64,000 bases of DNA. It comes from Acidisoma sp. PAMC 29798. GTDB taxonomy: Bacteria > Pseudomonadota > Alphaproteobacteria > Acetobacterales > Acetobacteraceae. Within the stretch, counting starts at the first letter, position 1. Each line of letters opens with the position of its first letter. Below the pieces are notes generated by a model. It was not told the origin of the DNA. It was given only the letters and a program-made list of their open reading frames with translations, and did not search any database. Of the stretch, positions 1 through 64,000 are shown piece by piece. Location: contig NZ_CP126994.1 of the NCBI RefSeq assembly GCF_030252425.1, positions 1,178,001 to 1,242,000 of the forward strand. Reading direction: 5' to 3'. The position numbers and the translations under genes are program-made.

Positions 1-601
1 ACAGGATATCGGCATCCGTCGCAAAGGCGCGGGCGAGGCCCACGCGCTGCTGCATGCCGCCCGACAGCTCGCGCGCGTATTTATCCGCCCATTTGTCGAG
101 CGCCACGAGCTTCAGTTTCTCATCCACGATGCGGCGAAGCTCGCTGGCGGACACGCCGCGCAGTTCCAGCCCGAGGCCGACATTCTCCCGCACCGTGCGC
201 CAGGGCAGCAGCGCAAATTGCTGGAACACCATGGCGATGCGCCGCGTGCGCATGAAGCGGAGCGTCGCCGCGTCACAATTCGCGACATCGACCTGCTTGC
301 CCTCGTTCCGCACCAACACATGGCCGCGCGTGACTTTGTTGAGGCCGTTGACGGCGCGCAGCAGCGTCGATTTGCCGGAACCCGACAGACCCATGAGCAC
401 GCAAATCTCACCCTCCCGCACAGTGAGAGAGGCATCCTTCACGCCCATGACGACGCCGGTCTTGGCGAGAATCTCCTCCCGCGTGCGGCCCTGGTCCATC
501 AATTGGATGGCTTCGGCCTTGGCACTTCTGCCTCTGCGGCCGGCGGGCGCGAACAGGATATCGACATTGGCGAATTCGATGACAGGCTGATGCGCGCTCA
601 T
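1..601 (-). CDS. choV: Choline ABC transporter ATP-binding protein (partial, 3' end cut by window edge)
   Basis: ATPase of a betaine/choline-type (ProV/OpuAA class) importer; it energises uptake through the ChoW permease. The first 200 codons are visible. Walker A GLSGSGKST is at about residues 71-79, the Q-loop FQQFALLP near 126, and the signature LSGGMQQR near 179. The window ends before Walker B, the H-loop and any CBS domains, so the length cannot be judged. The segment before Walker A (AKTGVVMGVKDASLTV) is the extended N-terminal arm known from ProV/ChoV proteins. The ATG at 601 lies just after the choW stop (604-606), so it is the last visible gene of a choX-choW-choV operon. Choline is inferred as substrate from the linked choX and bet genes; glycine betaine is the alternative. 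Confidence 0.9.
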   Translation of the reverse strand, partial: MSAHQPVIEFANVDILFAPAGRRGRSAKAEAIQLMDQGRTREEILAKTGVVMGVKDASLTVREGEICVLMGLSGSGKSTLLRAVNGLNKVTRGHVLVRNEGKQVDVANCDAATLRFMRTRRIAMVFQQFALLPWRTVRENVGLGLELRGVSASELRRIVDEKLKLVALDKWADKYARELSGGMQQRVGLARAFATDADIL

Positions 602-603
602 GA

Positions 604-1455
604 TCAGCCCTCGCGGTTTTCACGGGGGCGGCAAACCCGATCGAGAATGACGGCCAAGACGACGATGCACAGACCAGATTCGAAACCGATATCGACGCGG
701 ACGGAGTTGAGTGCCTCCACCACCGGCACACCCAAGCCGCCCGCGCCGACCAGGGCAGCGATCACCACCATCGACAGGCTGAGCATGATGCATTGCGTGA
801 GGCCGGCCATGATGGTCGGCAGCGCATGGGGCAATTCGACCTTCCACAGCAATTGCGTCTTGGACGCGCCGAAGGCTTCGCCCGCTTCGATCAGCGGCGG
901 CGGCACGGAGGCGATGCCCAGCTGCGTCAGGCGGATGGGGGCGGGCAGGGCGAAGATGATGGTCGAGATGAGGCCCGGAACGGCGCCAAGGCCGAACAGC
1001 ACCAGCGTCGGGATCAGATAGACGAAGGTGGGCAGGGTCTGCATCAGATCCAGCATCGGCCGGACCATAACGAAGAGCCACGGCCGATGGGCGCAGGCGA
1101 TGCCGATCGGCACACCGATGAGCATGGAAATCACGGTCGCGAAGATGATCAGCGACAGCGTCTCCAAGGTGGCCGTCCAATAGCCCTGGTTGAGGATGAA
1201 CAGCAGCGCCAGCAGCACGAACAGGCACAGCTTCCAGGACCTGCGAATGGCATAGGCGATGACCACGACACCGAGGATCAGAACGATCGTCGGGATCGCT
1301 TCCAGCACGAAAGTGACGCCATTGATGGCGGCGGCGATGCCGTTGGAGACGGCATCGATAAAGTCCGACCCGCTGATCGAATTGACGACGCTCGCGATCC
1401 AGTCGCCGATGGGAATTTTATGTCCGGCGACGGTATCGGCAAGGCCGTTCAGCAT
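604..1455 (-). CDS. choW: Choline ABC transporter permease
   Basis: Inner-membrane permease of the ProW/OpuAB/ChoW family, 283 residues, which is the usual size for this group. An N-terminal helical region is followed by the BPD_transp_1 domain. The EAA loop that docks the ATPase is visible near residues 190-215 (EAGEAFGASKTQLLWKVELP). Several hydrophobic helices surround it, for example the stretches beginning TIVLILGVVV and LCLFVLLALLF. The start ATG is preceded by GGAG at a good distance (ACGGAGCGCCTG then ATG). It lies between choX and choV on the same strand. The 110-bp gap to choX carries an inverted pair of REP-like units, which may set the relative expression of binding protein and membrane components. 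Confidence 0.93.
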   Translation of the reverse strand: MLNGLADTVAGHKIPIGDWIASVVNSISGSDFIDAVSNGIAAAINGVTFVLEAIPTIVLILGVVVIAYAIRRSWKLCLFVLLALLFILNQGYWTATLETLSLIIFATVISMLIGVPIGIACAHRPWLFVMVRPMLDLMQTLPTFVYLIPTLVLFGLGAVPGLISTIIFALPAPIRLTQLGIASVPPPLIEAGEAFGASKTQLLWKVELPHALPTIMAGLTQCIMLSLSMVVIAALVGAGGLGVPVVEALNSVRVDIGFESGLCIVVLAVILDRVCRPRENREG

Positions 1456-1490
1456 CAGGCGCTCCGTTATCTGCTTGGTGGCACGTTAGT

Positions 1491-1558
1491 GGCGGAAGAC
1501 GCTGCGCTTTTCCACCCTACGACGTGCGGTAGGGCGGATGAGCGCAGCGTTATCCGCC
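1491..1558. repeat. Inverted pair of 30-bp REP-like units between choX and choW
   Basis: Two copies of the window's 30-bp repeat face each other: 1491-1520 reads on the minus strand and 1529-1558 on the plus strand (starts GTAGGGCGGATGAGCGCAGC, ends CCGCC). Each unit has short complementary ends (GGCGGA/TCCGCC type), and the pair could fold into a larger cruciform. The pair lies inside a transcription unit, downstream of the choX stop and upstream of choW. Related units are at 13621-13646, 17451-17480, 43130-43200 and 61236-61265. Confidence 0.85.
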
Positions 1559-1564
1559 AAAGAT

Positions 1565-2521
1565 CTACAGCCCCAGCGACTTCTTCACGGCGGGCTCGGC
1601 CGGGGCGCTGCCGTCGGCGGTTGTCACACCGGCAAGCCACGGCGTCATGGCATCCGGATTGGCCTTCAGCCACTTCTGCGCGGCAGGCATTGGGTCGAGC
1701 TTGTCATACATGATCGAACCCATGATCTGGTTCTCCATGTCGAGCGTGAACTTAAGCTGGGTGAGCAGCTTGCCGACGTTCGGGCACATCGCCGTATAGC
1801 CGGCGGCGGTATTGGTATAGACCGTGGCGCCGCCGTAGTCGGGACCGAACACGGCGTCACCGCCCGACAGATACTTCATGTCGTATTTGCTGTTCATCGG
1901 ATGGGGTTCCCAGCCGAGGAAGACGATGCCCTGGTTATGCTTCGTCTTGCGCGAGACTTCGGCAAGCATGCCCTGCTCGCTGGACTGCACGAGCGTGAAC
2001 TTGCCGACGCCATCGGTGTTGTTCTTGATCATGTCGAGGATCAGGCGATTGCCGTCATTGCCCGGCTCGATGCCGTAAATCTTGCCGTCGAGTTGGTCGT
2101 AGAACTTCGGAATGTCCGCGAAGGACTTCAGTCCCTTGTCATAGAGATAGGTCGGAACGGCGAGGGTGTATTTTGCACCTTCCAGGTTCGGCACCACGAC
2201 ATCGACCGTCTTGGCGGTGACATAGGGCTTGATGTTGTCGGACATCGTCGGCATCCAATTTCCCAGGAAGACGTCGATCTTCTTGTCCTTCATCTCTTCG
2301 TATGTCACGGGGACGGAGAGCATCGTCGTCGTCGGCGTATAGCCGAGCGCCGTCAGAATGGCGCTGGCCGTGCCCGTCGTCGCACTGATGTCGGTCCAGC
2401 CGACATTGGAGAAGCTGACGGTTTTGCAGGAGGCGGGATCGGCCGCCGCCTGTGCCACGCCGGCGCCCATCAGGGCCGTCACACCCAGCATCGCCGCAGC
2501 CTGAAGCAGATGTTTACGCAT
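1565..2521 (-). CDS. choX: Choline-binding periplasmic protein
   Basis: Periplasmic substrate-binding protein of a choline importer (OpuAC/ChoX class), 318 residues. A signal peptide with cleavage likely after VAQA is at residues 1-25. An aromatic box for the trimethylammonium group can be placed by position: W42 (SNVGWTD), W89 (GNWMPTM), Y118 (AKYTL) and W204 (FLGWEPHP). In my memory of Sinorhizobium meliloti ChoX these are W43, W90, Y119 and W205, an offset of one throughout, which supports choline as ligand. ATG at 2521 has AGGA about nine bases upstream. It is the first gene of choX-choW-choV and is divergent from the bet operon; a shared control region with BetI-like palindromes suggests choline-dependent expression. 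Confidence 0.95.
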   Translation of the reverse strand: MRKHLLQAAAMLGVTALMGAGVAQAAADPASCKTVSFSNVGWTDISATTGTASAILTALGYTPTTTMLSVPVTYEEMKDKKIDVFLGNWMPTMSDNIKPYVTAKTVDVVVPNLEGAKYTLAVPTYLYDKGLKSFADIPKFYDQLDGKIYGIEPGNDGNRLILDMIKNNTDGVGKFTLVQSSEQGMLAEVSRKTKHNQGIVFLGWEPHPMNSKYDMKYLSGGDAVFGPDYGGATVYTNTAAGYTAMCPNVGKLLTQLKFTLDMENQIMGSIMYDKLDPMPAAQKWLKANPDAMTPWLAGVTTADGSAPAEPAVKKSLGL

Positions 2522-2581
2522 GGTGCGTTTCCTTGTGCCTAACGGAATCGAATGGCTCGTGCCACAGGCCCGGGCCGAGAG

Positions 2582-2602
2582 TTGAACATACTTTCAATGT
2601 TC
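2582..2602. promoter_or_regulatory. Candidate BetI operator near choX
   Basis: Two nested inverted repeats: TTGAA (2582-2586) with TTCAA (2593-2597), and GAACAT (2584-2589) with ATGTTC (2597-2602). TTGAA/TTCAA half-sites resemble the known BetI operator style (ATTGAAC...GTTCAAT). The site is about 60 bp upstream of the choX start. Assignment to BetI is inference from the half-site and the location. Confidence 0.45.
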
Positions 2603-2736
2603 CGATCTGGTCACGTCTTTTTACACCCCGAATTTCAAATTTCCCTAGAATTTGCCATCGAAATCGGACAATTTGCCTGCTTATTGGGCGGCGCTTGCAC
2701 AATATCGAACCATTTCCGGAACGCCGTCAGGGTAGC

Positions 2737-2759
2737 TTGATTGCACGTTCAAGCAATCA
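2737..2759. promoter_or_regulatory. Candidate BetI operator upstream of the betI-betB fusion
   Basis: Perfect 7-bp arms TGATTGC (2738-2744) and GCAATCA (2753-2759) flank a core containing ACGTTCAA. The combination of TTGATTG and ACGTTCAA is close to BetI operators as I recall them (TTGATTGAACGTTCAATCAA type). It ends 35 bp before the GTG start at 2795, a natural position for autorepression of the bet operon. Confidence 0.65.
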
Positions 2760-2794
2760 TACAAAGGTCGCAAGAGTCACGGGAGGAGAGTCGC

Positions 2795-4873
2795 GTGTCG
2801 CGCCGGGATTCGGAAGACGTTCGCCGTAAGCAACTCATCGATACCACCATCCTGGTGATGGCGCGCGTCGGCTTCACGGCGACGACGCTCGGGCTGATCG
2901 CCAAACAGGCCGGCGTCTCTGCGGGCCTCGTCGCGCATTATTTTGGGGATAAGGACGGTCTGCTGGAGGCGACGCTGCGGACACTCGCGGCGCGCCTCAG
3001 CCGGGCCGCCGCCGTCCGCCTGCGGGAAGCCGCCACGCCCCGCGCTCGCCTTCAGGCGGTGGTCGATGCCAATCTCGCGCCCGAGGAGATGGATTTCCAG
3101 ACCGGAACGGTCTGGCTCGCCTTCTGGGGCCAGGCCATCCATTCCGACCGCCTGAAACGCGTCCAGCGCATCTACCAGCGTCGCGTCCTCTCCAACCTGC
3201 GCCACGCCCTGCGAGACCTCGCCCCGGCGGGGGAAACCGAGCGCCTCGCCGTCATCATCGCCGCCATTATCGACGGTCTCTGGTTGCGCACGACGCTCGC
3301 GGCCTCCTGGAGTCCGGAGGATGCCGAGGTCGCGCGGCGCATCGCCGCCGGTTTCATCGACACCCAACTCGCCGCCAGTATGGAAGACGCCGTCATGCCC
3401 CAAATGCTCCCCACTGGCGCTTCGGCGCTGCCCCGTTACGCCGCCTGGATCGACGGCCGTGCTGCCCCGAATGCGGAGGCGGAGATCTTCGTCACGCGCA
3501 ATCCTGCGACCGGGGAGGCGCTAGCGGAAATCGAAATCGCGGGGGCCGCGCAAGTGGAGGCCGCCGTTACCGCCGCCAAGGTTGGCCAAAAGATCTGGCG
3601 GCGCATGACGGGCATGGAGCGTGGACGCGTGCTGCGCCGCGTCGCGGATATCCTGCGTCAGCGCAACGATGAACTAGCCGAGTTGGAGACACGCGATACC
3701 GGCAAGCCCATTCAGGAAACCAGCGTCGTGGACGTCATCTCCGGCGCCGACTGCCTGGAGTATTTCGCCGGTATCGTCGGCGGGCTGACAGGTGAGAGCG
3801 TGGATCTCGGCCCGAACGCCATGGGCTATACGCGGCGCGAACCGCTCGGCATCGTCGCCGGCATCGGTGCCTGGAACTATCCCTTGCAGATCGCTTGCTG
3901 GAAATCGGCGCCCGCACTCGCCTGCGGCAATGCGATGATCTTCAAACCCGCCGACCTCACGCCACTCACAGCGCTGAAGCTCGCGGAGATCATGACGGAA
4001 GCGGGCGTGCCGGACGGCGTCTTCAATGTTCTGCCCGGCTTCGGGGAGACGGGCAGGCTGCTCACGCGCCATCCCGGCATTGCCAAGATCTCCCTCACGG
4101 GGTCGGTCGCGACCGGCAAACGCGTAATGGCGGATGCCGCCGATACGCTCAAGCACGTCACGCTGGAACTCGGCGGCAAATCGCCGATCATCGTGTTCGA
4201 GGATGCGGATATCGAGAATGCGGTGTCGGGCGCCATGCTCGGCAATTTCTACTCGGCCGGCGAAGTGTGCTCCAACGGCACCCGCGTCTTCGTGCATCGC
4301 TCCGTGCAGGAACGCTTCACCGAACGTCTGGTGGCGCGGACCCGCGCCATGGTGGTCGGCGATCCGCTCGACCCCGCCACGCAGGTCGGCGCGTTGATTT
4401 CCGAAGCGCATATGGAAAAGGTCCTCGGCTATATCGCCAAAGGCGTGTCCGAGGGCGCGCGCCTGCTCTGCGGCGGGCAGCGTGTGGCGCGGGACGGCTT
4501 CTTCGTCTCACCCGCGATCTTCGACGGTTGCGATGACGGTCATACCATCGTGCGGGAGGAGATCTTCGGCCCGGTGATGACGGTGCTGACCTTCGATACG
4601 GAGGAGGAGGTCATCGCCCGTGCCAATGACACCGAATTCGGCCTTAGTGCTGGCATCTTCACCAAGGACTTGGCGCGGGGCCATCGGGTGATTGCCCAAC
4701 TCGAAGCCGGGACCTGCTGGATCAACACCTATAACATCACGCCAATCGAGTTGCCGTTCGGAGGCTATAAAATGTCGGGCCTCGGGCGGGAGAATAGCCG
4801 CACCGCGCTCGACCACTATACCCAAATCAAGAGCGTCTATGTGGCGCTGACCGATATCGAGGCGCCTTATTAA
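2795..4873 (+). CDS. betI-betB: Fusion protein: BetI-type TetR repressor joined in frame to betaine-aldehyde dehydrogenase BetB
   Basis: A single 692-codon frame with no stop. Residues 1-195 are a BetI-like TetR regulator: the helix-turn-helix is near 30-50 ([20 protein letters not shown]), the ligand domain follows, and it ends with the typical IIDGLWLR...FIDTQLA. After about 15-20 linker residues comes a full-length aldehyde dehydrogenase with GAWNYP (N361), the Glu of LELGGKSP (E458) and catalytic C492 in GEVCSNGTR, matching BetB, which oxidises betaine aldehyde to glycine betaine. The start is GTG at 2795 because GGGAGGAG (2781-2788) sits six bases before it; the frame also extends upstream to a TTG at 2741 that falls inside the operator palindrome. 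The stop overlaps the betA start (TAATG). In-frame ATGs at 3380 and 3395 (the latter after GGAAG) could also yield free BetB. BetI and BetB are normally separate proteins. An assembly error that removed a stop codon is the main alternative. Confidence 0.9.
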
Positions 4874-6528
4874 TGGAAGAATTCGACTATATCATCGTCG
4901 GTGCGGGTTCGGCCGGTTGCGTGCTGGCGAACCGCTTGACGGAAGACGGCACAACCACGGTTCTGCTGCTGGAATATGGCGGATCCGATAAGTCGATCTT
5001 CATACAGATGCCGGCAGCCTTGTCGATTCCCATGAACCGCAAGAAATACAACTGGTTCTATGAGACGGAGCCCGAGCCGCATCTGAACGACCGCCGCATG
5101 CATACGCCGCGCGGCAAGGTGCTCGGCGGCTCCTCCTCGATCAACGGCATGGTCTATGTGCGCGGCAATGCCATGGATTTCGAGGGCTGGGAAAGCGCGG
5201 GCGCACGCGGCTGGGGTTACCGCCATGTGCTGCCCTATTTCCGTCGCGCAGAAACGCGCGAAGAGGGCGGCGATGCCTATCGCGGTGCCGATGGGCCGCT
5301 TCATACATCCTACGGACCGATGAAGAATCCGCTGTATCGCGCCTGGATCGATGCTGCAAAGCAAGCGGGCTATCCCGAGACCACCGACATCAACGGCTTC
5401 CAGCAGGAAGGCTTTGGGCGGATGGACATGACGGTCCGTCGTGGCCAGCGCTGGAGCGCCGCCAATGCCTATCTCGCCCCGGCACGCGGCCGAAAGAATC
5501 TTGAGGTCCGAAGTTCTGCTCTGGCGACATCGGTTGTTCTGGACGGTCGTCGCGCCGTAGGCTTGCGGTATCAGCGCGGCGGCACAGCGCATGAGGTGCG
5601 GGCGCGGCGAGAGGTCATTCTGTCCGGTGGACCGATCAACTCGCCGCAATTGCTCAAGCTATCCGGCATCGGTCCCGCGGCAGAATTGCGCGAACACGGC
5701 ATCAATGTCGTCGCCGACCGTCCGGGTGTGGGGGAGAATTTGCAGGATCATCTGGAATTCTATTTCCAGATGGCGGTGTCGCAACCCATCACTTTGTTCT
5801 CGTCACAGTCCCTCTGGGCCAAGGGTCTCATCGGCATGCGCTGGATGCTGCGCCGCGATGGCCTGGGTGCGACCAATCATTTCGAGACTTGCGGCTTTAT
5901 TCGCAGCAAGGCGGGGATACAGTTTCCCGACATTCAATATCATTTTTTGCCTCTTGCCGTCTCTTACGATGGCAATAGTCTCGCGACCGAGCATGGCATG
6001 CAGGCGCATGTCGGCCCAATGCGATCCAAAAGTCGTGGCTGGGTGAAGCTGCGCTCCGCCAATCCCGCCGACAAGCCGCGCGTGTTCTTCAACTATCTCA
6101 GCCACACGGAGGACCGGGAGGAGATGCGGGCCTGCGTGCGTCTGACGCGCGAAATCTTTCAGCAACCGGCCTTCGCGCCCTATCGTGGCCGGGAAATCCA
6201 GCCGGGTGCGGATGTGGTGGATGATGAGGCGATCGACGCCTTTATCGCCGCCAAGGTCGAGAGTGCCTATCATCCGTCCTGTTCCTGCAAGATGGGCGAC
6301 CCCGCCGATCCCATGGCCGTCGTCGATCCCGAGACGCGGGTAATCGGCATGGAGGCTTTGCGCGTGGTCGATAGTTCCATCATGCCGAGCCTGACCACCG
6401 GCAATCTCAATGCGCCGACCATCATGATTGGTGAGAAGGCGGCGGATCACATTATGGGCAGGCCGATGCTGGCGGCGTCCAATGCGCCGTATTTCGTCGC
6501 GCCGCACTGGCAGACCGCGCAAAGGTGA
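4873..6528 (+). CDS. betA: Choline dehydrogenase
   Basis: FAD-dependent GMC oxidoreductase, 551 residues, the usual BetA length; oxidises choline to betaine aldehyde at the membrane. The dinucleotide-binding motif VGAGSAG is at residues 9-15. GMC signature 1 (GGSSSINGMVYVRGN) is at 85-99, and signature 2 (SGGPINSPQLLKLSG) lies near 252. The catalytic His is in YHPSCSCKMG near 465, followed by the C-terminal flavin contact region (VVDSSIMPSLTTGNLNAPT). Its ATG overlaps the stop of the betI-betB fusion (TAATG), so the two are probably translationally coupled. Together they make glycine betaine, an osmoprotectant, from choline imported by ChoXWV. Confidence 0.96.
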   Translation: MEEFDYIIVGAGSAGCVLANRLTEDGTTTVLLLEYGGSDKSIFIQMPAALSIPMNRKKYNWFYETEPEPHLNDRRMHTPRGKVLGGSSSINGMVYVRGNAMDFEGWESAGARGWGYRHVLPYFRRAETREEGGDAYRGADGPLHTSYGPMKNPLYRAWIDAAKQAGYPETTDINGFQQEGFGRMDMTVRRGQRWSAANAYLAPARGRKNLEVRSSALATSVVLDGRRAVGLRYQRGGTAHEVRARREVILSGGPINSPQLLKLSGIGPAAELREHGINVVADRPGVGENLQDHLEFYFQMAVSQPITLFSSQSLWAKGLIGMRWMLRRDGLGATNHFETCGFIRSKAGIQFPDIQYHFLPLAVSYDGNSLATEHGMQAHVGPMRSKSRGWVKLRSANPADKPRVFFNYLSHTEDREEMRACVRLTREIFQQPAFAPYRGREIQPGADVVDDEAIDAFIAAKVESAYHPSCSCKMGDPADPMAVVDPETRVIGMEALRVVDSSIMPSLTTGNLNAPTIMIGEKAADHIMGRPMLAASNAPYFVAPHWQTAQR

Positions 6529-6542
6529 TTGGTGGAGTGCTC

Positions 6543-6610
6543 GTCATCCGCGCACTTGATCCGCTTATCCATGGGCGCCCATGGATCCCCCGATCAAGTC
6601 GGGAGATGAC
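6543..6610. repeat. Nested palindromic hairpin (GTCATC family) after betA
   Basis: Outer arms GTCATC (6543-6548) and GATGAC (6605-6610), middle arms ACTTGATC (6554-6561) and GATCAAGT (6592-6599), and an inner perfect 18-bp palindrome centred on TGGGCGCCCA (6568-6585). It lies just beyond the betA stop and could end or stabilise the bet transcript. Related hairpins are at 9258-9362, 34955-34991 and 45800-45828. Confidence 0.8.
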
Positions 6611-6643
6611 GGTAATTCCCTAACCGCCGCTTGGAGGTATCCC

Positions 6644-7033
6644 ATGATCATTCTTGCTTATATCGCCGGTCTCATCGTCTTCGTGGCACTCGATGCCGTT
6701 TGGCTCACCCTCACTGGCCCAAGCTATCGGGCGGTGCTGGGGGATATGCTGGCGCCCAGCATCCGGATCGTTCCGGCAGTGCTGTTCTACCTCGTCGATA
6801 TGCTCGGCATCATGATCTTTGTGGCGCGGCCGGGCGTGCCGAACGGCATCGTCTGGGTGCTGACCTACGGCGCGCTCTTCGGTCTTTTCACTTACGCGAC
6901 CTATGATTTGACAAACTTTGCTATTCTCAAGAACTGGAACATCGGCATTACCGTCGCCGATATTCTCTGGGGATCGGTGCTCTCCTCTGCTGTCTCGACA
7001 GCCGCCTGGGCCGTGCTGCGCCGGACGCTTTAA
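6644..7033 (+). CDS. DUF2177 family membrane protein
   Basis: Small integral membrane protein of 129 residues with about four hydrophobic helices: LAYIAGLIVFVALDAVWL at the N-terminus, VPAVLFYLVDMLGIMIFV, WVLTYGALFGLFTYATY and a C-terminal helix around SSAVSTAAWAVL. The motif FGLFTYATYDLTNFA and the LDAVWL start are typical of DUF2177 as I know it. The ATG at 6644 is chosen because TTGGAGG lies six bases upstream; the frame continues upstream through the hairpin repeat, which is unlikely to be coding. The next gene begins directly after its stop codon, so it is cotranscribed with the photolyase. Molecular function unknown; DUF2177 genes are often found beside photolyase genes in proteobacteria. 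Confidence 0.85.
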   Translation: MIILAYIAGLIVFVALDAVWLTLTGPSYRAVLGDMLAPSIRIVPAVLFYLVDMLGIMIFVARPGVPNGIVWVLTYGALFGLFTYATYDLTNFAILKNWNIGITVADILWGSVLSSAVSTAAWAVLRRTL

Positions 7034-8584
7034 GTGCCCATGACGCGACAGCCCGTGCTGCGGTTTATTCTGGGCGATCAGCTGTCCCGAGCGATTGCGT
7101 CCCTGCGTGACGCGGATGCGGCACGTGACGTCGTGTTGATGGCGGAAGTTGCGGACGAGACGGTCTATGTGCCGCATCACCCCAAGAAGATCGCCTTCCT
7201 CTTCTCGGCCATGCGCCATTTCGCGGCGGAACTGCGCGCCGAGGGCTTCACCGTCGATTACGTGACCTTGGACGACCCCGCCAATACCGGCGCCTTCGGC
7301 ACGGAACTCGCGCGCGCGGTGTCGCGTCACAGAGCTGCTTCTGTCGTGGTCACGCATCCCGGCGAATGGCGCGTCCTGGATGCGATGCAAATGTGGGAAG
7401 AGACTGCCGGCGTTCCGGTGGAGATCCGCGAGGATGACCGGTTCCTGTGTCCGCTGCCGCGCTTTCGCCAATGGGCGGAGGGCAAACGCCAACCGCGCAT
7501 GGAATTCTTCTATCGGGAGATGCGGCGCGCAACAGGCTTGCTGATGGATGCCGATGGTGAGCCTGCCGGTGGGCGCTGGAACTTCGACGCGGATAACCGG
7601 AAGCCGGTGCCGAAGCAGCTTGATATGCCACCTGCTTTTTTCGTGACCCCAGATGCGATGACTCAGCAGGTTCTGGCCCTGGTCGGCGCCCGCTTCCCCG
7701 ACAATTTCGGCACGCTGGACGGTTTCGATTATGCGGTGACGGCGTCTGATGCACGGCGCGCTCTGGCGCATTTCGTCACCCATGCGCTGGCTTCCTTCGG
7801 CGACTACCAAGACGCGATGCGGCAGGGCGAGGACCGGCTGTTTCACTCCGTTTTGTCGCCCTACCTCAATGCCGGCCTGCTCGACCCCCGCACTGTTTGC
7901 GATGCGGCGGAAACGGCTTGGCGAGACGGGCTGGCACCGCTCAACGCCGTGGAGGGATTCATTCGCCAGATCCTGGGCTGGCGCGAATATATCCGTGGTC
8001 TCTATTGGCTGAAGATGCCCGATTACGCCCAAACCAATCGGCTCGGCGCCGATCGCGCTTTGCCGGGACTCTATTGGGGCGCGCCGACCGACATGAACTG
8101 CCTTAGCCAATGCGTCGATCAGACACGACGGCTGGCGCATGCGCATCACATTCAGCGCCTGATGGTGACGGGAAACTTTGCTCTGCTGATCGGTGCCCTC
8201 CCGTCTGAGGTAGAGGCCTGGTATCTCGCCGTCTATATCGACGCCTATGAATGGGTGGAATTGCCCAATGTCCACGGCATGATTCTTTATGCCGACGGCG
8301 GTTATCTGGCATCGAAACCCTATGCCGCGAGCGGCAAATATATAGACCGCATGTCGGACTACTGCCGTCATTGCCGCTACGACGTGAAGCAGAGTTTGGG
8401 GCCGGATGCCTGTCCCTTCAACTTTCTCTATTGGAACTTCATCATCGAGAAGGCACCTGAATTGCGCGGCAATCATAGGATGGCGATGATATATGCATCG
8501 CTCGGCCGGATGGAGGGCGCAAAGCAGGCGGCCATCCAAACGCAGGCCAGTGATTTCCTCGCTGCGCTGACAACAGAGTATTGA
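7034..8584 (+). CDS. phrB: FeS-type bacterial (6-4) photolyase / cryptochrome-like protein
   Basis: Deoxyribodipyrimidine photolyase-related protein (PF04244) of the FeS-BCP class, about 516 residues; uses light to repair UV (6-4) photoproducts. Numbered from the GTG at 7034, the four cluster cysteines are C356, C444, C447 and C460 (YCRHCRYD...DACPFN). These match C350, C438, C441 and C454 of Agrobacterium PhrB with a constant offset of six. The active-site His of AHHIQRLMVTGNF (H371/H372) also aligns. The start may be GTG at 7034, directly after the DUF2177 stop, or ATG at 7040; no strong ribosome site decides. It overlaps nothing and is followed closely by the ParB-like gene. A signalling (cryptochrome) role instead of repair cannot be excluded. 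Confidence 0.93.
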   Translation: MPMTRQPVLRFILGDQLSRAIASLRDADAARDVVLMAEVADETVYVPHHPKKIAFLFSAMRHFAAELRAEGFTVDYVTLDDPANTGAFGTELARAVSRHRAASVVVTHPGEWRVLDAMQMWEETAGVPVEIREDDRFLCPLPRFRQWAEGKRQPRMEFFYREMRRATGLLMDADGEPAGGRWNFDADNRKPVPKQLDMPPAFFVTPDAMTQQVLALVGARFPDNFGTLDGFDYAVTASDARRALAHFVTHALASFGDYQDAMRQGEDRLFHSVLSPYLNAGLLDPRTVCDAAETAWRDGLAPLNAVEGFIRQILGWREYIRGLYWLKMPDYAQTNRLGADRALPGLYWGAPTDMNCLSQCVDQTRRLAHAHHIQRLMVTGNFALLIGALPSEVEAWYLAVYIDAYEWVELPNVHGMILYADGGYLASKPYAASGKYIDRMSDYCRHCRYDVKQSLGPDACPFNFLYWNFIIEKAPELRGNHRMAMIYASLGRMEGAKQAAIQTQASDFLAALTTEY

Positions 8585-8598
8585 GAGGCAGACCTAAG

Positions 8599-9216
8599 AT
8601 GCCCGATCTCGTTCCGATTGGCGTTCCCGTCACCGACCTGCGCCCGACGCAGATGACGCTGGGTTTTCGCGAAGTGGAGATCAAGCGGCGCGCCTGGCGG
8701 GATGCCGACATCGCGGGCCGCACCAAGATGCTCAGAAGCCATGCCGTGCCGGCCGTCATCGGACCCAAGGGCCGGCATTACATCGTCGATCACCACCACT
8801 TCGCGAAGGCGCTTCTGGACGAGAAGGCGCCCCTCGTCGCGGTCTATGTGATTGCCGACCTCGAAGACGTCGACAAGGACGAGTTCTGGAGCTTTCTGGA
8901 TAACAACAGTTGGTGTCATGCTTATGACGCGTCGGGCAAGCGCCGCGACCTGTCCGAGATCCCCAAAAGCCTCACGGACCTCACCGACGATCCGTTTCGC
9001 AGTCTCGTTGGCGAACTGATCCGCGCCGGCGGTCTCGCCAAAAATGCACGTCCCTTCTTCGAGTTCACCTGGGCGGATTTCCTACGCCGCCGCATCAAGC
9101 TGGAGCTTGTCGAGAAGGATTTTGGCACCGCTTTGGTGAAGGCGCTCGACCTTGCCAAAAGCATGGAGGCCAAGAACCTGCCCGGCTGGTCCGGCGCCGA
9201 GCCCTCTGCGGATTAA
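8599..9216 (+). CDS. ParB-like (ParBc_2) domain protein
   Basis: Protein of 205 residues from the ATG at 8599 (GAGAGG ten bases upstream). It resembles the ParB-like nuclease 2 family (PF08857): an N-terminal segment with LRPTQMTLGFREVEIKR, then GPKGRHYIVDHHHFAKALLD, which corresponds to the GxHRxxA-type box of the ParB/Srx fold, then an all-alpha tail. It lacks a ParB DNA-binding helix-turn-helix, so a chromosome-partition role is unlikely. It begins 14 bp after the photolyase stop on the same strand, so it is probably cotranscribed with DUF2177 and phrB. Function unknown; family assignment is from motif memory. Confidence 0.75.
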   Translation: MPDLVPIGVPVTDLRPTQMTLGFREVEIKRRAWRDADIAGRTKMLRSHAVPAVIGPKGRHYIVDHHHFAKALLDEKAPLVAVYVIADLEDVDKDEFWSFLDNNSWCHAYDASGKRRDLSEIPKSLTDLTDDPFRSLVGELIRAGGLAKNARPFFEFTWADFLRRRIKLELVEKDFGTALVKALDLAKSMEAKNLPGWSGAEPSAD

Positions 9217-9257
9217 TCGCGCACGATGATCAAGTGGGAGACGCCCTCATACTACCA

Positions 9258-9362
9258 TCGTCATCCACGGGCTTGACCCGTGGACCTACCCCGCGTGGCG
9301 CCTGCACCTTGTTTGGGCGCCTGAACGGGTAGGCCCGCGCATCAAGTGCGCGGGTGACGATT
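9258..9362. repeat. Pair of GTCATC-family hairpins between the ParB-like gene and galM
   Basis: Two stem-loops, TCCACGGG-CTTGA-CCCGTGGA (9264-9284) and CCCGCGCA-TCAAG-TGCGCGGG (9334-9354), lie inside outer complementary ends ATCGTCA (from 9258) and TGACGAT (to 9362). The region separates two convergent genes and could serve as a bidirectional terminator or mRNA 3' stabiliser. Confidence 0.8.
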
Positions 9363-9372
9363 CTACAAAGAG

Positions 9373-10497
9373 TCACGCATCCGTCTTGAAGCGATACACC
9401 GTGCTCGACCGAAAACTATGCCCAGGTAGCAGCACCGTGGTCGGGAAATGCGGCTGATTCGGCGAGTCCGGAAAATGCTGCGTCTCGAAACAGAAGCCAT
9501 CGGCTTGGCGATAGGCGACGCCCGCCGTGCCGGCGGTGCCGCCACCGAGATAATTGCCAGTGTAGAACTGCACACCGGGCTCGGTCGTGTCGACTTCCAT
9601 GATGCGCCCGCTGATCGGGTCATAAGCCGTGGCTGCCCGCGTCATCGTATGCGGCGAAGGCTGGTTGAGCACCCAATTGTGGTCGTAGCCGCGCTGCTTC
9701 AGGATTTGCGGATGCGCCGAACGAATGCCGGCCGCGATCGGCTTCGCCTGCCGTAGATCGAGGGGCGTGCCATCCACCGGGGCGATCTCCCCGGTCGGAA
9801 TGCCGCCATTGTCCACCGGCGTATAGAGATCCGCGTTGATGCTGACGATCTGGTCGAGCACCGACCCCTGGTCGTTGCCGGCCAGGTTGAAATAGGCATG
9901 GTTGGTGAGGTTGATCACCGTCTCCGCCGTCGTCTCGGCACGATAGTCGATGCGAAACTCGTTCTCGTCATTCAGGCTATAGACGACCTCGACCTTCAGC
10001 ATGCCGGGGAAGCCCTCGTCGCCGTCCGGGCTGACATGGGAAAGGACGGCGGACAGGGCGTGGCCGCTCTGTGCAGATTTCACTGACCAAATCGCGCGGT
10101 CGAAGCCCTTCAACCCGCCATGCAGCGTATTCGGGCCGTCATTGGCGGCCAAGGGATAGGTTTTGCCACCGAGCACGAAGGACGCACCGCCGATGCGATT
10201 GGCAAAGCGGCCGATCAAGGCTCCGAAATGACCCGGATTGACCTCGTATCCCGCCATATCCGCTTGATCGAGTGTGACATTTGCAAAACGCCCCTGCCGA
10301 TCCGCGACCAGCATGGTGGTCACGATGCCGCCGAGGTCGAGGAATCGCACTTCCAGGCCGCCGGCGTTGCGCATCCTGTATTCCGTCACCATCCGCCCGT
10401 CCGATAGGGTGCCGAAGGTCCGATGCGTGAGGCCGATTGTGTCGCCGTTCTGGTCCGTTCCCGTCTGTCCAAATCGCGTGCCATCGGTGGCGGTCAT
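9373..10497 (-). CDS. galM: Aldose 1-epimerase (mutarotase)
   Basis: Interconverts the alpha and beta anomers of hexoses such as glucose and galactose; 374 residues, cytoplasmic (no signal peptide). Family hallmarks are visible in order: GRFANRIGGASF (substrate Arg and Asn), NDGPNTLHGG, the catalytic His in VINLTNHAYFNLAG, and the C-terminal FCFETQHFPDSPN with the catalytic Glu. The ATG at 10497 lies about 80 bp from the start of the divergent yraN gene. It stands alone on this strand; the next gene on the minus side is far away. No linked galactose genes are present, so it is probably a housekeeping mutarotase. Confidence 0.95.
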   Translation of the reverse strand: MTATDGTRFGQTGTDQNGDTIGLTHRTFGTLSDGRMVTEYRMRNAGGLEVRFLDLGGIVTTMLVADRQGRFANVTLDQADMAGYEVNPGHFGALIGRFANRIGGASFVLGGKTYPLAANDGPNTLHGGLKGFDRAIWSVKSAQSGHALSAVLSHVSPDGDEGFPGMLKVEVVYSLNDENEFRIDYRAETTAETVINLTNHAYFNLAGNDQGSVLDQIVSINADLYTPVDNGGIPTGEIAPVDGTPLDLRQAKPIAAGIRSAHPQILKQRGYDHNWVLNQPSPHTMTRAATAYDPISGRIMEVDTTEPGVQFYTGNYLGGGTAGTAGVAYRQADGFCFETQHFPDSPNQPHFPTTVLLPGHSFRSSTVYRFKTDA

Positions 10498-10574
10498 GGT
10501 GCGGCTCCTTCTTTTGTTGCGGCGAACCTACTGCCAGAGTGGCGCCAAGCCCAGCACCCACGGGGGGACGCCGC

Positions 10575-10976
10575 TTGGAAAATGAGGCGCCACAGAAGAT
10601 CGCCCCGAGAAAGATCGTGCGGGGCCGCCGCGCGCAGAGACGCGGCGTCGAGGCCGAGGCACGGGTGGTGGCGGCACTTGCCGCCGCCGGTTGGGTCATC
10701 CTCGGCCAGCGCCTGCGCACCCTCGCGGGCGAGGTCGATATCGTCGCCGAGCGCGCTGGCTTGCTGACCCTGATCGAGGTCAAGGCGCGCGGAGACCTGG
10801 AGACGGCGGCCTATGCCCTGGGGGCGCGGCAACGCCGCCGACTGACCGCAGCCGCCGCAATTCTGCTCGGCGCCAATCCCGGCTGGGGCCTCGCGGGCGT
10901 GCGGTTCGATGTCTGGCTCGTGGACGCGCGGGGCGGCGTGCGGCATGTGCCGGACGCTTTTCGCGATGAAGGCTGA
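10575..10976 (+). CDS. yraN: UPF0102 / YraN family putative endonuclease
   Basis: Small protein of the restriction-endonuclease-like UPF0102 family, about 133 residues. The core GEVDIVAERAGLLTLIEVKAR contains the acidic and lysine residues of a PD-(D/E)xK nuclease fold, followed by KQRRRL-like text (GARQRRRLTAAAA). I place the start at TTG 10575, eight bases after GGGGGGA; GTG at 10617 is an alternative. The frame is open further upstream but would run into the galM control region. YraN is normally linked to rsmI in proteobacteria, which is not the case here; otsB follows 40 bp later. Cellular role uncertain. Confidence 0.82.
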   Translation: MENEAPQKIAPRKIVRGRRAQRRGVEAEARVVAALAAAGWVILGQRLRTLAGEVDIVAERAGLLTLIEVKARGDLETAAYALGARQRRRLTAAAAILLGANPGWGLAGVRFDVWLVDARGGVRHVPDAFRDEG

Positions 10977-11015
10977 GGCTTTGGCGCCTGCGACCATCTG
11001 GGCTATGGGAGCGGC

Positions 11016-11753
11016 ATGACGATTCCTGACCTTCCGCCTGACACCGCGCTCTTCCTCGATCTCGATGGCACGCTGCTCGATATCGCGCCGCGTCATGACC
11101 TCGTCTGGGTGGCGCCGGAACTGCCGGAGGTTTTGACCAGCCTGCGCACCTCCCTCGGGGGTGCTCTGGCCATCGTCAGCGGCCGGCCGCTTCACGATAT
11201 CGTGTCATTTATGCCGATCGATGGCCTCTGCGCGGCCGCCGAGCACGGCGCCCGCATCCTTCTGCCCGATGGTGTGATCGAGGAGGATACCGGCGGCTTG
11301 ATCTGGCGGGACGATTGGATCGCCAGGATCAAGGCCGCCTTGCCGCGCTGGCCGGGCGCCTTCCTGGAGGAGAAGACCGTCGGTCTGGTCATCCATTTTC
11401 GCCAGGCGCCGGTCTATGCCGCCGAGATCGAAGCCTTCATGCGGGCGTTGATCGTGCAAGCCGAGGGCGAGGCCGAGTTGCTGCCGGCCCTAATGGCCTT
11501 CGAAATCCGGCGCCGGGGCGTCGGCAAGGGCCATGTGGTGCGACGGCTGATGCGGGTCTCACCATTCCAAGGCCGCATCCCCATCTTCATCGGCGATGAC
11601 GTGACAGATGAGGAAGGCATGGAGGCCGCAGAGGAGTTTGGTGGCTACGGCCTTCATGTCGCGCGCGTGTTCGGCGGTGAGCCTGCCCAGGTTCGGGCGT
11701 GGCTTGCGGCACAGGCGGTGCATTTGCGCGCCGTCCCCCCTTCGGAAGGATAG
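11016..11753 (+). CDS. otsB: Trehalose-6-phosphate phosphatase
   Basis: HAD-superfamily enzyme that removes phosphate from trehalose 6-phosphate to give trehalose; 245 residues. HAD motif I is DLDGTLLD (D15 and D17), motif II IVSGRP near residue 54, and motif IV GDDVTDEEG near 194, as in OtsB. It starts with ATG after GGGAGCGGC. The stop is three bases before the otsA start, so the two synthesis steps form an operon in the order otsB-otsA. Trehalose is an osmoprotectant, which fits the betaine genes upstream. Confidence 0.96.
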   Translation: MTIPDLPPDTALFLDLDGTLLDIAPRHDLVWVAPELPEVLTSLRTSLGGALAIVSGRPLHDIVSFMPIDGLCAAAEHGARILLPDGVIEEDTGGLIWRDDWIARIKAALPRWPGAFLEEKTVGLVIHFRQAPVYAAEIEAFMRALIVQAEGEAELLPALMAFEIRRRGVGKGHVVRRLMRVSPFQGRIPIFIGDDVTDEEGMEAAEEFGGYGLHVARVFGGEPAQVRAWLAAQAVHLRAVPPSEG

Positions 11754-11756
11754 CAT

Positions 11757-13124
11757 TTGTCGCGCCTCGTCATCGTCTCCAACCGCGTACAAATTCCGAC
11801 CGAGAAGGCGCCGCGCGCCGGCGGCTTGGCCGTCGCGCTCGGCAGTGGATTGCAGCCCGGCACCTTGTGGTTCGGTTGGAGTGGCAAAAAGGGTCATTCG
11901 GTCGAGGGCAGGACCCCGACGCTGCATGATGCGCTCGGCGTCACCTATGCCACCGTCGATCTGACCGAAAAAGAATATCACGAGTTCTATGTCGGTTTTT
12001 CGAACGGCGCACTGTGGCCGCTGTTGCATTACCGGCTCGACTTCCTTGACTATCACCGCAACGAATATGCCGGCTATCGCGCCGTCAACGCCTATTTCGC
12101 GGATGCGCTGCTCCCGATCTTGAACGACGATGATCTAGTCTGGGTGCATGACTATCACCTGTTCACGATGGGGCAGGAGATGCGCGCGCGCGGGGCCAAG
12201 CACCGCATCGGCTTCTTCCTGCACATTCCCTTCGTCCCGCCGGAATTGCTGGATGCGCTGCCTTGCGGCATCGAACTGCTCAAGGCGCTATGTGCCTATG
12301 ACGTCGTGGGCTTTCATACCGATGATCACAAGCACGCCTTTCTCGCCTGCATCACCGATATGCTGCATATCGTGCCGGACGCAGATGACAGCTTCGTCTA
12401 TGAGGGCCGGCGCGTGAAGGCGATCAGCGATCCCATCGGCATCGACGCCGAGGAATTTGCGGCCACGGCGGCGCGTTCGGTGCGGGGCGCCGAGGTCAAG
12501 CGCATTCGTGAGAGTCTGTTCAGCCGCGCGCTGGTGATCGGTGCCGACCGTTTGGACTATTCCAAAGGCCTGCCCAACCGGTTTCGCGCCTTCGACCAGC
12601 TTTTGGAACGCTTTGACGAACATCGCGGCAAGGTCTCGATGCTTCAGGTCGCTGCGCGCTCGCGGGAAGATGTCGATCGCTATCAGCAGCTTCGCCGCAC
12701 GCTTGATCGCCTGGTTGGCGATATTAACGGGCGCTATTCTGAATTCGATTGGATTCCCATCCGCTACATGACCCGCGCCCTCAGCCGCAAAAGCCTTGCC
12801 GGCTTCTACAGGGTTGCCCGTGTCGGTCTGGTCACACCGCTGCGTGACGGTATGAACTTGGTGGCGAAGGAATATGTCGCCGCGCAATCGAGCGCCGATC
12901 CGGGCGTGCTGATCCTGTCGCGTTTCGCGGGCGCCGCCGATGAATTGCGGGAGGCTTTGCTCGTCAATCCTTTCGACGCCGATGAGGTGGCGGAGGCGAT
13001 CAATCAGGCGATCAATATGGAATTGCCCGAACGCAAGGAGCGTTGGCAGGCTTTGCGGGAGAAGGTCTGGGCGGGAACGCCGCAGAAGTTCACCGAAACC
13101 TTCCTCGTCGCTCTCAGGCCCTGA
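11757..13124 (+). CDS. otsA: Trehalose-6-phosphate synthase
   Basis: GT20 glycosyltransferase joining UDP-glucose and glucose 6-phosphate; 455 residues, normal length. The N-terminus MSRLVIVSNRV is the standard OtsA start; the codon is TTG at 11757 preceded by GGAAGG at seven bases. Further hallmarks are VHDYHLFTM, FLHIPFVPPELL, ADRLDYSKGLPNRFRAF and the nucleotide-sugar region VTPLRDGMNLVAKEYVA. The loop after the start is PTEKAPRAGGLAVAL, with the GG used in phosphate binding. It immediately follows otsB. The weak TTG start may keep synthase below phosphatase, which would avoid trehalose-6-phosphate build-up; that is inference. Confidence 0.96.
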   Translation: MSRLVIVSNRVQIPTEKAPRAGGLAVALGSGLQPGTLWFGWSGKKGHSVEGRTPTLHDALGVTYATVDLTEKEYHEFYVGFSNGALWPLLHYRLDFLDYHRNEYAGYRAVNAYFADALLPILNDDDLVWVHDYHLFTMGQEMRARGAKHRIGFFLHIPFVPPELLDALPCGIELLKALCAYDVVGFHTDDHKHAFLACITDMLHIVPDADDSFVYEGRRVKAISDPIGIDAEEFAATAARSVRGAEVKRIRESLFSRALVIGADRLDYSKGLPNRFRAFDQLLERFDEHRGKVSMLQVAARSREDVDRYQQLRRTLDRLVGDINGRYSEFDWIPIRYMTRALSRKSLAGFYRVARVGLVTPLRDGMNLVAKEYVAAQSSADPGVLILSRFAGAADELREALLVNPFDADEVAEAINQAINMELPERKERWQALREKVWAGTPQKFTETFLVALRP

Positions 13125-13133
13125 GGTCCGGCG

Positions 13134-13604
13134 ATGGACGGTTCGGACGTGCGGATCGTGACCATCGCGGAGCGCCCGGATCTCGCGCGCCTCGTCGCAT
13201 GGTGGCAGCAGGAGGCGTTCGGCAGCTATGGGCAGACCTTGGATGAGGCAACGGTCACAATTGAATCTCAGACCGCAGCGCGTGGGCCTGAGCAGGCCTT
13301 CGTGCTGCTCGCCGATGAAGAGCCTGCAGGCACCGCGAGTCTGACGCATCACGACCTTCATGAGGAATGGCCGCTGACGCCATGGCTCGCGAGTGTGTAT
13401 GTGCAGCCGCAGTATCGTGGCCGAGGCTATGCCAGTCGCCTGGTGCGCTGCGTGGAAGATGAAGCCCGCACGGCCGGGGTGGGCCGCCTCTGGCTCTACA
13501 CCGGATCATCGGAGGCTTTTTATGCGCGTCTCGGCTGGGTCACGGAGCGACTGACGTCCGACCGTGGTCGCACGGTCTGTTTGATGCGGCGGGAGTTGTT
13601 TTAG
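13134..13604 (+). CDS. GNAT family N-acetyltransferase
   Basis: A 156-residue protein with the GNAT fold. The acetyl-CoA loop is VQPQYRGRGYASRLV (motif A, QxxGxG/A type) near residues 91-105, followed by a C-terminal LWLYTGSSEAFYARLGW, which matches motif B with a conserved Tyr. The substrate cannot be deduced. It begins nine bases after otsA on the same strand with GAGG upstream, so it may be cotranscribed with the trehalose genes, although no functional connection is apparent. It ends just before a REP-like unit. Confidence 0.85.
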   Translation: MDGSDVRIVTIAERPDLARLVAWWQQEAFGSYGQTLDEATVTIESQTAARGPEQAFVLLADEEPAGTASLTHHDLHEEWPLTPWLASVYVQPQYRGRGYASRLVRCVEDEARTAGVGRLWLYTGSSEAFYARLGWVTERLTSDRGRTVCLMRRELF

Positions 13605-13620
13605 GCGGCGATCGGCGTTT

Positions 13621-13646
13621 GGCGGATGAGCGCAGCGTTATCCGCC
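13621..13646 (+). repeat. REP-like unit (short copy)
   Basis: A 26-bp copy of the window's REP-like family, lacking the leading GTAG: it starts GGCGGATGAGCGCAGCG and ends TTATCCGCC. The ends GGCGGAT/ATCCGCC are complementary. It sits between the convergent GNAT and M20 peptidase genes. Confidence 0.8.
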
Positions 13647-13654
13647 GTCCACGC

Positions 13655-15073
13655 CTATGTCATCGCGCCGAGCTTGCCGAGCAGCCGGGCGTGGCTGCGC
13701 GCCGCACCCTCGAAACAACGCCATTCGAACTTCTCGTTCGGACTGTGGATTTGGTCGTCCTCCAGCCCAAAGCCCATCAGGATGGTGTCGAGGCCGAGCA
13801 GGCTCTTGAGAGAGCCAACCACGGGGATCGAACCGCCACAGCCCATCAACACCGGCGCCTTGCCGAACTCATCAGTCAGCGCCGCGATGGCGGCGGACAT
13901 GAACGGACCCTCGGTCGGCACCGCGACACCGGGGTTTCCCCCGAATTCCTGGAGGGTGATCCGCGCGCCGGGCGGCGTGCGATCCGTGATGAACTCTCGC
14001 AGTCCCGCCAAGACCGTCTCAGGGTTTTGGCCCGGCACCAGTCGGAACGACAGTTTCGCATGCGCCTCGGAGGCGATGACCGTCTTGGCGCCGATGCCGG
14101 TATAGCCACCCCAGATGCCATTGAGGTCGGCCGTCGGCCGCGCCCATAGCTTCTCCAGCGCCGAGCGGCCGAGTTCCCCCGCACCCACGGAAAGGCCGAT
14201 GCCGGCCAGCATGGCGGCTTCGTCGAAGCCCAAAGCCTCCCATTGCGCGGCCTGAGCCGGCGGCACTTCGGCCACGCCGTCATAAAAGCCGGGGATCTTC
14301 ACGTGCCCCTCGGCGTCATGCAGATCGCCCAGGATGCGGGTAAGGGCGTTGATCGGGTTGAGCACGGCACCGCCATAGCTGCCGGAATGCAGGTCGCGAG
14401 AGGGGCCGACGAGGTCGATCTGCACATAGACCATGCCGCGCAACTGCGTGGTGATCGCGGGTGTGGCGATGTCCCACATATTGGTGTCGCTGATCAGCGC
14501 GATATCGGCTTTCAGCTCCGCCCGATGCTCGGCCATGAAATGGTCGAGGTTGGGGCCGCCGATCTCCTCCTCGCCTTCGATCAGCAGCGTGATGCGGATG
14601 GGCAGGCTGCCGGTCGCGAGATACCAGGCCCGACAGGCACAGAGGAAGGCCACGACCTCACCCTTATCGTCCACCGCGCCGCGCGCCACGATGCGCGGGC
14701 CGTGAGGCCCCTCGACCATCTGTGGCTCGAACGGCGGGCTCGTCCACAGTTCCAGCGGGTCCGCCGGCTGCACATCGTAATGGCCGTAGAACAGCACATG
14801 TGGCACGGTTGCGCCCGTCGTGGCCGGGTCGGGGCCGGGGTAATAGCCCGTTACGATCGGGTGGCCCGGCGTTTCCCGCAGCGCCGTTTCAAAGCCGATG
14901 GCGGCAAATTCATGCACCAGCCAGCGGGCGGCGGCGGCGCAATCCGGGGCATGGGCCGGCTGCGCGCTGATGCTCGGAATACGAAGCAACTCGAACAGCC
15001 GGGCGCGGGCGTCATCCTGGCCGGTGTCGAGGCGGCGCAGCACCTCGGTGATCCGGTCTTCGGCGGTCATCAT
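13655..15073 (-). CDS. M20 family metallopeptidase (dipeptidase-like)
   Basis: Zinc-dependent peptidase of the M20/M28 clan, 472 residues from the ATG at 15073. Metal ligand motifs appear in order: FYGHYDVQPADP (His), GAVDDKGE (bridging Asp), EGEEEIGGPN (Glu pair), SDTNMW (Asp), and a C-terminal HSPNEKF (His). A lid/dimerisation domain lies between. This pattern matches the M20 dipeptidases annotated as peptidase T-like or carnosinase-like (DapE/ArgE relatives); the exact substrate is unknown. The start codon overlaps the stop of the TetR gene (ATGA), so the two are cotranscribed and coupled. The frame is open upstream to 15229 but that part is the TetR gene in another frame. Confidence 0.9.
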   Translation of the reverse strand: MMTAEDRITEVLRRLDTGQDDARARLFELLRIPSISAQPAHAPDCAAAARWLVHEFAAIGFETALRETPGHPIVTGYYPGPDPATTGATVPHVLFYGHYDVQPADPLELWTSPPFEPQMVEGPHGPRIVARGAVDDKGEVVAFLCACRAWYLATGSLPIRITLLIEGEEEIGGPNLDHFMAEHRAELKADIALISDTNMWDIATPAITTQLRGMVYVQIDLVGPSRDLHSGSYGGAVLNPINALTRILGDLHDAEGHVKIPGFYDGVAEVPPAQAAQWEALGFDEAAMLAGIGLSVGAGELGRSALEKLWARPTADLNGIWGGYTGIGAKTVIASEAHAKLSFRLVPGQNPETVLAGLREFITDRTPPGARITLQEFGGNPGVAVPTEGPFMSAAIAALTDEFGKAPVLMGCGGSIPVVGSLKSLLGLDTILMGFGLEDDQIHSPNEKFEWRCFEGAARSHARLLGKLGAMT

Positions 15074-15735
15074 GCGCGCTGTCCTTTGAGCGTATGGGCG
15101 GGTCCTGAAGACGCGGCATAGGCCTTCAGGAACAAGCAAATCGCCCCCTGGACCACCCGCTCGATCTCGGCGCTCTCGGGCCGGTCGATTAGTCGCAGGC
15201 GCGACCGCATGACGATTTTTGTCTGGCACAGCGCGAAGAACTGCTCCGCCGCGAAGTCGGGGTCCGCCACGGCCAGACGGCCGCTGATCGTCTCGTCACG
15301 CAGCCAGTCAGCGAGGTAGTTCAACGCGCGCTGGGGGCCGGCCTCGAAGAAGGCGCGCGCCAATTCCGGGAACTGTGCGGCTTCGGACATCACCATGCGG
15401 TGAATCGCCTGCCGAAACGGCGACAACAGCATTTCCAGCACGGCGATCCCGACCCGATGGAGCGTCTCCTCGGGGTCGTTCGTCTGTGGGGCCACGGCGA
15501 GGATGGATTTGAGCGTCTGGTCGCAGCCGCCGGCGATGAAGGCACTGAACAGCGCCGCTTTGCTCGGAAAGTAATTGTAGAGCGTGCCCTTGGAGACGCC
15601 CACTTCCTTCGCGATCTGCGCCATGCTCGCGCCCTCATAGCCATCTCGCGCGAAAACCCGTCCAGCACCATCGATGATGGCGTTGCGCCGTTCGGGCGAG
15701 AGAGGGTCGGTCGGGGTCGGTTCGCTCTGTGTCAA
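15070..15735 (-). CDS. TetR/AcrR family transcriptional regulator
   Basis: Repressor-type protein of 221 residues from TTG 15735, chosen because AGGAAG lies seven bases upstream (15743-15748); an in-frame TTG at 15789 has no such site. The helix-turn-helix is GASMAQIAKEVGVSKGTLYNYF, in the N-terminal 70 residues, followed by a ligand-binding domain of the TetR_C_7 (AefR-like) type (VMSEAAQFPELARAFFEAGP). It is divergent from an efflux outer-membrane factor and upstream of an overlapping M20 peptidase. A perfect palindrome at 15797-15811 in between is the likely operator, so it probably controls both directions. Confidence 0.9.
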   Translation of the reverse strand: MTQSEPTPTDPLSPERRNAIIDGAGRVFARDGYEGASMAQIAKEVGVSKGTLYNYFPSKAALFSAFIAGGCDQTLKSILAVAPQTNDPEETLHRVGIAVLEMLLSPFRQAIHRMVMSEAAQFPELARAFFEAGPQRALNYLADWLRDETISGRLAVADPDFAAEQFFALCQTKIVMRSRLRLIDRPESAEIERVVQGAICLFLKAYAASSGPAHTLKGQRA

Positions 15736-15796
15736 CTGCCGTCTTCCTGTCGCAGGTTTGACAATGGCGGCCTCGAACCTATCATACAAGCGGCTA

Positions 15797-15811
15797 ACCG
15801 AACCGTTCGGT
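15797..15811. promoter_or_regulatory. Candidate TetR-family operator
   Basis: The 15-bp sequence ACCGAACCGTTCGGT has perfect 6-bp arms ACCGAA/TTCGGT around CCG. It lies between the divergent TetR and outer-membrane factor genes, 62 bp before the TetR start and 26 bp before the other start. Short palindromes of this size and position are typical for TetR regulators. Confidence 0.6.
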
Positions 15812-15836
15812 CAAAGCAGTGGCAGGAGCGGACACG

Positions 15837-17435
15837 GTGGTCCTAAAGCGCAGCGGCAACAATCGCCGGCTACTGGCGGTGGTTTCCAGGCCAATCCTAT
15901 CCTCGGCGATTCTTCTTCTTGTGGCGGGCTGCACGGTCGGCCCGGACTTCAAGCAGCCGGCCTCGCCCTACAATCCTGTCTCCTGGTTCGCGGGCCGCCC
16001 CCATGCAGTCGCGGCCAGCCAGCCGGTGGCGCTGCCGATCGACGTCGCTTGGTGGGAAAGCTTCAATGACCCCGAGCTCAATTCCCTGGAACAGCGGGCG
16101 GCTGCCCAGAACCTCGATGTCGTCACAGCGACCATCCGGGTCGCGGAAGCCCGCTCGAACGCCGGCGTCGCGGCCTCCGCCTTCTTCCCGACCGTCAGCG
16201 GTCAGGCCGATGCCTTCGATGTCAAGCCGAGCAATGATCTCGGCCTTTCCAGCCTGACCGGCGGGTCGTCGAGTTCGAGCAGCAGCGGTAGCGGCAGCAG
16301 CGGCGGCAACATCGACCCGCTCCAGATCTACCAATACGGCTTCGACGCGAGCTGGACGCTCGACATTTGGGGCAAAGTTCGCCGCAGCGTCGAGGCTGGC
16401 AATGCCCAGCTTGAGGCCTCGGAGATCGACCGTCGTGGCGTGCTGACCCAGATCATTGCGGAAGTCGCCCGCGATTATGTCCAACTTCGCAACGCCCAGG
16501 CGCTGCTCCAGATCGCCCAGACCAACGTGAAGACGGCGCAGAACCTGCTGAACCTGACGCAGCAGCGCGCCGTGGCGGGCCTCACCAACGAACTCGATGT
16601 CGCGCAGGAACAGGCGCAGCTCATGACAACGGCGGCGACCGTGCCGCAGGCGCAGCAGCAGGTTGCGGCGCAGATCAATGCGCTCAGCCTTTTGTTGGGG
16701 GAGGGGCCGCGCGCCCTTCAGGCGGAGCTTGAGACGCCGGAGGTGGTGCCCCCGACGCCCGCCGCCATTCCGATCGGCCTGCCGTCCGAGCTTCTGCGGC
16801 GCCGTCCGGATGTCATGGAGGCCGAGGCCAAACTGCATGCCGCGACCGCCAATATCGGCGTGGCCATCGGCGCCTTCCTGCCGAAGTTCAACCTGCTCGG
16901 CATGTTCGATATCCAGTCCGGCTCGACGCAGGATCTGTTTAGCACCGCCGCGCGCACCTATATTCTCGGCGGCATGGTCTCGGTGCCGATCTTCGAGGGC
17001 GGCCAGCTTGTCGAGACGCTGCATCTACGCCGTGCGCAGCAGCATGAGGCGATGGTCAGTTACGACAAGACCGTGTTGCAGGCCTTCTCGGATGTCGATA
17101 ACGCGCTCACGGCCTATGATGCGGAACAGCGGCGGCGCGCCGCGCTGCGCCAGTCCGTGGCGGCGAACGAAAAGGCGCTGGGTCTCGCGCAGCAGCGTTA
17201 TACCGAGGGCATCGCGACTTATCTGGACGTGTTGACGGCCCAGCAGAATGTGTTGACGAGCCAGAGCAGCTACCAGAACAGCACGGCGGCCGTGTCGACG
17301 AATCTCGTCTCGCTCTATCTCGCGCTCGGCGGCGGTTGGGAGGCGACCTTCCCGACCCCAGCAAATGAGGGTCCGCCGAATGCCTCGGTCGGCCAGACGC
17401 TCAAGACGGCGATCACCCAGGGCAACGCGAGCTAA
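15837..17435 (+). CDS. Outer-membrane efflux lipoprotein, NodT/OprM family
   Basis: Outer-membrane factor of a tripartite efflux or secretion pump; 532 residues from GTG 15837, which has AGGAG at eight bases. A lipoprotein signal with lipobox LLVAGC places the lipidated Cys at residue 32. The two OEP repeats follow, with typical text WWESFNDPELNSLEQRA, ASWTLDIWGKVRRSVEAG, GLPSELLRRRPDVMEAEAKLHAA and TAQQNVLTSQSSYQN. A Ser/Gly low-complexity insert of about 15 residues interrupts the first repeat near residues 140-160. No RND pump or periplasmic adaptor gene is adjacent, so it must pair with partners elsewhere. Regulation by the divergent TetR is likely. Confidence 0.93.
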   Translation: MVLKRSGNNRRLLAVVSRPILSSAILLLVAGCTVGPDFKQPASPYNPVSWFAGRPHAVAASQPVALPIDVAWWESFNDPELNSLEQRAAAQNLDVVTATIRVAEARSNAGVAASAFFPTVSGQADAFDVKPSNDLGLSSLTGGSSSSSSSGSGSSGGNIDPLQIYQYGFDASWTLDIWGKVRRSVEAGNAQLEASEIDRRGVLTQIIAEVARDYVQLRNAQALLQIAQTNVKTAQNLLNLTQQRAVAGLTNELDVAQEQAQLMTTAATVPQAQQQVAAQINALSLLLGEGPRALQAELETPEVVPPTPAAIPIGLPSELLRRRPDVMEAEAKLHAATANIGVAIGAFLPKFNLLGMFDIQSGSTQDLFSTAARTYILGGMVSVPIFEGGQLVETLHLRRAQQHEAMVSYDKTVLQAFSDVDNALTAYDAEQRRRAALRQSVAANEKALGLAQQRYTEGIATYLDVLTAQQNVLTSQSSYQNSTAAVSTNLVSLYLALGGGWEATFPTPANEGPPNASVGQTLKTAITQGNAS

Positions 17436-17450
17436 GTTGCCTCGCAAACC

Positions 17451-17480
17451 GTAGGGTGGAAAAGCGCAGCGTATTCCACC
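17451..17480 (+). repeat. REP-like unit
   Basis: A full 30-bp copy starting GTAGGGTGGAAAAGCGCAGC and ending GTATTCCACC. The ends GGTGGAA and TTCCACC are complementary. It lies between the convergent outer-membrane factor and murein endopeptidase genes. Confidence 0.85.
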
Positions 17481-17493
17481 AATTCGGGCGCGA

Positions 17494-18336
17494 CTAATTC
17501 GCTTCCGCACCCTGCGGCAAAGCTCCACCCGCCAGAGGTGCCAAAATCGGCCCGCAGGCCGCGGGGATCGCCGGGGGTTGCCCGCCGCTCGATGGAGGGG
17601 GCGGCCGGATGCTGCCGTCCGGCATGAACCACCAATCCAATGCCGCACCGCAGCCATTGCCGGCCGGAACGGCGGCTTGATCGACGCAGTCAGGCTGGCC
17701 GGGTGGACAGGCGAAATGCAAATGCATATGGGCGCGGTGTCCCCACCAGGGTCGCACCCGCCGCAGCCAAGACGTATCGCCCGTCGCCGCCTCGCACAGC
17801 TGGCGCTTGATCACTGGATTGACCAGAAGGCGATCGAGGCCGGGCAGCGCCGTTGCCATATGGATCAGCGTCATCGTCGCGCGCGACCATTGCGCGGGAT
17901 CAACCTGGGTACTGCCGGCTGGGACGATCGCCGGGGGCGCCAGCCCGTTGCGCTGCGCCAGCGTCAGCGCCGGCTTGGGCTGCGTATCGAGATAGATATC
18001 GACATCGAGGCCGCGTTGATGGGCGACATGGCCGCCCGACAGGGGGCCGCCGCGCGGGCCTGACAGATCGCCCACGTAAAGATCGGGCAGACCGGCGCGC
18101 TGCGCCTCCGCGGCCAGCGTTTCGATGCCGCGCAACGTCACCGGCGCGCCCCAGAAGCTGCTCTGGCTGGCGCGAATGACCTCGTAGCCGGGTCCCTGCG
18201 GCGGGAGGGCACGGGCTCCGACGATGCAGCCCGTGCCGGCGCCGATGATGCGCAGCGCGCCCGGCGCCGGTCCTACGGTGCCGGCGTAAGCGGGCGGTGC
18301 GAGCAGCGGCAGCAGCATGAGAAAGCGCAGACGCAT
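17494..18336 (-). CDS. mepA: Penicillin-insensitive murein endopeptidase
   Basis: Periplasmic zinc peptidase (M74) that cuts D-alanyl-meso-diaminopimelyl cross-links in peptidoglycan; 280 residues. It has an N-terminal signal peptide (LLPLLAPPAYAG). Zinc ligands lie in SGGHVAHQRGLDVDIYL (His and Asp) and WWGHRAHMHLHFACP (HxH). The C-terminus has a Pro/Gly-rich tail not needed for the fold. It starts 12 bp after the stop of the polysaccharide export lipoprotein gene on the same strand, so it is probably cotranscribed with it; local wall remodelling around an export channel would be a logical role, but that is inference. Confidence 0.94.
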   Translation of the reverse strand: MRLRFLMLLPLLAPPAYAGTVGPAPGALRIIGAGTGCIVGARALPPQGPGYEVIRASQSSFWGAPVTLRGIETLAAEAQRAGLPDLYVGDLSGPRGGPLSGGHVAHQRGLDVDIYLDTQPKPALTLAQRNGLAPPAIVPAGSTQVDPAQWSRATMTLIHMATALPGLDRLLVNPVIKRQLCEAATGDTSWLRRVRPWWGHRAHMHLHFACPPGQPDCVDQAAVPAGNGCGAALDWWFMPDGSIRPPPPSSGGQPPAIPAACGPILAPLAGGALPQGAEAN

Positions 18337-18348
18337 GCAGACGAACCC

Positions 18349-18906
18349 TCAGAAGCGGCGGTCGTACACCGTGATGACATCACCCGGGGCGACCCGGTCG
18401 GCGGGGCCCACACGACCTTGGACGGTCGTCGTCTTGGTCGTGCGCACGATGCTCTCATAGGCTTTGATCGCCCGATAGGTATAGCCGCCGGCGAGGGACA
18501 CGGCCGCCACCACGGTCATGCCGGGTTCATAGGGATATTGTCCTGGCCGCAGCACCTCCCCCAGAATGAAGATTGGGCGATAGGACGCGATCTCCACGGC
18601 GACGGAGGGGTCGTCCATCATGCCGCGCGTCTTCAGGCTGTCCGCGATTTCGGCGCCCAGGGTGCTGGCGGTGATGCCGCTGGCGGGCAGTGACCCGGCG
18701 AGCGGGAGCGCGATCTGGCCGTCATCCCCGATCGCGAAGACATCGCTGAGTTCCTTGTCACCATAGACGATGACACGCACCCGGTCGCCAGGCCCCAGCC
18801 GGTACAACGCCGTGCTCGCGGGGGGCGGCAAGGGCGGCAGGGTGGCGCCGGGCGCGGCGCAGCCGGTCAGCCAAAATCCCGTCATCACGCAGAGGGTTTT
18901 TCTCAT
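18349..18906 (-). CDS. Polysaccharide biosynthesis/export lipoprotein, Wza/KpsD family
   Basis: Short Wza-type export protein, 185 residues. A lipoprotein signal with lipobox LTGC is at residues 13-17. The Poly_export domain follows (LGPGDRVRVIVYGDKELSDVFAIGDDG) and one SLBB domain (GEVLRPGQYPYEPGMTVVAAVSLAGGYT). Known Wza proteins are longer and end in a membrane-spanning helix; here only the minimal periplasmic part is present, as in GumB-like proteins. It is divergent, by about 75 bp, from the Wzz/BY-kinase gene, and upstream of mepA in the same unit. Confidence 0.92.
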   Translation of the reverse strand: MRKTLCVMTGFWLTGCAAPGATLPPLPPPASTALYRLGPGDRVRVIVYGDKELSDVFAIGDDGQIALPLAGSLPASGITASTLGAEIADSLKTRGMMDDPSVAVEIASYRPIFILGEVLRPGQYPYEPGMTVVAAVSLAGGYTYRAIKAYESIVRTTKTTTVQGRVGPADRVAPGDVITVYDRRF

Positions 18907-18982
18907 AACGATTAATTAACAAAATTCGTGCAACGCGTATATGTTGCTTGATCGCATCGTTCGCGCGATGAGGAGAGTTCGA

Positions 18983-21106
18983 ATGTTAGACAGCACCGAG
19001 GGTCGCGGGCCGCCGCATCTCGTCCGCCCTTGGGCGGACGGGCGGGGAGATCGTCCTCATCCGCTTCCGTCGGACGTCGAGGACTTTTTGGGTGTGCTGT
19101 CCCGGCAGCTATGGAGCATCCTGCTGCCCGCCATCCTCATCCCGGCCCTGGTGGCCTTGGCGTTGAGCCAGGTGCCGACGCTTTATACCGCCACCGGCAC
19201 GGTCATTTACGATCCGACCGGCTATTCGGCGGATGTTCTGCGCAGCATTCTCAAGACTGATCCGACCACGGATACGATCGTCGCGAGCCAGGCCGCCATC
19301 CTCGGCAATTTGTCAGCAGCGCATCGAATCGCGACCGACCTGAACCTCGCGTCTGTGCCCGAATTCGCCCCCCGCCGCCCGGTCGCGGATGAACGGCTCT
19401 TTCCTAACGACCACAGCGCGGCCGTCGACGCGGCGGTGCTGCGGGCGATGTCGGTGGTGCCGGTGGATGCCTCGCGCGTCTTCGCGGTGTCCTTCACCGC
19501 ACAGGACCCCGATCTCGCGGCGGTGGCGGCGAACCGGATCATGGCGATCTATATCGCCGATCAGCTTTCCCTCAAGACCACCGCCTTGCGCGCGGCCTAC
19601 GCCTGGATGGACGCGCGAGCGGCGGCCCTGCGCGCGAAGGCGCTGGAACAGAACGCCGCCATCGCCCGATACCGCCAGGCGAACGGGTTGATCGAGGGCG
19701 TTCAGGCGCAGATCGGCACCGAGGAGATCAGCGGCCTTTCGGCCGATCTGATGCGCGCGGAGGAGGAATTGGCGGGCGCCCAGGCCCGGCGGGACGCGGC
19801 GGGAAGCGGCCGGCTGTCGGAAAACGTGGTCGCCATGCGCCTCGCCACGGTTCAGGCGCAGGGCGCGCTGGATGCGGCGCGGGCACGCCTGGGGCCAAAC
19901 CACCCGGTGGTGCGGGCCTTGCAGCAGCAACTCGCGGTTCTTCGCGCAGCCTCGGGCGCCGAAAGCGCGGATGTCTCGGCCGGCGTCAATGCCGATGCGC
20001 AGGCCGCGGCCACGCGGCTCAGTATGTTGCGCGGCAGCCTTCTGGCGGCCCAGGCGCAGGGCGCGAAAGAGGCCGATGCGGCGGTTGCGCTGCAGGCGAT
20101 GCAGCAGGACGCCGATGCCACGCGCCAATTGCTCCAGGCTTTGCTCACGCGCATGGAACAAAGCGCGCAGCAGGAGGCGATCGAAACCCCCGACGCAAGA
20201 ATCCTGTCCAGCGCCGCGCCGCCCACGACATCGTCCTCCCCTAAACGCGGCTTGCTGCTCGCGGCGGCTGTGCTTCTGGGTCTGGTGGCCGGCGGCGGGC
20301 TCGCCTGGCTGCGCGAGGTGACCACCACCACCCTGCGCACGGAACGGGAGGTCGATGACGCGCTGGGCCTGCGCTGTCTGGGCACCATTCCCGGCGTCCG
20401 CACGGGGTCGGCCGAGGATGTGCAGCATCGCCTTGCGCGACCCGGCTCCCTGGCCGCGCGCCAGGTCCAGATCCTGCGCGGGCGGTTGCGCTTCGCGGCC
20501 GCCGACCCGCGCATCCTTGCCGTGATCTCGACGCGTCCGGGCGAGGGCAAGACCAGCCTGGCCCTCGCCCTGGCGCGCAGTGCGGCGCGCGGCGGGGAGT
20601 CCGTTTTGGTGGTGGATTGTGATCGCGTCCGGCCTCATCTCAGCCGCATCCTGATGGCGGCTGACGCGCCTGGCTTGACCGAGCTTTTATCCGGATCGCG
20701 CAGCACGCGTGAGGTCATCCGCGCCGATACCGTATCCGGCCTGTCGATCATTCCGGCGGGCGGCACCACCGCACCGACGCAGCGTCTGGCGGCGACGACC
20801 CTGCGGCCGATGATTGCGGACTGGCGCCGCGACTATGATCTGATCGTGCTGGACGGCGCACCCCTGCTCGCGGGCGTCGATAGTCTTTCGATCGCCGAAC
20901 TCGCGGATGCGGTGTTGCTGTGCGTACGCTGGAACCATACGCCGCGCCGGCTGCTGGCCTATGCCCGTCGTTTGTTGACCGATCAACCAGGCAGCGCGCC
21001 GCTCGCGGTGGTGCTGACGCGGCTGGGCGCGAGGTCACGGGCCTTGCGTGGCTTCCCCGAGGCGGAGTTTTCCACCCGGCGTTACGCGGCGTATTTCCGC
21101 GCATAA
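18983..21106 (+). CDS. Wzz chain-length determinant fused to bacterial tyrosine kinase (polysaccharide co-polymerase)
   Basis: Inner-membrane protein controlling exopolysaccharide polymerisation and export; 707 residues from ATG 18983 (AGGAGAG upstream; earlier ATGs at 18941 and 18968 lack it). A Wzz domain with a first membrane segment (LWSILLPAILIPALVALAL) is followed by a long coiled-coil periplasmic region rich in Ala/Gln/Arg and a second segment (GLLLAAAVLLGLVAGGGLAWL). The cytoplasmic kinase has Walker A RPGEGKTS near residue 518, Walker A' VLVVDCDR and Walker B LIVLDGAPLL near 620. The usual C-terminal tyrosine cluster is reduced to two (RRYAAYF), so autophosphorylation capacity may be limited. 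The last 25 bp overlap the convergent acyltransferase gene. Confidence 0.93.
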   Translation: MLDSTEGRGPPHLVRPWADGRGDRPHPLPSDVEDFLGVLSRQLWSILLPAILIPALVALALSQVPTLYTATGTVIYDPTGYSADVLRSILKTDPTTDTIVASQAAILGNLSAAHRIATDLNLASVPEFAPRRPVADERLFPNDHSAAVDAAVLRAMSVVPVDASRVFAVSFTAQDPDLAAVAANRIMAIYIADQLSLKTTALRAAYAWMDARAAALRAKALEQNAAIARYRQANGLIEGVQAQIGTEEISGLSADLMRAEEELAGAQARRDAAGSGRLSENVVAMRLATVQAQGALDAARARLGPNHPVVRALQQQLAVLRAASGAESADVSAGVNADAQAAATRLSMLRGSLLAAQAQGAKEADAAVALQAMQQDADATRQLLQALLTRMEQSAQQEAIETPDARILSSAAPPTTSSSPKRGLLLAAAVLLGLVAGGGLAWLREVTTTTLRTEREVDDALGLRCLGTIPGVRTGSAEDVQHRLARPGSLAARQVQILRGRLRFAAADPRILAVISTRPGEGKTSLALALARSAARGGESVLVVDCDRVRPHLSRILMAADAPGLTELLSGSRSTREVIRADTVSGLSIIPAGGTTAPTQRLAATTLRPMIADWRRDYDLIVLDGAPLLAGVDSLSIAELADAVLLCVRWNHTPRRLLAYARRLLTDQPGSAPLAVVLTRLGARSRALRGFPEAEFSTRRYAAYFRA

Positions 21107-22092
21107 AGCATCAGGGGCGCGCGTATGAGCAGGGTCATCGCAGTCGGTCCGCCGATGCCCGCCGCCATCAGAACAACGGCATAGAGCGGAAACCATGGCG
21201 CGTTCCACGGCAGGCTTGTCATCAGCAGCCCCTTGGCCAGGCCAATGAAAACGGTGTTGAGCAGGTAGATAGCCAGGGCATAGGGCGTCATCCAGTCTAG
21301 TAGCCGGGCGACGTGGCGCGGCGGATGACGCATCGCCGCATGCAGGGCGGGCAGGGCGACCGCACTCACCAGCAACATACGCGATTTTGGTGCAAGCTCC
21401 GTGTTCAGAAGAAAGACCAGCAGCAGGCTGCAAAGAAACAGGACGACTAGGGAACGACGGTGCCGATCGATCCAGACGCACCAGTCTGTATCTTGCCGCC
21501 CGGCGAAAAGTCCGATCGCGAAGAACAGCGCATTCGCCGCAATCCGGTCGCCGTAGACCAAGGCAGGAACCGGCAGCCAGAACAGCAGCAGGCCGAGGGC
21601 AACCAGCAGACAGACGCGGCCACGCCATAGCGTGAGCAACGGCGGCGTCACGATCGCAAAGACGAATAGAACGATCAGATACCAGACCGATTGTGCTGGG
21701 CTGCGGTCCGTATGCCAGACCAAATCCGACAATCCGCCGAGTAAGGAGGCCGGGGCGTGATCGACATGCATGATGGGCTGGGCGAGGTATTTTCCGATCA
21801 GGATGATCAGGCCAAACAGCGCGGCCGGCAGCAGCAAGCGGTGCGCGCGCCGTCGCAGCAACCGCGCATAGGCCGCGCCCGTCGCGTCCGCACCGCCTGA
21901 CAGCTGTGCGGCATAGCCGCTGAGATAGAACAGGAATGGGATATGGAAGGCGTAGATCAGCGCCCGGATCGGTTCATACCAGGAAAGACCTGTCGGATCC
22001 GCCCGCGCGACGAGATGGCCGAAGACCACGAGCAGGATCGCCAGATCCTTGCCGCGATCGAGATCCAGCCGTCGTTCCGAAGAATGCCCCAT
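21082..22092 (-). CDS. Acyltransferase 3 family membrane protein
   Basis: Multi-span membrane O-acyltransferase (Acyl_transf_3, OafA/WecH/ExoZ type), 336 residues. The N-terminal region RLDLDRGKDLAILLVVFGHLV carries the conserved catalytic-type His, and FHIPFLFYLSGY is the second family motif. About ten hydrophobic segments follow. In this neighbourhood it most likely acetylates or succinylates the exopolysaccharide or its lipid-linked repeat. It converges on the kinase gene (25-bp tail overlap) and is divergent, by 47 bp, from the beta-barrel gene, so it is a separate transcription unit inside the locus. Confidence 0.9.
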   Translation of the reverse strand: MGHSSERRLDLDRGKDLAILLVVFGHLVARADPTGLSWYEPIRALIYAFHIPFLFYLSGYAAQLSGGADATGAAYARLLRRRAHRLLLPAALFGLIILIGKYLAQPIMHVDHAPASLLGGLSDLVWHTDRSPAQSVWYLIVLFVFAIVTPPLLTLWRGRVCLLVALGLLLFWLPVPALVYGDRIAANALFFAIGLFAGRQDTDWCVWIDRHRRSLVVLFLCSLLLVFLLNTELAPKSRMLLVSAVALPALHAAMRHPPRHVARLLDWMTPYALAIYLLNTVFIGLAKGLLMTSLPWNAPWFPLYAVVLMAAGIGGPTAMTLLIRAPLMLYARKYAA

Positions 22093-22139
22093 GCGCGATT
22101 ATTGTATCGGAATCAAAACAAAAAGCCTACCCTGCTATC

Positions 22140-23429
22140 ATGCAAACGGATGCCACCGTGTTAAGGCTGCGGGCTCTTCACATCCTGTGCCTGGTGATCG
22201 CGACCTGGGCATCGGCGACCACGGCGCACGCCCAAATGATCCAGGCGTCATACCCAAAGGACGTTCCGGGCTTCGATACCCAGGCCGGTGTCTCGGTCAC
22301 GTCTCGGATCCAGCAAGATACCGAATGGCAGCAGATTCTTGTGGGCTCAGACTGGGTGCATCCCGAAGTGACCGAGAGCATCAGTCACGACAGCGCTGTC
22401 CTGGTCGGCCGAAAGCCGAGTTGGATCGAGTCGACGGCGCCATCCGTCACCGTCACCTCGACCGATGGCGGTTCCACCGACGGCGCCTATCTGGCGGCCC
22501 AAGACAACCGCTATCTCGCGGCGCCGCATCAATCCGACACCGACTGGACAGCGGCGATCGGCGGCACGGTGGATGTCGCGGATTGCAAGCTGACCCTGGC
22601 GGCAGCGCATTTATCCCTGCATGAGCTGGACACCGCACTCGACGCCTTGCCCTATGATGCGCCGCTGCCCTTTTCGGTCGATACGCTCCGCTTTCGCGGC
22701 GAGAGTCCGGTCGGGCGGCTGACCGTGCAGCCCAGCCTCGGGATCACTCATTTTACCTTCGGTAACGCCAGCATCGACGGCATTTCGGCGCCGCAATCCT
22801 ATCGCGACCGCCTGGTGACCGAGGGCGAGATGAGCGTTTTCTACGGCATTGAGGGCTTTAACGATCCCGATCGCGCCGTGCTCATCCTGCGGGGCAATGG
22901 CGGCAGCTACCCCAATGATCTCCCGAGCCAGCCCCCGCGCGATTTCGTCGGGGGCGCGGTGCTGGCGGGGGTCGAGCATGACGTGGACGGTCTGTGGGGC
23001 TGGCGTCTTGTGGCGGGCATCGGCGGCCGTACCTATCGGGACCCGATCTACGCCAACCAACTCGTCCCCGTGGCCGAGGGCACCGTCACCTGGCAGCCGA
23101 CCGAACGCACTACCTTCCACGCGGGAATTCTGCGCAAGATCGAGGACGCGTCGGATATCGGGGTCGGCAGCTATGTGGCGACCGTCCTCGGCATCGCGAT
23201 GGATCATGAGGTGCAGCGCAATCTCATCCTCCATGCCGGCCTGGACCTCGACCGCGCCCAATACGGCGGCGCGTCGGAGACCTTCCTGACCGGTAGCCTT
23301 GGTCTGTTGTGGCTGATCAGCCGGAATTTTCGAGCGAATGGCACGATCAACCTGACGAGTCACCAAAGCACCGGTGCCTCCTCCTACGGCGAGAATGTCT
23401 TTCTCCTCAGTCTCACGGCCGGGATATGA
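22140..23429 (+). CDS. Outer-membrane beta-barrel protein (BBP2-like), exopolysaccharide locus
   Basis: A 429-residue protein from ATG 22140, with a signal peptide ending ATTAHAQ. The rest is rich in alternating hydrophobic strands separated by turns ([49 protein letters not shown]), and ends [11 protein letters not shown], typical for a beta-barrel. It resembles putative beta-barrel porin 2 (PF10082) proteins that accompany exopolysaccharide genes in Acetobacteraceae and rhizobia; this is recognition, not a search result. The frame continues upstream to 21936 without good start features. Its stop overlaps the next gene (ATGA), so it is coupled with the WecG/TagA glycosyltransferase. Confidence 0.8.
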
Positions 23430-24175
23430 GCGGCATCGCCCCTGTGGCGGAAACGCTGTTCCTCGGCCTGTGGTTTGTGGACGGTGACGCGGCGGTGGCG
23501 GCGGCGCTGATCGCCGGGCGGCCAGATGGCGCGCCCTTCGCCTATGTCGTCACGCCCAATGCGGACCATTTCGTCCGCCTGCGCCGCACGCCCGGCCTGC
23601 GTGACCGCTATGATCAGGCCGAGTGGCGGTTTCTCGATTCGGTCGCGATCGCGCATGCCGCCCGGTTGCTCGGTCTGCGGCCGCCAAGGGTGGCGACGGG
23701 CGCCGATGTCAACGCCCTCGTTTTGAGCAATTACCTGCGCCGGGACGACCGCTTGACCGTCATCGGCCTCGAAAACGCCGGTGCCGAAGCCCTCCGCCGA
23801 GATCATCCGACGGTCGTTCTGTCCCATCACCGGCCGCCGTTCGGTCTGGTGGGGGACGCGGCCGGCTTCGCGGCGGCGGTCGCCTTCGCCGTCGCCCACC
23901 CGGCGCGGTTCACCCTGCTGGCGGTCGGCTCCCCGGTGCAGGAACGGCTGGCGGCGGCGATCCAGGCCACGGGCGCCGCCTGCGGCACGGGGCTGTGTAT
24001 TGGCGCGGCGGTGGAGTTCTGGGCGGGGCTCACGCCCCGCGCGCCGCCCGCTCTGCGGCGTCTGGGCTTGGAATGGCTGTATCGCCTCTGGCGCGAACCA
24101 CGGCGTTTGTGGCGCCGCTATCTCCTCCGGGATTGGGCGATCATCGCGCTGCTTCTGGCCGCCCGGCTCAGATAG
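23426..24175 (+). CDS. WecG/TagA/CpsF family glycosyltransferase
   Basis: Cytoplasmic GT26 glycosyltransferase, 249 residues, transferring a sugar (for example N-acetylmannosaminuronate, mannosamine or glucose) to a lipid-linked acceptor. Family motifs: [14 protein letters not shown] near residue 40, [16 protein letters not shown] (the D of the usual DG(M/I) motif), [23 protein letters not shown] and the C-terminal [11 protein letters not shown]...[22 protein letters not shown](RR). The ATG lies in the stop codon of the beta-barrel gene (ATGA). It is the only glycosyltransferase in this locus, so other enzymes for the polymer must be elsewhere. Confidence 0.92.
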
Positions 24176-24324
24176 AGCGCAGGCGGGCCGAGCAAGCCCA
24201 GGGTCGCATGCGGTGCGCTGGTCCTGGACCCGCCGCGTGTAGTACAAGACTTGCATCCCCACGCTGCCACGCTCGGGCGTGAGGGGCATTGTGCGACGAA
24301 CGCTCAAACAAAAAGGATTTACTC

Positions 24325-24606
24325 GTGGCCACTGAGAAGACGCAGAATGTTCAGGACGTGTTCCTGAACCATGTGCGGAAAAACAAGACGCCGGTTACGG
24401 TGTTTCTCGTCAACGGCGTCAAACTTCAGGGAATCATCACCTGGTTCGACAACTTCTCTGTCCTGCTGCGGCGGGATGGACATACGCAACTGGTTTATAA
24501 GCACGCTATCAGCACGGTCATGCCGGGCGCGCCCATCCAGCTGTTCGACCCACTGAAAGTGGAGGCGGCGCCTGGGCGCGAGATCTTATCGGCCGACCCC
24601 GCATGA
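24325..24606 (+). CDS. hfq: RNA chaperone Hfq
   Basis: Sm-like hexameric protein that pairs small RNAs with mRNAs; 93 residues. Core motifs are [20 protein letters not shown] (Sm1 with proximal-face residues), [19 protein letters not shown] and YKHAISTV (Sm2, with the KH pocket). GTG at 24325 is chosen because AAAGGA lies upstream and the protein then begins with the usual VATEKTQN; an ATG-less extension upstream is possible but lacks conservation. The stop overlaps hflX (ATGA). The 150-bp upstream region includes the short stem CACGC-TCGG-GCGTG and probably the promoter. Confidence 0.97.
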
Positions 24607-25910
24607 CGGAAACCTCGATGGACGGCGCCCTGACGCGGGCTGCCGTCATTCTGCCGTGGGAGCGGGTGGAGGCGAGTGACAGCCGCCGCTCCAGCGAGGC
24701 GAGACTGGCGGAAGCCATGGGTCTCGCGGCCTCCATCGGCCTCGTGCTGGTCCATTCCGCCATCGTGCCACTGCGTGGCCGCCGACCCTCCGCCCTGTTG
24801 GGGTCGGGCCAGGTCGAGATGGTGCATCAGGACCTCAAATCCCATGAGGTCGATCTGGTGGTGATGGACACGGCGCTGACGCCGGTCCAGCAGCGCAACC
24901 TGGAACGCGCCTGGGACTGCAAGGTCATCGACCGCACCGGTCTCATCCTGGATATCTTCGGGGAGCGTGCGCGGACCCGGGAAGGGGCACTCCAGGTCGA
25001 ACTCGCGCATCTGGATTACCAGAAATCCCGCCTCGTCCGGTCCTGGACCCATCTTGAGCGTCAGCGCGGCGGCTTCGGCTTCTTGGGCGGCCCCGGTGAG
25101 ACTCAGATCGAGGCGGATCGGCGGCTGATTTCCACGCGCATGGCGCGGCTGAAGAAAGAGATCGAGGAGGTGCGGCGCACCCGTGGGCTGCATCGCAGCG
25201 CCCGCCAGCGCACGCCTTACCCCGTGATCGCCCTGATCGGCTACACAAACGCCGGTAAATCGACGCTGTTCAATGCCATGACGGGCGCTGCGGTCCATGC
25301 TGAGGACCAGCTTTTCGCGACGCTGGACCCCACCATGCGCAGCATCGCGCTGCCTTCGGGCGCACCGGCCATCCTGTCTGATACCGTCGGCTTCATCAGC
25401 GACCTGCCGACCGAACTCGTGGCGGCCTTCCGCGCGACCTTGGAGGAAGTGTCCGAGGCCGATGTCATTCTTCACGTGCGTGACATCGCGCATCCGGATA
25501 CGGCGGCGCAGAAAGCCGATGTGCTGCGCGTCTTGGATGCGATGGTGAAGGAGGGCAATCTCGATGCGGATTGGCCGAACCGCACCATCGACGTGCTGAA
25601 CAAGGCCGATCTGCTCGGCGGCGTCGAGATGGTTCCGGGCGTCGTGGCGCATCATGACGGCGGCACAGACGCTCTCCCGATCTCCGCCCTGAACGGCGCG
25701 GGGCTGGACCGGCTGCGCGACGCGATCGACCATCGGCTGCAGAGTGCGAAGGAGGTCACCTCCTTTAACCTCGTGCCATCCGACGGGGCGCGGCTCGCCT
25801 GGCTGTATCGGCACGGGGAGGTCATCTCCCGTGAGGATGAAGAGGAAGCGATTCGCGTGACGGTGCGTATGCTGCCCGCCGACCGGGCCCGGTTCGAGAG
25901 TCTGGCATGA
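24603..25910 (+). CDS. hflX: Ribosome-associated GTPase HflX
   Basis: Translation-related GTPase that splits stalled ribosomes; 435 residues, normal length. The N-terminal HflX domain contains [10 protein letters not shown] and [18 protein letters not shown], a glycine-rich hinge [19 protein letters not shown] leads into the G domain, with G1 [10 protein letters not shown]3 DTVGF and G4 NKAD. Its ATG is in the hfq stop codon, the classical proteobacterial hfq-hflX arrangement, and its own stop overlaps the next gene (ATGA). Confidence 0.97.
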
Positions 25911-26731
25911 CGTCCTTCACCAAAGCCCATCTGCATGACCTCTGGATGCTGATGCGTCAGGCGACGCAGAGCGAAATCATGCCGCGCTTCCGCCAACCCG
26001 ACACCTGCGCGGTGCGCGAAAAGACCAGCGCGCTCGATCTGGTGACGGATGCGGATGAGGCCGCCGAGCGATTCATCACCGCCGGTATCGGCCGCATGTT
26101 TCCTGGCGCGCTGGTGGTGGGGGAGGAAGCGACGGCCGCCGATCCGTCGCTTCTTCGCAAGTTGGGTGACGCCGATCTGGCCTTCGTGGTCGATCCGGTG
26201 GACGGCACGGCGAATTTCGCCGCCGGCCTGCCGCTGTTCGGTGTCATGGCGGCGGCAATCGTCCGTGGTCAGATCGTGGGTGCGGTGATCCACGACCCGA
26301 TTGGCGATGACGCAGCGCTCGCGTTGCGCGGTGGTGGCGCCTGGATGGAGCAGGCGGATGGCAGCCGGCGCGATCTTCGTGTTGCCGCGGCGGCACCGCT
26401 GGAGCGGATGACCGGCGCGATCAACTGGCGCCATCTGCCCGAGCCCGAGCGGCACAACATGCTGAATGCGCTGCCGCGTTTCGCGGCGACTTGGGATTAT
26501 CGCAATGCGGCGCATGAATACCGGTTGCTGGCGCAGGGTTTTGCCCATGCGGCGGTGTTCGCCCGCATGATGCCTTGGGATCATGCGCCGGGCTGGCTGA
26601 TCCATCAGGAGGCCGGCGGCTATTCCGCCCGCATGGACGGCTCGGCCTATACGCCGACGGAAACCACCGGCGGCCTCATCCTTGCGCCCGACCGCCCGAG
26701 TTGGGAGGTTGTGCGCGGGTTGATGGGATGA
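25907..26731 (+). CDS. Inositol monophosphatase family protein
   Basis: Mg2+-dependent phosphatase of the IMPase/FIG superfamily, 274 residues. Metal-binding motifs: GEE near residue 73, DPVDGTANF near 93-101 and the C-terminal WDHAPGWLIHQEAGG (about 223-237). Substrate could be inositol phosphate, histidinol phosphate or another sugar phosphate; the family does not reveal which. It overlaps hflX (ATGA), so it is cotranscribed with hfq-hflX. The next two genes have clearly different composition, so this is the last gene of the housekeeping unit. Confidence 0.9.
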   Translation: MTSFTKAHLHDLWMLMRQATQSEIMPRFRQPDTCAVREKTSALDLVTDADEAAERFITAGIGRMFPGALVVGEEATAADPSLLRKLGDADLAFVVDPVDGTANFAAGLPLFGVMAAAIVRGQIVGAVIHDPIGDDAALALRGGGAWMEQADGSRRDLRVAAAAPLERMTGAINWRHLPEPERHNMLNALPRFAATWDYRNAAHEYRLLAQGFAHAAVFARMMPWDHAPGWLIHQEAGGYSARMDGSAYTPTETTGGLILAPDRPSWEVVRGLMG

Positions 26732-26753
26732 CGAGGCTGAGTAGGAGACGAAA

Positions 26754-27248
26754 ATGAGCTTGCGGGACCGGCTGCTTGTCTTGAGCCAGGGCGTCGAGGG
26801 GTACAGCGCCGAAGAAGTGGTCGCTGAGTGGCAGTCCGCTGTCGTTTGCCTATTCGATGAACTGAAATCGTATCTAGTGGATTACATCAAGGACAACCTT
26901 TTAACCGTTGAGGAGGAACGAATACCGGTCTTTGAAGAGCGGCTGGGAGCCTATGAAGGTTTGAGACTGAAACTTCGGAGTGGGAGTTCGCTTGTTAACG
27001 TTACGCCTGTTGGCCGTATCGTTGCTGGCGCGGTTGGTCGAGTCGATATGTCCAATGCAGGTTGGCCTGGTCATGGGTACATGCTGCTGCGTCAACGGTT
27101 TGAACCGCCTGAATGGCAGATCACTCATAGGGAATCCAACCCGTTCATTCGCACTAAGGGTGGTCCTCTGGACGCCGGCAAAATTGTCTTCTTTGAGCCG
27201 TTAAGTAAGTCGGCATTCGAACAAGCACTCGAATCCTTGTTCGAGTGA
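26754..27248 (+). CDS. Hypothetical protein, first gene of AT-richer two-gene cassette
   Basis: A 164-residue soluble protein I do not recognise. ATG at 26754 follows AGGAG at an ideal six bases, so it is well translated. The N-terminal half is acidic and helical (EGYSAEEVVAEWQSAV, DNLLTVEEERIPVFEERL); the middle has GSSLVNVTPVGRIVAGAVGRVDM, which resembles a beta-rich core; the end is WQITHRESNPFIRTKGGPLD. No signal peptide, membrane segment or known catalytic motif is visible. Base composition is visibly lower in GC than the flanking genes. It ends four bases before the GTG of the HEPN-like gene, so they form an operon, possibly a toxin-antitoxin or defence pair. Confidence 0.75.
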   Translation: MSLRDRLLVLSQGVEGYSAEEVVAEWQSAVVCLFDELKSYLVDYIKDNLLTVEEERIPVFEERLGAYEGLRLKLRSGSSLVNVTPVGRIVAGAVGRVDMSNAGWPGHGYMLLRQRFEPPEWQITHRESNPFIRTKGGPLDAGKIVFFEPLSKSAFEQALESLFE

Positions 27249-27252
27249 CGCT

Positions 27253-27789
27253 GTGACCTCGGTTGATGAGGCGTATCAAAGATATTTTTACCTCACTGAC
27301 GCCCTAGGCCGCCTATATCGCGCTTCGATCTCTAAACCGATATCCGAAGAAAACATTCGGCTTGGCCTCACACGGACTGGCGACACGTTAGTGCAGGCGA
27401 AAACAAAAATTACTCAGCGCCTAGACACCACTCAAGCCCGACTGGCCGAACTCGCGCTGATTGATATGTGCTCAGCGTTCGAGAGCGAGTGTTTGAGACG
27501 GATTCCGACGGCTGTTGGCGAAGCCAAACGCGTCCTCACGGAGCATTATAACGTGCCCGTGATGTCGCAGATCACCAATCAGCTTGTGCGACAAGCAGAG
27601 GATTTTGGATCTCTAGACGCGCTTTTCAAAGCTGTGGAGAGCCGTCTTCGTCCAGAAGTCGGGGCTCAGCTTCGAGACCTTAAAAATGAGCGCAATCGAA
27701 TCGCCCACGGGACGAAGTCACCACCCAAAAATATTCAACTTGAAGACGCCAGGGAACTGCTAAATGCGGTCCTTGAGCTGATCTGCTAA
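27253..27789 (+). CDS. Hypothetical protein with HEPN-like RNxxAHG motif
   Basis: A 178-residue, mainly helical protein. Near the C-terminus the stretch LRDLKNERNRIAHGTKSP contains RNRIAH (R147-H152), the Rx4H ribonuclease signature of HEPN domains, here in the RNxxAHG form seen in RiboL-PSP/MAE_28990-like HEPN families. An N-terminal helical region contains LALIDMCSAFESECLRR, also typical for HEPN folds. Start GTG 27253 has no strong ribosome site and probably relies on coupling to the preceding gene, whose stop is four bases upstream. The last four bases overlap the stop of the convergent molybdopterin gene. Bases 27301-27360 have 31 G/C of 60, below the window norm, suggesting transfer. 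Function as RNase toxin is inference. Confidence 0.75.
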   Translation: MTSVDEAYQRYFYLTDALGRLYRASISKPISEENIRLGLTRTGDTLVQAKTKITQRLDTTQARLAELALIDMCSAFESECLRRIPTAVGEAKRVLTEHYNVPVMSQITNQLVRQAEDFGSLDALFKAVESRLRPEVGAQLRDLKNERNRIAHGTKSPPKNIQLEDARELLNAVLELIC

Positions 27790-28541
27790 CTCCCGCTGAA
27801 CCAATTATACCCCTGGTCTTCCCAATATCCGCCGGGGTTATCGTTGGTCACGTAAAGCGCCGCGATATGCTTGGGATTCTTGAAACCAAGCTTCGTCGGA
27901 ATGCGCAACCGCATCGGAAATCCGAACTCGGCCGGCAAAGGCTTGCCGATGAAATCCAACGCCAAAATCGTCTGCGGATGGAGCGCGCTTTCCATGTCGA
28001 TGCTGGAGTAGTAGCGATCGGCGCATTTGAAGCCGACGTATTTGGCGCGCGTATCGGCGCCAATCTTTTGCAGGAACAGCCGCAGCGGCACGCCGCTCCA
28101 TTCGCCGATCTGGCTCCACCCCTCGACGCAGATATGCCGCGTGATCTGGTTCTCCTGCGGCATGGCGCGCAAGCGGGCGAGGGTCCAGGGCGTCTTGTCC
28201 TGCACCAGGCCCGAAACCTCCATCTTCCAGGTCGCACCATCGATATCCGGCACATCGTCTTCATCATAGAAGGCGTTGAACTTGAAGGGATTGGTGATGC
28301 GGCTGGCGGGAAACGTCGCGGCCAGGCGCGTCTTGCTGAACAGCAAGGCCTGCACGCGGTCATTGAACCGCAACATGGCGAACAGCGCGCGATCCGTCAT
28401 ATCCCCATCGGCAAGATTGCAGCCGGTCAGCATCGTCAGGGCGCCGAGCGATAGCCCTGTCTTGAGCATCAGCCGCCGCTCGACACGCTTCAATTCCGGG
28501 GCGAGGTCGCGGGCGCTGAGAAGGCCGGGTTCACGCTTCAT
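27786..28541 (-). CDS. Molybdopterin-dependent oxidoreductase (sulfite oxidase/YedY-like)
   Basis: A 251-residue protein with a single oxidoreductase molybdopterin-binding domain. Moco-binding text is RHICVEGWSQIGEWSGVPL, whose Cys ligates molybdenum, then KPLPAEFGFPMRLRIPTKLGFKNPKHI, typical of the sulfite-oxidase fold. The N-terminus has ERRLMLKTGLSLGALTMLTGC: an RR-type, possibly Tat-dependent signal, possibly with a lipobox (MLTGC). It lacks the dimerisation domain of true sulfite oxidases. The gene overlaps by 11 bp the cytochrome b gene upstream, so the pair probably forms a periplasm-facing redox enzyme with its membrane electron partner. Substrate unknown. Confidence 0.9.
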   Translation of the reverse strand: MKREPGLLSARDLAPELKRVERRLMLKTGLSLGALTMLTGCNLADGDMTDRALFAMLRFNDRVQALLFSKTRLAATFPASRITNPFKFNAFYDEDDVPDIDGATWKMEVSGLVQDKTPWTLARLRAMPQENQITRHICVEGWSQIGEWSGVPLRLFLQKIGADTRAKYVGFKCADRYYSSIDMESALHPQTILALDFIGKPLPAEFGFPMRLRIPTKLGFKNPKHIAALYVTNDNPGGYWEDQGYNWFSGS

Positions 28542-29193
28542 GAGAAATCTCCGGCTCTGGGTCGAGGCGCGCGCGGCCGGTGATCATGGTCGGCAAAGTG
28601 CGCGGCACCAGAATGACCAAGGCCAGATGGATGACCACGAAGCCAACAATGCCCGTCATGGCCACGAAATGAACCCAACGGACGCTGGGATAGCTGCCGA
28701 GGATGGCCGCTAGAAACTGAAGTTGCACCGGCTTCCACATCGCGAGGCCGGACAGCACGGCGAGGATGCCGAACAGCAGCACCATGATGTAGAGCAGCTT
28801 CTGCACGGCGTTATAGACGCCCGGCGTATGTCCCAGCTTGAAGGTCAGTGCCGAGCGGAAATCGCCCCAGACGCTGCGGGCGCTGAGCGGAAAGAACGAT
28901 CGCGAAAAGTGTCGTGCAGCGAGGCCGTACCCGACATAGACGATGCCATTGGCGACCAGCAGCCACATGGCCGCGAGATGCCAGGCGATGGCGCCACCCA
29001 ACCAGCCGCCCAAGGTCATCCAGGGCGGGAAGACGAGGGGCAGAAACGGTGCGGCATTGAAAATCTGCCAGCCACTCATCACCATGCAGACAATCGCAAC
29101 CGCACTGATCCAATGGGTGATGCGAACGACCAGGGGATGAACCGTAACAACGCGGCCCTTGCTTCTGCCAGTCTGTGCCATCGACGCGTTCAT
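28531..29193 (-). CDS. Cytochrome b561-type membrane subunit
   Basis: Membrane cytochrome b of 220 residues with four to five helices. Conserved His residues sit in helices: HPLVVRITHWISAVAIVCMVMSGW (first helix, two His), GAIAWHLAAMWLLVANGIVYV, and SVRWVHFVAMTGIVGFVVIHLALVI (last helix). This is the diheme DUF4405/Ni-hydrogenase-like cytochrome b pattern, which carries electrons between the quinone pool and a periplasmic oxidoreductase. It overlaps the molybdopterin enzyme gene by 11 bp. A strong hairpin (29212-29241) lies about 20 bp upstream of its start. Confidence 0.9.
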   Translation of the reverse strand: MNASMAQTGRSKGRVVTVHPLVVRITHWISAVAIVCMVMSGWQIFNAAPFLPLVFPPWMTLGGWLGGAIAWHLAAMWLLVANGIVYVGYGLAARHFSRSFFPLSARSVWGDFRSALTFKLGHTPGVYNAVQKLLYIMVLLFGILAVLSGLAMWKPVQLQFLAAILGSYPSVRWVHFVAMTGIVGFVVIHLALVILVPRTLPTMITGRARLDPEPEISHEA

Positions 29194-29211
29194 CCCCCAA
29201 AGCCAGTGCTA

Positions 29212-29260
29212 TAACATACGGCGGTTGGCCGCCGTATGTTACGCGCAAAGTTACTGCGCG
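29212..29260. repeat. Perfect 13-bp stem-loop plus a second short stem
   Basis: Arms TAACATACGGCGG (29212-29224) and CCGCCGTATGTTA (29229-29241) pair perfectly around TTGG. Next to it CGCGCA (29242-29247) and TGCGCG (29255-29260) form a second stem around AAGTTAC. The region lies between the secreted protein gene and the cytochrome b gene, which are both on the minus strand. There is no U-run, so it is either an mRNA processing/attenuation site or a protein-binding site. Confidence 0.75.
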
Positions 29261-29265
29261 AACGC

Positions 29266-29877
29266 TTACTGGGGCGGCGTAATGCCGTTTTCACCATAGA
29301 GGATAAATTCGGCCGTCTTCGGATCGGTCTTGGGCGGATTGACGATCACTTTGACGCCGGGCGTCACGCGCGCCGCGGTGCCAGGTGCGATCATGACGAT
29401 CGGCACATTTGTCGGCACCATGATCTTTTGCTCGCCGCCCTTGTAGGTCACGGTCATGATATTGCCATTGGACACCACGAGGTGGCCGACGGTGCCATTG
29501 GTCATGGAACTCGTTTTACCGAGATCCCAGGGGTAATGGCCTTCGCCGGCGCCGGCCATCGCCGGGGGAAACACCGTCACTTCAAGTGCGCGCAGCATGC
29601 CGTTGCCGGCCGGCACGGCGGCGGTGCCGATATAGCTGCCGGCCTTGATGTCGGACATTGCGCCGGTCGTCTCACCCACATATTTCGTGTCTGGGGTGAT
29701 CGCGAAGCTGGCCGAGCCGCCGTCGCGGGTCTTCAGGTCGATTTGGGTGGCGCTGATGGTGGAGACTGTGCCGCGTGTGCGGGCGGAGGCCGCTTGGGCG
29801 ACGACGACGGTACCGAGAAGGGCGAGGCCCATGGCGGCCGCGGCGAAGGGTGTCTGGCGCATGTTATTCCTTTGCAT
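29266..29877 (-). CDS. Secreted hypothetical protein (DUF5666-like)
   Basis: A 203-residue protein with a clear signal peptide (AAAAMGLALLGTVVVAQAAS). The mature part has repeated short beta elements typical of DUF5666-like domains: RTRGTVSTISATQIDLKTRDG, SYIGTAAVPAGNGMLRALEVTVF, HLVVSNGNIMTVTYKGGEQKI and PGTAARVTPGVKVIVNPPK. It probably has an OB- or beta-sandwich-like fold in the periplasm. It lies 72 bp upstream of the cytochrome b and molybdopterin genes on the same strand, so it is likely an accessory of that redox enzyme. The start could be either of two nearby Met codons (residues 1 and 6). Exact function unknown. Confidence 0.72.
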   Translation of the reverse strand: MQRNNMRQTPFAAAAMGLALLGTVVVAQAASARTRGTVSTISATQIDLKTRDGGSASFAITPDTKYVGETTGAMSDIKAGSYIGTAAVPAGNGMLRALEVTVFPPAMAGAGEGHYPWDLGKTSSMTNGTVGHLVVSNGNIMTVTYKGGEQKIMVPTNVPIVMIAPGTAARVTPGVKVIVNPPKTDPKTAEFILYGENGITPPQ

Positions 29878-29937
29878 GACGATAGGCAGGCGGGTGCCTG
29901 CCGCCTCACCGCATCATACGCGCGAAGGCTTTCGCGG

Positions 29938-30729
29938 TTACCGCGCTATCGGCCGATCGGTCGCACGTTCCCGTGCGGCATCTCCAAAGGCTTTGAAGAT
30001 GGCGCTGGAAAGAACATCGTGGTCGAACCGGAATTCCGGGTGCCACTGGATGGCCGTCGTGAATCGTTTCGCACCCGGATGATGGAATGCCTCCACCAGA
30101 CCGTCTGGCGCACGGGCTTCCACGACCATTCCAGGCGCCAGGCGATCCACGCCCTGCTCATGCAGGGAGTTCACGCGCCAGCGCGCCGCCTCGCCGGTCC
30201 AGCGGGCAAACTGGCCGCCGGGCTCCAAGGACACCTCATGCGCTGGGGCATATTGCTCGGGGATCGGCAGGCTCTTGTCGAAGCGATGGTCCAGCGCGTC
30301 CCCCACATCATGCAGTTTGGGGTGCAGCGTGCCGCCGAAGGCGACGTTCATTTCCTGGCAACCCCGGCAGACGCCCAGCATCGGCACGCCGGCGGCCAGT
30401 GCGGCGTGGATGAGGCCGAGGGACATAGCATCGCGGTTGGGGTCGGCGGGCAGCACCTGATCCTCCGGCGCCCGGCCATAGAGGGCGGGCGCGACATTGG
30501 ACGGGCTGCCGGGCAGGAAGATGCCGTCCACCAGATCGAGGATTTCCGCGTAGTCGATGCTCTGGGTCGCTGGCGTACCATCCGTGTCGCAGATGCGTCC
30601 GGGGATCAGGATTGGCACAGCATCAGAGCCGACCGTGACGGCATAAAGGTACTTCTCGACCACGAGATGCGCGATGTGCCCGGACATCCCGGTCACATCG
30701 CAGACAAATCCAATCACCGGCCTTCGCAT
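29938..30729 (-). CDS. puuD: Gamma-glutamyl-gamma-aminobutyrate hydrolase family (class I glutamine amidotransferase-like)
   Basis: Peptidase C26-type amidohydrolase, 263 residues from ATG 30729. The nucleophile elbow is MLGVCRGCQEMNVAFGG (Cys), and the catalytic His is in IQWHPEFR. The start region RRPVIGFVCD is typical of PuuD, and VDGIFLPGSPSNVAPALY is the family's second motif. The enzyme releases GABA from gamma-glutamyl-GABA in putrescine breakdown. It is divergent from the puuA-puuB-aminotransferase operon, sharing a 190-bp control region (30730-30919). The frame is open upstream to 30783, but AAGGA precedes the ATG at 30729. Confidence 0.92.
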   Translation of the reverse strand: MRRPVIGFVCDVTGMSGHIAHLVVEKYLYAVTVGSDAVPILIPGRICDTDGTPATQSIDYAEILDLVDGIFLPGSPSNVAPALYGRAPEDQVLPADPNRDAMSLGLIHAALAAGVPMLGVCRGCQEMNVAFGGTLHPKLHDVGDALDHRFDKSLPIPEQYAPAHEVSLEPGGQFARWTGEAARWRVNSLHEQGVDRLAPGMVVEARAPDGLVEAFHHPGAKRFTTAIQWHPEFRFDHDVLSSAIFKAFGDAARERATDRPIAR

Positions 30730-30919
30730 CAATCGCAATCCTTCACACTCAATCTCGCCAATACATAGCCATGCGCGGAACATTCAAGGACCACGGGAAA
30801 GCGGGACACCGCCATGCCTACCATACATCGTAATAGCGGAACTTTGGCGCGACTGGACCCCCGACTTGGGCCGGACACCCTTTATGCGGTAATGATACTG
30901 TCGCAATAGCGAGAGTCTC

Positions 30920-32281
30920 ATGACGATCCTCCCCAGAATCGCGGCCGCCGGCAAATCGAAGAAGTCCCAAGGAGGAATCGTCGAAGCCTTCGTCATCGAC
31001 GGTAACGGCGTGCCACGCGGCAAATGGCTGCCCGCCGAGAAGCTGTCCGACGTCAGCGACAAGGGTCTGCTGATCCCGCGCTCCGTATTCGCGCAAGACA
31101 TCTGGGGCCGGGACGCCGATGAGGCCGGCCTCGCCCATGGCACCGGCGATCCGGACGGGCTGTGTCGCCCGGTCGAAGGGTCGGTCCTGCCCATTTCCTG
31201 GCTGTCGCGCCGCGCCACGCAGGTGATGCTGCGTATGGTCGATGCCGCCGGCGCGCCCTATTTCGCCGATCCCCGCACCGTGCTGGAAGGCGTGCTGGCC
31301 CGCTTCAAGGACGCGGGACTGACGCCGGTGGTCGCGACCGAACTCGAATTCTATTTCATCGAGCCGACCGAGACAGCGGGCGAAACCCCACGCCCCAGCG
31401 GCGCCGACGCCCAGCGCTGGAAGGGCTGGCAGCAGAATGTGCTCAGCCTCGATGAGTTGCACGCCTATGACGTGATCTTCGCCGATATCGCGCGCTTCGC
31501 CGCCGAGCAGGGCATTCCGCTGGACGGTGCGGTGCGGGAAAATGGGCCGGACCAGTACGAGTTGAACTTCACCCATACCGATGATGTCGTGCGCGCGGCG
31601 GATTGGACGATCATGCTCAAGCGCATCGTCAAAGGCGCCGCGCGGCGCCATGGCATGGACGCCACCTTTATGGCCAAGCCCTATGGCGGTTTCGCTGGCA
31701 ATGGCATGCATACCCATCTCAGCCTGCTTGATCGCGCCGGCGCCAATATCTTCGTGGCCGAAGGCCATGCGGAGGGCGGAAAGCTGCGCCAAGCCATCGG
31801 CGGGATGCTGAATACGATGAAGGACAGCATGCTGGTGCTGGCGCCTCATGCCAATTCCTATCGCCGTCTGACGCCCGCCGCCCATGCGCCGACCCGCCTG
31901 AGCTGGGGCATCGACAATCGGACCGCCGCCATTCGCGTCATTGAAGCTGGCCCCGCCACGCGGATCGAGCATCGCGTTGCGGGGTCGGATACCAATCCCT
32001 ATCTGACCATGGCGGTGATCCTCTCCGCCGCGCTGCACGGCTTGCAGACGGGCGCCGTGCCGCCTGAACCCACGGTCGGCGAGCACAGCGAATCCGGCTG
32101 CGAAAGCCTGCCGACCACCTGGGATGAGGCTTTAGCCCGTTTCGAGGCGTCCGACTTCATCGCCGAGGCCCTGGGTGCGCCGTATCGGCATATCTTCGCT
32201 GCCGTGAAGCGGCAGGAGATTGAGGAGTTTAGGGCTCATGTCACGGAAATCGAATACGACGCCTATTTGAAGACCGCGTGA
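30920..32281 (+). CDS. puuA: Glutamine synthetase family, probable gamma-glutamylputrescine synthetase
   Basis: Type I GS-like ligase, 453 residues. Metal and nucleotide motifs: TELEFYFIEP (Glu pair), NGPDQYELNFTHTD, FMAKPYGGFAGNGMHTHLSL and the Arg-rich NRTAAIRVIEAGP...RIEHRVAGSDTNPYL. The N-terminal beta-grasp part is short, as in PuuA/GlnA3-like proteins rather than canonical GlnA, and there is no adenylylation tyrosine site I can point to. It ATP-dependently couples glutamate to putrescine. It overlaps the next gene (ATGA). The identity as PuuA rather than another GS paralogue rests on context: puuB-like oxidase, aminotransferase and divergent puuD. Confidence 0.9.
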   Translation: MTILPRIAAAGKSKKSQGGIVEAFVIDGNGVPRGKWLPAEKLSDVSDKGLLIPRSVFAQDIWGRDADEAGLAHGTGDPDGLCRPVEGSVLPISWLSRRATQVMLRMVDAAGAPYFADPRTVLEGVLARFKDAGLTPVVATELEFYFIEPTETAGETPRPSGADAQRWKGWQQNVLSLDELHAYDVIFADIARFAAEQGIPLDGAVRENGPDQYELNFTHTDDVVRAADWTIMLKRIVKGAARRHGMDATFMAKPYGGFAGNGMHTHLSLLDRAGANIFVAEGHAEGGKLRQAIGGMLNTMKDSMLVLAPHANSYRRLTPAAHAPTRLSWGIDNRTAAIRVIEAGPATRIEHRVAGSDTNPYLTMAVILSAALHGLQTGAVPPEPTVGEHSESGCESLPTTWDEALARFEASDFIAEALGAPYRHIFAAVKRQEIEEFRAHVTEIEYDAYLKTA

Positions 32282-33582
32282 TGAGCAGCGCAGCGACGAC
32301 GCCCGAAGCGCATACGGGCTCCTATTACGCGGCGACGGCCAATCCCTCGCCCTATCGTCCCCCGCTCATGGGCGAGGTGCGGGCGGAGGTCTGCATCATC
32401 GGCGCCGGCTTCTCAGGCATTTCGGCGGCACTCACGCTCGCCGAGGGCGGCATCGCTGCGGTCGTGCTGGAAGGCAAGCGCGTCGGCTGGGGCGCGTCAG
32501 GGCGCAATGGCGGCCAGATCGTCAATGGCTATAGCCGCGATCTCTCCACCATCGAAGGTCGCTACGGTAAAGGTCCCGCCAAGGCGCTGGCCGATATGTC
32601 CCTCGAAGGCGGCGACATCATCCGCGACCGTGTGGCGCGGTACAACATCGCCTGCGACCTCGTCGATGGCGGATTCTTCGCCGCCTTTACGCCGCGCCAG
32701 ATGCGGGAGTTGGAGCATACCAAGCGGGTCTGGGAGAGCTACGGCCATACCGAGCTGGAGATGGTCGATCGCAACCGTCTGCCCGGCATCGTGGAGACCG
32801 ACATCTATATCGGCGGCCAGATCGACCATCGCGGTGGCCATATCCATCCCCTCAACCTCGTTCTGGGCCAAGCCGCTGCCGCCGAAAATCTCGGCACGAT
32901 CATCCATGAGGGCAGCGCGGTCACGCGCGTCGAGGATAAGGGCCATGAAGTCCTCGTTCACACCGCGCAGGGCATGGTGCGCGCCAAGACCGTCATCGTG
33001 TGCGGCAATGCCTATCTCGGTGACGCCGTACCCGATCTCACCAACAAGATCATGCCGGTGTCGAGCCAGGTGGTGACAACCGCGAAGCTCGACCCCGCGC
33101 TGCTCGATCGCTTGTTGCCGCGCAACCAGTGTGTCGAGGACTGCAACTATATCCTCGACTACTATCGCCGCACGGCCGATGACCGGCTGCTGTTCGGCGG
33201 CGGCGTGGTGTACGGCGGCACCGACCCCGCGAGCATCGAGGGCAAGATCCGCCCGCACCTGGAACGCACCTTTCCGGCACTGCGCGGCACCAAACTCGAC
33301 TTTGCCTGGAGCGGCAATTTCGCCCTGACGATGACGCGCGTGCCCCATGTCGGGCGGCTATCCGCGAATGTCTTATTCAGCCATGGCGATAGCGGTCATG
33401 GGGTGACCACCACGCATCTGCTTGGGCGGCTTCTCGGCGAGGCAGTGATCGGCCGCACCGCGCGCTTTGATGTCTTCGAACGACTGCCGTATTTGCCGTT
33501 TCCCGGCGGTCGCGCGCTGCGCGTGCCACTCACGGTGTTGGGTTCCTGGTATTACGGCTTACGCGATCGCCTCGGGGTTTGA
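32278..33582 (+). CDS. puuB: FAD-dependent gamma-glutamylputrescine oxidase
   Basis: DAO-family flavoprotein, 434 residues. The N-terminal Rossmann motif is [18 protein letters not shown] at about 38-55, followed by [13 protein letters not shown], the covalent/FAD-proximal Ser/Gly segment typical of PuuB-like oxidases. The C-terminus has [22 protein letters not shown]. It oxidises gamma-glutamylputrescine to the corresponding aldehyde with release of ammonia and H2O2. It overlaps puuA upstream (ATGA) and the aminotransferase downstream (TGATG). Confidence 0.92.
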
Positions 33583-34949
33583 TGATGCTGAACGATATGG
33601 ACCATGTGCGCGCTCTTGATGATGCGCATCACTTTCATCCCTTTACGGATCACAAGGCTTTGCATGCCGGCCGCGTGCGCGTGGTGACGCGCGCCGAAGG
33701 CGTATGGCTGTGGGATGGGGATGGCCACCGCATCCTGGACGGCATGTCCGGCCTGTGGTGCGTCAATGTCGGCTATAGTCAACCGAGTTTGGTGGCAGCG
33801 GCGGCGAAGCAAATGAGCCTGCTGCCCTATTACAACACCTTCTTCAGCAGCACGACGACGCCGGCCGCGATCTTGTCGGAGCGTTTGGCCAGCCTCGCCC
33901 CGCCGGGCTTCAGCCGCGTCTTCTACGCGTGCTCGGGCTCGGAAGCGGTGGACAGCGCGCTGCGCATGGCGCGGGTCTTCTGGCAGCTTCAGGGCAAGCC
34001 CGAGAAGCGCATCATCGTCAGTCGCGAATACGGCTATCACGGCTCGACCATGGCGGGCGCCTCGGCCGGCGGGATGACGGACATGCATCGCCAGGGCGGC
34101 GACCTGCCCGATTTCCGCCAGGTGATGACGCCCTACATCTATCGCGATGCCGGCGCGATGAGCGCGCATGACTTCGGTCTTCACGCGGCGCGCAGCCTGG
34201 AACGGCTGATCGAGGAAGTCGGTGCCGAAAAGATTGCGGCCTTCATCGGCGAGCCGATCCAGGGCGCCGGCGGCGTCATCATCCCGCCCGACAGCTACTG
34301 GCCTGAAGTTCAGCGAATCTGTCGCGCGCATGACATTCTACTGATCGCCGATGAGGTCATCTGCGGCTTTGGCCGGCTCGGCACGATGTTCGGCTCCGTC
34401 AGCTATGGCATCCAGCCCGATCTGATGACGACGGCCAAGGGCATCACCTCGGGCTATATTCCGCTCTCGGCGCTCTTTGTGGGCGATCGTGTGGCCGAAA
34501 CCTTTATCGAGGAAGGCGGCGAATTCTATCACGGCTTCACCTATTCGGGTCATCCGGTGGCTTGCGCCGTGGCGCTCGCCAATCTCGACATTATTGTGGA
34601 CCACGATCTGCCCGAAGCCGCCGAACGCCAGGGCGTGAAGCTGCGGGCATTGTTGAACGCGGCACTGGTCGATCATCCGCTGGTCGGCGAAATCCGTGGC
34701 CGGGGGCTGATCGGCGCGATCGAACTGGTGGAAGACCGTGCCGCACACAAGCCCTTCGCGAGCGACCGCAAGGTCGGCGCGACCTGCCGCAATTTCGCGA
34801 TGGAGGAGGGGCTGGTCATGCGCGCCTGCCGCGACACGATGGTCTTCGCGCCGCCGCTGGTGATTTCGGATGACGAGCTTTCCGAACTCGCGACACGCGC
34901 CGCCCGCGCCATCGACCGCACGTGGCAGAGTGTGAAGACCGACCATTAA
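33582..34949 (+). CDS. Class III aminotransferase (putrescine/gamma-aminobutyrate type)
   Basis: PLP-dependent omega-aminotransferase, about 455 residues. The PLP lysine is in [15 protein letters not shown] (near residue 287), the cofactor Asp in [15 protein letters not shown], and [17 protein letters not shown] is the phosphate-binding loop. The N-terminus [14 protein letters not shown] and the [14 protein letters not shown] text recall SpuC-like putrescine:pyruvate aminotransferases; PuuE (GABA:2-oxoglutarate) is the alternative role. The ATG at 33582 overlaps the puuB stop; ATG 33585 is equally possible. A perfect hairpin follows its stop. The locus has no adjacent puuC-like aldehyde dehydrogenase. 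Confidence 0.9.
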
Positions 34950-34954
34950 CCCTC

Positions 34955-34991
34955 CATCGTCATCCCCGGGCCATGCCCGGGGATGACGATG
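34955..34991. terminator. Perfect 17-bp hairpin between convergent genes
   Basis: Arms CATCGTCATCCCCGGGC (34955-34971) and GCCCGGGGATGACGATG (34975-34991) pair completely around a three-base loop. It belongs to the GTCATC family and lies between the convergent aminotransferase and Na/Pi symporter genes, reaching within three bases of the latter's stop. It has no U-run, so a bidirectional terminator or transcript-end stabiliser are both possible. Confidence 0.7.
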
Positions 34992-34993
34992 CA

Positions 34994-36649
34994 CTACTCG
35001 TCCTGGCGTAGCCGGCTGGGTAGAAGCTCGCCCTTGCTCTCCAACACGGGATAAGCCGCCGCCGCGACCAGGTGGGCGTTGATGCGCTTGAGGTCGCGCA
35101 ACGCGTCCAAATGCAAGGAACTCGCCTCGGGCGAAATCGCTGTATTGGCGCGCAGACGCTCAAAATGCGCGGCTGTGGCGCTCGCTTCCATGGCACGGAA
35201 AACCTCCTTCTCCGCCGCCAACAGCCGCGCCACGCGCTCATCCTCCGTCACGAACAAGGACGCGGCGGTGTGGATATTGGTGGCCAGGCGATCGATCATC
35301 GCCAGCAACTCAGCCTCGCCCTCCTTCGACAAGATGAGCCCGTGCTTCTGCTTCCTTGCAGCCAGCGCCAGGAGGTTCTTGTCCGCGATATCACCGGCCT
35401 GCTCCATATGCGTGGCAAAGGCGAGAACGACCGTGACGCGGGCATGATCGGCCTCATTCATCGCATCGGTGTCGAGCGTGCTGAGATAGGCCTTGATGGC
35501 GGTGTTCAGCCGGTCGAGCACAGAGTCCATCCGCTTGGTCTCACTGATCTGTCGGCGATCCCCACGCTCGAACGCGTCACGCGCGCCCAGGATCATGCTC
35601 TCCAGAACGTCCGCCATGCGCAGCGCTTCGCGCGCCGCACCGCCCAGGGCAATCACGGGCGTTTCTGCCGCCAGCGGGTCGAGATACATCGGCAGCGACG
35701 GGTCACCCGGATCGACGCGTGTCGGCAGCACTTTCCGCAGCAAGGCCGCAAAAGGGGTGAGCAGCGGAAAGAAAACCAACGCTAGAATCAGGTTGAAGGC
35801 GGTGTGGAAGTCGGCCACCGCGCGCCCATCATTGGGGTCATGCACCACGAACCAGTCGCCGATATAGGGCAGGGCGATGAGCGCGACCGTGACACCCACC
35901 AACCGGTTGAGCAGATTGCCCAGCGGCAGGCGCTTGCCGGCCGGGTCGCCGCCAGTGGCACCTTCCAGCACCGGGTTGATGGCGGTGCCCAGATTCGCGC
36001 CGAGCACCAGGGCGAAGGCGGTATCGGGCGGTACCACGCCATTGGCGGCGAAGGACATCACCAGCAGCACGATCGCGACGCTGGAATGTGCGGCCCATGT
36101 TAGCCCGGCGGCCAGGACAACATCCAGGAACGGCTGGGTGGAGATGGCGCCCAGGAACATCTTCAGGCTTGGCACGTCCTCATAGGGCGTCACAAGACCC
36201 ACGAATTGGTTGAGGGCCATCAGGATGAGGCCGAGGCCGATCAGCACGCGGCCGAAATCGCGCGGGCCGGCCGTGGTGCGGCGGAACATGAGCACGCCGA
36301 ACAGGATCAATGCCGGTGCGACCTCGGCGACATTGAAGGACAGCAGTTGCACGATGAGCGTGGTGCCGACATTGGCGCCGAGCATGACGGCGAGAGCGGG
36401 CACCAGATCGACCAGCCCGCCGGCCGCGAAGCCCGTGACCATGAGGCCCGTTGCGGTGCTGCTTTGCAGGATGGCGGTGACGCCGATGCCCGCGAAGAAG
36501 GCCTTGAACCGGTTGCTCAGCGCAGTGGCGAGAAAACCGCGCAACTTCGCCCCGAACGCCCTTTGGACGCCGGTTTGCACCATATGGACACCCCAGAGCA
36601 GCAACGCGACAGCGCCTGCAAGGTCCAACAGGGTGACAGGGATCTCCAT
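34994..36649 (-). CDS. Na/Pi cotransporter family protein with PhoU-like C-terminus
   Basis: Membrane phosphate exporter/symporter of the NptA/YjbB type, 551 residues. The N-terminal two-thirds contain the inverted repeats with QSSTATGLMVTGFAAGG and ANVGTTLIVQLLSFN, and the second copy HSSVAIVLLVMSFAANG and GANLGTAINP; these QSS(T) motifs are hallmarks. The C-terminal third is a soluble helical PhoU-like domain (AREALRMADVLESMILGARDAFERGD). It is a single gene, convergent with the putrescine operon. The 195-bp upstream region holds TCTCA-ATAGTC-TGAGA (36723-36738) and no gene; I see no clear Pho box. Confidence 0.93.
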   Translation of the reverse strand: MEIPVTLLDLAGAVALLLWGVHMVQTGVQRAFGAKLRGFLATALSNRFKAFFAGIGVTAILQSSTATGLMVTGFAAGGLVDLVPALAVMLGANVGTTLIVQLLSFNVAEVAPALILFGVLMFRRTTAGPRDFGRVLIGLGLILMALNQFVGLVTPYEDVPSLKMFLGAISTQPFLDVVLAAGLTWAAHSSVAIVLLVMSFAANGVVPPDTAFALVLGANLGTAINPVLEGATGGDPAGKRLPLGNLLNRLVGVTVALIALPYIGDWFVVHDPNDGRAVADFHTAFNLILALVFFPLLTPFAALLRKVLPTRVDPGDPSLPMYLDPLAAETPVIALGGAAREALRMADVLESMILGARDAFERGDRRQISETKRMDSVLDRLNTAIKAYLSTLDTDAMNEADHARVTVVLAFATHMEQAGDIADKNLLALAARKQKHGLILSKEGEAELLAMIDRLATNIHTAASLFVTEDERVARLLAAEKEVFRAMEASATAAHFERLRANTAISPEASSLHLDALRDLKRINAHLVAAAAYPVLESKGELLPSRLRQDE

Positions 36650-36844
36650 GGGTCGGTTCGTTCCTTCGGTCTGTGCTGAGGATCGGCCGTCTGCGCGCTT
36701 GGGCGCGACTTGGGCGATGCGGTCTCAATAGTCTGAGATTGCGCTTGGGCACAAACGTTGTAACGATGGACCTGTTATGACGTCGCTTCGATCGTCAGCT
36801 TACAAACTTGCCTGTTGCGGCCGTGTAGCCTGCGTCCGTCGCCG

Positions 36845-37801
36845 TCAGGGCGTAACCTGCGTGACGGACTGTCCGGTATTTCCAATGTCGAATCCTTTGA
36901 GGAGCGTCGTCAGCGTCCTCAAAACCTCCACGCGGTCGAAGGTTGCCGGGTAGTGCTGCCGCAAGTAGGTGCGGGCACCATCCTCCTGCGCGTCATAGAG
37001 CAGCCTTTGGGTATTAGCAGGGTCGCCGGCGCCTCCATCGGAAAAGGGCGCATGCTTGAAACCGACGCGGTAGTCTTTGAACCGATGGCCTATCCGTCGC
37101 AAATCCGTAAACCAGGTCGTGCCGATATCTGCAGTCATCGCCCCGAAGGGCAAGATCGCGCCCTGCGGCACGACATGGGTCCTGGTGGCCGCAAGGTTGA
37201 TCAGGCAGGCGAACTCACCCAATCGGCACTCCGGGAAGGATGTCGGAAACTGTCGATCGATGGACTCGATGGAGGTTCGGGGGCTAGGAAATCTTCTGAT
37301 GACGTCGATCGCTTCCTCATAGGTCGGCTGATAATCCTCATGCCGAGTGCCATCACAGACGCCGGCAAAATACGCTGGGCAGTTCCAACACTGACCGATG
37401 ATTCCAGCGCCTGAGAATGCCGTTCCAACGGCCGTCACCATGTCGCCGATGACATCTGAGTGGAACAGGCAATCATTGTGCGTCACGAACAGGAAGTTTT
37501 CTCGCGACGACTCGAATGCGTATTGATAGCGTATCGACAATCTATAATCTGCATCATTCGCATATCGCCGCACATCCAACCGCGCGTTTCCGAGGTGGAT
37601 CTTTGGGACATAGTGAACGATGTCAACGTCTGGAAAACATCTCGGCAAATACTGAACACTCTCGTCATGCGGCTGTTCTTTTTCTTGCTGCATGAAGATA
37701 CGTCCGATATGTCGGCCGCTGTGTTCGATCAGTGACGCGAGGGTGACGGCCGTATTGTAAGGTTTGCCATAGACGCAGATCGCGACATCAACCTTTGTCA
37801 T
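36845..37801 (-). CDS. Hypothetical glycosyltransferase-like protein
   Basis: A 318-residue soluble protein. The start VDVAICVYGKPYNTAVTLASLIEHSG resembles the nucleotide-sugar binding beginning of GT-A (family 2-like) enzymes, and FLFVTHNDCLFHSDVIGDMV could be the DxD-like region. Four Cys occur in the middle part (GQCWNCPAYFAGVCDG, PECRLGEFACL). The acceptor and donor are unknown, and I cannot name a family. Bases 37501-37560 have 27 G/C of 60, much lower than the neighbours, suggesting recent acquisition. It lies alone between the symporter and dedA, all on the minus strand, with no sugar-biosynthesis partners nearby. Confidence 0.65.
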   Translation of the reverse strand: MTKVDVAICVYGKPYNTAVTLASLIEHSGRHIGRIFMQQEKEQPHDESVQYLPRCFPDVDIVHYVPKIHLGNARLDVRRYANDADYRLSIRYQYAFESSRENFLFVTHNDCLFHSDVIGDMVTAVGTAFSGAGIIGQCWNCPAYFAGVCDGTRHEDYQPTYEEAIDVIRRFPSPRTSIESIDRQFPTSFPECRLGEFACLINLAATRTHVVPQGAILPFGAMTADIGTTWFTDLRRIGHRFKDYRVGFKHAPFSDGGAGDPANTQRLLYDAQEDGARTYLRQHYPATFDRVEVLRTLTTLLKGFDIGNTGQSVTQVTP

Positions 37802-37827
37802 AATCGCTCCGATCGACGGTCTGAGCC

Positions 37828-38454
37828 TCAGGTGCGGCGGCTGCGCCGTATCCGAGCGACGATAAAATAGCCCAGGCCCGCGAGCAGAAAAAGCAGCACG
37901 ATGCCGTCAAACCCGTGCATCGTGGACCGCAGCGCCGGACTGTTGTCCCAGTGGGCGCCGAGCTTTTCTCCCACCCAGGCGAGGGCGAAGCACCAGGGCC
38001 AGGAGCCGATGAAGGTATAGATATGAAAGCGCAGCCGGTTCATCCGCGCGATGCCGGCGGGCAGGGCGATGAAGGTGCGGATCACCGGCAGCAGCCGGCC
38101 AATGAGCACCGTGATGGCGCCATGGCGTTGGAACAGCCGATCCACCATGTCCAGCTCATGGTGGTCTAATAGGATATAGCGGCCCCAGCGCTCTACGAAG
38201 GGCCGCCCACCCCGGGCGCCGACCTCATACGCGACGGCGGAGCCGATGTTGCAGCCGATTGCGCCGGCCGTCGCGACGAGGGCGAGGTTGAAGCGCCCGA
38301 TCGAGACGAGGTAGCCCGCGAAGGGCATGATGACCTCGGACGGCAAGGGCAGGCAGGCGGATTCGATCGCCATCAGCAGGGCCACGCCGCCATAGCCGCC
38401 CTGCGAGATGATGCCGACAATCCAGCCGACGAGGCCTCCGAGGGCGTTATGCAT
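37828..38454 (-). CDS. DedA family membrane protein (SNARE-associated/VTT domain)
   Basis: Integral membrane protein of 208 residues, with the conserved sequence ESACLPLPSEVIMPFAGYLVSIG at about residues 31-53 and GRLLPVIRTFIALPAGIARM near 118-137, both DedA hallmarks. Members act as lipid scramblases/undecaprenyl phosphate transporters or support membrane potential. It is separate from the glycosyltransferase-like gene by 26 bp on the same strand and divergent from the small membrane protein at 38636. Confidence 0.94.
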   Translation of the reverse strand: MHNALGGLVGWIVGIISQGGYGGVALLMAIESACLPLPSEVIMPFAGYLVSIGRFNLALVATAGAIGCNIGSAVAYEVGARGGRPFVERWGRYILLDHHELDMVDRLFQRHGAITVLIGRLLPVIRTFIALPAGIARMNRLRFHIYTFIGSWPWCFALAWVGEKLGAHWDNSPALRSTMHGFDGIVLLFLLAGLGYFIVARIRRSRRT

Positions 38455-38635
38455 CAGGCGTCCTTATGGGTTGGTCGCCCCTGCTATCGAGGAGTGCGGG
38501 GAGAAGCGCAATGTCATCTCCGCTGGCGGTTGCGTGCCGTGGTCCTGGCCTTGTGCTATGGGGCGATAGCCCTCAGAAAGACGGCATGAGAGCGCGGCGC
38601 TGGGCGGCGGTGCGCGGCCGAAAAGGAGCCTTCGA

Positions 38636-38812
38636 GTGTCGGGTCTAGTGAGAGAACTTCTGGGGATCGTCTTTTTCCTCGCGCTGGGGGCCTTCATCTT
38701 CTTCGATGCCCGAAAGAAGGCGACCTTCTACCAGGTCGTAGGATGCGAGATCGTCTTGTTTTCGTTCTTCTTGTTCTACACGATCTTTACTTGGAAATTC
38801 GTGGGCTTCTAA
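38636..38812 (+). CDS. Small membrane protein, 58 residues
   Basis: Encodes MSGLVRELLGIVFFLALG followed by AFIFFDARKKATFYQ and a second hydrophobic stretch VLFSFFLFYTIFTWKFVGF-like end. GTG at 38636 follows AAGGAG (38623-38628) by seven bases, which is ideal. It is predicted to have two transmembrane segments separated by a basic loop (DARKK). The family is unknown to me; its size is below common gene-calling cutoffs. It lies upstream of the RelE/Xre pair by 22 bp and divergent from dedA; it might be cotranscribed with the toxin-antitoxin genes. Confidence 0.7.
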   Translation: MSGLVRELLGIVFFLALGAFIFFDARKKATFYQVVGCEIVLFSFFLFYTIFTWKFVGF

Positions 38813-38834
38813 CCCCCCGCATCCTGGGGTCGCC

Positions 38835-39098
38835 GTGCCGTATTTGGGCGAAGAACGGGAGGGCGAGTGGGCACTGGCCGACCTCGCAGCGATGCCCAAG
38901 GCCGATTCTAAGCGCGTGCGCGCCGCTCTGCAGCAGGTTGCCGACGATCACCCGCAGCGGATGCCGTTTGTAACCGAGATGGTCGGAATGCCGACCTACT
39001 GGCGGCTTCGGAAGGGCGGCTGGCGCGCCATTTATTACATGACCGATGGCAAGATGACCGTCACGACCGTTCAAAAGAGGGGAGACGTTTATCGATGA
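38835..39098 (+). CDS. RelE/HigB-type toxin
   Basis: An 87-residue protein resembling RelE/ParE-superfamily mRNA interferases or gyrase-type toxins. The ending MPTYWRLRKGGWRAIYYMTDGKMTVTTVQKRGDVYR is the typical RelE C-terminal pattern (basic strand followed by KRGDVYR). GTG at 38835 is a probable start (TGGGG upstream). Its stop overlaps the ATG of the Xre antitoxin gene (ATGA), the HigBA-like toxin-first order. Ribosome-dependent mRNA cleavage is inference from the family. Confidence 0.86.
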   Translation: MPYLGEEREGEWALADLAAMPKADSKRVRAALQQVADDHPQRMPFVTEMVGMPTYWRLRKGGWRAIYYMTDGKMTVTTVQKRGDVYR

Positions 39099-39490
39099 AC
39101 GTTATGGCGCCGAAGCCAATCGAGATGACCGAGGCGACTGTCACTTTCAGCCGCAGCGATTGGGAGGCCCACCTGGACCGGTTGGAGGAGCAGTCTGATC
39201 GCGCTGCAGTGGCTCGTTCGATGGCGGAGCGCGAGCGGCTCGGCGAAGCCGAGTTCGCGCGCCTGTCCTACACCATGGCGGAGACGAACCGGATCATCGA
39301 CGACGGGGTGTCGCGCATCACGATCTGGCGGGAGCGAGCTGGGGTGACCCAGCGTGCCTTGGCCACAGAAGCGGGAGTCAGTGCCGGCTATCTGTCAGAA
39401 ATTGAAGCCGGGAAGAAGCCGGGAAGCGTCACGGCGCTGGCGGCCATCGCGAAAGTATTGCGCGTGCCGATGGAACATCTGTTGGGGTGA
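39095..39490 (+). CDS. Xre-family antitoxin (HigA-like)
   Basis: A 131-residue protein. The N-terminal half is a charged toxin-binding helical region (WEAHLDRLEEQSDRAAVARSMAERERLGEAEFARL). The C-terminal half is a helix-turn-helix of HTH_3/Xre type: WRERAGVTQRALATEAGVSAGYLSEIEAGKKPGSVTALAAIAKVL. It overlaps the toxin gene (ATGA). It probably neutralises the toxin and represses the operon. The pair ends 162 bp from a tRNA gene on the opposite strand. Confidence 0.9.
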   Translation: MNVMAPKPIEMTEATVTFSRSDWEAHLDRLEEQSDRAAVARSMAERERLGEAEFARLSYTMAETNRIIDDGVSRITIWRERAGVTQRALATEAGVSAGYLSEIEAGKKPGSVTALAAIAKVLRVPMEHLLG

Positions 39491-39563
39491 AGCCACTCGC
39501 GGCGCTCCGCGGCGGATGCGGGCTGTTTAGGCGTCTCCAAAGGAAGATCGCGTGAGCCCGGAT

Positions 39564-39611
39564 TGCCAAACCGGGACAGCGACGACTGCCAAACCGCATA
39601 AAATCGGTTTG
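39564..39611. repeat. Repeated TGCCAAACCG and stem-loop after the antitoxin
   Basis: TGCCAAACCG occurs at 39564-39573 and again at 39587-39596. The second copy forms a 7-bp perfect stem, CAAACCG (39590-39596) with CGGTTTG (39605-39611). It could be a weak terminator for the toxin-antitoxin operon or a binding site; evidence is only structural. Confidence 0.4.
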
Positions 39612-39652
39612 ATCTGTTTATGAAAAAACGCATCAATTTCAATGTGTTGAAC

Positions 39653-39727
39653 TGGTAGCGGCGGACGGATTTGAACCGCCGACCAAGAGATTATGATTCT
39701 CCTGCTCTACCGCTGAGCTACGCCGCC
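39653..39727 (-). tRNA. tRNA with anticodon CAT, probable elongator tRNA-Met
   Basis: Read on the minus strand, 75 nt including encoded CCA. Acceptor arm GGCGGCG/CGCCGCT (one G-T pair), D-stem GCTC/GAGC, anticodon stem GGAGA/TCTCT with loop ATCATAA giving anticodon CAT, and T-arm GGCGG-TTCAAAT-CCGTC. The discriminator is A. The elongator form is inferred from the paired first acceptor position and the overall similarity to alphaproteobacterial tRNA-Met; a tRNA-Ile2 (lysidine-modified CAT) cannot be excluded by eye. Confidence 0.93.
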
Positions 39728-39812
39728 AAACCAGTCATCGCAGCGAGAGCGGACCCTCGCGCGGTTGGAGCGGATACCGCCCACCCCGCGTCGCGTCAAC
39801 CCGTGATGACGC

Positions 39813-40658
39813 TCAGGTCGTCGCCGGCCGGGCCGGGTAGCCCGGATAATCGTCATCCACCAGAAACGGGAATGGCCCGGGGAACTGCTCCACATAGACC
39901 ACGTGGCTGGCGATGCCGCCGTCCGGCAGATGCAGATGGAGTTGATAGGCCGGCGGCTCCAGCACCAGGGCATCCGGCACGCCCGGTGTCAGCGTCAGCG
40001 CCGTCTGATGCACCACAGAGGGCGCCACGATCACGATGGCCGAACCCAGCCGCCCGACGATGGAACGGTGATGGTGCCCCGTCAGAATCCGCTCCACCTG
40101 CGGATGGCGATCGAGCAGTGCCGCCAGGTCTGCCGTATTGCGTAGGAAGATGCCGTCCATGCTGGCGGCGCCCGTCAGCATCGGCGGATGATGCAGAACG
40201 AGCATCGTGGGCTTGTGCGGCTGGGCGGAAAGCGTGTGGTCCAGGAAGGCGAGTCGCTCGGGGCAGAGCAGGCCGTAACCCGCCTCTGGCACCACGGAAT
40301 CGAGCATCACCAGCCTGACCGGATAATCCTCGACTGCATATTGCACGAAATCGGGGTCACTCAGCACGCCCGGCATATGACCGAGGCCGGCGCGGAAATT
40401 GTCCCGCCGGTCATGGTTACCGGGCACGACGAAGACCGGCATCGTCAGATGGCGGCGCAGCATGGCGGCGGCCATCGCATATTCCTCGGGCCGGCCGCAT
40501 TCGGTGACATCGCCGGAGATGATGACGATGTCCGGCGCCGGCCGCAGCGCCGCGACGGCCGCCAGCGCCCGCTCGACCAGCATGTTCGTTTCCACGACGC
40601 GCGCGGCCGGCACACCGAGCGGCCGTACATGGAGGTCCGACAATTGGGCGATCAGCAT
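39813..40658 (-). CDS. Metallophosphoesterase (CpdA-like phosphodiesterase)
   Basis: Calcineurin-like enzyme, 281 residues. Metal-ligand motifs appear in order: AQLSDLHV (D and H), IISGDVTECG, VVPGNHDRRDNF, LVLHHPPML and TGHHHRSIVG. These match class III cyclic-nucleotide phosphodiesterases (CpdA/GpdQ type), including glycerophosphodiesterase GpdQ; the natural substrate (cAMP, glycerophosphodiester or other) is unresolved. A monocistronic gene, with the tRNA downstream. Confidence 0.92.
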   Translation of the reverse strand: MLIAQLSDLHVRPLGVPAARVVETNMLVERALAAVAALRPAPDIVIISGDVTECGRPEEYAMAAAMLRRHLTMPVFVVPGNHDRRDNFRAGLGHMPGVLSDPDFVQYAVEDYPVRLVMLDSVVPEAGYGLLCPERLAFLDHTLSAQPHKPTMLVLHHPPMLTGAASMDGIFLRNTADLAALLDRHPQVERILTGHHHRSIVGRLGSAIVIVAPSVVHQTALTLTPGVPDALVLEPPAYQLHLHLPDGGIASHVVYVEQFPGPFPFLVDDDYPGYPARPATT

Positions 40659-40703
40659 GCGGTTGGTTCCTTGGTCGCTAAGCCGGGGTCGCTGAGGCGG
40701 TCT

Positions 40704-41795
40704 CTAGGTTCCGACGGCCGCGAGGTCTACCGACCGTTCGATGAAACCGCCGCCGATGACGCGCTCACCCTGGTAGAAGACGCAGGCCTGGCCGGGCGCG
40801 GGCAGGGCGGCCTCATCGAGCAGAACCTCGGCGAAGCCACCGGCAATGGGCCGCAATACGGCGCCCTGCGGCTCGGCGCGGGCGCGCAGCTTGACCGTCG
40901 CGCGCAGACCATCAGCCGCGGGATCGACCAGCCAGTTGACTTCCCGCAGCCGGACCTCGCGCACGCCGGTGCTGCGGGGGCCGATGATGACGCGCCGGCG
41001 CGCAGGGTCCAGCCGCGTCACCACTGGAGCGGCCTCGCCCTCGACACGCGGCAGACCCAGGCGCTTGGCCTGGCCCACGGTGAAGCGCGCGACGCCCGCA
41101 TGCTGGCCGAGCACGCGGCCATCACCGTCCACGATGTCGCCGGGGGCCATCGCATCTGGCCGCAGCCGCTCCACGATATCGGTGTAACGGCCGTCGGGTA
41201 CGAAGCAGATGTCCTGGCTGTCGGGCTTGACTGCGACCTGCAAGCCCAGCCGCGCCGCCTGCGCGCGCACGGCGGCCTTGTCGGGCATGTCCCCCAGGGG
41301 AAAGCGGCTATAGGCGAGCTGCGCGCGGGTGGTGGCGAACAGGAACCAGCTCTGGTCGCGGGCGGGGTCCACAGCGCGGTGCAGTTCCGGGCCGTCCGCG
41401 CCCTCGACCCGGCGCACGTAATGGCCGGTCGCCATAGCCTCTGCGCCCAGATCGCGGGCCATGGCAATGAGATCGCCGAACTTCAGGCTCTGGTTGCAGC
41501 GCACGCAGGGCACCGGGGTCTCGCCCGCCGCATATTGGGCGGCGAAATCCTCCATCACCGTGGCGCGAAACCGCGCCTCGGCATCGATGACGTAATGGGC
41601 GATGCCAAGCCGGTCCGCGACGCGCTTGGCGTCATGGATGTCCTCACCCGCGCAGCAGGCGCCCCGACGCTTGGCCGCAGCGCCATGGTCATAGAGCTGC
41701 AAGGTCACGCCGATGACCTCATGTCCCTGTTCGGCCAGGAGACCGGCAACGACGGAGCTATCCACCCCGCCCGACATGGCAACAACGATCCGCAT
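40704..41795 (-). CDS. mnmA: tRNA-specific 2-thiouridylase
   Basis: Introduces the sulfur at wobble U34 of tRNA-Lys, Glu and Gln. It has 363 residues from ATG 41795, with GAGAAGG eight bases upstream. The PP-loop is VAMSGGVDSSVVAGLL (residues 6-21), then the catalytic Cys in PCVRCNQSLKFG and a second Cys in SQDICFVPDGRY. The frame stays open to 41984 but the extra part overlaps nth and is not conserved. It follows nth by 17 bp on the same strand. Confidence 0.97.
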   Translation of the reverse strand: MRIVVAMSGGVDSSVVAGLLAEQGHEVIGVTLQLYDHGAAAKRRGACCAGEDIHDAKRVADRLGIAHYVIDAEARFRATVMEDFAAQYAAGETPVPCVRCNQSLKFGDLIAMARDLGAEAMATGHYVRRVEGADGPELHRAVDPARDQSWFLFATTRAQLAYSRFPLGDMPDKAAVRAQAARLGLQVAVKPDSQDICFVPDGRYTDIVERLRPDAMAPGDIVDGDGRVLGQHAGVARFTVGQAKRLGLPRVEGEAAPVVTRLDPARRRVIIGPRSTGVREVRLREVNWLVDPAADGLRATVKLRARAEPQGAVLRPIAGGFAEVLLDEAALPAPGQACVFYQGERVIGGGFIERSVDLAAVGT

Positions 41796-41812
41796 GCGGG
41801 AAACCTTCTCGA

Positions 41813-42559
41813 TCACGCGTCTTCTATCGTGACCGCCGTCGTCCGGCCACGGGGTTTTGGAGATGGCCGCGTCGCGGCGGGCGGCAGGGACTTGGGCTGG
41901 TAGGCGCACCAGGGCGCGGCATTGCAGCGCCAGCATTCCGGCAGGCGCGCCTTGCAGATATAGCGGCCGTGCAGGATGAGCCAATGATGGGCGTGCATCA
42001 GCATGTCCTTCGGGATACGCTTGAGAAGCCCATCCTCGACCGCGCGCGGCGTCTTGCCGGGGGCCAGGCCCGTCCGGTTGCCCAGCCGGAACAGATGCGT
42101 GTCCACGGCGATCGTCGCTTCTCCGAAAACCACGTTCAGCACCACATTCGCGGTTTTGCGCCCGACGCCCGGCAGCGCCTCCAGCGCGTCCCGGTCATGG
42201 GGCACTTCGCCGCCATGCTGGTCGATCAGCAGCTGCGACAGGCCGATGACGGCGCGCGCCTTGGCCTTCCACAGGCCGATGGTCTTGATGAAATCACCGA
42301 GCCCGGCTTCCCCCAACGCCACCATGGCGGCGGGCGTGCGGGCCTTGGCGAAGAGGGGCCCGGTGGCGCGATTGACTGAGGCATCCGTCGCCTGGGCCGA
42401 CAGCACCACCGAGACCAGCAGAGTATAGGGGTCGGTATAGACCAGTTCGGTCTTGGCCTCCGGCCACGTGTCGTGGAGCGCTTGCATGAAGGGCCGCACA
42501 TTGCGGGTCGGCATATGGGCGGCGCGAATGGGTTTGGCGGGCGGGGGAGTGACGGTCAT
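41813..42559 (-). CDS. nth: Endonuclease III (DNA glycosylase/AP lyase)
   Basis: Removes oxidised pyrimidines from DNA; 248 residues. The helix-hairpin-helix is LPGVGRKTANVVLNVVFG, with catalytic Lys in GRKT and catalytic Asp in AVDTHLFRL. The FeS cluster cysteines are spaced C-X6-C-X2-C-X5-C (CKARLPECWRCNAAPWC). It has an extended basic C-terminus (SLPPAATRPSPKPRGRT). It forms an operon with mnmA and is divergent from the DUF2244 gene, a common alphaproteobacterial neighbour. Confidence 0.97.
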   Translation of the reverse strand: MTVTPPPAKPIRAAHMPTRNVRPFMQALHDTWPEAKTELVYTDPYTLLVSVVLSAQATDASVNRATGPLFAKARTPAAMVALGEAGLGDFIKTIGLWKAKARAVIGLSQLLIDQHGGEVPHDRDALEALPGVGRKTANVVLNVVFGEATIAVDTHLFRLGNRTGLAPGKTPRAVEDGLLKRIPKDMLMHAHHWLILHGRYICKARLPECWRCNAAPWCAYQPKSLPPAATRPSPKPRGRTTAVTIEDA

Positions 42560-42628
42560 GGATCACAATTAGCCCGGACCCTGTGATCGTGCCTGGAGAA
42601 AAACGCCGAAAAGGATCACAGAAGACCG

Positions 42629-43132
42629 ATGTCCGACCCCGCGACCATCCTGTTCACGGCGGAAATTCCCCCCTACCGCAGCCTGTCCGGGCGCGGCATC
42701 ACCATCGTCGTCTGCACCCTCGGCGTGCTCAGCCTGGGGGTGACGACGGTCGCCTGGACCATCGGCGCCTGGCCGGTGGCCGGCTTCTCGGGCCTCGAGA
42801 TTTTTGCCGTGCTGATGCTGTTGCGATGGAACGCACGCGGCGCGCGCAGCATGGAAACGCTGGAATTGACCGAGACGACACTCAGTATCGATCGCGCCGA
42901 TGCCCGTGGCCGGCGCCACCGCCTAACAGTGTCATCCGCCTGGCTGAATGCCGTCTTGGAAGAACCGCCAGGCCGTGTCCCGAGCCTTCTGCTCGTCAGC
43001 CGGCGACGGAGGATCGAGATCGCCAAGGACCTGGGTGAGGAGGAGAAGCGCGACCTCGCGGTTGCCTTGAAGGCGGCGCTGCACCGCCAGCGCCACCCGA
43101 CCTTCGACAACCCGCAATTGCGGGAGGGTTAG
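42629..43132 (+). CDS. DUF2244 domain membrane protein
   Basis: A 167-residue protein with two membrane segments near the N-terminus (GITIVVCTLGVLSLGVTTVAWTIG and GFSGLEIFAVLMLLRW) and a cytoplasmic domain with LELTETTLSIDRADARG, typical of DUF2244. The next segment SSAWLNAVLEEPPGRVPSLLLVSRRRRIEIAKDL is conserved in the family as I know it. The ATG at 42629 lies about 70 bp from the nth start on the other strand. Function unknown; linkage with nth is common in alphaproteobacteria. Confidence 0.88.
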   Translation: MSDPATILFTAEIPPYRSLSGRGITIVVCTLGVLSLGVTTVAWTIGAWPVAGFSGLEIFAVLMLLRWNARGARSMETLELTETTLSIDRADARGRRHRLTVSSAWLNAVLEEPPGRVPSLLLVSRRRRIEIAKDLGEEEKRDLAVALKAALHRQRHPTFDNPQLREG

Positions 43133-43200
43133 GGCGGATAACGCTTCGCTCCTCCGCCCTATACCGTAACGTAGGGTGGAAAAGCGCAGCGCATTCCACC
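43130..43200 (+). repeat. Two REP-like units in tandem
   Basis: A variant unit at 43130-43161 with perfect outer arms TAGGGCGGA and TCCGCCCTA, followed by a full 30-bp unit at 43171-43200 (starts GTAGGGTGGAAAAGCGCAGC, ends GCATTCCACC). They lie between the convergent DUF2244 and lysR genes and overlap the DUF2244 stop codon region. Confidence 0.85.
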
Positions 43201-43206
43201 AAAACG

Positions 43207-44091
43207 CTAAGACTTCTCGGCGATATGGGCGAGCAGGAAGTCCCGGAACACCGCGACGCGCTTGGAGTTCCGCAGCTCCTCCGGATAGACGAAATACACA
43301 TCCACCTTCGGCGCCTTCACGTCGTGCAGCACCTGCACCAGCCCTTCGGTATCGGCGGCGAGGTAATCGGGCAGCACGCCGATGCCGAGACCCGAGCGGA
43401 TGGCCAGCGCCATGCCGTGCAGGTTGTTGATCTCCAGCGCCGCGCGGCGCGGGTTGCCGGGGCGGCGCCCGGCATCCGCCAGCCAGTTGATATCCTCGAC
43501 CGGCGGGCGATAGGCGCCGAAGAGGATGATCTTGTGGTTGTCGAGGTCTTCCGGCGTCTGCGGCGTGCCGTGCTTCTTGATGTAGTCGGGCGCCGCGAAG
43601 ACATTCCAGTGAATGTCCATCAAATGACGCTGCACCAGATCGGGCTGCTTGGGCGGATGCATACGGATCGCGACATCGGCTTCGCGCATCGCCAGATCGA
43701 GATCCCCGTCATCGAGCAACAGCGACATCGTGACTTCCGGATATTGCTCCAGGAAGGCCTGGGCGCGGGAGGCGAGCCAGGTCGAGCCGAAGCCCACCGT
43801 CGTCGTCACCTTCAGGCGGCCGGCCGGCTTTTCCTTGCTTTCCGTCAGCAGCGCTTCGGTCATCGCGAGCTTGGCGAAGACTTCCCGCACCGTACGGTTC
43901 AGCGCCTCGCCCTGTTCGGTGAGGATGAGGCCGCGCGCGTGGCGGTGAAACAGCGGTACCTGCAAAGCCTCCTCCAACGCCGAAATCTGGCGTGAGACGG
44001 CCGACTGGCTGAGGTTCAAGGTATCGCCCGCATGCGTGAAGCTGCCTGCCTCCGCCACCGAGTGGAAAACCCTTAATTTGTCCCAATCCAT
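43207..44091 (-). CDS. LysR-family transcriptional regulator
   Basis: A 294-residue regulator. The winged helix-turn-helix is at residues 1-60 (DKLRVFHSVAEAGSFTHAGDTLNLSQSAVSRQISALE), followed by the periplasmic-binding-like effector domain beginning GRLKVTTTVGFGSTWLA. It lies 78 bp downstream of trxB on the same strand; trxB-lysR linkage is frequent in alphaproteobacteria. The effector and target are unknown; a redox role is possible but only from location. Confidence 0.94.
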   Translation of the reverse strand: MDWDKLRVFHSVAEAGSFTHAGDTLNLSQSAVSRQISALEEALQVPLFHRHARGLILTEQGEALNRTVREVFAKLAMTEALLTESKEKPAGRLKVTTTVGFGSTWLASRAQAFLEQYPEVTMSLLLDDGDLDLAMREADVAIRMHPPKQPDLVQRHLMDIHWNVFAAPDYIKKHGTPQTPEDLDNHKIILFGAYRPPVEDINWLADAGRRPGNPRRAALEINNLHGMALAIRSGLGIGVLPDYLAADTEGLVQVLHDVKAPKVDVYFVYPEELRNSKRVAVFRDFLLAHIAEKS

Positions 44092-44169
44092 GCTGTTCTA
44101 TTCCGATCCAAGCCGAAGGTTCACGCCGGAAGCGGCGCTGGTGGCGAAGCGATAAGGCACGTCTGGTCG

Positions 44170-45141
44170 TTAATACGCCGCGACGGAGGCTTCCGTTGCG
44201 GCGTGATGCGATAGCCACCGTTCCGCGTCGAGCGCCGCCATGCAGCCCGAGGAGGCGGCCGTGACGGCTTGTCGGTAGATTCGGTCCTGCACATCCCCGG
44301 CCGCGAAGACGCCGGGCACAGAGGTATGCGTGTTGCCGGGTTCTGTGCGGATATAGCCATCCTTGTCTAGCGCAATCGCGCCATCAAACACCGCTGTATT
44401 CGGTGTATGACCGATTGCGACGAAGACGCCATCCAAATCGAGAGTCTGGGTCGTGCCGCTGCGCACATGCTTCAGCCGAAGGCCAGTGACCACGGCGGGC
44501 GTGCCCGTGCCTAAAATTTCGTCTACGGAATGATCCCAGATCACGGAAATCTTGGGATTTGCAAAAAGCCGGTCCTGCAAGATGCGCTCGGCCCGCAGAC
44601 TGTCTCGCCGATGCACCAAAGTGACATGGCGCGCGTGGCGGGTGAGGTATAGCGCCTCCTCCACTGCGGTATTCCCGCCACCGATGACGGCGACATCCTT
44701 GCCGCGGTAGAAGAAGCCGTCGCAGGTCGCGCAGGCCGAAACGCCGGCGCCGCGCAGGGCGCGCTCGGAGGGAATTTCGAGCCAGCGCGCGGACGCGCCG
44801 GTCGCGACAATCACCGTGTCGGCCTCGAAGCGATCCCCGGAATCGGACAGGCACACCATCGGGCGGCGCGTGAAATCCACATCCGTAATGATGTCATTGA
44901 TGATCTTGGTGCCCATGGCCTCGGCCTGAGCGGCCATCTGGTCCATCAGCCACGGGCCCTGGATCACGTCGGCGAAGCCGGGGTAATTTTCGACATCGGT
45001 GGTAATGGTGAGCTGGCCGCCCGGTTGCAGACCCGCGACCAGGACCGGTGCCAAGCCCGCACGCGCCGCATAGATCGCCGCTGAATAGCCAGCTGGCCCG
45101 GCGCCGATGATCAGCACCGGGATACGATGAGCCTTAGCCAT
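44170..45141 (-). CDS. trxB: Thioredoxin-disulfide reductase
   Basis: NADPH-dependent FAD enzyme that recycles thioredoxin; 323 residues from ATG 45141. The FAD motif is LIIGAGPAGYSAAIYAAR (residues 10-27), the redox-active CATC is at 137-140, the NADPH motif is VIGGGNTAVEEAL, and the C-terminal ATGDVQD-type motif reads FAAGDVQDRIYRQAVTAASSGCMAALDAE. The upstream extension to 45171 lacks conservation. Divergent from lrp; lysR follows on the same strand. Confidence 0.97.
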   Translation of the reverse strand: MAKAHRIPVLIIGAGPAGYSAAIYAARAGLAPVLVAGLQPGGQLTITTDVENYPGFADVIQGPWLMDQMAAQAEAMGTKIINDIITDVDFTRRPMVCLSDSGDRFEADTVIVATGASARWLEIPSERALRGAGVSACATCDGFFYRGKDVAVIGGGNTAVEEALYLTRHARHVTLVHRRDSLRAERILQDRLFANPKISVIWDHSVDEILGTGTPAVVTGLRLKHVRSGTTQTLDLDGVFVAIGHTPNTAVFDGAIALDKDGYIRTEPGNTHTSVPGVFAAGDVQDRIYRQAVTAASSGCMAALDAERWLSHHAATEASVAAY

Positions 45142-45309
45142 GTCCGAAAATTCCACCGATTCGCGCAACACTAGAATATCGGTGTCACCGAAGCCGAGGC
45201 AAGGAAAAGACTGCGGCGGTGGCGAGGCTTATTGCCGCCATCGCCGGCCGATGAAATAATGTTGCGTCCGCGGCAGGGTTCCCGGCGCAATGGAGTCGTC
45301 TGACCGCCT

Positions 45310-45789
45310 ATGAAGACTGAGCCAAATGACGCCGTCGACTTGGATGCCATCGACCGCCGCATCCTCAATGAACTGCAGGCGGACGGCCGGATCACGAATG
45401 TCGAACTGGCGCGGCGCGCCGGCATTTCGGCGCCGCCCTGTCTGCGGCGGGTGCGCCGGCTGGAGGAGGCGGGGCTTATTCGCGGCTATCATGCCGAGAC
45501 GGAGCCCAGCAAACTCGGCTGGAGCATCACATTTTTCGTCATCGTCGGCCTCGACAGCCAGAAGGAGTCGGTGCTGTCGGGGTTCGAGAAGACCGTGGCT
45601 GGTTGGGAAGAGGTGCGGGAATGCCACATGATCCGGGGTGGCGGGGATTTCCTGCTGCGTCTGGTGGCGCGGGATGCCGCGCATGAGAACGGGCTGACGC
45701 AGCGGCTGACGGGCATCACCGAAGTGAGCCGCGTGCAGACGCTTCAGACCATCCGCACCAGCAAGAACCTCGCCGGCGTGCCGATTTAG
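45310..45789 (+). CDS. Lrp/AsnC family transcriptional regulator
   Basis: A 159-residue feast-famine regulator. N-terminal helix-turn-helix (DAIDRRILNELQADGRITNVELARRAGISAPPCLRRVRRLE) followed by the RAM ligand domain. It is divergent from trxB with 168 bp between, an arrangement I recognise from other alphaproteobacteria. Typical ligands are amino acids; the regulated genes may include its neighbour, but no operator is evident by eye. Confidence 0.94.
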   Translation: MKTEPNDAVDLDAIDRRILNELQADGRITNVELARRAGISAPPCLRRVRRLEEAGLIRGYHAETEPSKLGWSITFFVIVGLDSQKESVLSGFEKTVAGWEEVRECHMIRGGGDFLLRLVARDAAHENGLTQRLTGITEVSRVQTLQTIRTSKNLAGVPI

Positions 45790-45799
45790 AAACTACCAC

Positions 45800-45828
45800 G
45801 TCATCCGCGCATCAAGTGCGCGGGTGAC
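45800..45828. repeat. GTCATC-family hairpin
   Basis: Stem CCGCGCA-TCAAG-TGCGCGG (45805-45823) inside outer GTCA (45800-45803) and TGAC (45825-45828). It is nearly identical to the second hairpin at 9334-9354 and lies between the convergent lrp and gpsA genes. Confidence 0.8.
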
Positions 45829-45834
45829 CAAGGT

Positions 45835-46800
45835 TCATGGATCGATCGTCGCCAGCAGCCGCGCGGTGACCGTGGCCGGATCGGCCATGGCAGCGGCGAG
45901 CCCCTCGAAATAGGCCGACTTCACGCCGTTCCGCTTCAGGAAGGCGAGGAAGGCCAGGATCGACCGGCTGCCCTCGGCCAAAGGCGGCGGCCCAGGCACG
46001 ACCGCGCGCAGGCCAAGACCCAAATCCCGCCCGAAGCGATAGTTGCGCGATTGGGCGGAGGTGCAGGTCAGGATCAGGTCGCCCATCGCGCCCGGCGCCA
46101 TGATGGTTTCCGCAGAACCGCCGAGGTGGGGCAGCAGCCGCCCCACCTCGCGCATGCCGCGTGCCACGTAACTCGCGCGGGTATTCTCTCCCAAATCCAG
46201 GCCCTCGGTCAGACCTGCGCCGATCGCGACGATGTTCTTGGCGACGCCAATGATTTCGAGGCCGCGCAGATCAGCGGTCGCAGTCAGCGCCAGGAGCGGG
46301 CCGCTGAGCCGCGCCGCGAGGGCCGTGCCATGCGCCAGATCGGCGCAGCCGAGGGACATCCACACGCGGTGGCCGGCTTGCATCTCAGCGGCGAAGGTTG
46401 GGCCGGACAGCATGCCGACCGGATGGCCCGGCATGTGCTGACCGATCAGATCGGTGGGGAAGGCGTGCGTCTCGGCGTCCATCCCCTTGACGCAGGACAA
46501 CAGGGTCGCCGCCGGCACAGCGACGCGCGGAATGCGGTCGAGCGTCGTCGCCAGCGCGCCACTCGGCAGCGCGAGGATGACGACACCGTAGCGATTGAGG
46601 TCGATCGCCCTCACGTCTTGGATGAAGCGGTCGATGGACTCGATACCGGGGGACCCGCTGTCCGGCACACGCCGGCTGAACACTTCGATCGCGATATCGG
46701 CGCGGCGATGCAAAGCCATGGCAAGCGCCTGGCCGAAAGCGCCGTAACCGAGGATCAGTAGCCGGAGCGGGGGAACAGCCAGGCTAGAACTGGTAACCAA
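45835..46800 (-). CDS. gpsA: NAD(P)H-dependent glycerol-3-phosphate dehydrogenase
   Basis: Makes sn-glycerol 3-phosphate for phospholipids; 321 residues. Dinucleotide motif ILGYGAFGQALAMALHR near residues 16-32, then MLSGPTFAAEM, the catalytic Lys segment GVAKNIVAIGAGLTEGLDLGENTRA and MGDLILTCTSAQSRNYRFG, all typical of GpsA. The N-terminal GYGAFG replaces the common GxGxWG. The start is probably TTG at 46800, inside the end of ompW; no ATG or GTG is available before the Rossmann motif. Confidence 0.92.
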   Translation of the reverse strand: MVTSSSLAVPPLRLLILGYGAFGQALAMALHRRADIAIEVFSRRVPDSGSPGIESIDRFIQDVRAIDLNRYGVVILALPSGALATTLDRIPRVAVPAATLLSCVKGMDAETHAFPTDLIGQHMPGHPVGMLSGPTFAAEMQAGHRVWMSLGCADLAHGTALAARLSGPLLALTATADLRGLEIIGVAKNIVAIGAGLTEGLDLGENTRASYVARGMREVGRLLPHLGGSAETIMAPGAMGDLILTCTSAQSRNYRFGRDLGLGLRAVVPGPPPLAEGSRSILAFLAFLKRNGVKSAYFEGLAAAMADPATVTARLLATIDP

Positions 46801-47443
46801 TGCCGGCAGCCAGGATCATGGGATTGAGCCGGTCCTTGGCATCGACCGTACCATTGTCGATATGGGCCTGCGCCCCGAGCAGCAGTTGCTTGACATCGAC
46901 ATTGGCGTGCCAGGGACCCGATATCCGGTAATCCGCGCCGATTTCCAGTACGGCACCCACGGCGGTATCGACCGAGAAGTTCTGCACCAGCCCGCCGGCC
47001 GCTTGCTCGCCAAAATAGCTCGTCACGTTCAGACCCGCGCCGACATAGGGATTGAACCGGCTATGGGGGAGCAGGTGATATTGTAAGGTGAGGTCGATGG
47101 GCGCGCTCCAAACCTTGCCGATCATAACATCGCCAAAGGCCGTATTCTTGGCCGAAAGGCTGGACTGCAGAACGCCCGCCTCTCCCTCGATCGCGATATG
47201 ATCAGTCAAGAAATAGGACAGATCGACTTCCGGTGACACAGTCGGATCGACATGAATGCGACCGCCGATGGGTCTGATGCTGGAACTGCTGTCCTCGGGT
47301 ATAATGCCGATGACCCGACCGCGCAGAAGGATGCTGCCGGCTATCAGGCCATCATCATCGGCGGCCTGGGCGATGAACGGAGACGCCGTCATCAGACAGA
47401 CGACCGTGCTTAGAGCGGCAAGTCGTGTCAAAAGCGCCCGCAT
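46784..47443 (-). CDS. ompW: OmpW-family outer-membrane protein
   Basis: An eight-stranded beta-barrel of 219 residues from ATG 47443, with GGAGG just upstream. It has a signal peptide ending FIAQAADDD. Family features: GRVIGIIPEDSSSSI, SPEVDLSYFLTDHIAIEGEAGV, LTLQYHLLPHSRFNPYVGAGLNVTSYF, and the terminal aromatic residue in GIGYQF. OmpW proteins are small porins induced in stress; the substrate is unknown. An in-frame ATG at 47461 is an alternative start. The 3' end overlaps the gpsA start by 17 bp, so they are cotranscribed. Confidence 0.93.
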   Translation of the reverse strand: MRALLTRLAALSTVVCLMTASPFIAQAADDDGLIAGSILLRGRVIGIIPEDSSSSIRPIGGRIHVDPTVSPEVDLSYFLTDHIAIEGEAGVLQSSLSAKNTAFGDVMIGKVWSAPIDLTLQYHLLPHSRFNPYVGAGLNVTSYFGEQAAGGLVQNFSVDTAVGAVLEIGADYRISGPWHANVDVKQLLLGAQAHIDNGTVDAKDRLNPMILAAGIGYQF

Positions 47444-47571
47444 CAGGCCTCCAGAGAACATCGTGTCGAACCGATTCGAGCACGGGGCGCAACCTAGGAG
47501 TAAAATCCGGTGTCGGATAGGCAAAAGCGAGGCCTGTTCAACTCGGTTGTCGAAATGAGAGAGGATCCACC

Positions 47572-48078
47572 TTGAAACTCGTGCCGTTGCTGGTTGCGGT
47601 CGTGCTCGGCGCAGCGACGCCGATGGCGCAAGCCGCTTTGGTCCAACCGGTTCTGCCCGGTTGCGTTACCTCGCCCTTCGGGCCGCGTGTCATTGCCGGT
47701 CAGCCGATTGCCGGTCGCTACCATTGGGGCGCGGATTTGCGCGCGGCAGCGGGGGCGCGGGTGCGCGCCGTGGCGGCCGGCCGGGTTCTGCGCATCGACC
47801 GCAAAGGCATGGGCGGGCTGGAGGTTTTGGTTCAGCATCCTGGGTTCCAGGCCCTCTATTCCCACCTTGGGCTGGTGGCCCCGGCTTTGGCGGAGGGTGG
47901 AACCCGCTTGCGCGCCGGCCAATGGCTCGGTGTCATCGGCCGGTCGGGCCTCACCTTCGGCACGCATCTTTACTTCGAGATCATCGTCGCGGGCCGCCGG
48001 GTCGATCCCGCACCCTATTTGGGCGTGGCCCCCTGCGGTGAAGGGAACAACGCATCGGTGCGGCCGAGCAGCCAATAG
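47572..48078 (+). CDS. M23 family (LytM-like) peptidoglycan peptidase homologue with altered zinc site
   Basis: A secreted 168-residue single-domain M23 protein. A signal peptide ends at MAQAA. H51 and D55 (YHWGADLRA) are the HxxxD ligands, and H98 is in LYSHLG. The usual HxH pair reads THLYFEI: H132 is present but the second ligand position is Y134 instead of His. In LytM the equivalent His binds zinc, so the protein may be weakly active or inactive (as EnvC/NlpD are amidase activators). N-terminal helices for membrane anchoring are absent. It is divergent from ompW. Its last 64 bp overlap the convergent YdcF gene. Confidence 0.9.
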   Translation: MKLVPLLVAVVLGAATPMAQAALVQPVLPGCVTSPFGPRVIAGQPIAGRYHWGADLRAAAGARVRAVAAGRVLRIDRKGMGGLEVLVQHPGFQALYSHLGLVAPALAEGGTRLRAGQWLGVIGRSGLTFGTHLYFEIIVAGRRVDPAPYLGVAPCGEGNNASVRPSSQ

Positions 48079-48788
48079 GCCGTCAGCCCGACCCATTCAT
48101 GGGCCGCGAGATCGACCAAGGCGAGCCGCTCGGGCAGGCTGCCTTCAATTGCTGTCGTGAGTTCGGGCGCCGTTTTGTAGCCGACCGGATAGGGAATGAC
48201 CGACCAGCCGGCGCGGCGAAACAGGCCGACCGAGCGCGGCATATGCCAGGCCGAGGTGACCAGCAGCCAGCGTTGGTCGGGCGTGGGGTTCAGCATCGCC
48301 TTCAGGAAAACGGCGTTCTCATAAGTCGTGCGGGAGCGGCCCTCATAGGTGATGCGGCTCGGGTCCAGGCCCAGTTCGGTGAAGAACCGCGCCGCGACCT
48401 CGGCTTCCGAAGTCTGGCCATGAACCAGCCGACCGTTGCCGCCGGTAAAGGCGAGTTTCGCGGCGGGGTAGCGGCGCGCCAGCACCAGAAACTGCGTCAT
48501 CCGGCCGGCATCGGCGTTGAGGGAGGCTTCGTTGCGCGCCGCCGAAAGCTCGGTATCGACCGCACCCCCCAGGACGATGATGCCATCGACATGGGCGGGC
48601 GGCGTGGTGACTTGCGGAAACCGATCTTCCAGCGGCGCCATCATCAGATCGCCGATCGGCAACACCGCGATGACCGCGAAGGCGCCCAGGGCAAGGGTCA
48701 GGCAAGTCAGCCCGCTCCGTCGACGATGCCGAAAGACCAGCACCAGACCGATCAATGCCAGGATGAGGAGAAGCGTGCTTGGCCGCAA
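48015..48788 (-). CDS. YdcF/ElyC-like DUF218 protein
   Basis: A 257-residue protein with two N-terminal membrane segments and the DUF218 domain (GIIVLGGAVDTELSAARN, KLAFTGGNG, TYENAVFLKAMLN, LVTSAWHMPRSVGLF). Family members act in envelope biogenesis (ElyC) or bind nucleotides; no specific role can be given. The first codon is TTG at 48788, but the frame continues upstream with LLFLISKLIWLLL-like text that completes the first membrane helix and has no ATG, GTG or TTG, so a rare start (CTG or ATT) may be used. It converges on the M23 gene with a 64-bp overlap. Confidence 0.85.
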   Translation of the reverse strand: MRPSTLLLILALIGLVLVFRHRRRSGLTCLTLALGAFAVIAVLPIGDLMMAPLEDRFPQVTTPPAHVDGIIVLGGAVDTELSAARNEASLNADAGRMTQFLVLARRYPAAKLAFTGGNGRLVHGQTSEAEVAARFFTELGLDPSRITYEGRSRTTYENAVFLKAMLNPTPDQRWLLVTSAWHMPRSVGLFRRAGWSVIPYPVGYKTAPELTTAIEGSLPERLALVDLAAHEWVGLTAYWLLGRTDALFPSPQGATPK

Positions 48789-48865
48789 CAGCAGCCAAAT
48801 CAGCTTCGAGATGAGAAACAGCAGCGGCTGTGATCCGTTAGCGGCCCAACCTTAACTGCCCCGCC

Positions 48866-49300
48866 TTAGCTGCACTGGCCGATGACTTTGTTCGCGGCCG
48901 GATAGGCATTGGGGTCTGTGCCCGGCGGCAGGATTTGGATGGAGCGGATATGGCCGACCCAGGTCTTGGCGGCCGTCAGGTGGAATTGGCTAAGATCGCC
49001 ATAATAGCAGCCGTTTTCGATCAGCAGCGTGTGGTCGGCTTGGGTTGGGTCGGCCTGATCGGTCAGGGCGATCCACTGCCCCGTGCCGTTGGAGATCGAG
49101 AAGGCAGGGAAGGGCGCGACCGGCCCACTCGTCGTCACGTCTTCCGAGGCGCCTATGCAGCCGATACCGGCCCAAAGGCGAACGAGGCCCGAGGGCGGCG
49201 TGCCGCAGGCGCTTTGCGCGGAGGCGGCGCCTGCAAAGCCGAGCAGCAAGACGGCGGCGCCGGCCAAGGTGGCGCGGAGGCGGGGGGACGATAGCGACAT
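48866..49300 (-). CDS. Secreted hypothetical protein
   Basis: A 144-residue protein from ATG 49300 (GAAGGAG ideally spaced; an upstream in-frame start at 49315 is worse). It has a signal peptide (TLAGAAVLLLGFAGAASAQ). The mature part has four Cys (ACGTPP, IGCIGAS, ENGCYYG, IGQCS), suggesting two disulfides in a small periplasmic or extracellular protein. No family recognised. It is divergent from chrA across 98 bp. Confidence 0.7.
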   Translation of the reverse strand: MSLSSPRLRATLAGAAVLLLGFAGAASAQSACGTPPSGLVRLWAGIGCIGASEDVTTSGPVAPFPAFSISNGTGQWIALTDQADPTQADHTLLIENGCYYGDLSQFHLTAAKTWVGHIRSIQILPPGTDPNAYPAANKVIGQCS

Positions 49301-49398
49301 GGAAGGCTCCTTCATTCAGTGGCGGCACGCTACTGCGCGGGGCCATTCCAGACAACGCGACGGTGCGTTACCGATTGCTCATCACAGCTCGGCCAGGG

Positions 49399-50631
49399 AT
49401 GAGCGGGATGACATCGACACTGCGGAGTGAACCGCCCGAGGTCGGGGCGCCGAGAACCTCGCCGGCTTGGGAGGTCTTCAGGGTCTTCCTGAGGCTCGGC
49501 TGCACCAGCTTCGGCGGGCCGATTGCGCATCTCGGTTATTTCCGCGCCGCCTTCGTGGAGCGCAGACAGTGGTTGGACGAGCCGACCTATGCTGACATCG
49601 TCGCTCTGTGCCAGTTCCTGCCTGGTCCCGCGAGCAGCCAGGTCGCGGTCAGCCTCGGCATTCTCCGTGCCGGTCTGCCCGGGGGCCTCGCGGCCTGGCT
49701 CGGCTTCACCTTGCCCTCGGCCATTGCACTGATCTTCTTTGCCTACGGGATCGGCCATGGGGGTGCCGCAGGGGCAGGTGTCCCGGCCTGGCTGCACGGC
49801 CTGATGATCGTCGCGGTCGCGGTGGTCGCTCAGGCGGTCTACGGCATGGCGCGGACGCTCTGCCCCGATCGGTCACGCGCAACCCTCATGGTCGCGGCGG
49901 CGGCCATCATGCTGCTGATGCCGGGCGCCTGGACTCAGATCGGCGTCTTGCTCCTCGGCGCCGTCATCGGGGCCATCGCGATGCGGCAGCCCGTGGTGGC
50001 GGTTCCTGGCTGCTTGACCTTCGGGCTGAGCCGTATGCTTGCCGCGATGTCTCTCGTGAGCTTCGTCGCGTTGCTGTTTCTGCTGCCGCTGGCGGCCACG
50101 CAAAACCACGTGCTCGATCTTGTAGCGCGGTTCTACCGCGCCGGCGCCCTTGTGTTCGGGGGCGGTCATGTCGTGCTCCCATTGCTTCAGCAAGCCGTGG
50201 TGCCGCCTGGCTGGATTGACGATGGCCGCTTCCTCGCGGGGTACGGCGCGGCCCAGGCCGTGCCCGGTCCGTTGTTCACCTTCGCGGCCTATCTCGGCGC
50301 CGCCATGGGACCGCGACCGAACGGCGTTTTGGGTGGCGTGCTCTGCCTGATCGCGATCTATGTGCCGTCCCTGCTGCTGCTCATTGGCGTCTTGCCATTC
50401 TGGGATGGGCTGCGGCGCCGCGCGGGGGTGCAGGCGGTGTTGCGCGGTGTGAACGCCGCGGTCGTCGGTGTCCTGCTCGCGGCGCTCTACACGCCGGTCT
50501 GGACCAGCGCCGTGCGCAGGCCGGCGGATGTCGCGATCGCCTTCGTGGCTTTTCTGCTTCTCGTCATCTGGCGCATACCGGCCTGGGCGGTGGTTATTCT
50601 GGGTGCTGCGACGGCGGCGATCATCGCTTAG
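49399..50631 (+). CDS. chrA: Chromate transporter, ChrA family (long type)
   Basis: A 410-residue membrane protein with two homologous CHR domains. The first contains FLRLGCTSFGGPIAHLGYFR and ALCQFLPGPASSQVAVSLG; the second contains FYRAGALVFGGGHVVLPLLQQ and FLAGYGAAQAVPGPLFTFAAYLGA, both hallmark motifs. It exports chromate and gives resistance or perhaps handles sulfate-like anions. The start may be ATG 49399 or 49408; neither has a strong ribosome site. It stands alone, divergent from the secreted hypothetical gene. The 160-bp region after its stop (50632-50794) has no recognisable element. Confidence 0.93.
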   Translation: MSGMTSTLRSEPPEVGAPRTSPAWEVFRVFLRLGCTSFGGPIAHLGYFRAAFVERRQWLDEPTYADIVALCQFLPGPASSQVAVSLGILRAGLPGGLAAWLGFTLPSAIALIFFAYGIGHGGAAGAGVPAWLHGLMIVAVAVVAQAVYGMARTLCPDRSRATLMVAAAAIMLLMPGAWTQIGVLLLGAVIGAIAMRQPVVAVPGCLTFGLSRMLAAMSLVSFVALLFLLPLAATQNHVLDLVARFYRAGALVFGGGHVVLPLLQQAVVPPGWIDDGRFLAGYGAAQAVPGPLFTFAAYLGAAMGPRPNGVLGGVLCLIAIYVPSLLLLIGVLPFWDGLRRRAGVQAVLRGVNAAVVGVLLAALYTPVWTSAVRRPADVAIAFVAFLLLVIWRIPAWAVVILGAATAAIIA

Positions 50632-50794
50632 TCACGAAGCCGCTGCGCTGATCTCGCAACTCGGTCACACGCGATCCCCGTTAGACGTTCTCCGCCGTCC
50701 AAAGGTCGAAGGGCAGCAGCACCTGTTGAAGGCGGGTGGCGTTTCGCCCGTCGCCGCTCATCACTGACCGGCTGCCGGGGGATGGCCACGCAGC

Positions 50795-51850
50795 CTAGTT
50801 GCAGTTGTATTTCGTATAAAGCCGGATCTTCGTCGGATTGATGATCGGAACGCTGCCCTGCCTTAAATAACTGGTGATCGCGTCGATGCTGAGGGCGACT
50901 TCCTGATCGAGATCGTGCCCGACCACCACATCCATTTCGCTCGATTCCAGCAGCATGCGCGAATTGGTATTCAGTTCGTGGCCGATGAACACGATGCTAC
51001 CCTGCAACCCGGTATCGCGAAGCGCCCGCGCGACGCCGAGATTGCCGCCCGCGACATTATAGATACCGACGGGCGCACCGTTTTTGCGAACATAGTCGCG
51101 CACGTTGCGATAGGAATACTCCTGACTATCGTTCGAATTGACCCTTTCCTGCACTTCTAGGTTCGGAAATTCAGCGCGTAGGACACGGCGAAAGCCAAGC
51201 TCGCGCTCCTCCTGCGAACGATAGGATGCGCTGATGACGAGCAGAATCTTACCCGTCGTGCCGCCCAGGAAGCGACCCATTAAATAGGCCGCCGTCGCGC
51301 CAGCACTGGTCTGATCACTGCCGACATACGCCATCCGATCGGAGGTCGGGAGATCCGTTGTTGCGCAAACAACGGGTACGCCGCGCGCGATGACGCTTCG
51401 CACCGCGCGATTGATGGCAAGCGCCTCACGGGCCACGATCACCAATCCATCCGCCGTTTCCCCCGCCGCCTCTATCGAGCGTGCCAATTCCAGCGGATCG
51501 ACGGCGTCGGTCTCGATGCCTTGGAAGGTGCAGGAAACCTCGGGATGCGCCGAGGCATAGGTCATCATCGCCTCTTCAAGCGATCGATTGAAGCTGGCGC
51601 CGGAATCACTGAAAAACGTGATCTTCGGCGCACGGAGGCGGCTGGTATTGGGCGTTTCTCCCAAAGCGGCCAAGGCTTCCATCACCTTGATGCGCGTCGC
51701 TTCCCGAACGCCGGCACGATTGTTGATGACACGATCCACTGTCGCAGTGCCGAGGCCCGTCGCTTCCGCGATCGTTCTGATCGTGGGTCCACGCCAGGAC
51801 TTGGCGAGCGGGACCGAAACGTCCGTATGAGGGTGATCTGCCACGGCCAA
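50795..51850 (-). CDS. LacI-family transcriptional regulator
   Basis: A 351-residue regulator. The helix-turn-helix is at about residues 23-42 (TIRTIAEATGLGTATVDRVINNR), with a hinge (RIKVMEALAALG) and a periplasmic-binding-protein-like effector domain. It is divergent from an ABC sugar-importer operon, which it most likely represses. The start is TTG 51850 or GTG 51844; the latter would remove only two residues. The effector is unknown but would be the sugar/polyol imported by the operon. Confidence 0.92.
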   Translation of the reverse strand: MAVADHPHTDVSVPLAKSWRGPTIRTIAEATGLGTATVDRVINNRAGVREATRIKVMEALAALGETPNTSRLRAPKITFFSDSGASFNRSLEEAMMTYASAHPEVSCTFQGIETDAVDPLELARSIEAAGETADGLVIVAREALAINRAVRSVIARGVPVVCATTDLPTSDRMAYVGSDQTSAGATAAYLMGRFLGGTTGKILLVISASYRSQEERELGFRRVLRAEFPNLEVQERVNSNDSQEYSYRNVRDYVRKNGAPVGIYNVAGGNLGVARALRDTGLQGSIVFIGHELNTNSRMLLESSEMDVVVGHDLDQEVALSIDAITSYLRQGSVPIINPTKIRLYTKYNCN

Positions 51851-51941
51851 TGTCTATGATGGCTTTCACATCATGTCAAAGGTGGTTTTCGGACGTGAAA
51901 CAGCCCCGACACGTGATAATCCGAACGTTTGGCGCAATAAC

Positions 51942-51980
51942 GCATCTTATGATGCAGTGCAGCGGTGCATTCCGCATCAT
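51942..51980. promoter_or_regulatory. Candidate LacI-type operator: nested GCATC/GATGC repeats
   Basis: GCATC (51942-51946), GATGC (51951-51955) and GCATCAT (51974-51980) form overlapping inverted repeats with a TTAT loop and a longer 18-base gap. A further ATGATG...CATCAT repeat lies near the LacI gene start (51857-51876). The region is AT-richer than its flanks and sits about 160-190 bp upstream of the binding-protein gene. Operator function is inference from location and symmetry. Confidence 0.4.
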
Positions 51981-52135
51981 TGCGATTTACAGAATGGGGT
52001 GGCTATGGTTTGATGGGGCGTCAAGGGCAACCATCGATCCAGCGGACATGCCCGCTTACGTGCCATCGTTAGACCCATCCAAAGCTGCTGTGACCGGGCA
52101 TCAAGCGCGGCGCAATCCGGGAGAAGGACACCACA

Positions 52136-53095
52136 ATGATTTCCATCCAGAAGAAAGCTCTGCTGGCTATGGTGAGCGCCGCCGCACTCGGCGCCGCGTT
52201 CATGGCCCCGGGTGTCGCGTCCGCCGCCGCCCCGGCACATTACACCTTCGCGATGATCACGCATGGCCAGCCCGGAGATACCTTCTGGGACATCATTCGC
52301 AAGGGTGCCAATGCGGCCGCCATCAAGGACAATGTGAAGCTGATCTATCTTGCCAACCCGACCGCATCGGGTGAGGCGCAGCTCATCGTCAATGTCTTGC
52401 AGCAAAATGTCGATGGCATCGCCCTGACACTTGCGTTTCCGGATTCGCTTGAGCCGATGGTCAAGAAGGCGATCGACGCGAAGGTGCCCGTCGTCGGGTT
52501 CAACGCTGGCGGTGACAATTGGAAGCAGGCTGGCCTGATGTCCTATGTCGGCCAGGACGAAACGGTGGCCGGTGAGGCTGTCGGTGAGAAGCTGAACACC
52601 GAAGGTGTCAAAAGCGCGATCTGCGTCGATCAGCAACAGGGCGCGGTGCAGCTTGAGGCCCGTTGCGACGGCATCAAGAAGAGCTTCAAGGGCAATCTCT
52701 TCGTGCTCTATGTGCCGGGTTATGACATGGCGAGCGCGCAATCCCGCATCGTCGCGAAATTGCAGCAAGACTCGACCATCGGTTATGTCGTGACGCTGGG
52801 CGCGCCTTTCGCACCAACGGCCCTGCAGGCTGTCGCGATGTCCGGCAGCAAGGCAAAGGTCGGCACTTTCGATCTGACACCGCGCGCCACCTCGCTCATC
52901 AAGGCCGGCCAGTTGCAATGGGCTGTCGATCAGCAGCCTTATGTGGAGGGCTATGAGGCCGTTGATCTGCTGTGGCTCTACAAGACCAATGGCGATGTCG
53001 TTGGCGGCGGCGGCCCCGTGCTGACCGGACCGACCTTCGTCGACAGCACGAATGTCGATGATGTCGCGCGGTTCGCGAAGACGGGCACGCGCTAA
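52136..53095 (+). CDS. Sugar/polyol ABC transporter periplasmic binding protein
   Basis: Type I (RbsB-like) periplasmic binding protein, 319 residues. Signal peptide ends APGVASAAA. Typical text: FAMITHGQPGDTFWDIIRKGANAAA, then VDGIALTLAFPDSLEPMVKKAIDAKVPVVGFNAGGDNW. ATG 52136 follows GGAGAAGGACACCACA. It is the first gene of a LacI-controlled operon with permease, ATPase and two dehydrogenases. The cargo is a monosaccharide or cyclitol; the aromatic and acidic pocket residues are not diagnostic by eye. Confidence 0.93.
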   Translation: MISIQKKALLAMVSAAALGAAFMAPGVASAAAPAHYTFAMITHGQPGDTFWDIIRKGANAAAIKDNVKLIYLANPTASGEAQLIVNVLQQNVDGIALTLAFPDSLEPMVKKAIDAKVPVVGFNAGGDNWKQAGLMSYVGQDETVAGEAVGEKLNTEGVKSAICVDQQQGAVQLEARCDGIKKSFKGNLFVLYVPGYDMASAQSRIVAKLQQDSTIGYVVTLGAPFAPTALQAVAMSGSKAKVGTFDLTPRATSLIKAGQLQWAVDQQPYVEGYEAVDLLWLYKTNGDVVGGGGPVLTGPTFVDSTNVDDVARFAKTGTR

Positions 53096-53152
53096 GCAGC
53101 GAGTGGTATGGGCCGGATAATGTCAGTCGGTACAAGCCGCGATGGAGGAAGC

Positions 53153-54202
53153 GTGACAACAGTCACACAGGGTGTCGCACCGCCGCTCGCGCGCCGTCAG
53201 GTTGCGCCTCAGGCCTTATGGAAGAAGGTGCTGAAGCGGCCTGAGGTCGGGGCCTTGGGTGGTGTGATCCTTGTTTTCGTCTTCTTCTACTGCATTGCGC
53301 CGCCATTCCGGCAATTGGCTGCCTTTACCACCATTCTGTACCAGTCGGCGACTTTGGGGATTCCTGCGGTCGCCGTCGCCCTCCTGATGATCGGCGGTGA
53401 ATTCGATTTGAGCGCCGGGGTGGCCGTCACCACCTCGTCGCTCGCCGCTGCCATCTTCGCGACGCAAGTTTTCGGCAATGTCTGGGCCGGTGTCGCCGTG
53501 GCCCTCGTGGTGTCCCTCGCGATCGGTGCTTTGAACGGCTATCTTCTCGTCAAGACGAAGCTGCACAGCTTCCTTGTCACGCTCTCGACGTTTCTGATGC
53601 TCCAAGGCCTCAACATCGCCATCACGAAACTCGTGACAGGCAGTGTGGCGACCGACGACATCAGCACCATGGCGGGCTTCAATTCCGCGCATGCCGTCTT
53701 CGCCTCCAGCATCACCATCGGCAAAGTCAATCTGAGCATTGCCATTCTCTACTGGGTGATCTTCGCGCTGATCGGAACTTGGGTGCTGCTGCGCACGCGC
53801 GTCGGCAACTGGATCTTCGCCGTGGGCGGGCAGGGTGACAGTGCCCGCGCCGTGGGCATTCCCGTGAAGAAGGTGAAGATCGGCCTGTTCATGCTCGTGG
53901 GTTTCGCGGTCTGGTTCACCGGCATGCATATGCTGTTTGCCTATGACACCGTGCAATCTGGTGCTGGTATCGGCAATGAACTGCTGTATATCGCCTCGGC
54001 CGTGGTCGGCGGTTGCCTACTCACCGGCGGCTATGGCTCGGCGGCCGGTTCCGCACTGGGCGCCTTCATCTTCGGCATGACGACCGAAGGCGTGATCTAT
54101 GCCGATTGGGACCCCGATTGGTTCATGTATTTCGTCGGCGCCATGCTGCTACTGGCGACCGTGTTCAATGGCTGGCTGCGTGCCCGCGCAAGTTCGAGGT
54201 AA
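53153..54202 (+). CDS. Sugar ABC transporter permease (FrcC/RbsC type)
   Basis: Membrane permease of about 350 residues with some nine helices. Text typical of the CUT2 family: [19 protein letters not shown] (the substrate-path motif), [28 protein letters not shown] and [26 protein letters not shown]. The start is GTG 53153, four bases after GGAGG; GTG- or ATG-initiated extensions from 53108 or 53120 are possible. One permease gene is present, so the channel is a homodimer. Confidence 0.92.
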
Positions 54203-54208
54203 TCGACA

Positions 54209-55021
54209 ATGGCCAGTCATGCCGCACCCATCATCGAACTCAAAAACGTCGGCAAAAGCTACGGCAGCTTCACCGCTCTCAAGGATGTCAACCTCGCCGT
54301 ACGCCAAGGCGAAGTCACCTGTATCCTAGGCGATAATGGCGCTGGAAAATCGACGCTCATCAGCATCATCGCCGGACTGCATGCTCATGATGAAGGCACC
54401 TATTCGGTCGATGGCAAGCCGATGCACTTCCGGTCGCCGCGAGAGGCGCTCGATCTCGGAATTTCCGCCGTCTATCAGACGCTCGCCATGGTGCCGCTCC
54501 TCTCGATCTGGCGGAATTTCTTTCTCGGTTCTGAACTCATGAAGGGCGCGGGGCCATTTCGCCGGCTTGATGTCGCGACCATGTGTGACACGACCGATGC
54601 GGAATTGCGGCGCATGGGCATTAACGTGACCGATCTGGAGCAGCCCGTCGGCACGCTGTCGGGTGGCCAGCGCCAGGTCGTGGCGATTGCGCGCGCAATC
54701 CATTTCGGCGCCCGCGTGCTCATCCTCGATGAGCCGACGGCAGCGCTCGGCGTGACGCAATCCGGCATCGTTTTGCGCTACATCGCGCAAGCAGCGCGCG
54801 AGCAGGGCATCGGCGTGATCTTCATTACGCATAATCCGCATCATGCCTATATGGTTGGCGACCATTTCATGGTCTTGGCGCGTGGCGAGGTGGAGCTGGA
54901 TGCACCGCGCTCGGAGCTCAGCCTCGACGCCCTCATGTTCCACATGGCCGGCGGCGCAGGCTTGAACGCGCTCCAGCATGAGCTGCATCGCGGGGAACCG
55001 CCGGCCGCTGCGGCTCATTGA
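54209..55021 (+). CDS. Sugar ABC transporter ATP-binding protein, single-domain (FrcA-like)
   Basis: ATPase of 270 residues with one nucleotide-binding domain, unlike the double-domain RbsA/MglA. Walker [12 protein letters not shown] is near residue 41, the signature [13 protein letters not shown] near 150, and Walker [13 protein letters not shown] near 170. The switch His is in [12 protein letters not shown]. This size and motif text resemble FrcA of the fructose FrcBCA system in Sinorhizobium. It starts six bases after the permease stop. Confidence 0.95.
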
Positions 55022-55057
55022 ATCTCCACTGTCGATGCGCCTCAGGGATAAATCGGA

Positions 55058-56062
55058 ATGACCGTGAATGTCGGGCTGATCGGTTGCGGCATCATGGGAA
55101 CCGATCACGCCATCATCCTGCGTCGCATGGTGGCCGGCGCGCGGTTGGTCGCCGTGCAAGATGCCTTTGCGCAGCGCGCGGAAAGTCTCGCCGCGCGCTT
55201 CACCGGTTTGCATGTGCATGCAACGCCGGAAGCCTTGATCGCCGATCCCAATGTTCATGCCGTGGTGGTGGCCTCCGCCGACGACAGCCATGCGGGCTAT
55301 GTCCTGGCCTGCATCCGTGCCGGTAAGCCCGTCTTGTGCGAGAAGCCACTCGCAGCGTCCAATGACGCTTGCCGGGAGATCGTTGCCGCCGAATTGGCGT
55401 ATGGCAAGCGTCTCGTTCAGGTCGGATTCATGCGGCGCTTCGACCCCGGCTATGTCACGATGCGCGATACGCTGCGCAGCGGCAGTCTTGGCAAGCCGAT
55501 CTTCCTGCATTGCGTCCATCGCAACAAGATTGCGCCGGACTACATCACCTCGGATCTCGTCATCGCCAATTCTGCGGTACATGAGATGGATGTGGCGCGT
55601 TTTCTGCTCGATGAGGAATTCGCCGCCGTGACGGTGATCAGCGCGCGTGCGAGCCGGCTGTCCTCGCAACGTCAGCCGCAATTCGTGGTGCTGGAGACGG
55701 TGGCGGGCGTCGTCGTCACTGTCGAAATCTCGCCCGATGCCCAATATGGCTATGACGTGCAGGGCGAGCTTGTCTGTGAGGACGGGTCCATGTCTCTCGC
55801 ACCCGTGCCGAACGTGACACTCCGCAAAGCTGGACATAGCGGTTTTGTCGTGGAGGAGGATTGGCGCACGCGCTTCGCGGACGCCTATCGCCTGCAAGCC
55901 TGCGCATGGATCGAGGCAATCCAAACCGGGCGACCCACGGGGTCCAGCGCCTGGGACGGCTATGCAGCTTCGGTCACAGCCTATACCGCTCTCGACGCTC
56001 TGAAATCACGTCAGAGAACAGCTATTCACCTGGAGGCGCGTCCTGCGTTGTATGATCAATGA
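55058..56062 (+). CDS. Gfo/Idh/MocA family oxidoreductase (inositol 2-dehydrogenase-like)
   Basis: NAD(P)-dependent dehydrogenase, 334 residues. The N-terminal Rossmann motif is GLIGCGIMGTDHA, then the family's EKPLA motif (LCEKPLAASND) near residue 95, and the catalytic region with HEMDVARFLLDEEF. It likely oxidises a sugar, polyol or inositol imported by the adjacent transporter. It is 36 bp after the ATPase and overlaps the next gene (ATGA), so it is in the same operon. Confidence 0.92.
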   Translation: MTVNVGLIGCGIMGTDHAIILRRMVAGARLVAVQDAFAQRAESLAARFTGLHVHATPEALIADPNVHAVVVASADDSHAGYVLACIRAGKPVLCEKPLAASNDACREIVAAELAYGKRLVQVGFMRRFDPGYVTMRDTLRSGSLGKPIFLHCVHRNKIAPDYITSDLVIANSAVHEMDVARFLLDEEFAAVTVISARASRLSSQRQPQFVVLETVAGVVVTVEISPDAQYGYDVQGELVCEDGSMSLAPVPNVTLRKAGHSGFVVEEDWRTRFADAYRLQACAWIEAIQTGRPTGSSAWDGYAASVTAYTALDALKSRQRTAIHLEARPALYDQ

Positions 56063-56868
56063 ACGATATGTCCGGCAAGGTTGCGGTCGTGACCGGCGGC
56101 ACGCAGGGGCTTGGTGCTGCCATCGCGCGCGAATTCGCGCGGCGTCATGCGGCGGGTTTGGTCATTTGCGGGCGCAATGTTGAACGCGGCCATGCCGTTG
56201 CCGCCTCAATTGAGGCAGAAACACACACCCGCACCGTCTTCGTGCAAGTCGATCTCGGGGATGTGGAGTCCTGCCGGGCCATTATGGCGGAAGCCGATCG
56301 CGTTTTCGGCCGCGTCGATACGCTGGTGAATGCGGCGGGTAGTACCGATCGCGGTACGATCCTCGACACCTCGCCGGAATTGTTCGATCAAATCTTCGCC
56401 GTCAATGTGCGCGCGCCGTTCTTTCTAATGCAGGACGCCATCCTGCTGATGCGGCGCGACGGGATCGAAGGCACCATTGTCAATATCGGCTCGATGTCCG
56501 CCATGGCCGGCCAGCCTTTCATCGCCGCCTATTGCGCCTCCAAGGGTGCCCTCGCCACCCTCACGCGCAACACCGCCTATGCGCTGCTGCGCAACCGCAT
56601 TCGCGTCAACGGGCTGAACATCGGCTGGATGGCGTCGGACGGCGAAGATCGCATTCAGCGCGAGTTCCACGGCGCCCCGGCGGATTGGTTGGAGGCAGCG
56701 GCACGCGGCCAACCCCAGGGGCGGTTGATCGATCCCGCCGAAGTCGCGCGTGCGGTTGCTTTCCTCGCCAGTCCCGAGTCCGGCCTCATGACGGGTTCAG
56801 TGATCGAATACGACCAGGCCGTATGGGGCGCCTATGACTCGTCACCGGCGCCGGTCGCGCCCATGTAA
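56059..56868 (+). CDS. Short-chain dehydrogenase/reductase (SDR)
   Basis: Classical SDR of 269 residues. Cofactor motif TGGTQGLGAAIA near residue 12, NAAG near 91, and catalytic YCASK (YxxxK) with the upstream Ser in NIGSMSAMAGQ. It starts within the stop codon of the Gfo/Idh gene (ATGA). As part of the LacI-controlled operon it probably oxidises the same sugar or an intermediate; the exact substrate is unknown. Confidence 0.92.
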   Translation: MNDMSGKVAVVTGGTQGLGAAIAREFARRHAAGLVICGRNVERGHAVAASIEAETHTRTVFVQVDLGDVESCRAIMAEADRVFGRVDTLVNAAGSTDRGTILDTSPELFDQIFAVNVRAPFFLMQDAILLMRRDGIEGTIVNIGSMSAMAGQPFIAAYCASKGALATLTRNTAYALLRNRIRVNGLNIGWMASDGEDRIQREFHGAPADWLEAAARGQPQGRLIDPAEVARAVAFLASPESGLMTGSVIEYDQAVWGAYDSSPAPVAPM

Positions 56869-56960
56869 GGGCTTGATCCATATCAAGGTCCTTGACGCGG
56901 CAACCGCCTAAGCCTGGGTCGTGAGATAGCATATCCACACCCAGGGAGCGCTCGGAAGCG

Positions 56961-57413
56961 ATGAGACCGATCGACGTGAGCGAGATGATGACCAGGGCCG
57001 TTTATACGGTTTTGCCCGAAGCGACCGTGTCCGAGGTCGCGAAGCTGCTCGTCGGCCACGCGATCAGCGCGCTTCCAGTCTGTGATGCGAGCGGCGCGCT
57101 GGTTGGGATCATCAGTGAAGGTGACCTTCTACGCCCCTTTACGGAGAGCAAGGCGCTCAAGCGCGCGTCCTGGCTCAATCTTTTGGCCGAAGGCTCCGAT
57201 CTCGCACCGGAATTTCTCGCCTTCATCAAGCAGGAGCAATGGACGGTCGGTCAATTGATGACGCATCGGGTCGTGACTACGACCGAGGCCATGAGTTTAT
57301 CGGGGCTCGCGGAGCTCCTGACGACGCATCACATTAAACGCGTGCCGGTTTTGCGCGATGGCCGCCTCGTCGGCATCGTCAGTCGCTCGGACATCGTGCG
57401 CGCTATCGCTTAA
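56961..57413 (+). CDS. CBS-domain protein (tandem pair)
   Basis: A stand-alone 150-residue protein of two CBS motifs: VSEVAKLLVGHAISALPVCDASGALVGIISEGDLLRP and LSGLAELLTTHHIKRVPVLRDGRLVGIVSRSDIVRA. Such pairs bind adenine nucleotides and act as energy sensors or regulate partner proteins. No fusion partner is present; the target is unknown. Its stop overlaps the stop of the convergent phosphatase gene by three to four bases. A 92-bp gap separates it from the SDR gene. Confidence 0.9.
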   Translation: MRPIDVSEMMTRAVYTVLPEATVSEVAKLLVGHAISALPVCDASGALVGIISEGDLLRPFTESKALKRASWLNLLAEGSDLAPEFLAFIKQEQWTVGQLMTHRVVTTTEAMSLSGLAELLTTHHIKRVPVLRDGRLVGIVSRSDIVRAIA

Positions 57414-57988
57414 AGCGCGAGCGCGGCGCTGATTTCGCGTGCCCGCCCGCAATCCTCCATGAACGCCGCGATATGCGGGCGGCGTTCCATCTGCAGCCGA
57501 TGCAGCGCGCTGGTTGCGGCAACAAGCGTGCCCTGCCGCCCGAGACTCGCATCACCGACTTCCATCAACCGGATATTTGGCCAGGCCTTTTCTCGAATGC
57601 CGTGAACCATCGCGAGGATACCCTCCGCCGAAAGGTCCGGCATCGCCTGGGCGAGGATCAGCGCCATCGATGCCGTGGAGCGCGAAATGCCGGCGTGGCA
57701 ATGCACCAGCAGATGCGCGCGCGACTTCGGCTCGGTCATCAGATTGCGTCCGAAGGCGAGGAGCTGTTCGACATGCGCGGCCTGCGGCGCCAGCTTGCCG
57801 GGTGTTTCATCCACGATGTCATCGAAGCGCAGTTCTAGCTTCTCATGCTCACCAAAGGTGCCGAAAGCTTCGGGCACGGGATGATCGGGGTCGAGGATTG
57901 ACAGCACATGGCTGGCGCCGAGTGCGCCATGGCCATCCAACTCCTCGATGCCGCAGACCGTGATGCCGAAGGGGGGTGCTTGGGTCAT
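57410..57988 (-). CDS. Dual-specificity / tyrosine phosphatase-like protein
   Basis: Cysteine phosphatase of 192 residues. The P-loop is HCHAGISRS (CX5R; C97 and R103), with a probable general acid Asp in FDDIVDETPG (about residues 56-63). The rest is helical. It could act on phosphoprotein or phosphoinositide substrates; none can be assigned. It converges with the CBS gene and lies 12 bp downstream of dnaE2 on the same strand. Confidence 0.88.
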   Translation of the reverse strand: MTQAPPFGITVCGIEELDGHGALGASHVLSILDPDHPVPEAFGTFGEHEKLELRFDDIVDETPGKLAPQAAHVEQLLAFGRNLMTEPKSRAHLLVHCHAGISRSTASMALILAQAMPDLSAEGILAMVHGIREKAWPNIRLMEVGDASLGRQGTLVAATSALHRLQMERRPHIAAFMEDCGRAREISAALAL

Positions 57989-58000
57989 GGTGTTATCCTA

Positions 58001-61000
58001 CTACCGGAAATCCCGTGTCGGCACGCGAATACCGGAGCCGTGTTCGCGCGGATCCGGCGCGCCGCCATGGCGGGCTTCGTCGCCCCGGCCGGTGATGACC
58101 GGAAAAACTTCATCTCGTCGGCCGAGGCTGGCGAGGAGCGGTGACAGATCCTCCAGCGTTTCGGCCACGACATGGATGACCTCGCCCTCGCGCTGCACGC
58201 GCCCACGCACTGACAGCATGCGCGCCGAGAGGATCAAGGCCCGATGCGCCTCGAAGATCGGCGGCCAGACAACGAGATTGGCGATGCCGCTTTCGTCTTC
58301 CAGGGTGATGAAGACCACGCCCTTGGCCGAACCCGGTCTTTGCCGAATCAGCACGATGCCGGCGAGGGTGACGCGCCTGCCATCCTTCGTTCGCAGTAGA
58401 TCCGCACAGGCAATCATGCCGCGCGCTGATAGGTCTGCCCGCAGGAAGGAAACGGGATGGGCACGCAAGGACAGGCTGGTGCTGCGGTAATCCTCCACCA
58501 CCTCCCGCGCATCGGTCATCGGCGTCAGGGCCACGACCGGCTCCACGGCTTCGGCCTGCGGCATTTGCCCCGCATCGGCCGCTGCCCACAGCGGCAGGGC
58601 GGTATCCGCCAGGCCCCGAATGGCCCAGAGGGCAGCACGCCGATCGAGCCCCAGGGTTGAGAAGGCATCCGCCTCCGCCAGCCGCTCCAACGCCGCCACG
58701 GGCAAGCCGGTGCGGCGCGCCATCTCCTCGACGGAGGCGAAGGGCGTATCGGCACGCTTGGCGATGATGTCGGCCGCGTGCTGGTTCCCGAGGCCCTTGG
58801 CCATGCGCATGCCGAGACGGAGCGCGCGCTGTCCATGCGATGTCTGCTCAAGGGTGCAATCCCATCGGGAGGCATTCACCGAGACGGCACGGATCTCCAC
58901 GCCGTGGGTCTTTGCATCCGTCACCAGCTGCGCTGGGGCATAGAAGCCCATCGGCTGGCTATTGAGCAGTGCGCAGCAAAAGATCGCCGGGTGGTGGCAT
59001 TTCACCCAGGCACTGGCATAGGCGATGAGTGCGAAACTCGCTGCATGGCTTTCGGGAAAACCGTAGGAGCCAAACCCTTCGATCTGTTTGAAGGTATTTT
59101 CTGCAAACTCCTTGGAATAGTTGTTCCGCTCCATGCCTTTGAGAAACTTCTCGTGAAACTCGCCGACGCCGCCGGTGACCTTGAAGGTCGCCATGGACCG
59201 GCGAAGCTGATCGGCCTCACTCGGCGTAAAGCCCGCGCAATGGATCGCAACCTGCATGGCCTGTTCCTGAAACAGCGGAACGCCCAGGGTTTTTTCGAGC
59301 ACGCGTTTCAGCGCCGGTGACGGGTAATCGACGGGTTCAGTTTTGTTGCGGCGACGCAGATAAGGATGCACCATGTCACCCTGGATCGGCCCGGGCCGAA
59401 CGATCGCGACTTGAATGACCAGATCGTACAGTGTCGCGGGTTTTAATCGCGGCAGCATCGACATCTGCGCGCGGCTTTCGATCTGGAAGGTGCCGATCGT
59501 ATCGGCCTTCTGGATCATGGCGAAAGTGGCGGGATCACCTTGCGGGATCCGTGCCATCGTCATGTCTTCCCCGTCCTCGGGCTCCATCAAATCGAAGGCA
59601 CGGCGCAGGCAGCCGAGCATGCCCAGTCCCAGAACATCGACCTTCATGAATCGCAGCGTTTCGATATCGTCCTTGTCCCATTCAATGACCTGTCGATCGA
59701 CCATGGCGGCCGGGGCGATCGGCACCAGATCGTCGAGCCTATCTTGCGTCAGCACGAAGCCGCCAGGATGTGTGCCCAACTGGCGCGGAAAACCCACGAG
59801 GTCGCGCGCGAGTTGCAATGTCAGCCGCAGCCGCCGGTCATCGAGATTGAGGTTCAGCGCGCGCGCCTGGTCTTCGTCCACGCCATCATTCGACCAGCCC
59901 CAGACCTGGCCGGCGAGGGCGCTCGTCACATCCTCCGTCAGGCCCATGACCTTGCCGACATCGCGGACCGCACCTCGGCTGCGAAACCGCATCACCGTCG
60001 CGCAGAGGGCGGCGCGGTCATGGCCATAGTGATGGTAGACCCATTGAATGACTGTCTCGCGCTGCTCATGCTCGAAATCGACATCGATATCCGGTGGTTC
60101 ATGTCGCTCGGCTGACACGAAACGCTCGAACAGCAATCCGGATTGCACGGGGTCGATTTCGGTGATGCCGAGCACGAAACACACAGCGGAATTGGCGGCC
60201 GAGCCGCGACCCTGGCACAGGATACCCTGTGACCGCGCATAGCGCACGATGGAATGCACGGTGAGGAAATACGGCGCGTATCCCAAGCCACCGATCAGGG
60301 TCAGTTCGTGACGAAGCTGCGTCTCGACGCCTTCGGGTATCTCGACCTTATAGCGAAAGGGGATGCCTTCGGTCCAAACCAGGCGCTCCAGTGTTTGCTG
60401 CGCCGTTTCGCCGGGCCGATCGGTCTCGTTCGGATATTGGTATTGGATGTCTCGGAGATCGAAGTTGCAAGCGGCCACAATGGCCTGCGTGTTTGCGACT
60501 GCCTCAGGATAGATCGCAAAAAGCCGCGCCATTTCCTCAGGCGCGCGCAAATGCCGATCCGCGAAACGCTCACGCGCGAAGCCGGCGGCATCGATGGTCG
60601 TATGCTCACGAATGCAGGTGACGACATCCTGCAGGATACGCCGCTCTGGCACATGATATAGCACATCCCCGGTCGCGACCGGGGCCACGCGCGCCGCCCG
60701 CGCGGCCTCTACGAGCGCATGCAGCCGCAGCGCATCGCCGGGTCGCCGGCGTTGGGACAAAGCGAGATAGGCGCGCTTGCCGAACACGCTCCGCAAGGCC
60801 GCCAGTTGCGCAGGCAAATCCGCATCCGCTTCATCGGGCACCAGGGCGGCAATCAGCCCCTCGGCATGGTCCGCGACATCCGCCCAATGCAATACACAGG
60901 AGCCGGCGCGCAGCTTGTGGTCATGGCCGCGTCGCTTGCCGATGGTCAGCAACCGACACAGGCGGGACCATGCGGCGCGATCCGTGGGATAGATGAGCAG

Positions 61001-61222
61001 GGACGGCGCGTCTGTCAGGTCGAGCCGGCAACCGGGAACCAGCCGAAGCTCTGCCTCCGTTGCGCGTTGATAGGCGCGTACCATGCCGGCGACGGAGTTG
61101 CGGTCGGTGACCGCAATGGCCGTGTGACCCAGAACTTTCGCAGCGGCCACCAACTCCTCCACATGACTCGCGCCACGCAGGAAGGAATAATTGGTGGTGA
61201 CCTGAAGTTCCGCGTAGGTCAT
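58001..61222 (-). CDS. dnaE2: Error-prone DNA polymerase DnaE2 (ImuC)
   Basis: C-family DNA polymerase for damage-induced mutagenesis; 1073 residues. It starts with a PHP domain ([35 protein letters not shown]). Catalytic Asp residues sit in [14 protein letters not shown] (D378, D380, D382), with the upstream motif [18 protein letters not shown] helix-hairpin-helix region and the OB fold ([21 protein letters not shown]) follow, and there is no C-terminal beta-clamp extension like DnaE1. Usual partners imuA and imuB are not upstream here. A REP-like unit and a small hypothetical gene precede it. Confidence 0.97.
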
Positions 61223-61235
61223 GAGAGGAGAGTTT

Positions 61236-61265
61236 GGTGGAATGCGCTGCGCTTTTCCACCCTAC
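61236..61265 (-). repeat. REP-like unit
   Basis: A full 30-bp copy on the minus strand, with ends GGTGGAA/TTCCACC in plus-strand order and the CTGCGCTTTTCCACCCTAC core. It lies just upstream of the dnaE2 start and downstream of the small hypothetical gene. Confidence 0.85.
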
Positions 61266-61277
61266 GCACCCGGACCT

Positions 61278-61598
61278 TTACCGCATGCTGGAAAACGTCT
61301 GCGCATCCTTGTTCTGCTGCATGAGGATGGAGAAGCTCGGAATGCTCTCGAAGCCGAGGCCGCGTGGCGGGCCATCTTCGCTATCGGGTTCGATGGCGTT
61401 ATAGGGCGCGCCCGAAATCTTTTCCCACTTATTGCCGGCCAGCTTCTTCACTTCGAGATTGGCGACCGTCGCTTTCAGCACCAGGCGCACGATCGCTTCC
61501 TTGTGCAGGCGCGGTTTCGTCAGGCTGAGATTGCCGGCAATCATCGTCCAGCCGTTCTTCAAGGCCCAGTCAGTAATCTCTTCTTGCGTCATACTCAT
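61278..61598 (-). CDS. Small hypothetical protein coupled to tyrS
   Basis: A 106-residue soluble protein with no recognised family. Features are a helical start [15 protein letters not shown], a beta-rich core [32 protein letters not shown] and an acidic/Pro segment [15 protein letters not shown]. No signal peptide or membrane helix is evident. Its ATG (61598) overlaps the tyrS stop (ATGA), so it is cotranscribed with tyrS; the order tyrS-hypothetical is conserved in my experience of related genomes only vaguely, so I do not claim a role. Confidence 0.75.
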
Positions 61599-62851
61599 CC
61601 CCCCGCGCGCACAAGCCGGTGCTGCTTGCGCCCAGCCGATAGTTTCAAGGCGCCGTCCCGCATGTCACCAAGGGACACGATCTGCGCCTCCTCGGTGACG
61701 GGCACATCGTTCACCCGGGCACCACCGCCACGGATCAATCGGCGCGCCTCCCCATTGGTGGCGGCGAGGCCAGCAGCCACCAGGATGGCGAAGGCGGGAA
61801 TGCCCGATTCCAGATCGGCGAAGGGCAAGGTCACGCTCGGCAGGCTGGCGGCGGCTGCACCTTCCTCGAAGGCAAGCCGCGCCGTCTCGGCGGCGGCCTG
61901 CGCGGCGGCTGGGCCATGGGCGAGGGTGGTCGCGGCGGTCGCGAGAATCTTCTTCGCCTCGTTAATCTCGGCACCTTGCAGAACTTCGAGGCGCGCGGCC
62001 TCATCCAGCGGCAGATCGGTGAACAGGCGTAGGAAGCGGCCGACATCGGCATCCTCGGTATTGCGCCAGAACTGCCAATAGTCGAAGGGCGACAGGCGCT
62101 CGGCCGTCAGCCACACGGCGCCTTTGGCGGTCTTGCCCATCTTGGCGCCGGAGGCGGTGGTGATCAGCGGCGCGGTCAGGCCGAAAACCTGCTTGGCATC
62201 CGTCCGCCGCACCAGATCGACGCCCGAGACGATATTGCCCCACTGGTCCGATCCGCCCATCTGGAGATTGACGCCATGGCGACGATTCAATTCCCTGAAG
62301 TCATAGCTTTGCAAAATCGAGTAGTTGAACTCCAGGAAGGTCAGCCCCTGTTCGCGGTCGAGGCGGGATTTGACGCTGTCGAAGGCCAGCATGCGGCTGA
62401 TGCTGAAATGCGGCCCGACTTCGCGCAGAAGTTCGATATAGCCGAGTTTGTCCAGCCAATCGGCATTGTTGGCCATGATCGCATCCGAAGGGCCATCCCC
62501 GAAGGTCAAAAAGGGCTCAATGTTGCGGCGGATGCCGGCGATGTTCTCGGCGATCTGTGCATCCGTCATCAACTGCCGCGCTTCTTCCCGGAAGGACGGG
62601 TCGCCGATCTTGGCGGTGCCACCGCCGAGCAAGGCGATCGGCTGGTGGCCATGCTTCTGCAACAGCCGCAGCAGCATGATCTGCACCATATGGCCGACAT
62701 GCAGGCTGTTGCCTGTGGGATCGAAGCCGATATAGCCACGCACCGCCCCAGCCGCGAGAGCCTCATCCATCGCCGCTTCGTCGGTGCATTGGAACACGAA
62801 GCCGCGCGCCTTCGCCTCCGTCAGGAAACCACTTTTCGCCATCTCAGCCAT
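61595..62851 (-). CDS. tyrS: Tyrosyl-tRNA synthetase
   Basis: Class I aminoacyl-tRNA synthetase charging tRNA-Tyr; 418 residues from ATG 62851. The HIGH-like motif is [15 protein letters not shown] near residue 52, the KMSKS-like motif is [14 protein letters not shown] near 245, and the C-terminal S4-like domain ends with [15 protein letters not shown]. The frame is open upstream to 63352, but that part overlaps anmK. Divergent from anmK (48-bp gap). Confidence 0.97.
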
Positions 62852-62899
62852 CCAGGTCCATCTAAGGGTATAGGATGGCACGGGTAGGAGACTCGGGAA

Positions 62900-63973
62900 A
62901 TGCTGCGTGTGATCGGGCTGATGAGCGGCACCTCCCTGGATGGGGTCGATGCCGCTTGGTTGGAGACGGATGGCGAGGTGCTGGGTCGCTTCGGGCCGAG
63001 CCTGACGCTGCCCTACGACCCCACCCTGCGGGCCGATCTGCGGCGAATTCTGGATCGGGCGCCTCTGCTCTCCGCCCATGATCCGGACTTGTTGGAGGTG
63101 ACGCTCCGGCTGACGGAGGCGCATGTCGAGGCGGTACGGCAGATCAGCGCGCCCGCCGACCTCATCGGCTTTCACGGGCAGACCATTCTGCATGATCCCG
63201 CCCACGGCCGTACTTGGCAGATCGGGGATGCCAAGGCGCTGTCGGACGCGACTGGCCTGCCGGTCGCCTATGCCTTTCGGGAGGCCGATGTCGCGGCCGG
63301 CGGGCAGGGCGCGCCGCTGGTGCCGCTGTTCCACGCTGCCCTGGCGCAGCACCTACCGAAGCCGCTCGCTGTGCTCAATATCGGTGGTGTCGCCAACCTC
63401 ACCTTCCTCGGGCGAGACGGCGCCATTGCCGCCTGCGATACCGGGCCGGGCAATGCGCTGCTCGATGACTGGGTCATGCGCCATACCGGCCAGGCCTTCG
63501 ATGCCGGCGGCGTGCTCGCCGCCTCGGGCACCGTTAATGAGGCGTTGATCGCGACCTGGCTGCGCCATCCTTATTTTGCGCGGCCTCTGCCGAAATCGCT
63601 CGATCGGCTCGATTTCCACGCGCTGCTCGACAGTTTGGTGGGGGTGGACGTCGCCGATGGCGCCGCAACACTCGCGGCCTTCACGGCCCGTGCCGTCGCC
63701 GCGTGTCCTCTGCCCGAGCCGCCGCGACGCTGGCTGGTCACAGGTGGCGGGCGGCATAACGCGGCCATCATGGCGGCCTTGCGCATGACACTGGGCGCTC
63801 CGGTCGAGCCGGTGGAGCAGGAAGGCTGGTCGGGCGACGCGCTGGAGGCGCAGTGTTTCGCCTTTCTGGCCGCGAGGGTCTTGCACAAGCTGCCTCTCAG
63901 CCTGCCCAGCACGACCGGCGTGCCCGCCCCGACACGCGGCGGGGCGATCTGGCCTGCGTCGGCCCTGGCATGA
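62900..63973 (+). CDS. anmK: Anhydro-N-acetylmuramic acid kinase
   Basis: Phosphorylates and opens 1,6-anhydro-MurNAc during peptidoglycan recycling; 357 residues. Hallmarks: [16 protein letters not shown] at residues 5-20, [11 protein letters not shown] (substrate), [13 protein letters not shown] (ATP) and [23 protein letters not shown] (catalytic Asp in the family). It starts 48 bp from the divergent tyrS and ends 27 bp before the end of the window. Confidence 0.97.
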
Positions 63974-64000
63974 CGCAGGCGCATAAGTGTTTGATGAAAA

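Follow-up and report, generated by a model that had tools for sequence, protein, structure and literature searches.

In the soil bacterium Acidisoma sp. PAMC 29798, one uninterrupted frame encodes a complete BetI followed by a complete BetB. Judged from sequence and its comparison across relatives, this one polypeptide is probably both the choline-responsive repressor BetI and the same-pathway enzyme BetB, and it would repress its own operon by the sequence of steps outlined in the next paragraph. The fusion is more general than the first-pass annotation of this DNA had noted, and a repressor-enzyme of its own operon is the best-supported reading, one that resembles PutA in plan and not in parts.

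When choline is absent, the BetI half would occupy boxes between choX and the fusion gene, repressing transcription in both directions, including its own synthesis. Choline bound by the BetI half would release the DNA, after which the fusion would act as betaine-aldehyde dehydrogenase (BADH) beside BetA. Because BADHs are oligomers, the enzyme half probably joins two BetI dimers, and one protein would then hold two boxes, often 137-189 bp apart. In several lineages the catalytic residues of the aldehyde dehydrogenase (ALDH) have been lost and the frame and BetI half kept, and what remains is a repressor whose ALDH-like body is presumably non-catalytic. Ligand control and DNA looping are inferred, as is any sensing through the ALDH half.

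The fusion gene and its neighbourhood

The window, meaning the whole 64-kb stretch of DNA that was analysed (contig NZ_CP126994.1), carries the following features.

604..1455, reverse strand: choW-type choline permease (TIGR03416)
1565..2521, reverse strand: choX-type choline-binding protein (TIGR03414), divergent from the fusion
2582..2597, no strand: putative BetI box 2, TTGAACATACTTTCAA, a sequence match with 2 mismatches in the choX-proximal part of the intergenic region
2737..2752, no strand: putative BetI box 1, TTGATTGCACGTTCAA, a sequence match with 1 mismatch that begins 58 bp before the start codon
2795..4873, forward strand: betI-betB fusion gene, 692 aa in a single open frame
2834..2971, forward strand: TetR_N helix-turn-helix, residues 14-59, above the Pfam cut-off
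3038..3370, forward strand: TetR_C_6, BetI-type ligand and dimerisation domain, residues 82-192, above the Pfam cut-off
3371..3481, forward strand: linker between BetI and BetB, with low pLDDT at residues 199-210
3380, 3395, and 3404, forward strand: in-frame linker ATGs, candidate internal starts for free BetB, of which 3395 has a weak Shine-Dalgarno
3482..4837, forward strand: Aldedh (BetB) domain, residues 230-681, above the Pfam cut-off
4166-4168, forward strand: codon of catalytic Glu458 in the BetB domain
4268-4270, forward strand: codon of catalytic Cys492 in the BetB domain
4873..6528, forward strand: betA, choline dehydrogenase (TIGR01810, 818 bits against a cut-off of 732.1)
6581-7033: DUF2177 membrane protein, first of the row downstream of betA
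7034-8584: photolyase-related protein (Pfam DPRP), second of the row
8581-9216: ParB-like nuclease domain protein (ParBc_2), third of the row

The proposal that a complete BetI runs into a complete BetB in one frame holds for this gene, as all 692 codons are open, both equivalog cut-offs are passed, and the catalytic residues are present. Its BetI half scores 202.6 bits against TIGR03384 (the NCBIfam equivalog for BetI, cut-off 201.3), and its ALDH half scores 686.3 bits against TIGR01804 (the equivalog for betaine-aldehyde dehydrogenase, cut-off 668.6) and 789.8 against PRK13252 (cut-off 593). Catalytic residues N361, K384, E458, C492, and E589 (the Glu of EEIFGP) are all in place. With 692 residues, the protein is not an ordinary BetI, which is about 190-200 aa long when free-standing. 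Among the N-terminal BetI parts of other fusions, that of locus L100 (212.9) exceeds the TIGR03384 cut-off, which L160 (183.5), L166 (185.6), and L212 (177.3) do not reach. Each of the five N-terminal parts scanned exceeds PRK00767 (cut-off 118).

The start codon is GTG, directly preceded by the Shine-Dalgarno GGGAGGAG, a strong match with a duplex score of -10.3. A longer alternative start at TTG 2741 would fall inside the putative operator and is not preferred. The AlphaFold2 monomer model of the fusion has a mean pLDDT of 80.1 and a pTM of 0.64, with an uncertain C-terminus; in structure, the enzyme half of the model resembles solved BADHs (6wsa: TM 0.86 by target, 56% identity). Downstream, the start codon of betA and the stop codon of the fusion share one base. 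The genome has a single TetR_C_6 protein, which is the fusion's own, and its next-best ALDH is 41% identical, so that no close second BetB is present.

A sequencing or assembly error that joined two genes is extremely improbable. Single frame breaks do occur in two loci from metagenome-assembled genomes (MAGs), L097 and L163, but the same join is found in independent assemblies from many genera, including isolates and annotated plasmids. All four of the other genomes of the same genus that were searched carry the fusion at 79-83% identity and with no internal stop, so the lack of the architecture in close relatives, which would have spoken against the fusion, is not what is seen. Thus, the relatives rule out an error as the origin of the fusion.

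Distribution among relatives

A search for the architecture in other genomes recovers the same BetI-to-ALDH join across several families. BetI and BetB had initially been described as separate proteins in every system, which is wrong only because the fusion itself spans several families. The family search covered 397 genomes, with a BetI-like match set at E 1e-25. Matches were obtained in 34 genomes, of which 25 are fused, four are separate, one lies at a contig edge (G013), and four are without a read locus. Fused frames in the family are 684-697 aa long, counted from the start of the match. In the class search, 36 of 385 genomes match BetI, and the matches that came with a locus were read. 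The window genome, L068, and L069 are fused, L071 is fused and shortened, and the other 25 new loci are separate. Fused loci are therefore in the minority across the class.

The species-genome scan favours fused loci and provides no estimate of prevalence, because its query was built from fused BetIs. Of 472 confirmed relatives the best 80 were kept, and in 68 of these BetI runs into ALDH, 11 are separate, and one is undecided at a contig end. Eight of the 68 have degenerate ALDH halves, and several are cut by contig ends. These best 80 place fused loci in several alphaproteobacterial orders and in gammaproteobacterial MAGs. By the names used in the BetI tree, the families are Acetobacteraceae, Xanthobacteraceae, Kaistiaceae, Pleomorphomonadaceae, Afifellaceae, Aurantimonadaceae, Caulobacteraceae, Sphingomonadaceae, and Steroidobacteraceae. 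Duplicate loci (L042/L096, L044/L150, L051/L166, and L055/L167) were counted once.

Existing records name the architecture inconsistently. The 692-aa fusion of Komagataeibacter saccharivorans is recorded as betaine-aldehyde dehydrogenase, and the 677-aa fusion of Methylobacterium nodulans as transcriptional regulator BetI. This split naming as betB or betI may be why the fusion went unremarked. No description of a BetI-BetB fusion was found in the titles and abstract openings of the open-licence papers listed, a scope that mostly excludes subscription papers. In the main text of a study of BetI in Ruegeria pomeroyi (PMC12442346), the word "fused" occurs zero times and "fusion" twice, and the place displayed concerns a PCR method. 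Acidiphilium, a member of the same family (Acetobacteraceae), is tabulated in another report as proXWVbetBA without betI (PMC7824335), and may be a candidate for the same overlooked fusion.

Both halves are kept

There are 87 distinct fused frames of at least 450 aa, of which 78 are not degenerate. The five catalytic residues are all retained in 76 of 76 non-degenerate fusions with the five columns filled; L112 and L137 are cut short and thus stand outside this set. In seven pairs of active fusions, dN/dS values (Nei-Gojobori) are 0.08-0.25 for the BetI part and 0.12-0.30 for the ALDH part. Furthermore, 27 genomes with a catalytic fusion contain no other match at E 1e-118 with more than 45% identity to the window BetB. 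The suggestion of a conserved repressor-enzyme fusion is borne out to the extent that both halves are under purifying selection, BetI boxes lie in front, and neither a second BetI nor a close BetB is present.

Origin of the fusion

The BetI-domain tree includes 113 domains, 25 of 138 rows having been left out as near copies or truncated loci. All 63 fused and nine degenerate rows fall in one clade of 75 rows with support 100/92. The other members of this clade are the contig-edge locus L066 and the separate loci L162 and L163. L162 is nested among the degenerate rows, and its locus is without a BetB match. In L163, a MAG locus with only one box upstream, betI and betB lie in different frames (6001-8002) with a possible TTG start for betB; it is either a re-split gene or a MAG frame error within the fused clade. 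The sisters of the clade are the separate loci L142 (Labrys) and L158.

In four less closely related separate loci (L070, L072, L074, and L076), betI is still followed in frame by betB, and a stop codon parts the two. This arrangement suggests that the fusion arose by loss of the stop between betI and betB. An N-terminal motif, P[KR][VLIT][GE], occurs in 29 of 40 separate BetIs, but none of the 84 fused or nine degenerate ones has it. Two more separate BetIs, L171 and L172, have PKRG in its place, and the sisters L142 and L158 likewise are without the motif.

The tree of ALDH halves was made by a quick method with 30 fused rows picked by hand. It is in overall agreement with the BetI tree and places 29 of these 30 in a group of 33 rows (SH-aLRT 98). 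Fused L157 lies outside this main group, and the separate loci L142, L158, and L163 and the contig-edge locus L014 lie inside it. Because of these exceptions, the case for a single origin rests mainly on the BetI tree. Alongside a single origin, the gene may have split again later in a few cases, or a second fusion may have occurred.

BetI boxes upstream of fused genes

Two palindromes that had been named as operator candidates are real: the one at 2737-2752 has 1 mismatch to the box consensus and the one at 2582-2597 has 2 mismatches, with a spacing of 155 bp. Box 1 is the only site in the genome that matches TTGANYGNNCRTTCAA with zero mismatches, a pattern that had been loosened to fit box 1. 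Four other loci of the same genus (L039-L042) have a box with 2 mismatches at a position similar to that of box 2. The window contains three box sites, compared with a mean of 0.53 in shuffled sequences, and 4 of 100 shuffles reach three. It is the relatives, and not the window alone, that support the boxes. A promoter scan of 2500-2830 yielded no sigma-70-like promoter.

Box counts in the relatives were obtained with the 16-bp pattern TTGAAYGNNCRTTCAA, a consensus read off fused loci, allowing up to 3 mismatches within 400 bp upstream. L130, L133, L134, and L141, which have contig ends or N runs, were taken as fused (L130 stops short of the linker), and fused L124 and L152, with less than 415 bp upstream, were left out. 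At least one box is found at 82 of 82 fused loci, eight of nine degenerate loci (L159 being the exception), and 36 of 40 separate loci, compared with 0.02-0.03 per locus in shuffles (0.025 for the fused). At least two boxes occur at 71 of 82 fused and eight of nine degenerate loci, and at 6 of 40 separate loci. The difference persists when loci with a divergent choX (28 of 32 fused versus 2 of 17 separate) and those without one (43 of 50 versus 4 of 23) are considered individually (Fisher P <1e-6 in each case, with shared ancestry ignored). Two strong boxes are likewise found at the separate sister locus L158, and the two-box association of fused loci may be one event, given their common ancestry.

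Spacings of 137-189 bp are common in other loci, and some are 41-123 or 205-206 bp. Helical phasing was considered as a sign of looping and rejected: among 38 lineage medians, R is 0.26 at 10.5 bp (P 0.07), the best R for 10-11 bp has P 0.06, and there is no peak at 10.5. For this comparison, the grouping into lineages was done by hand, a single spacing stood for each locus with several, and a floor of 100 bp was applied; loci with many spacings or with short ones only (L043, L056-L061, L131, L140, L144, L148, and L157) were not included.

The excess of two boxes upstream of fused genes fits two DNA-binding heads acting together. A tetramer carrying four such heads, as first proposed, is a candidate arrangement. 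There is also an alternative explanation, to which we give somewhat less than an even chance, in which the fusion is a mere tether. The halves would keep their old jobs with no cross-talk or looping, and the gain would be that their ratio is fixed at 1:1 and that a single start site serves both. Both halves do keep normal family scores, selection on them is similar in active fusions, the linker varies freely in length and sequence among fusions, and box spacing is without significant helical phasing. However, a tether alone leaves unexplained why two boxes are so frequent with fusions, and why several lineages retain an attached, open, non-catalytic ALDH half.

Degenerate fusions

Nine fusions (L071, L100, L105, L151, L153, L154, L156, L159, and L160) have lost the catalytic Cys and still have an open frame. 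As aligned, Glu589 is lost in all nine and Asn361 in every one except L159. Lys384 and Glu458 are each lost in eight, with L100 retaining both. The degenerate fusions besides L071, together with L212, are open over 600-677 aa. L071 (about 640-2133, reverse strand) is 498 aa in total with a much shortened ALDH half, and adjoins a betA that is 79% identical to the window betA; at E 1e-118, no ALDH in the genome of L071 is more than 44% identical to the window BetB. On the BetI tree, the degenerate label needs four changes, of which at least three are forced by starred branches and one may be the loss in L162.

The largest degenerate group comprises Methylobacterium, Methylorubrum, Methylopila, Chelatococcus, Hyphomicrobium, and L151, and its BetI halves are strikingly conserved. 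At L153, L154, L156, and L160, choX and choW stand opposite the fusion, and separate betB and betA genes come after them. The separate betB genes of these four loci group with the BetBs of Burkholderiaceae and Rhodanobacter (support 100), and thus were probably acquired from elsewhere. A BetI with an ALDH lacking the catalytic Cys in L212 (6471-8504) likewise faces choX/choW and then separate betB and betA, and the annotation of Methylobacterium nodulans at that place lists choX, choW, choV, betB, and betA. Such an origin does not extend to every degenerate locus: the Hyphomicrobium genome (L159) has a BetB elsewhere (L180) that groups with alphaproteobacterial BetBs. For the genomes of Kaistia (L100 and L105) and L151, no other ALDH above 42% appears among the matches listed.

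There is roughly an even chance that the degenerate fusions are simply decaying, the ALDH half being useless once another BetB activity is present. Across 17 degenerate pairs, dN/dS is 0.22-0.70 for the ALDH half and 0.05-0.32 for the BetI half, so the former changes faster. The degenerate ALDH halves also have large internal deletions, L162 of the same clade is already without a BetB match in its locus, and the operon BetB of four degenerate loci is of the Burkholderia/Rhodanobacter type. Yet the ALDH values remain below 1, and the frame is open in all six matching genomes of a Methylobacterium search (six of 79 match, with the query genome included and the other five at 50-70% identity). Pfam Aldedh is still found in seven of seven degenerate loci scanned and in M. 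nodulans. The predicted L160 model still resembles BADH structures (Foldseek probability 1.00; 6wsa: TM 0.71 by target, 29% identity), though 11 of the 19 rows in its input alignment are active fusions, which may pull the model toward the BADH fold.

The Trp of AWNYP, present in six of six aligned rows and absent in Kaistia L100 and L105, was considered as a sign of a kept choline-type pocket and rejected in this role; it is a lead only. The rest of the active site in the degenerate halves is largely deleted or changed.

A more elaborate version of the repressor-enzyme reading is unlikely on present evidence. It would have the ALDH oligomer tie two BetI dimers together, and a single molecule would thereby span two boxes and close off the intergenic region between choX and bet, with occupancy of the ALDH half tuning this state. 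Once the operons of Methylobacterium, Methylorubrum, Methylopila, and Chelatococcus had gained a foreign BetB, the ALDH half would have ceased catalysis and become purely regulatory and possibly ligand-sensing. In that case, the fusion of BetI to BetB would have given rise to a new kind of regulator.

Possible internal starts

The ATG codons in the linker are perhaps the remains of an old betB start. They raise the prospect of a dual product, with the full fusion as repressor, free BetB from an internal linker start, and mixed oligomers of the two, which we regard as doubtful. An in-frame ATG between frame residue 180 and the NPATG motif is present in 31 of 79 active fusions, and 27 of these lie 20-40 codons before NPATG. 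In all five Acidisoma loci such an ATG lies 31-37 codons ahead of NPATG; their best duplex scores run from -3.3 (window) to -5.7, and L043 has -12.1. The Acidisoma scores are not above chance, because random 15-mers from coding sequence of the window average -2.7 and 5% reach -8.8; the gene's own GTG is the codon that scores -10.3. The other 48 of the 79 active fusions are without such an ATG, and thus a dual product is not general and an internal start is ruled out as a general explanation. Several of these 48 are, by eye, also without the first BetB strand. In the window itself, some free BetB could be made from an internal ATG.

Comparison with known regulatory systems

The separate BetI (TIGR03384) and BetB (TIGR01804) proteins of Escherichia coli, Sinorhizobium, and Ruegeria belong to the same two families, have the same operon neighbours, and have an upstream BetI box. 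The fusion differs in being one polypeptide, in usually having two boxes, and in its lack of the N-terminal P[KR][VLIT][GE] motif. PutA is a proline-catabolic flavoenzyme that represses its own operon, and the fusion had been likened to it. The analogy is apt as a statement of how the protein would work, in that each is a catabolic enzyme with an ALDH-fold domain and its own DNA-binding domain in the same chain, within its own regulon or operon. The parts are unrelated. The DNA-binding fold of PutA is ribbon-helix-helix, whereas the fusion has a TetR fold and no proline dehydrogenase domain. Because Pfam finds only TetR_N, TetR_C_6, and Aldedh on the window fusion, the protein is not a PutA and is only PutA-like. 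It is another case, beside PutA, of a catabolic enzyme that seemingly represses its own operon, built from unrelated parts and present in several alphaproteobacterial families.

Trigger enzymes and pseudoenzyme regulators reuse an enzyme scaffold in regulation, and some members are without catalytic residues. In the present case, by comparison, the regulator appears to have been fused first and the enzyme half to have decayed later, with the intermediates alive in related lineages. Since the separate, fused, catalytically dead, and lost stages all exist in living relatives, the change from enzyme to regulator is directly testable. There is also a practical consequence, since the same architecture is recorded as betB in Komagataeibacter and as betI in Methylobacterium.

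The two-BetI system of Ruegeria pomeroyi is similar in that BetI controls divergent choline genes through two palindromes, and differs in having two separate BetI proteins (PMC12442346). The boxes of fused loci resemble the BetI palindrome published there, and the unfused BetI2 of Ruegeria likewise uses two palindromes (PMC12442346).

Elsewhere in the Acidisoma genome, G000:C1:839265-841460 is one 850-aa frame with two ALDH-like matches, and is another unusual ALDH of the same organism.
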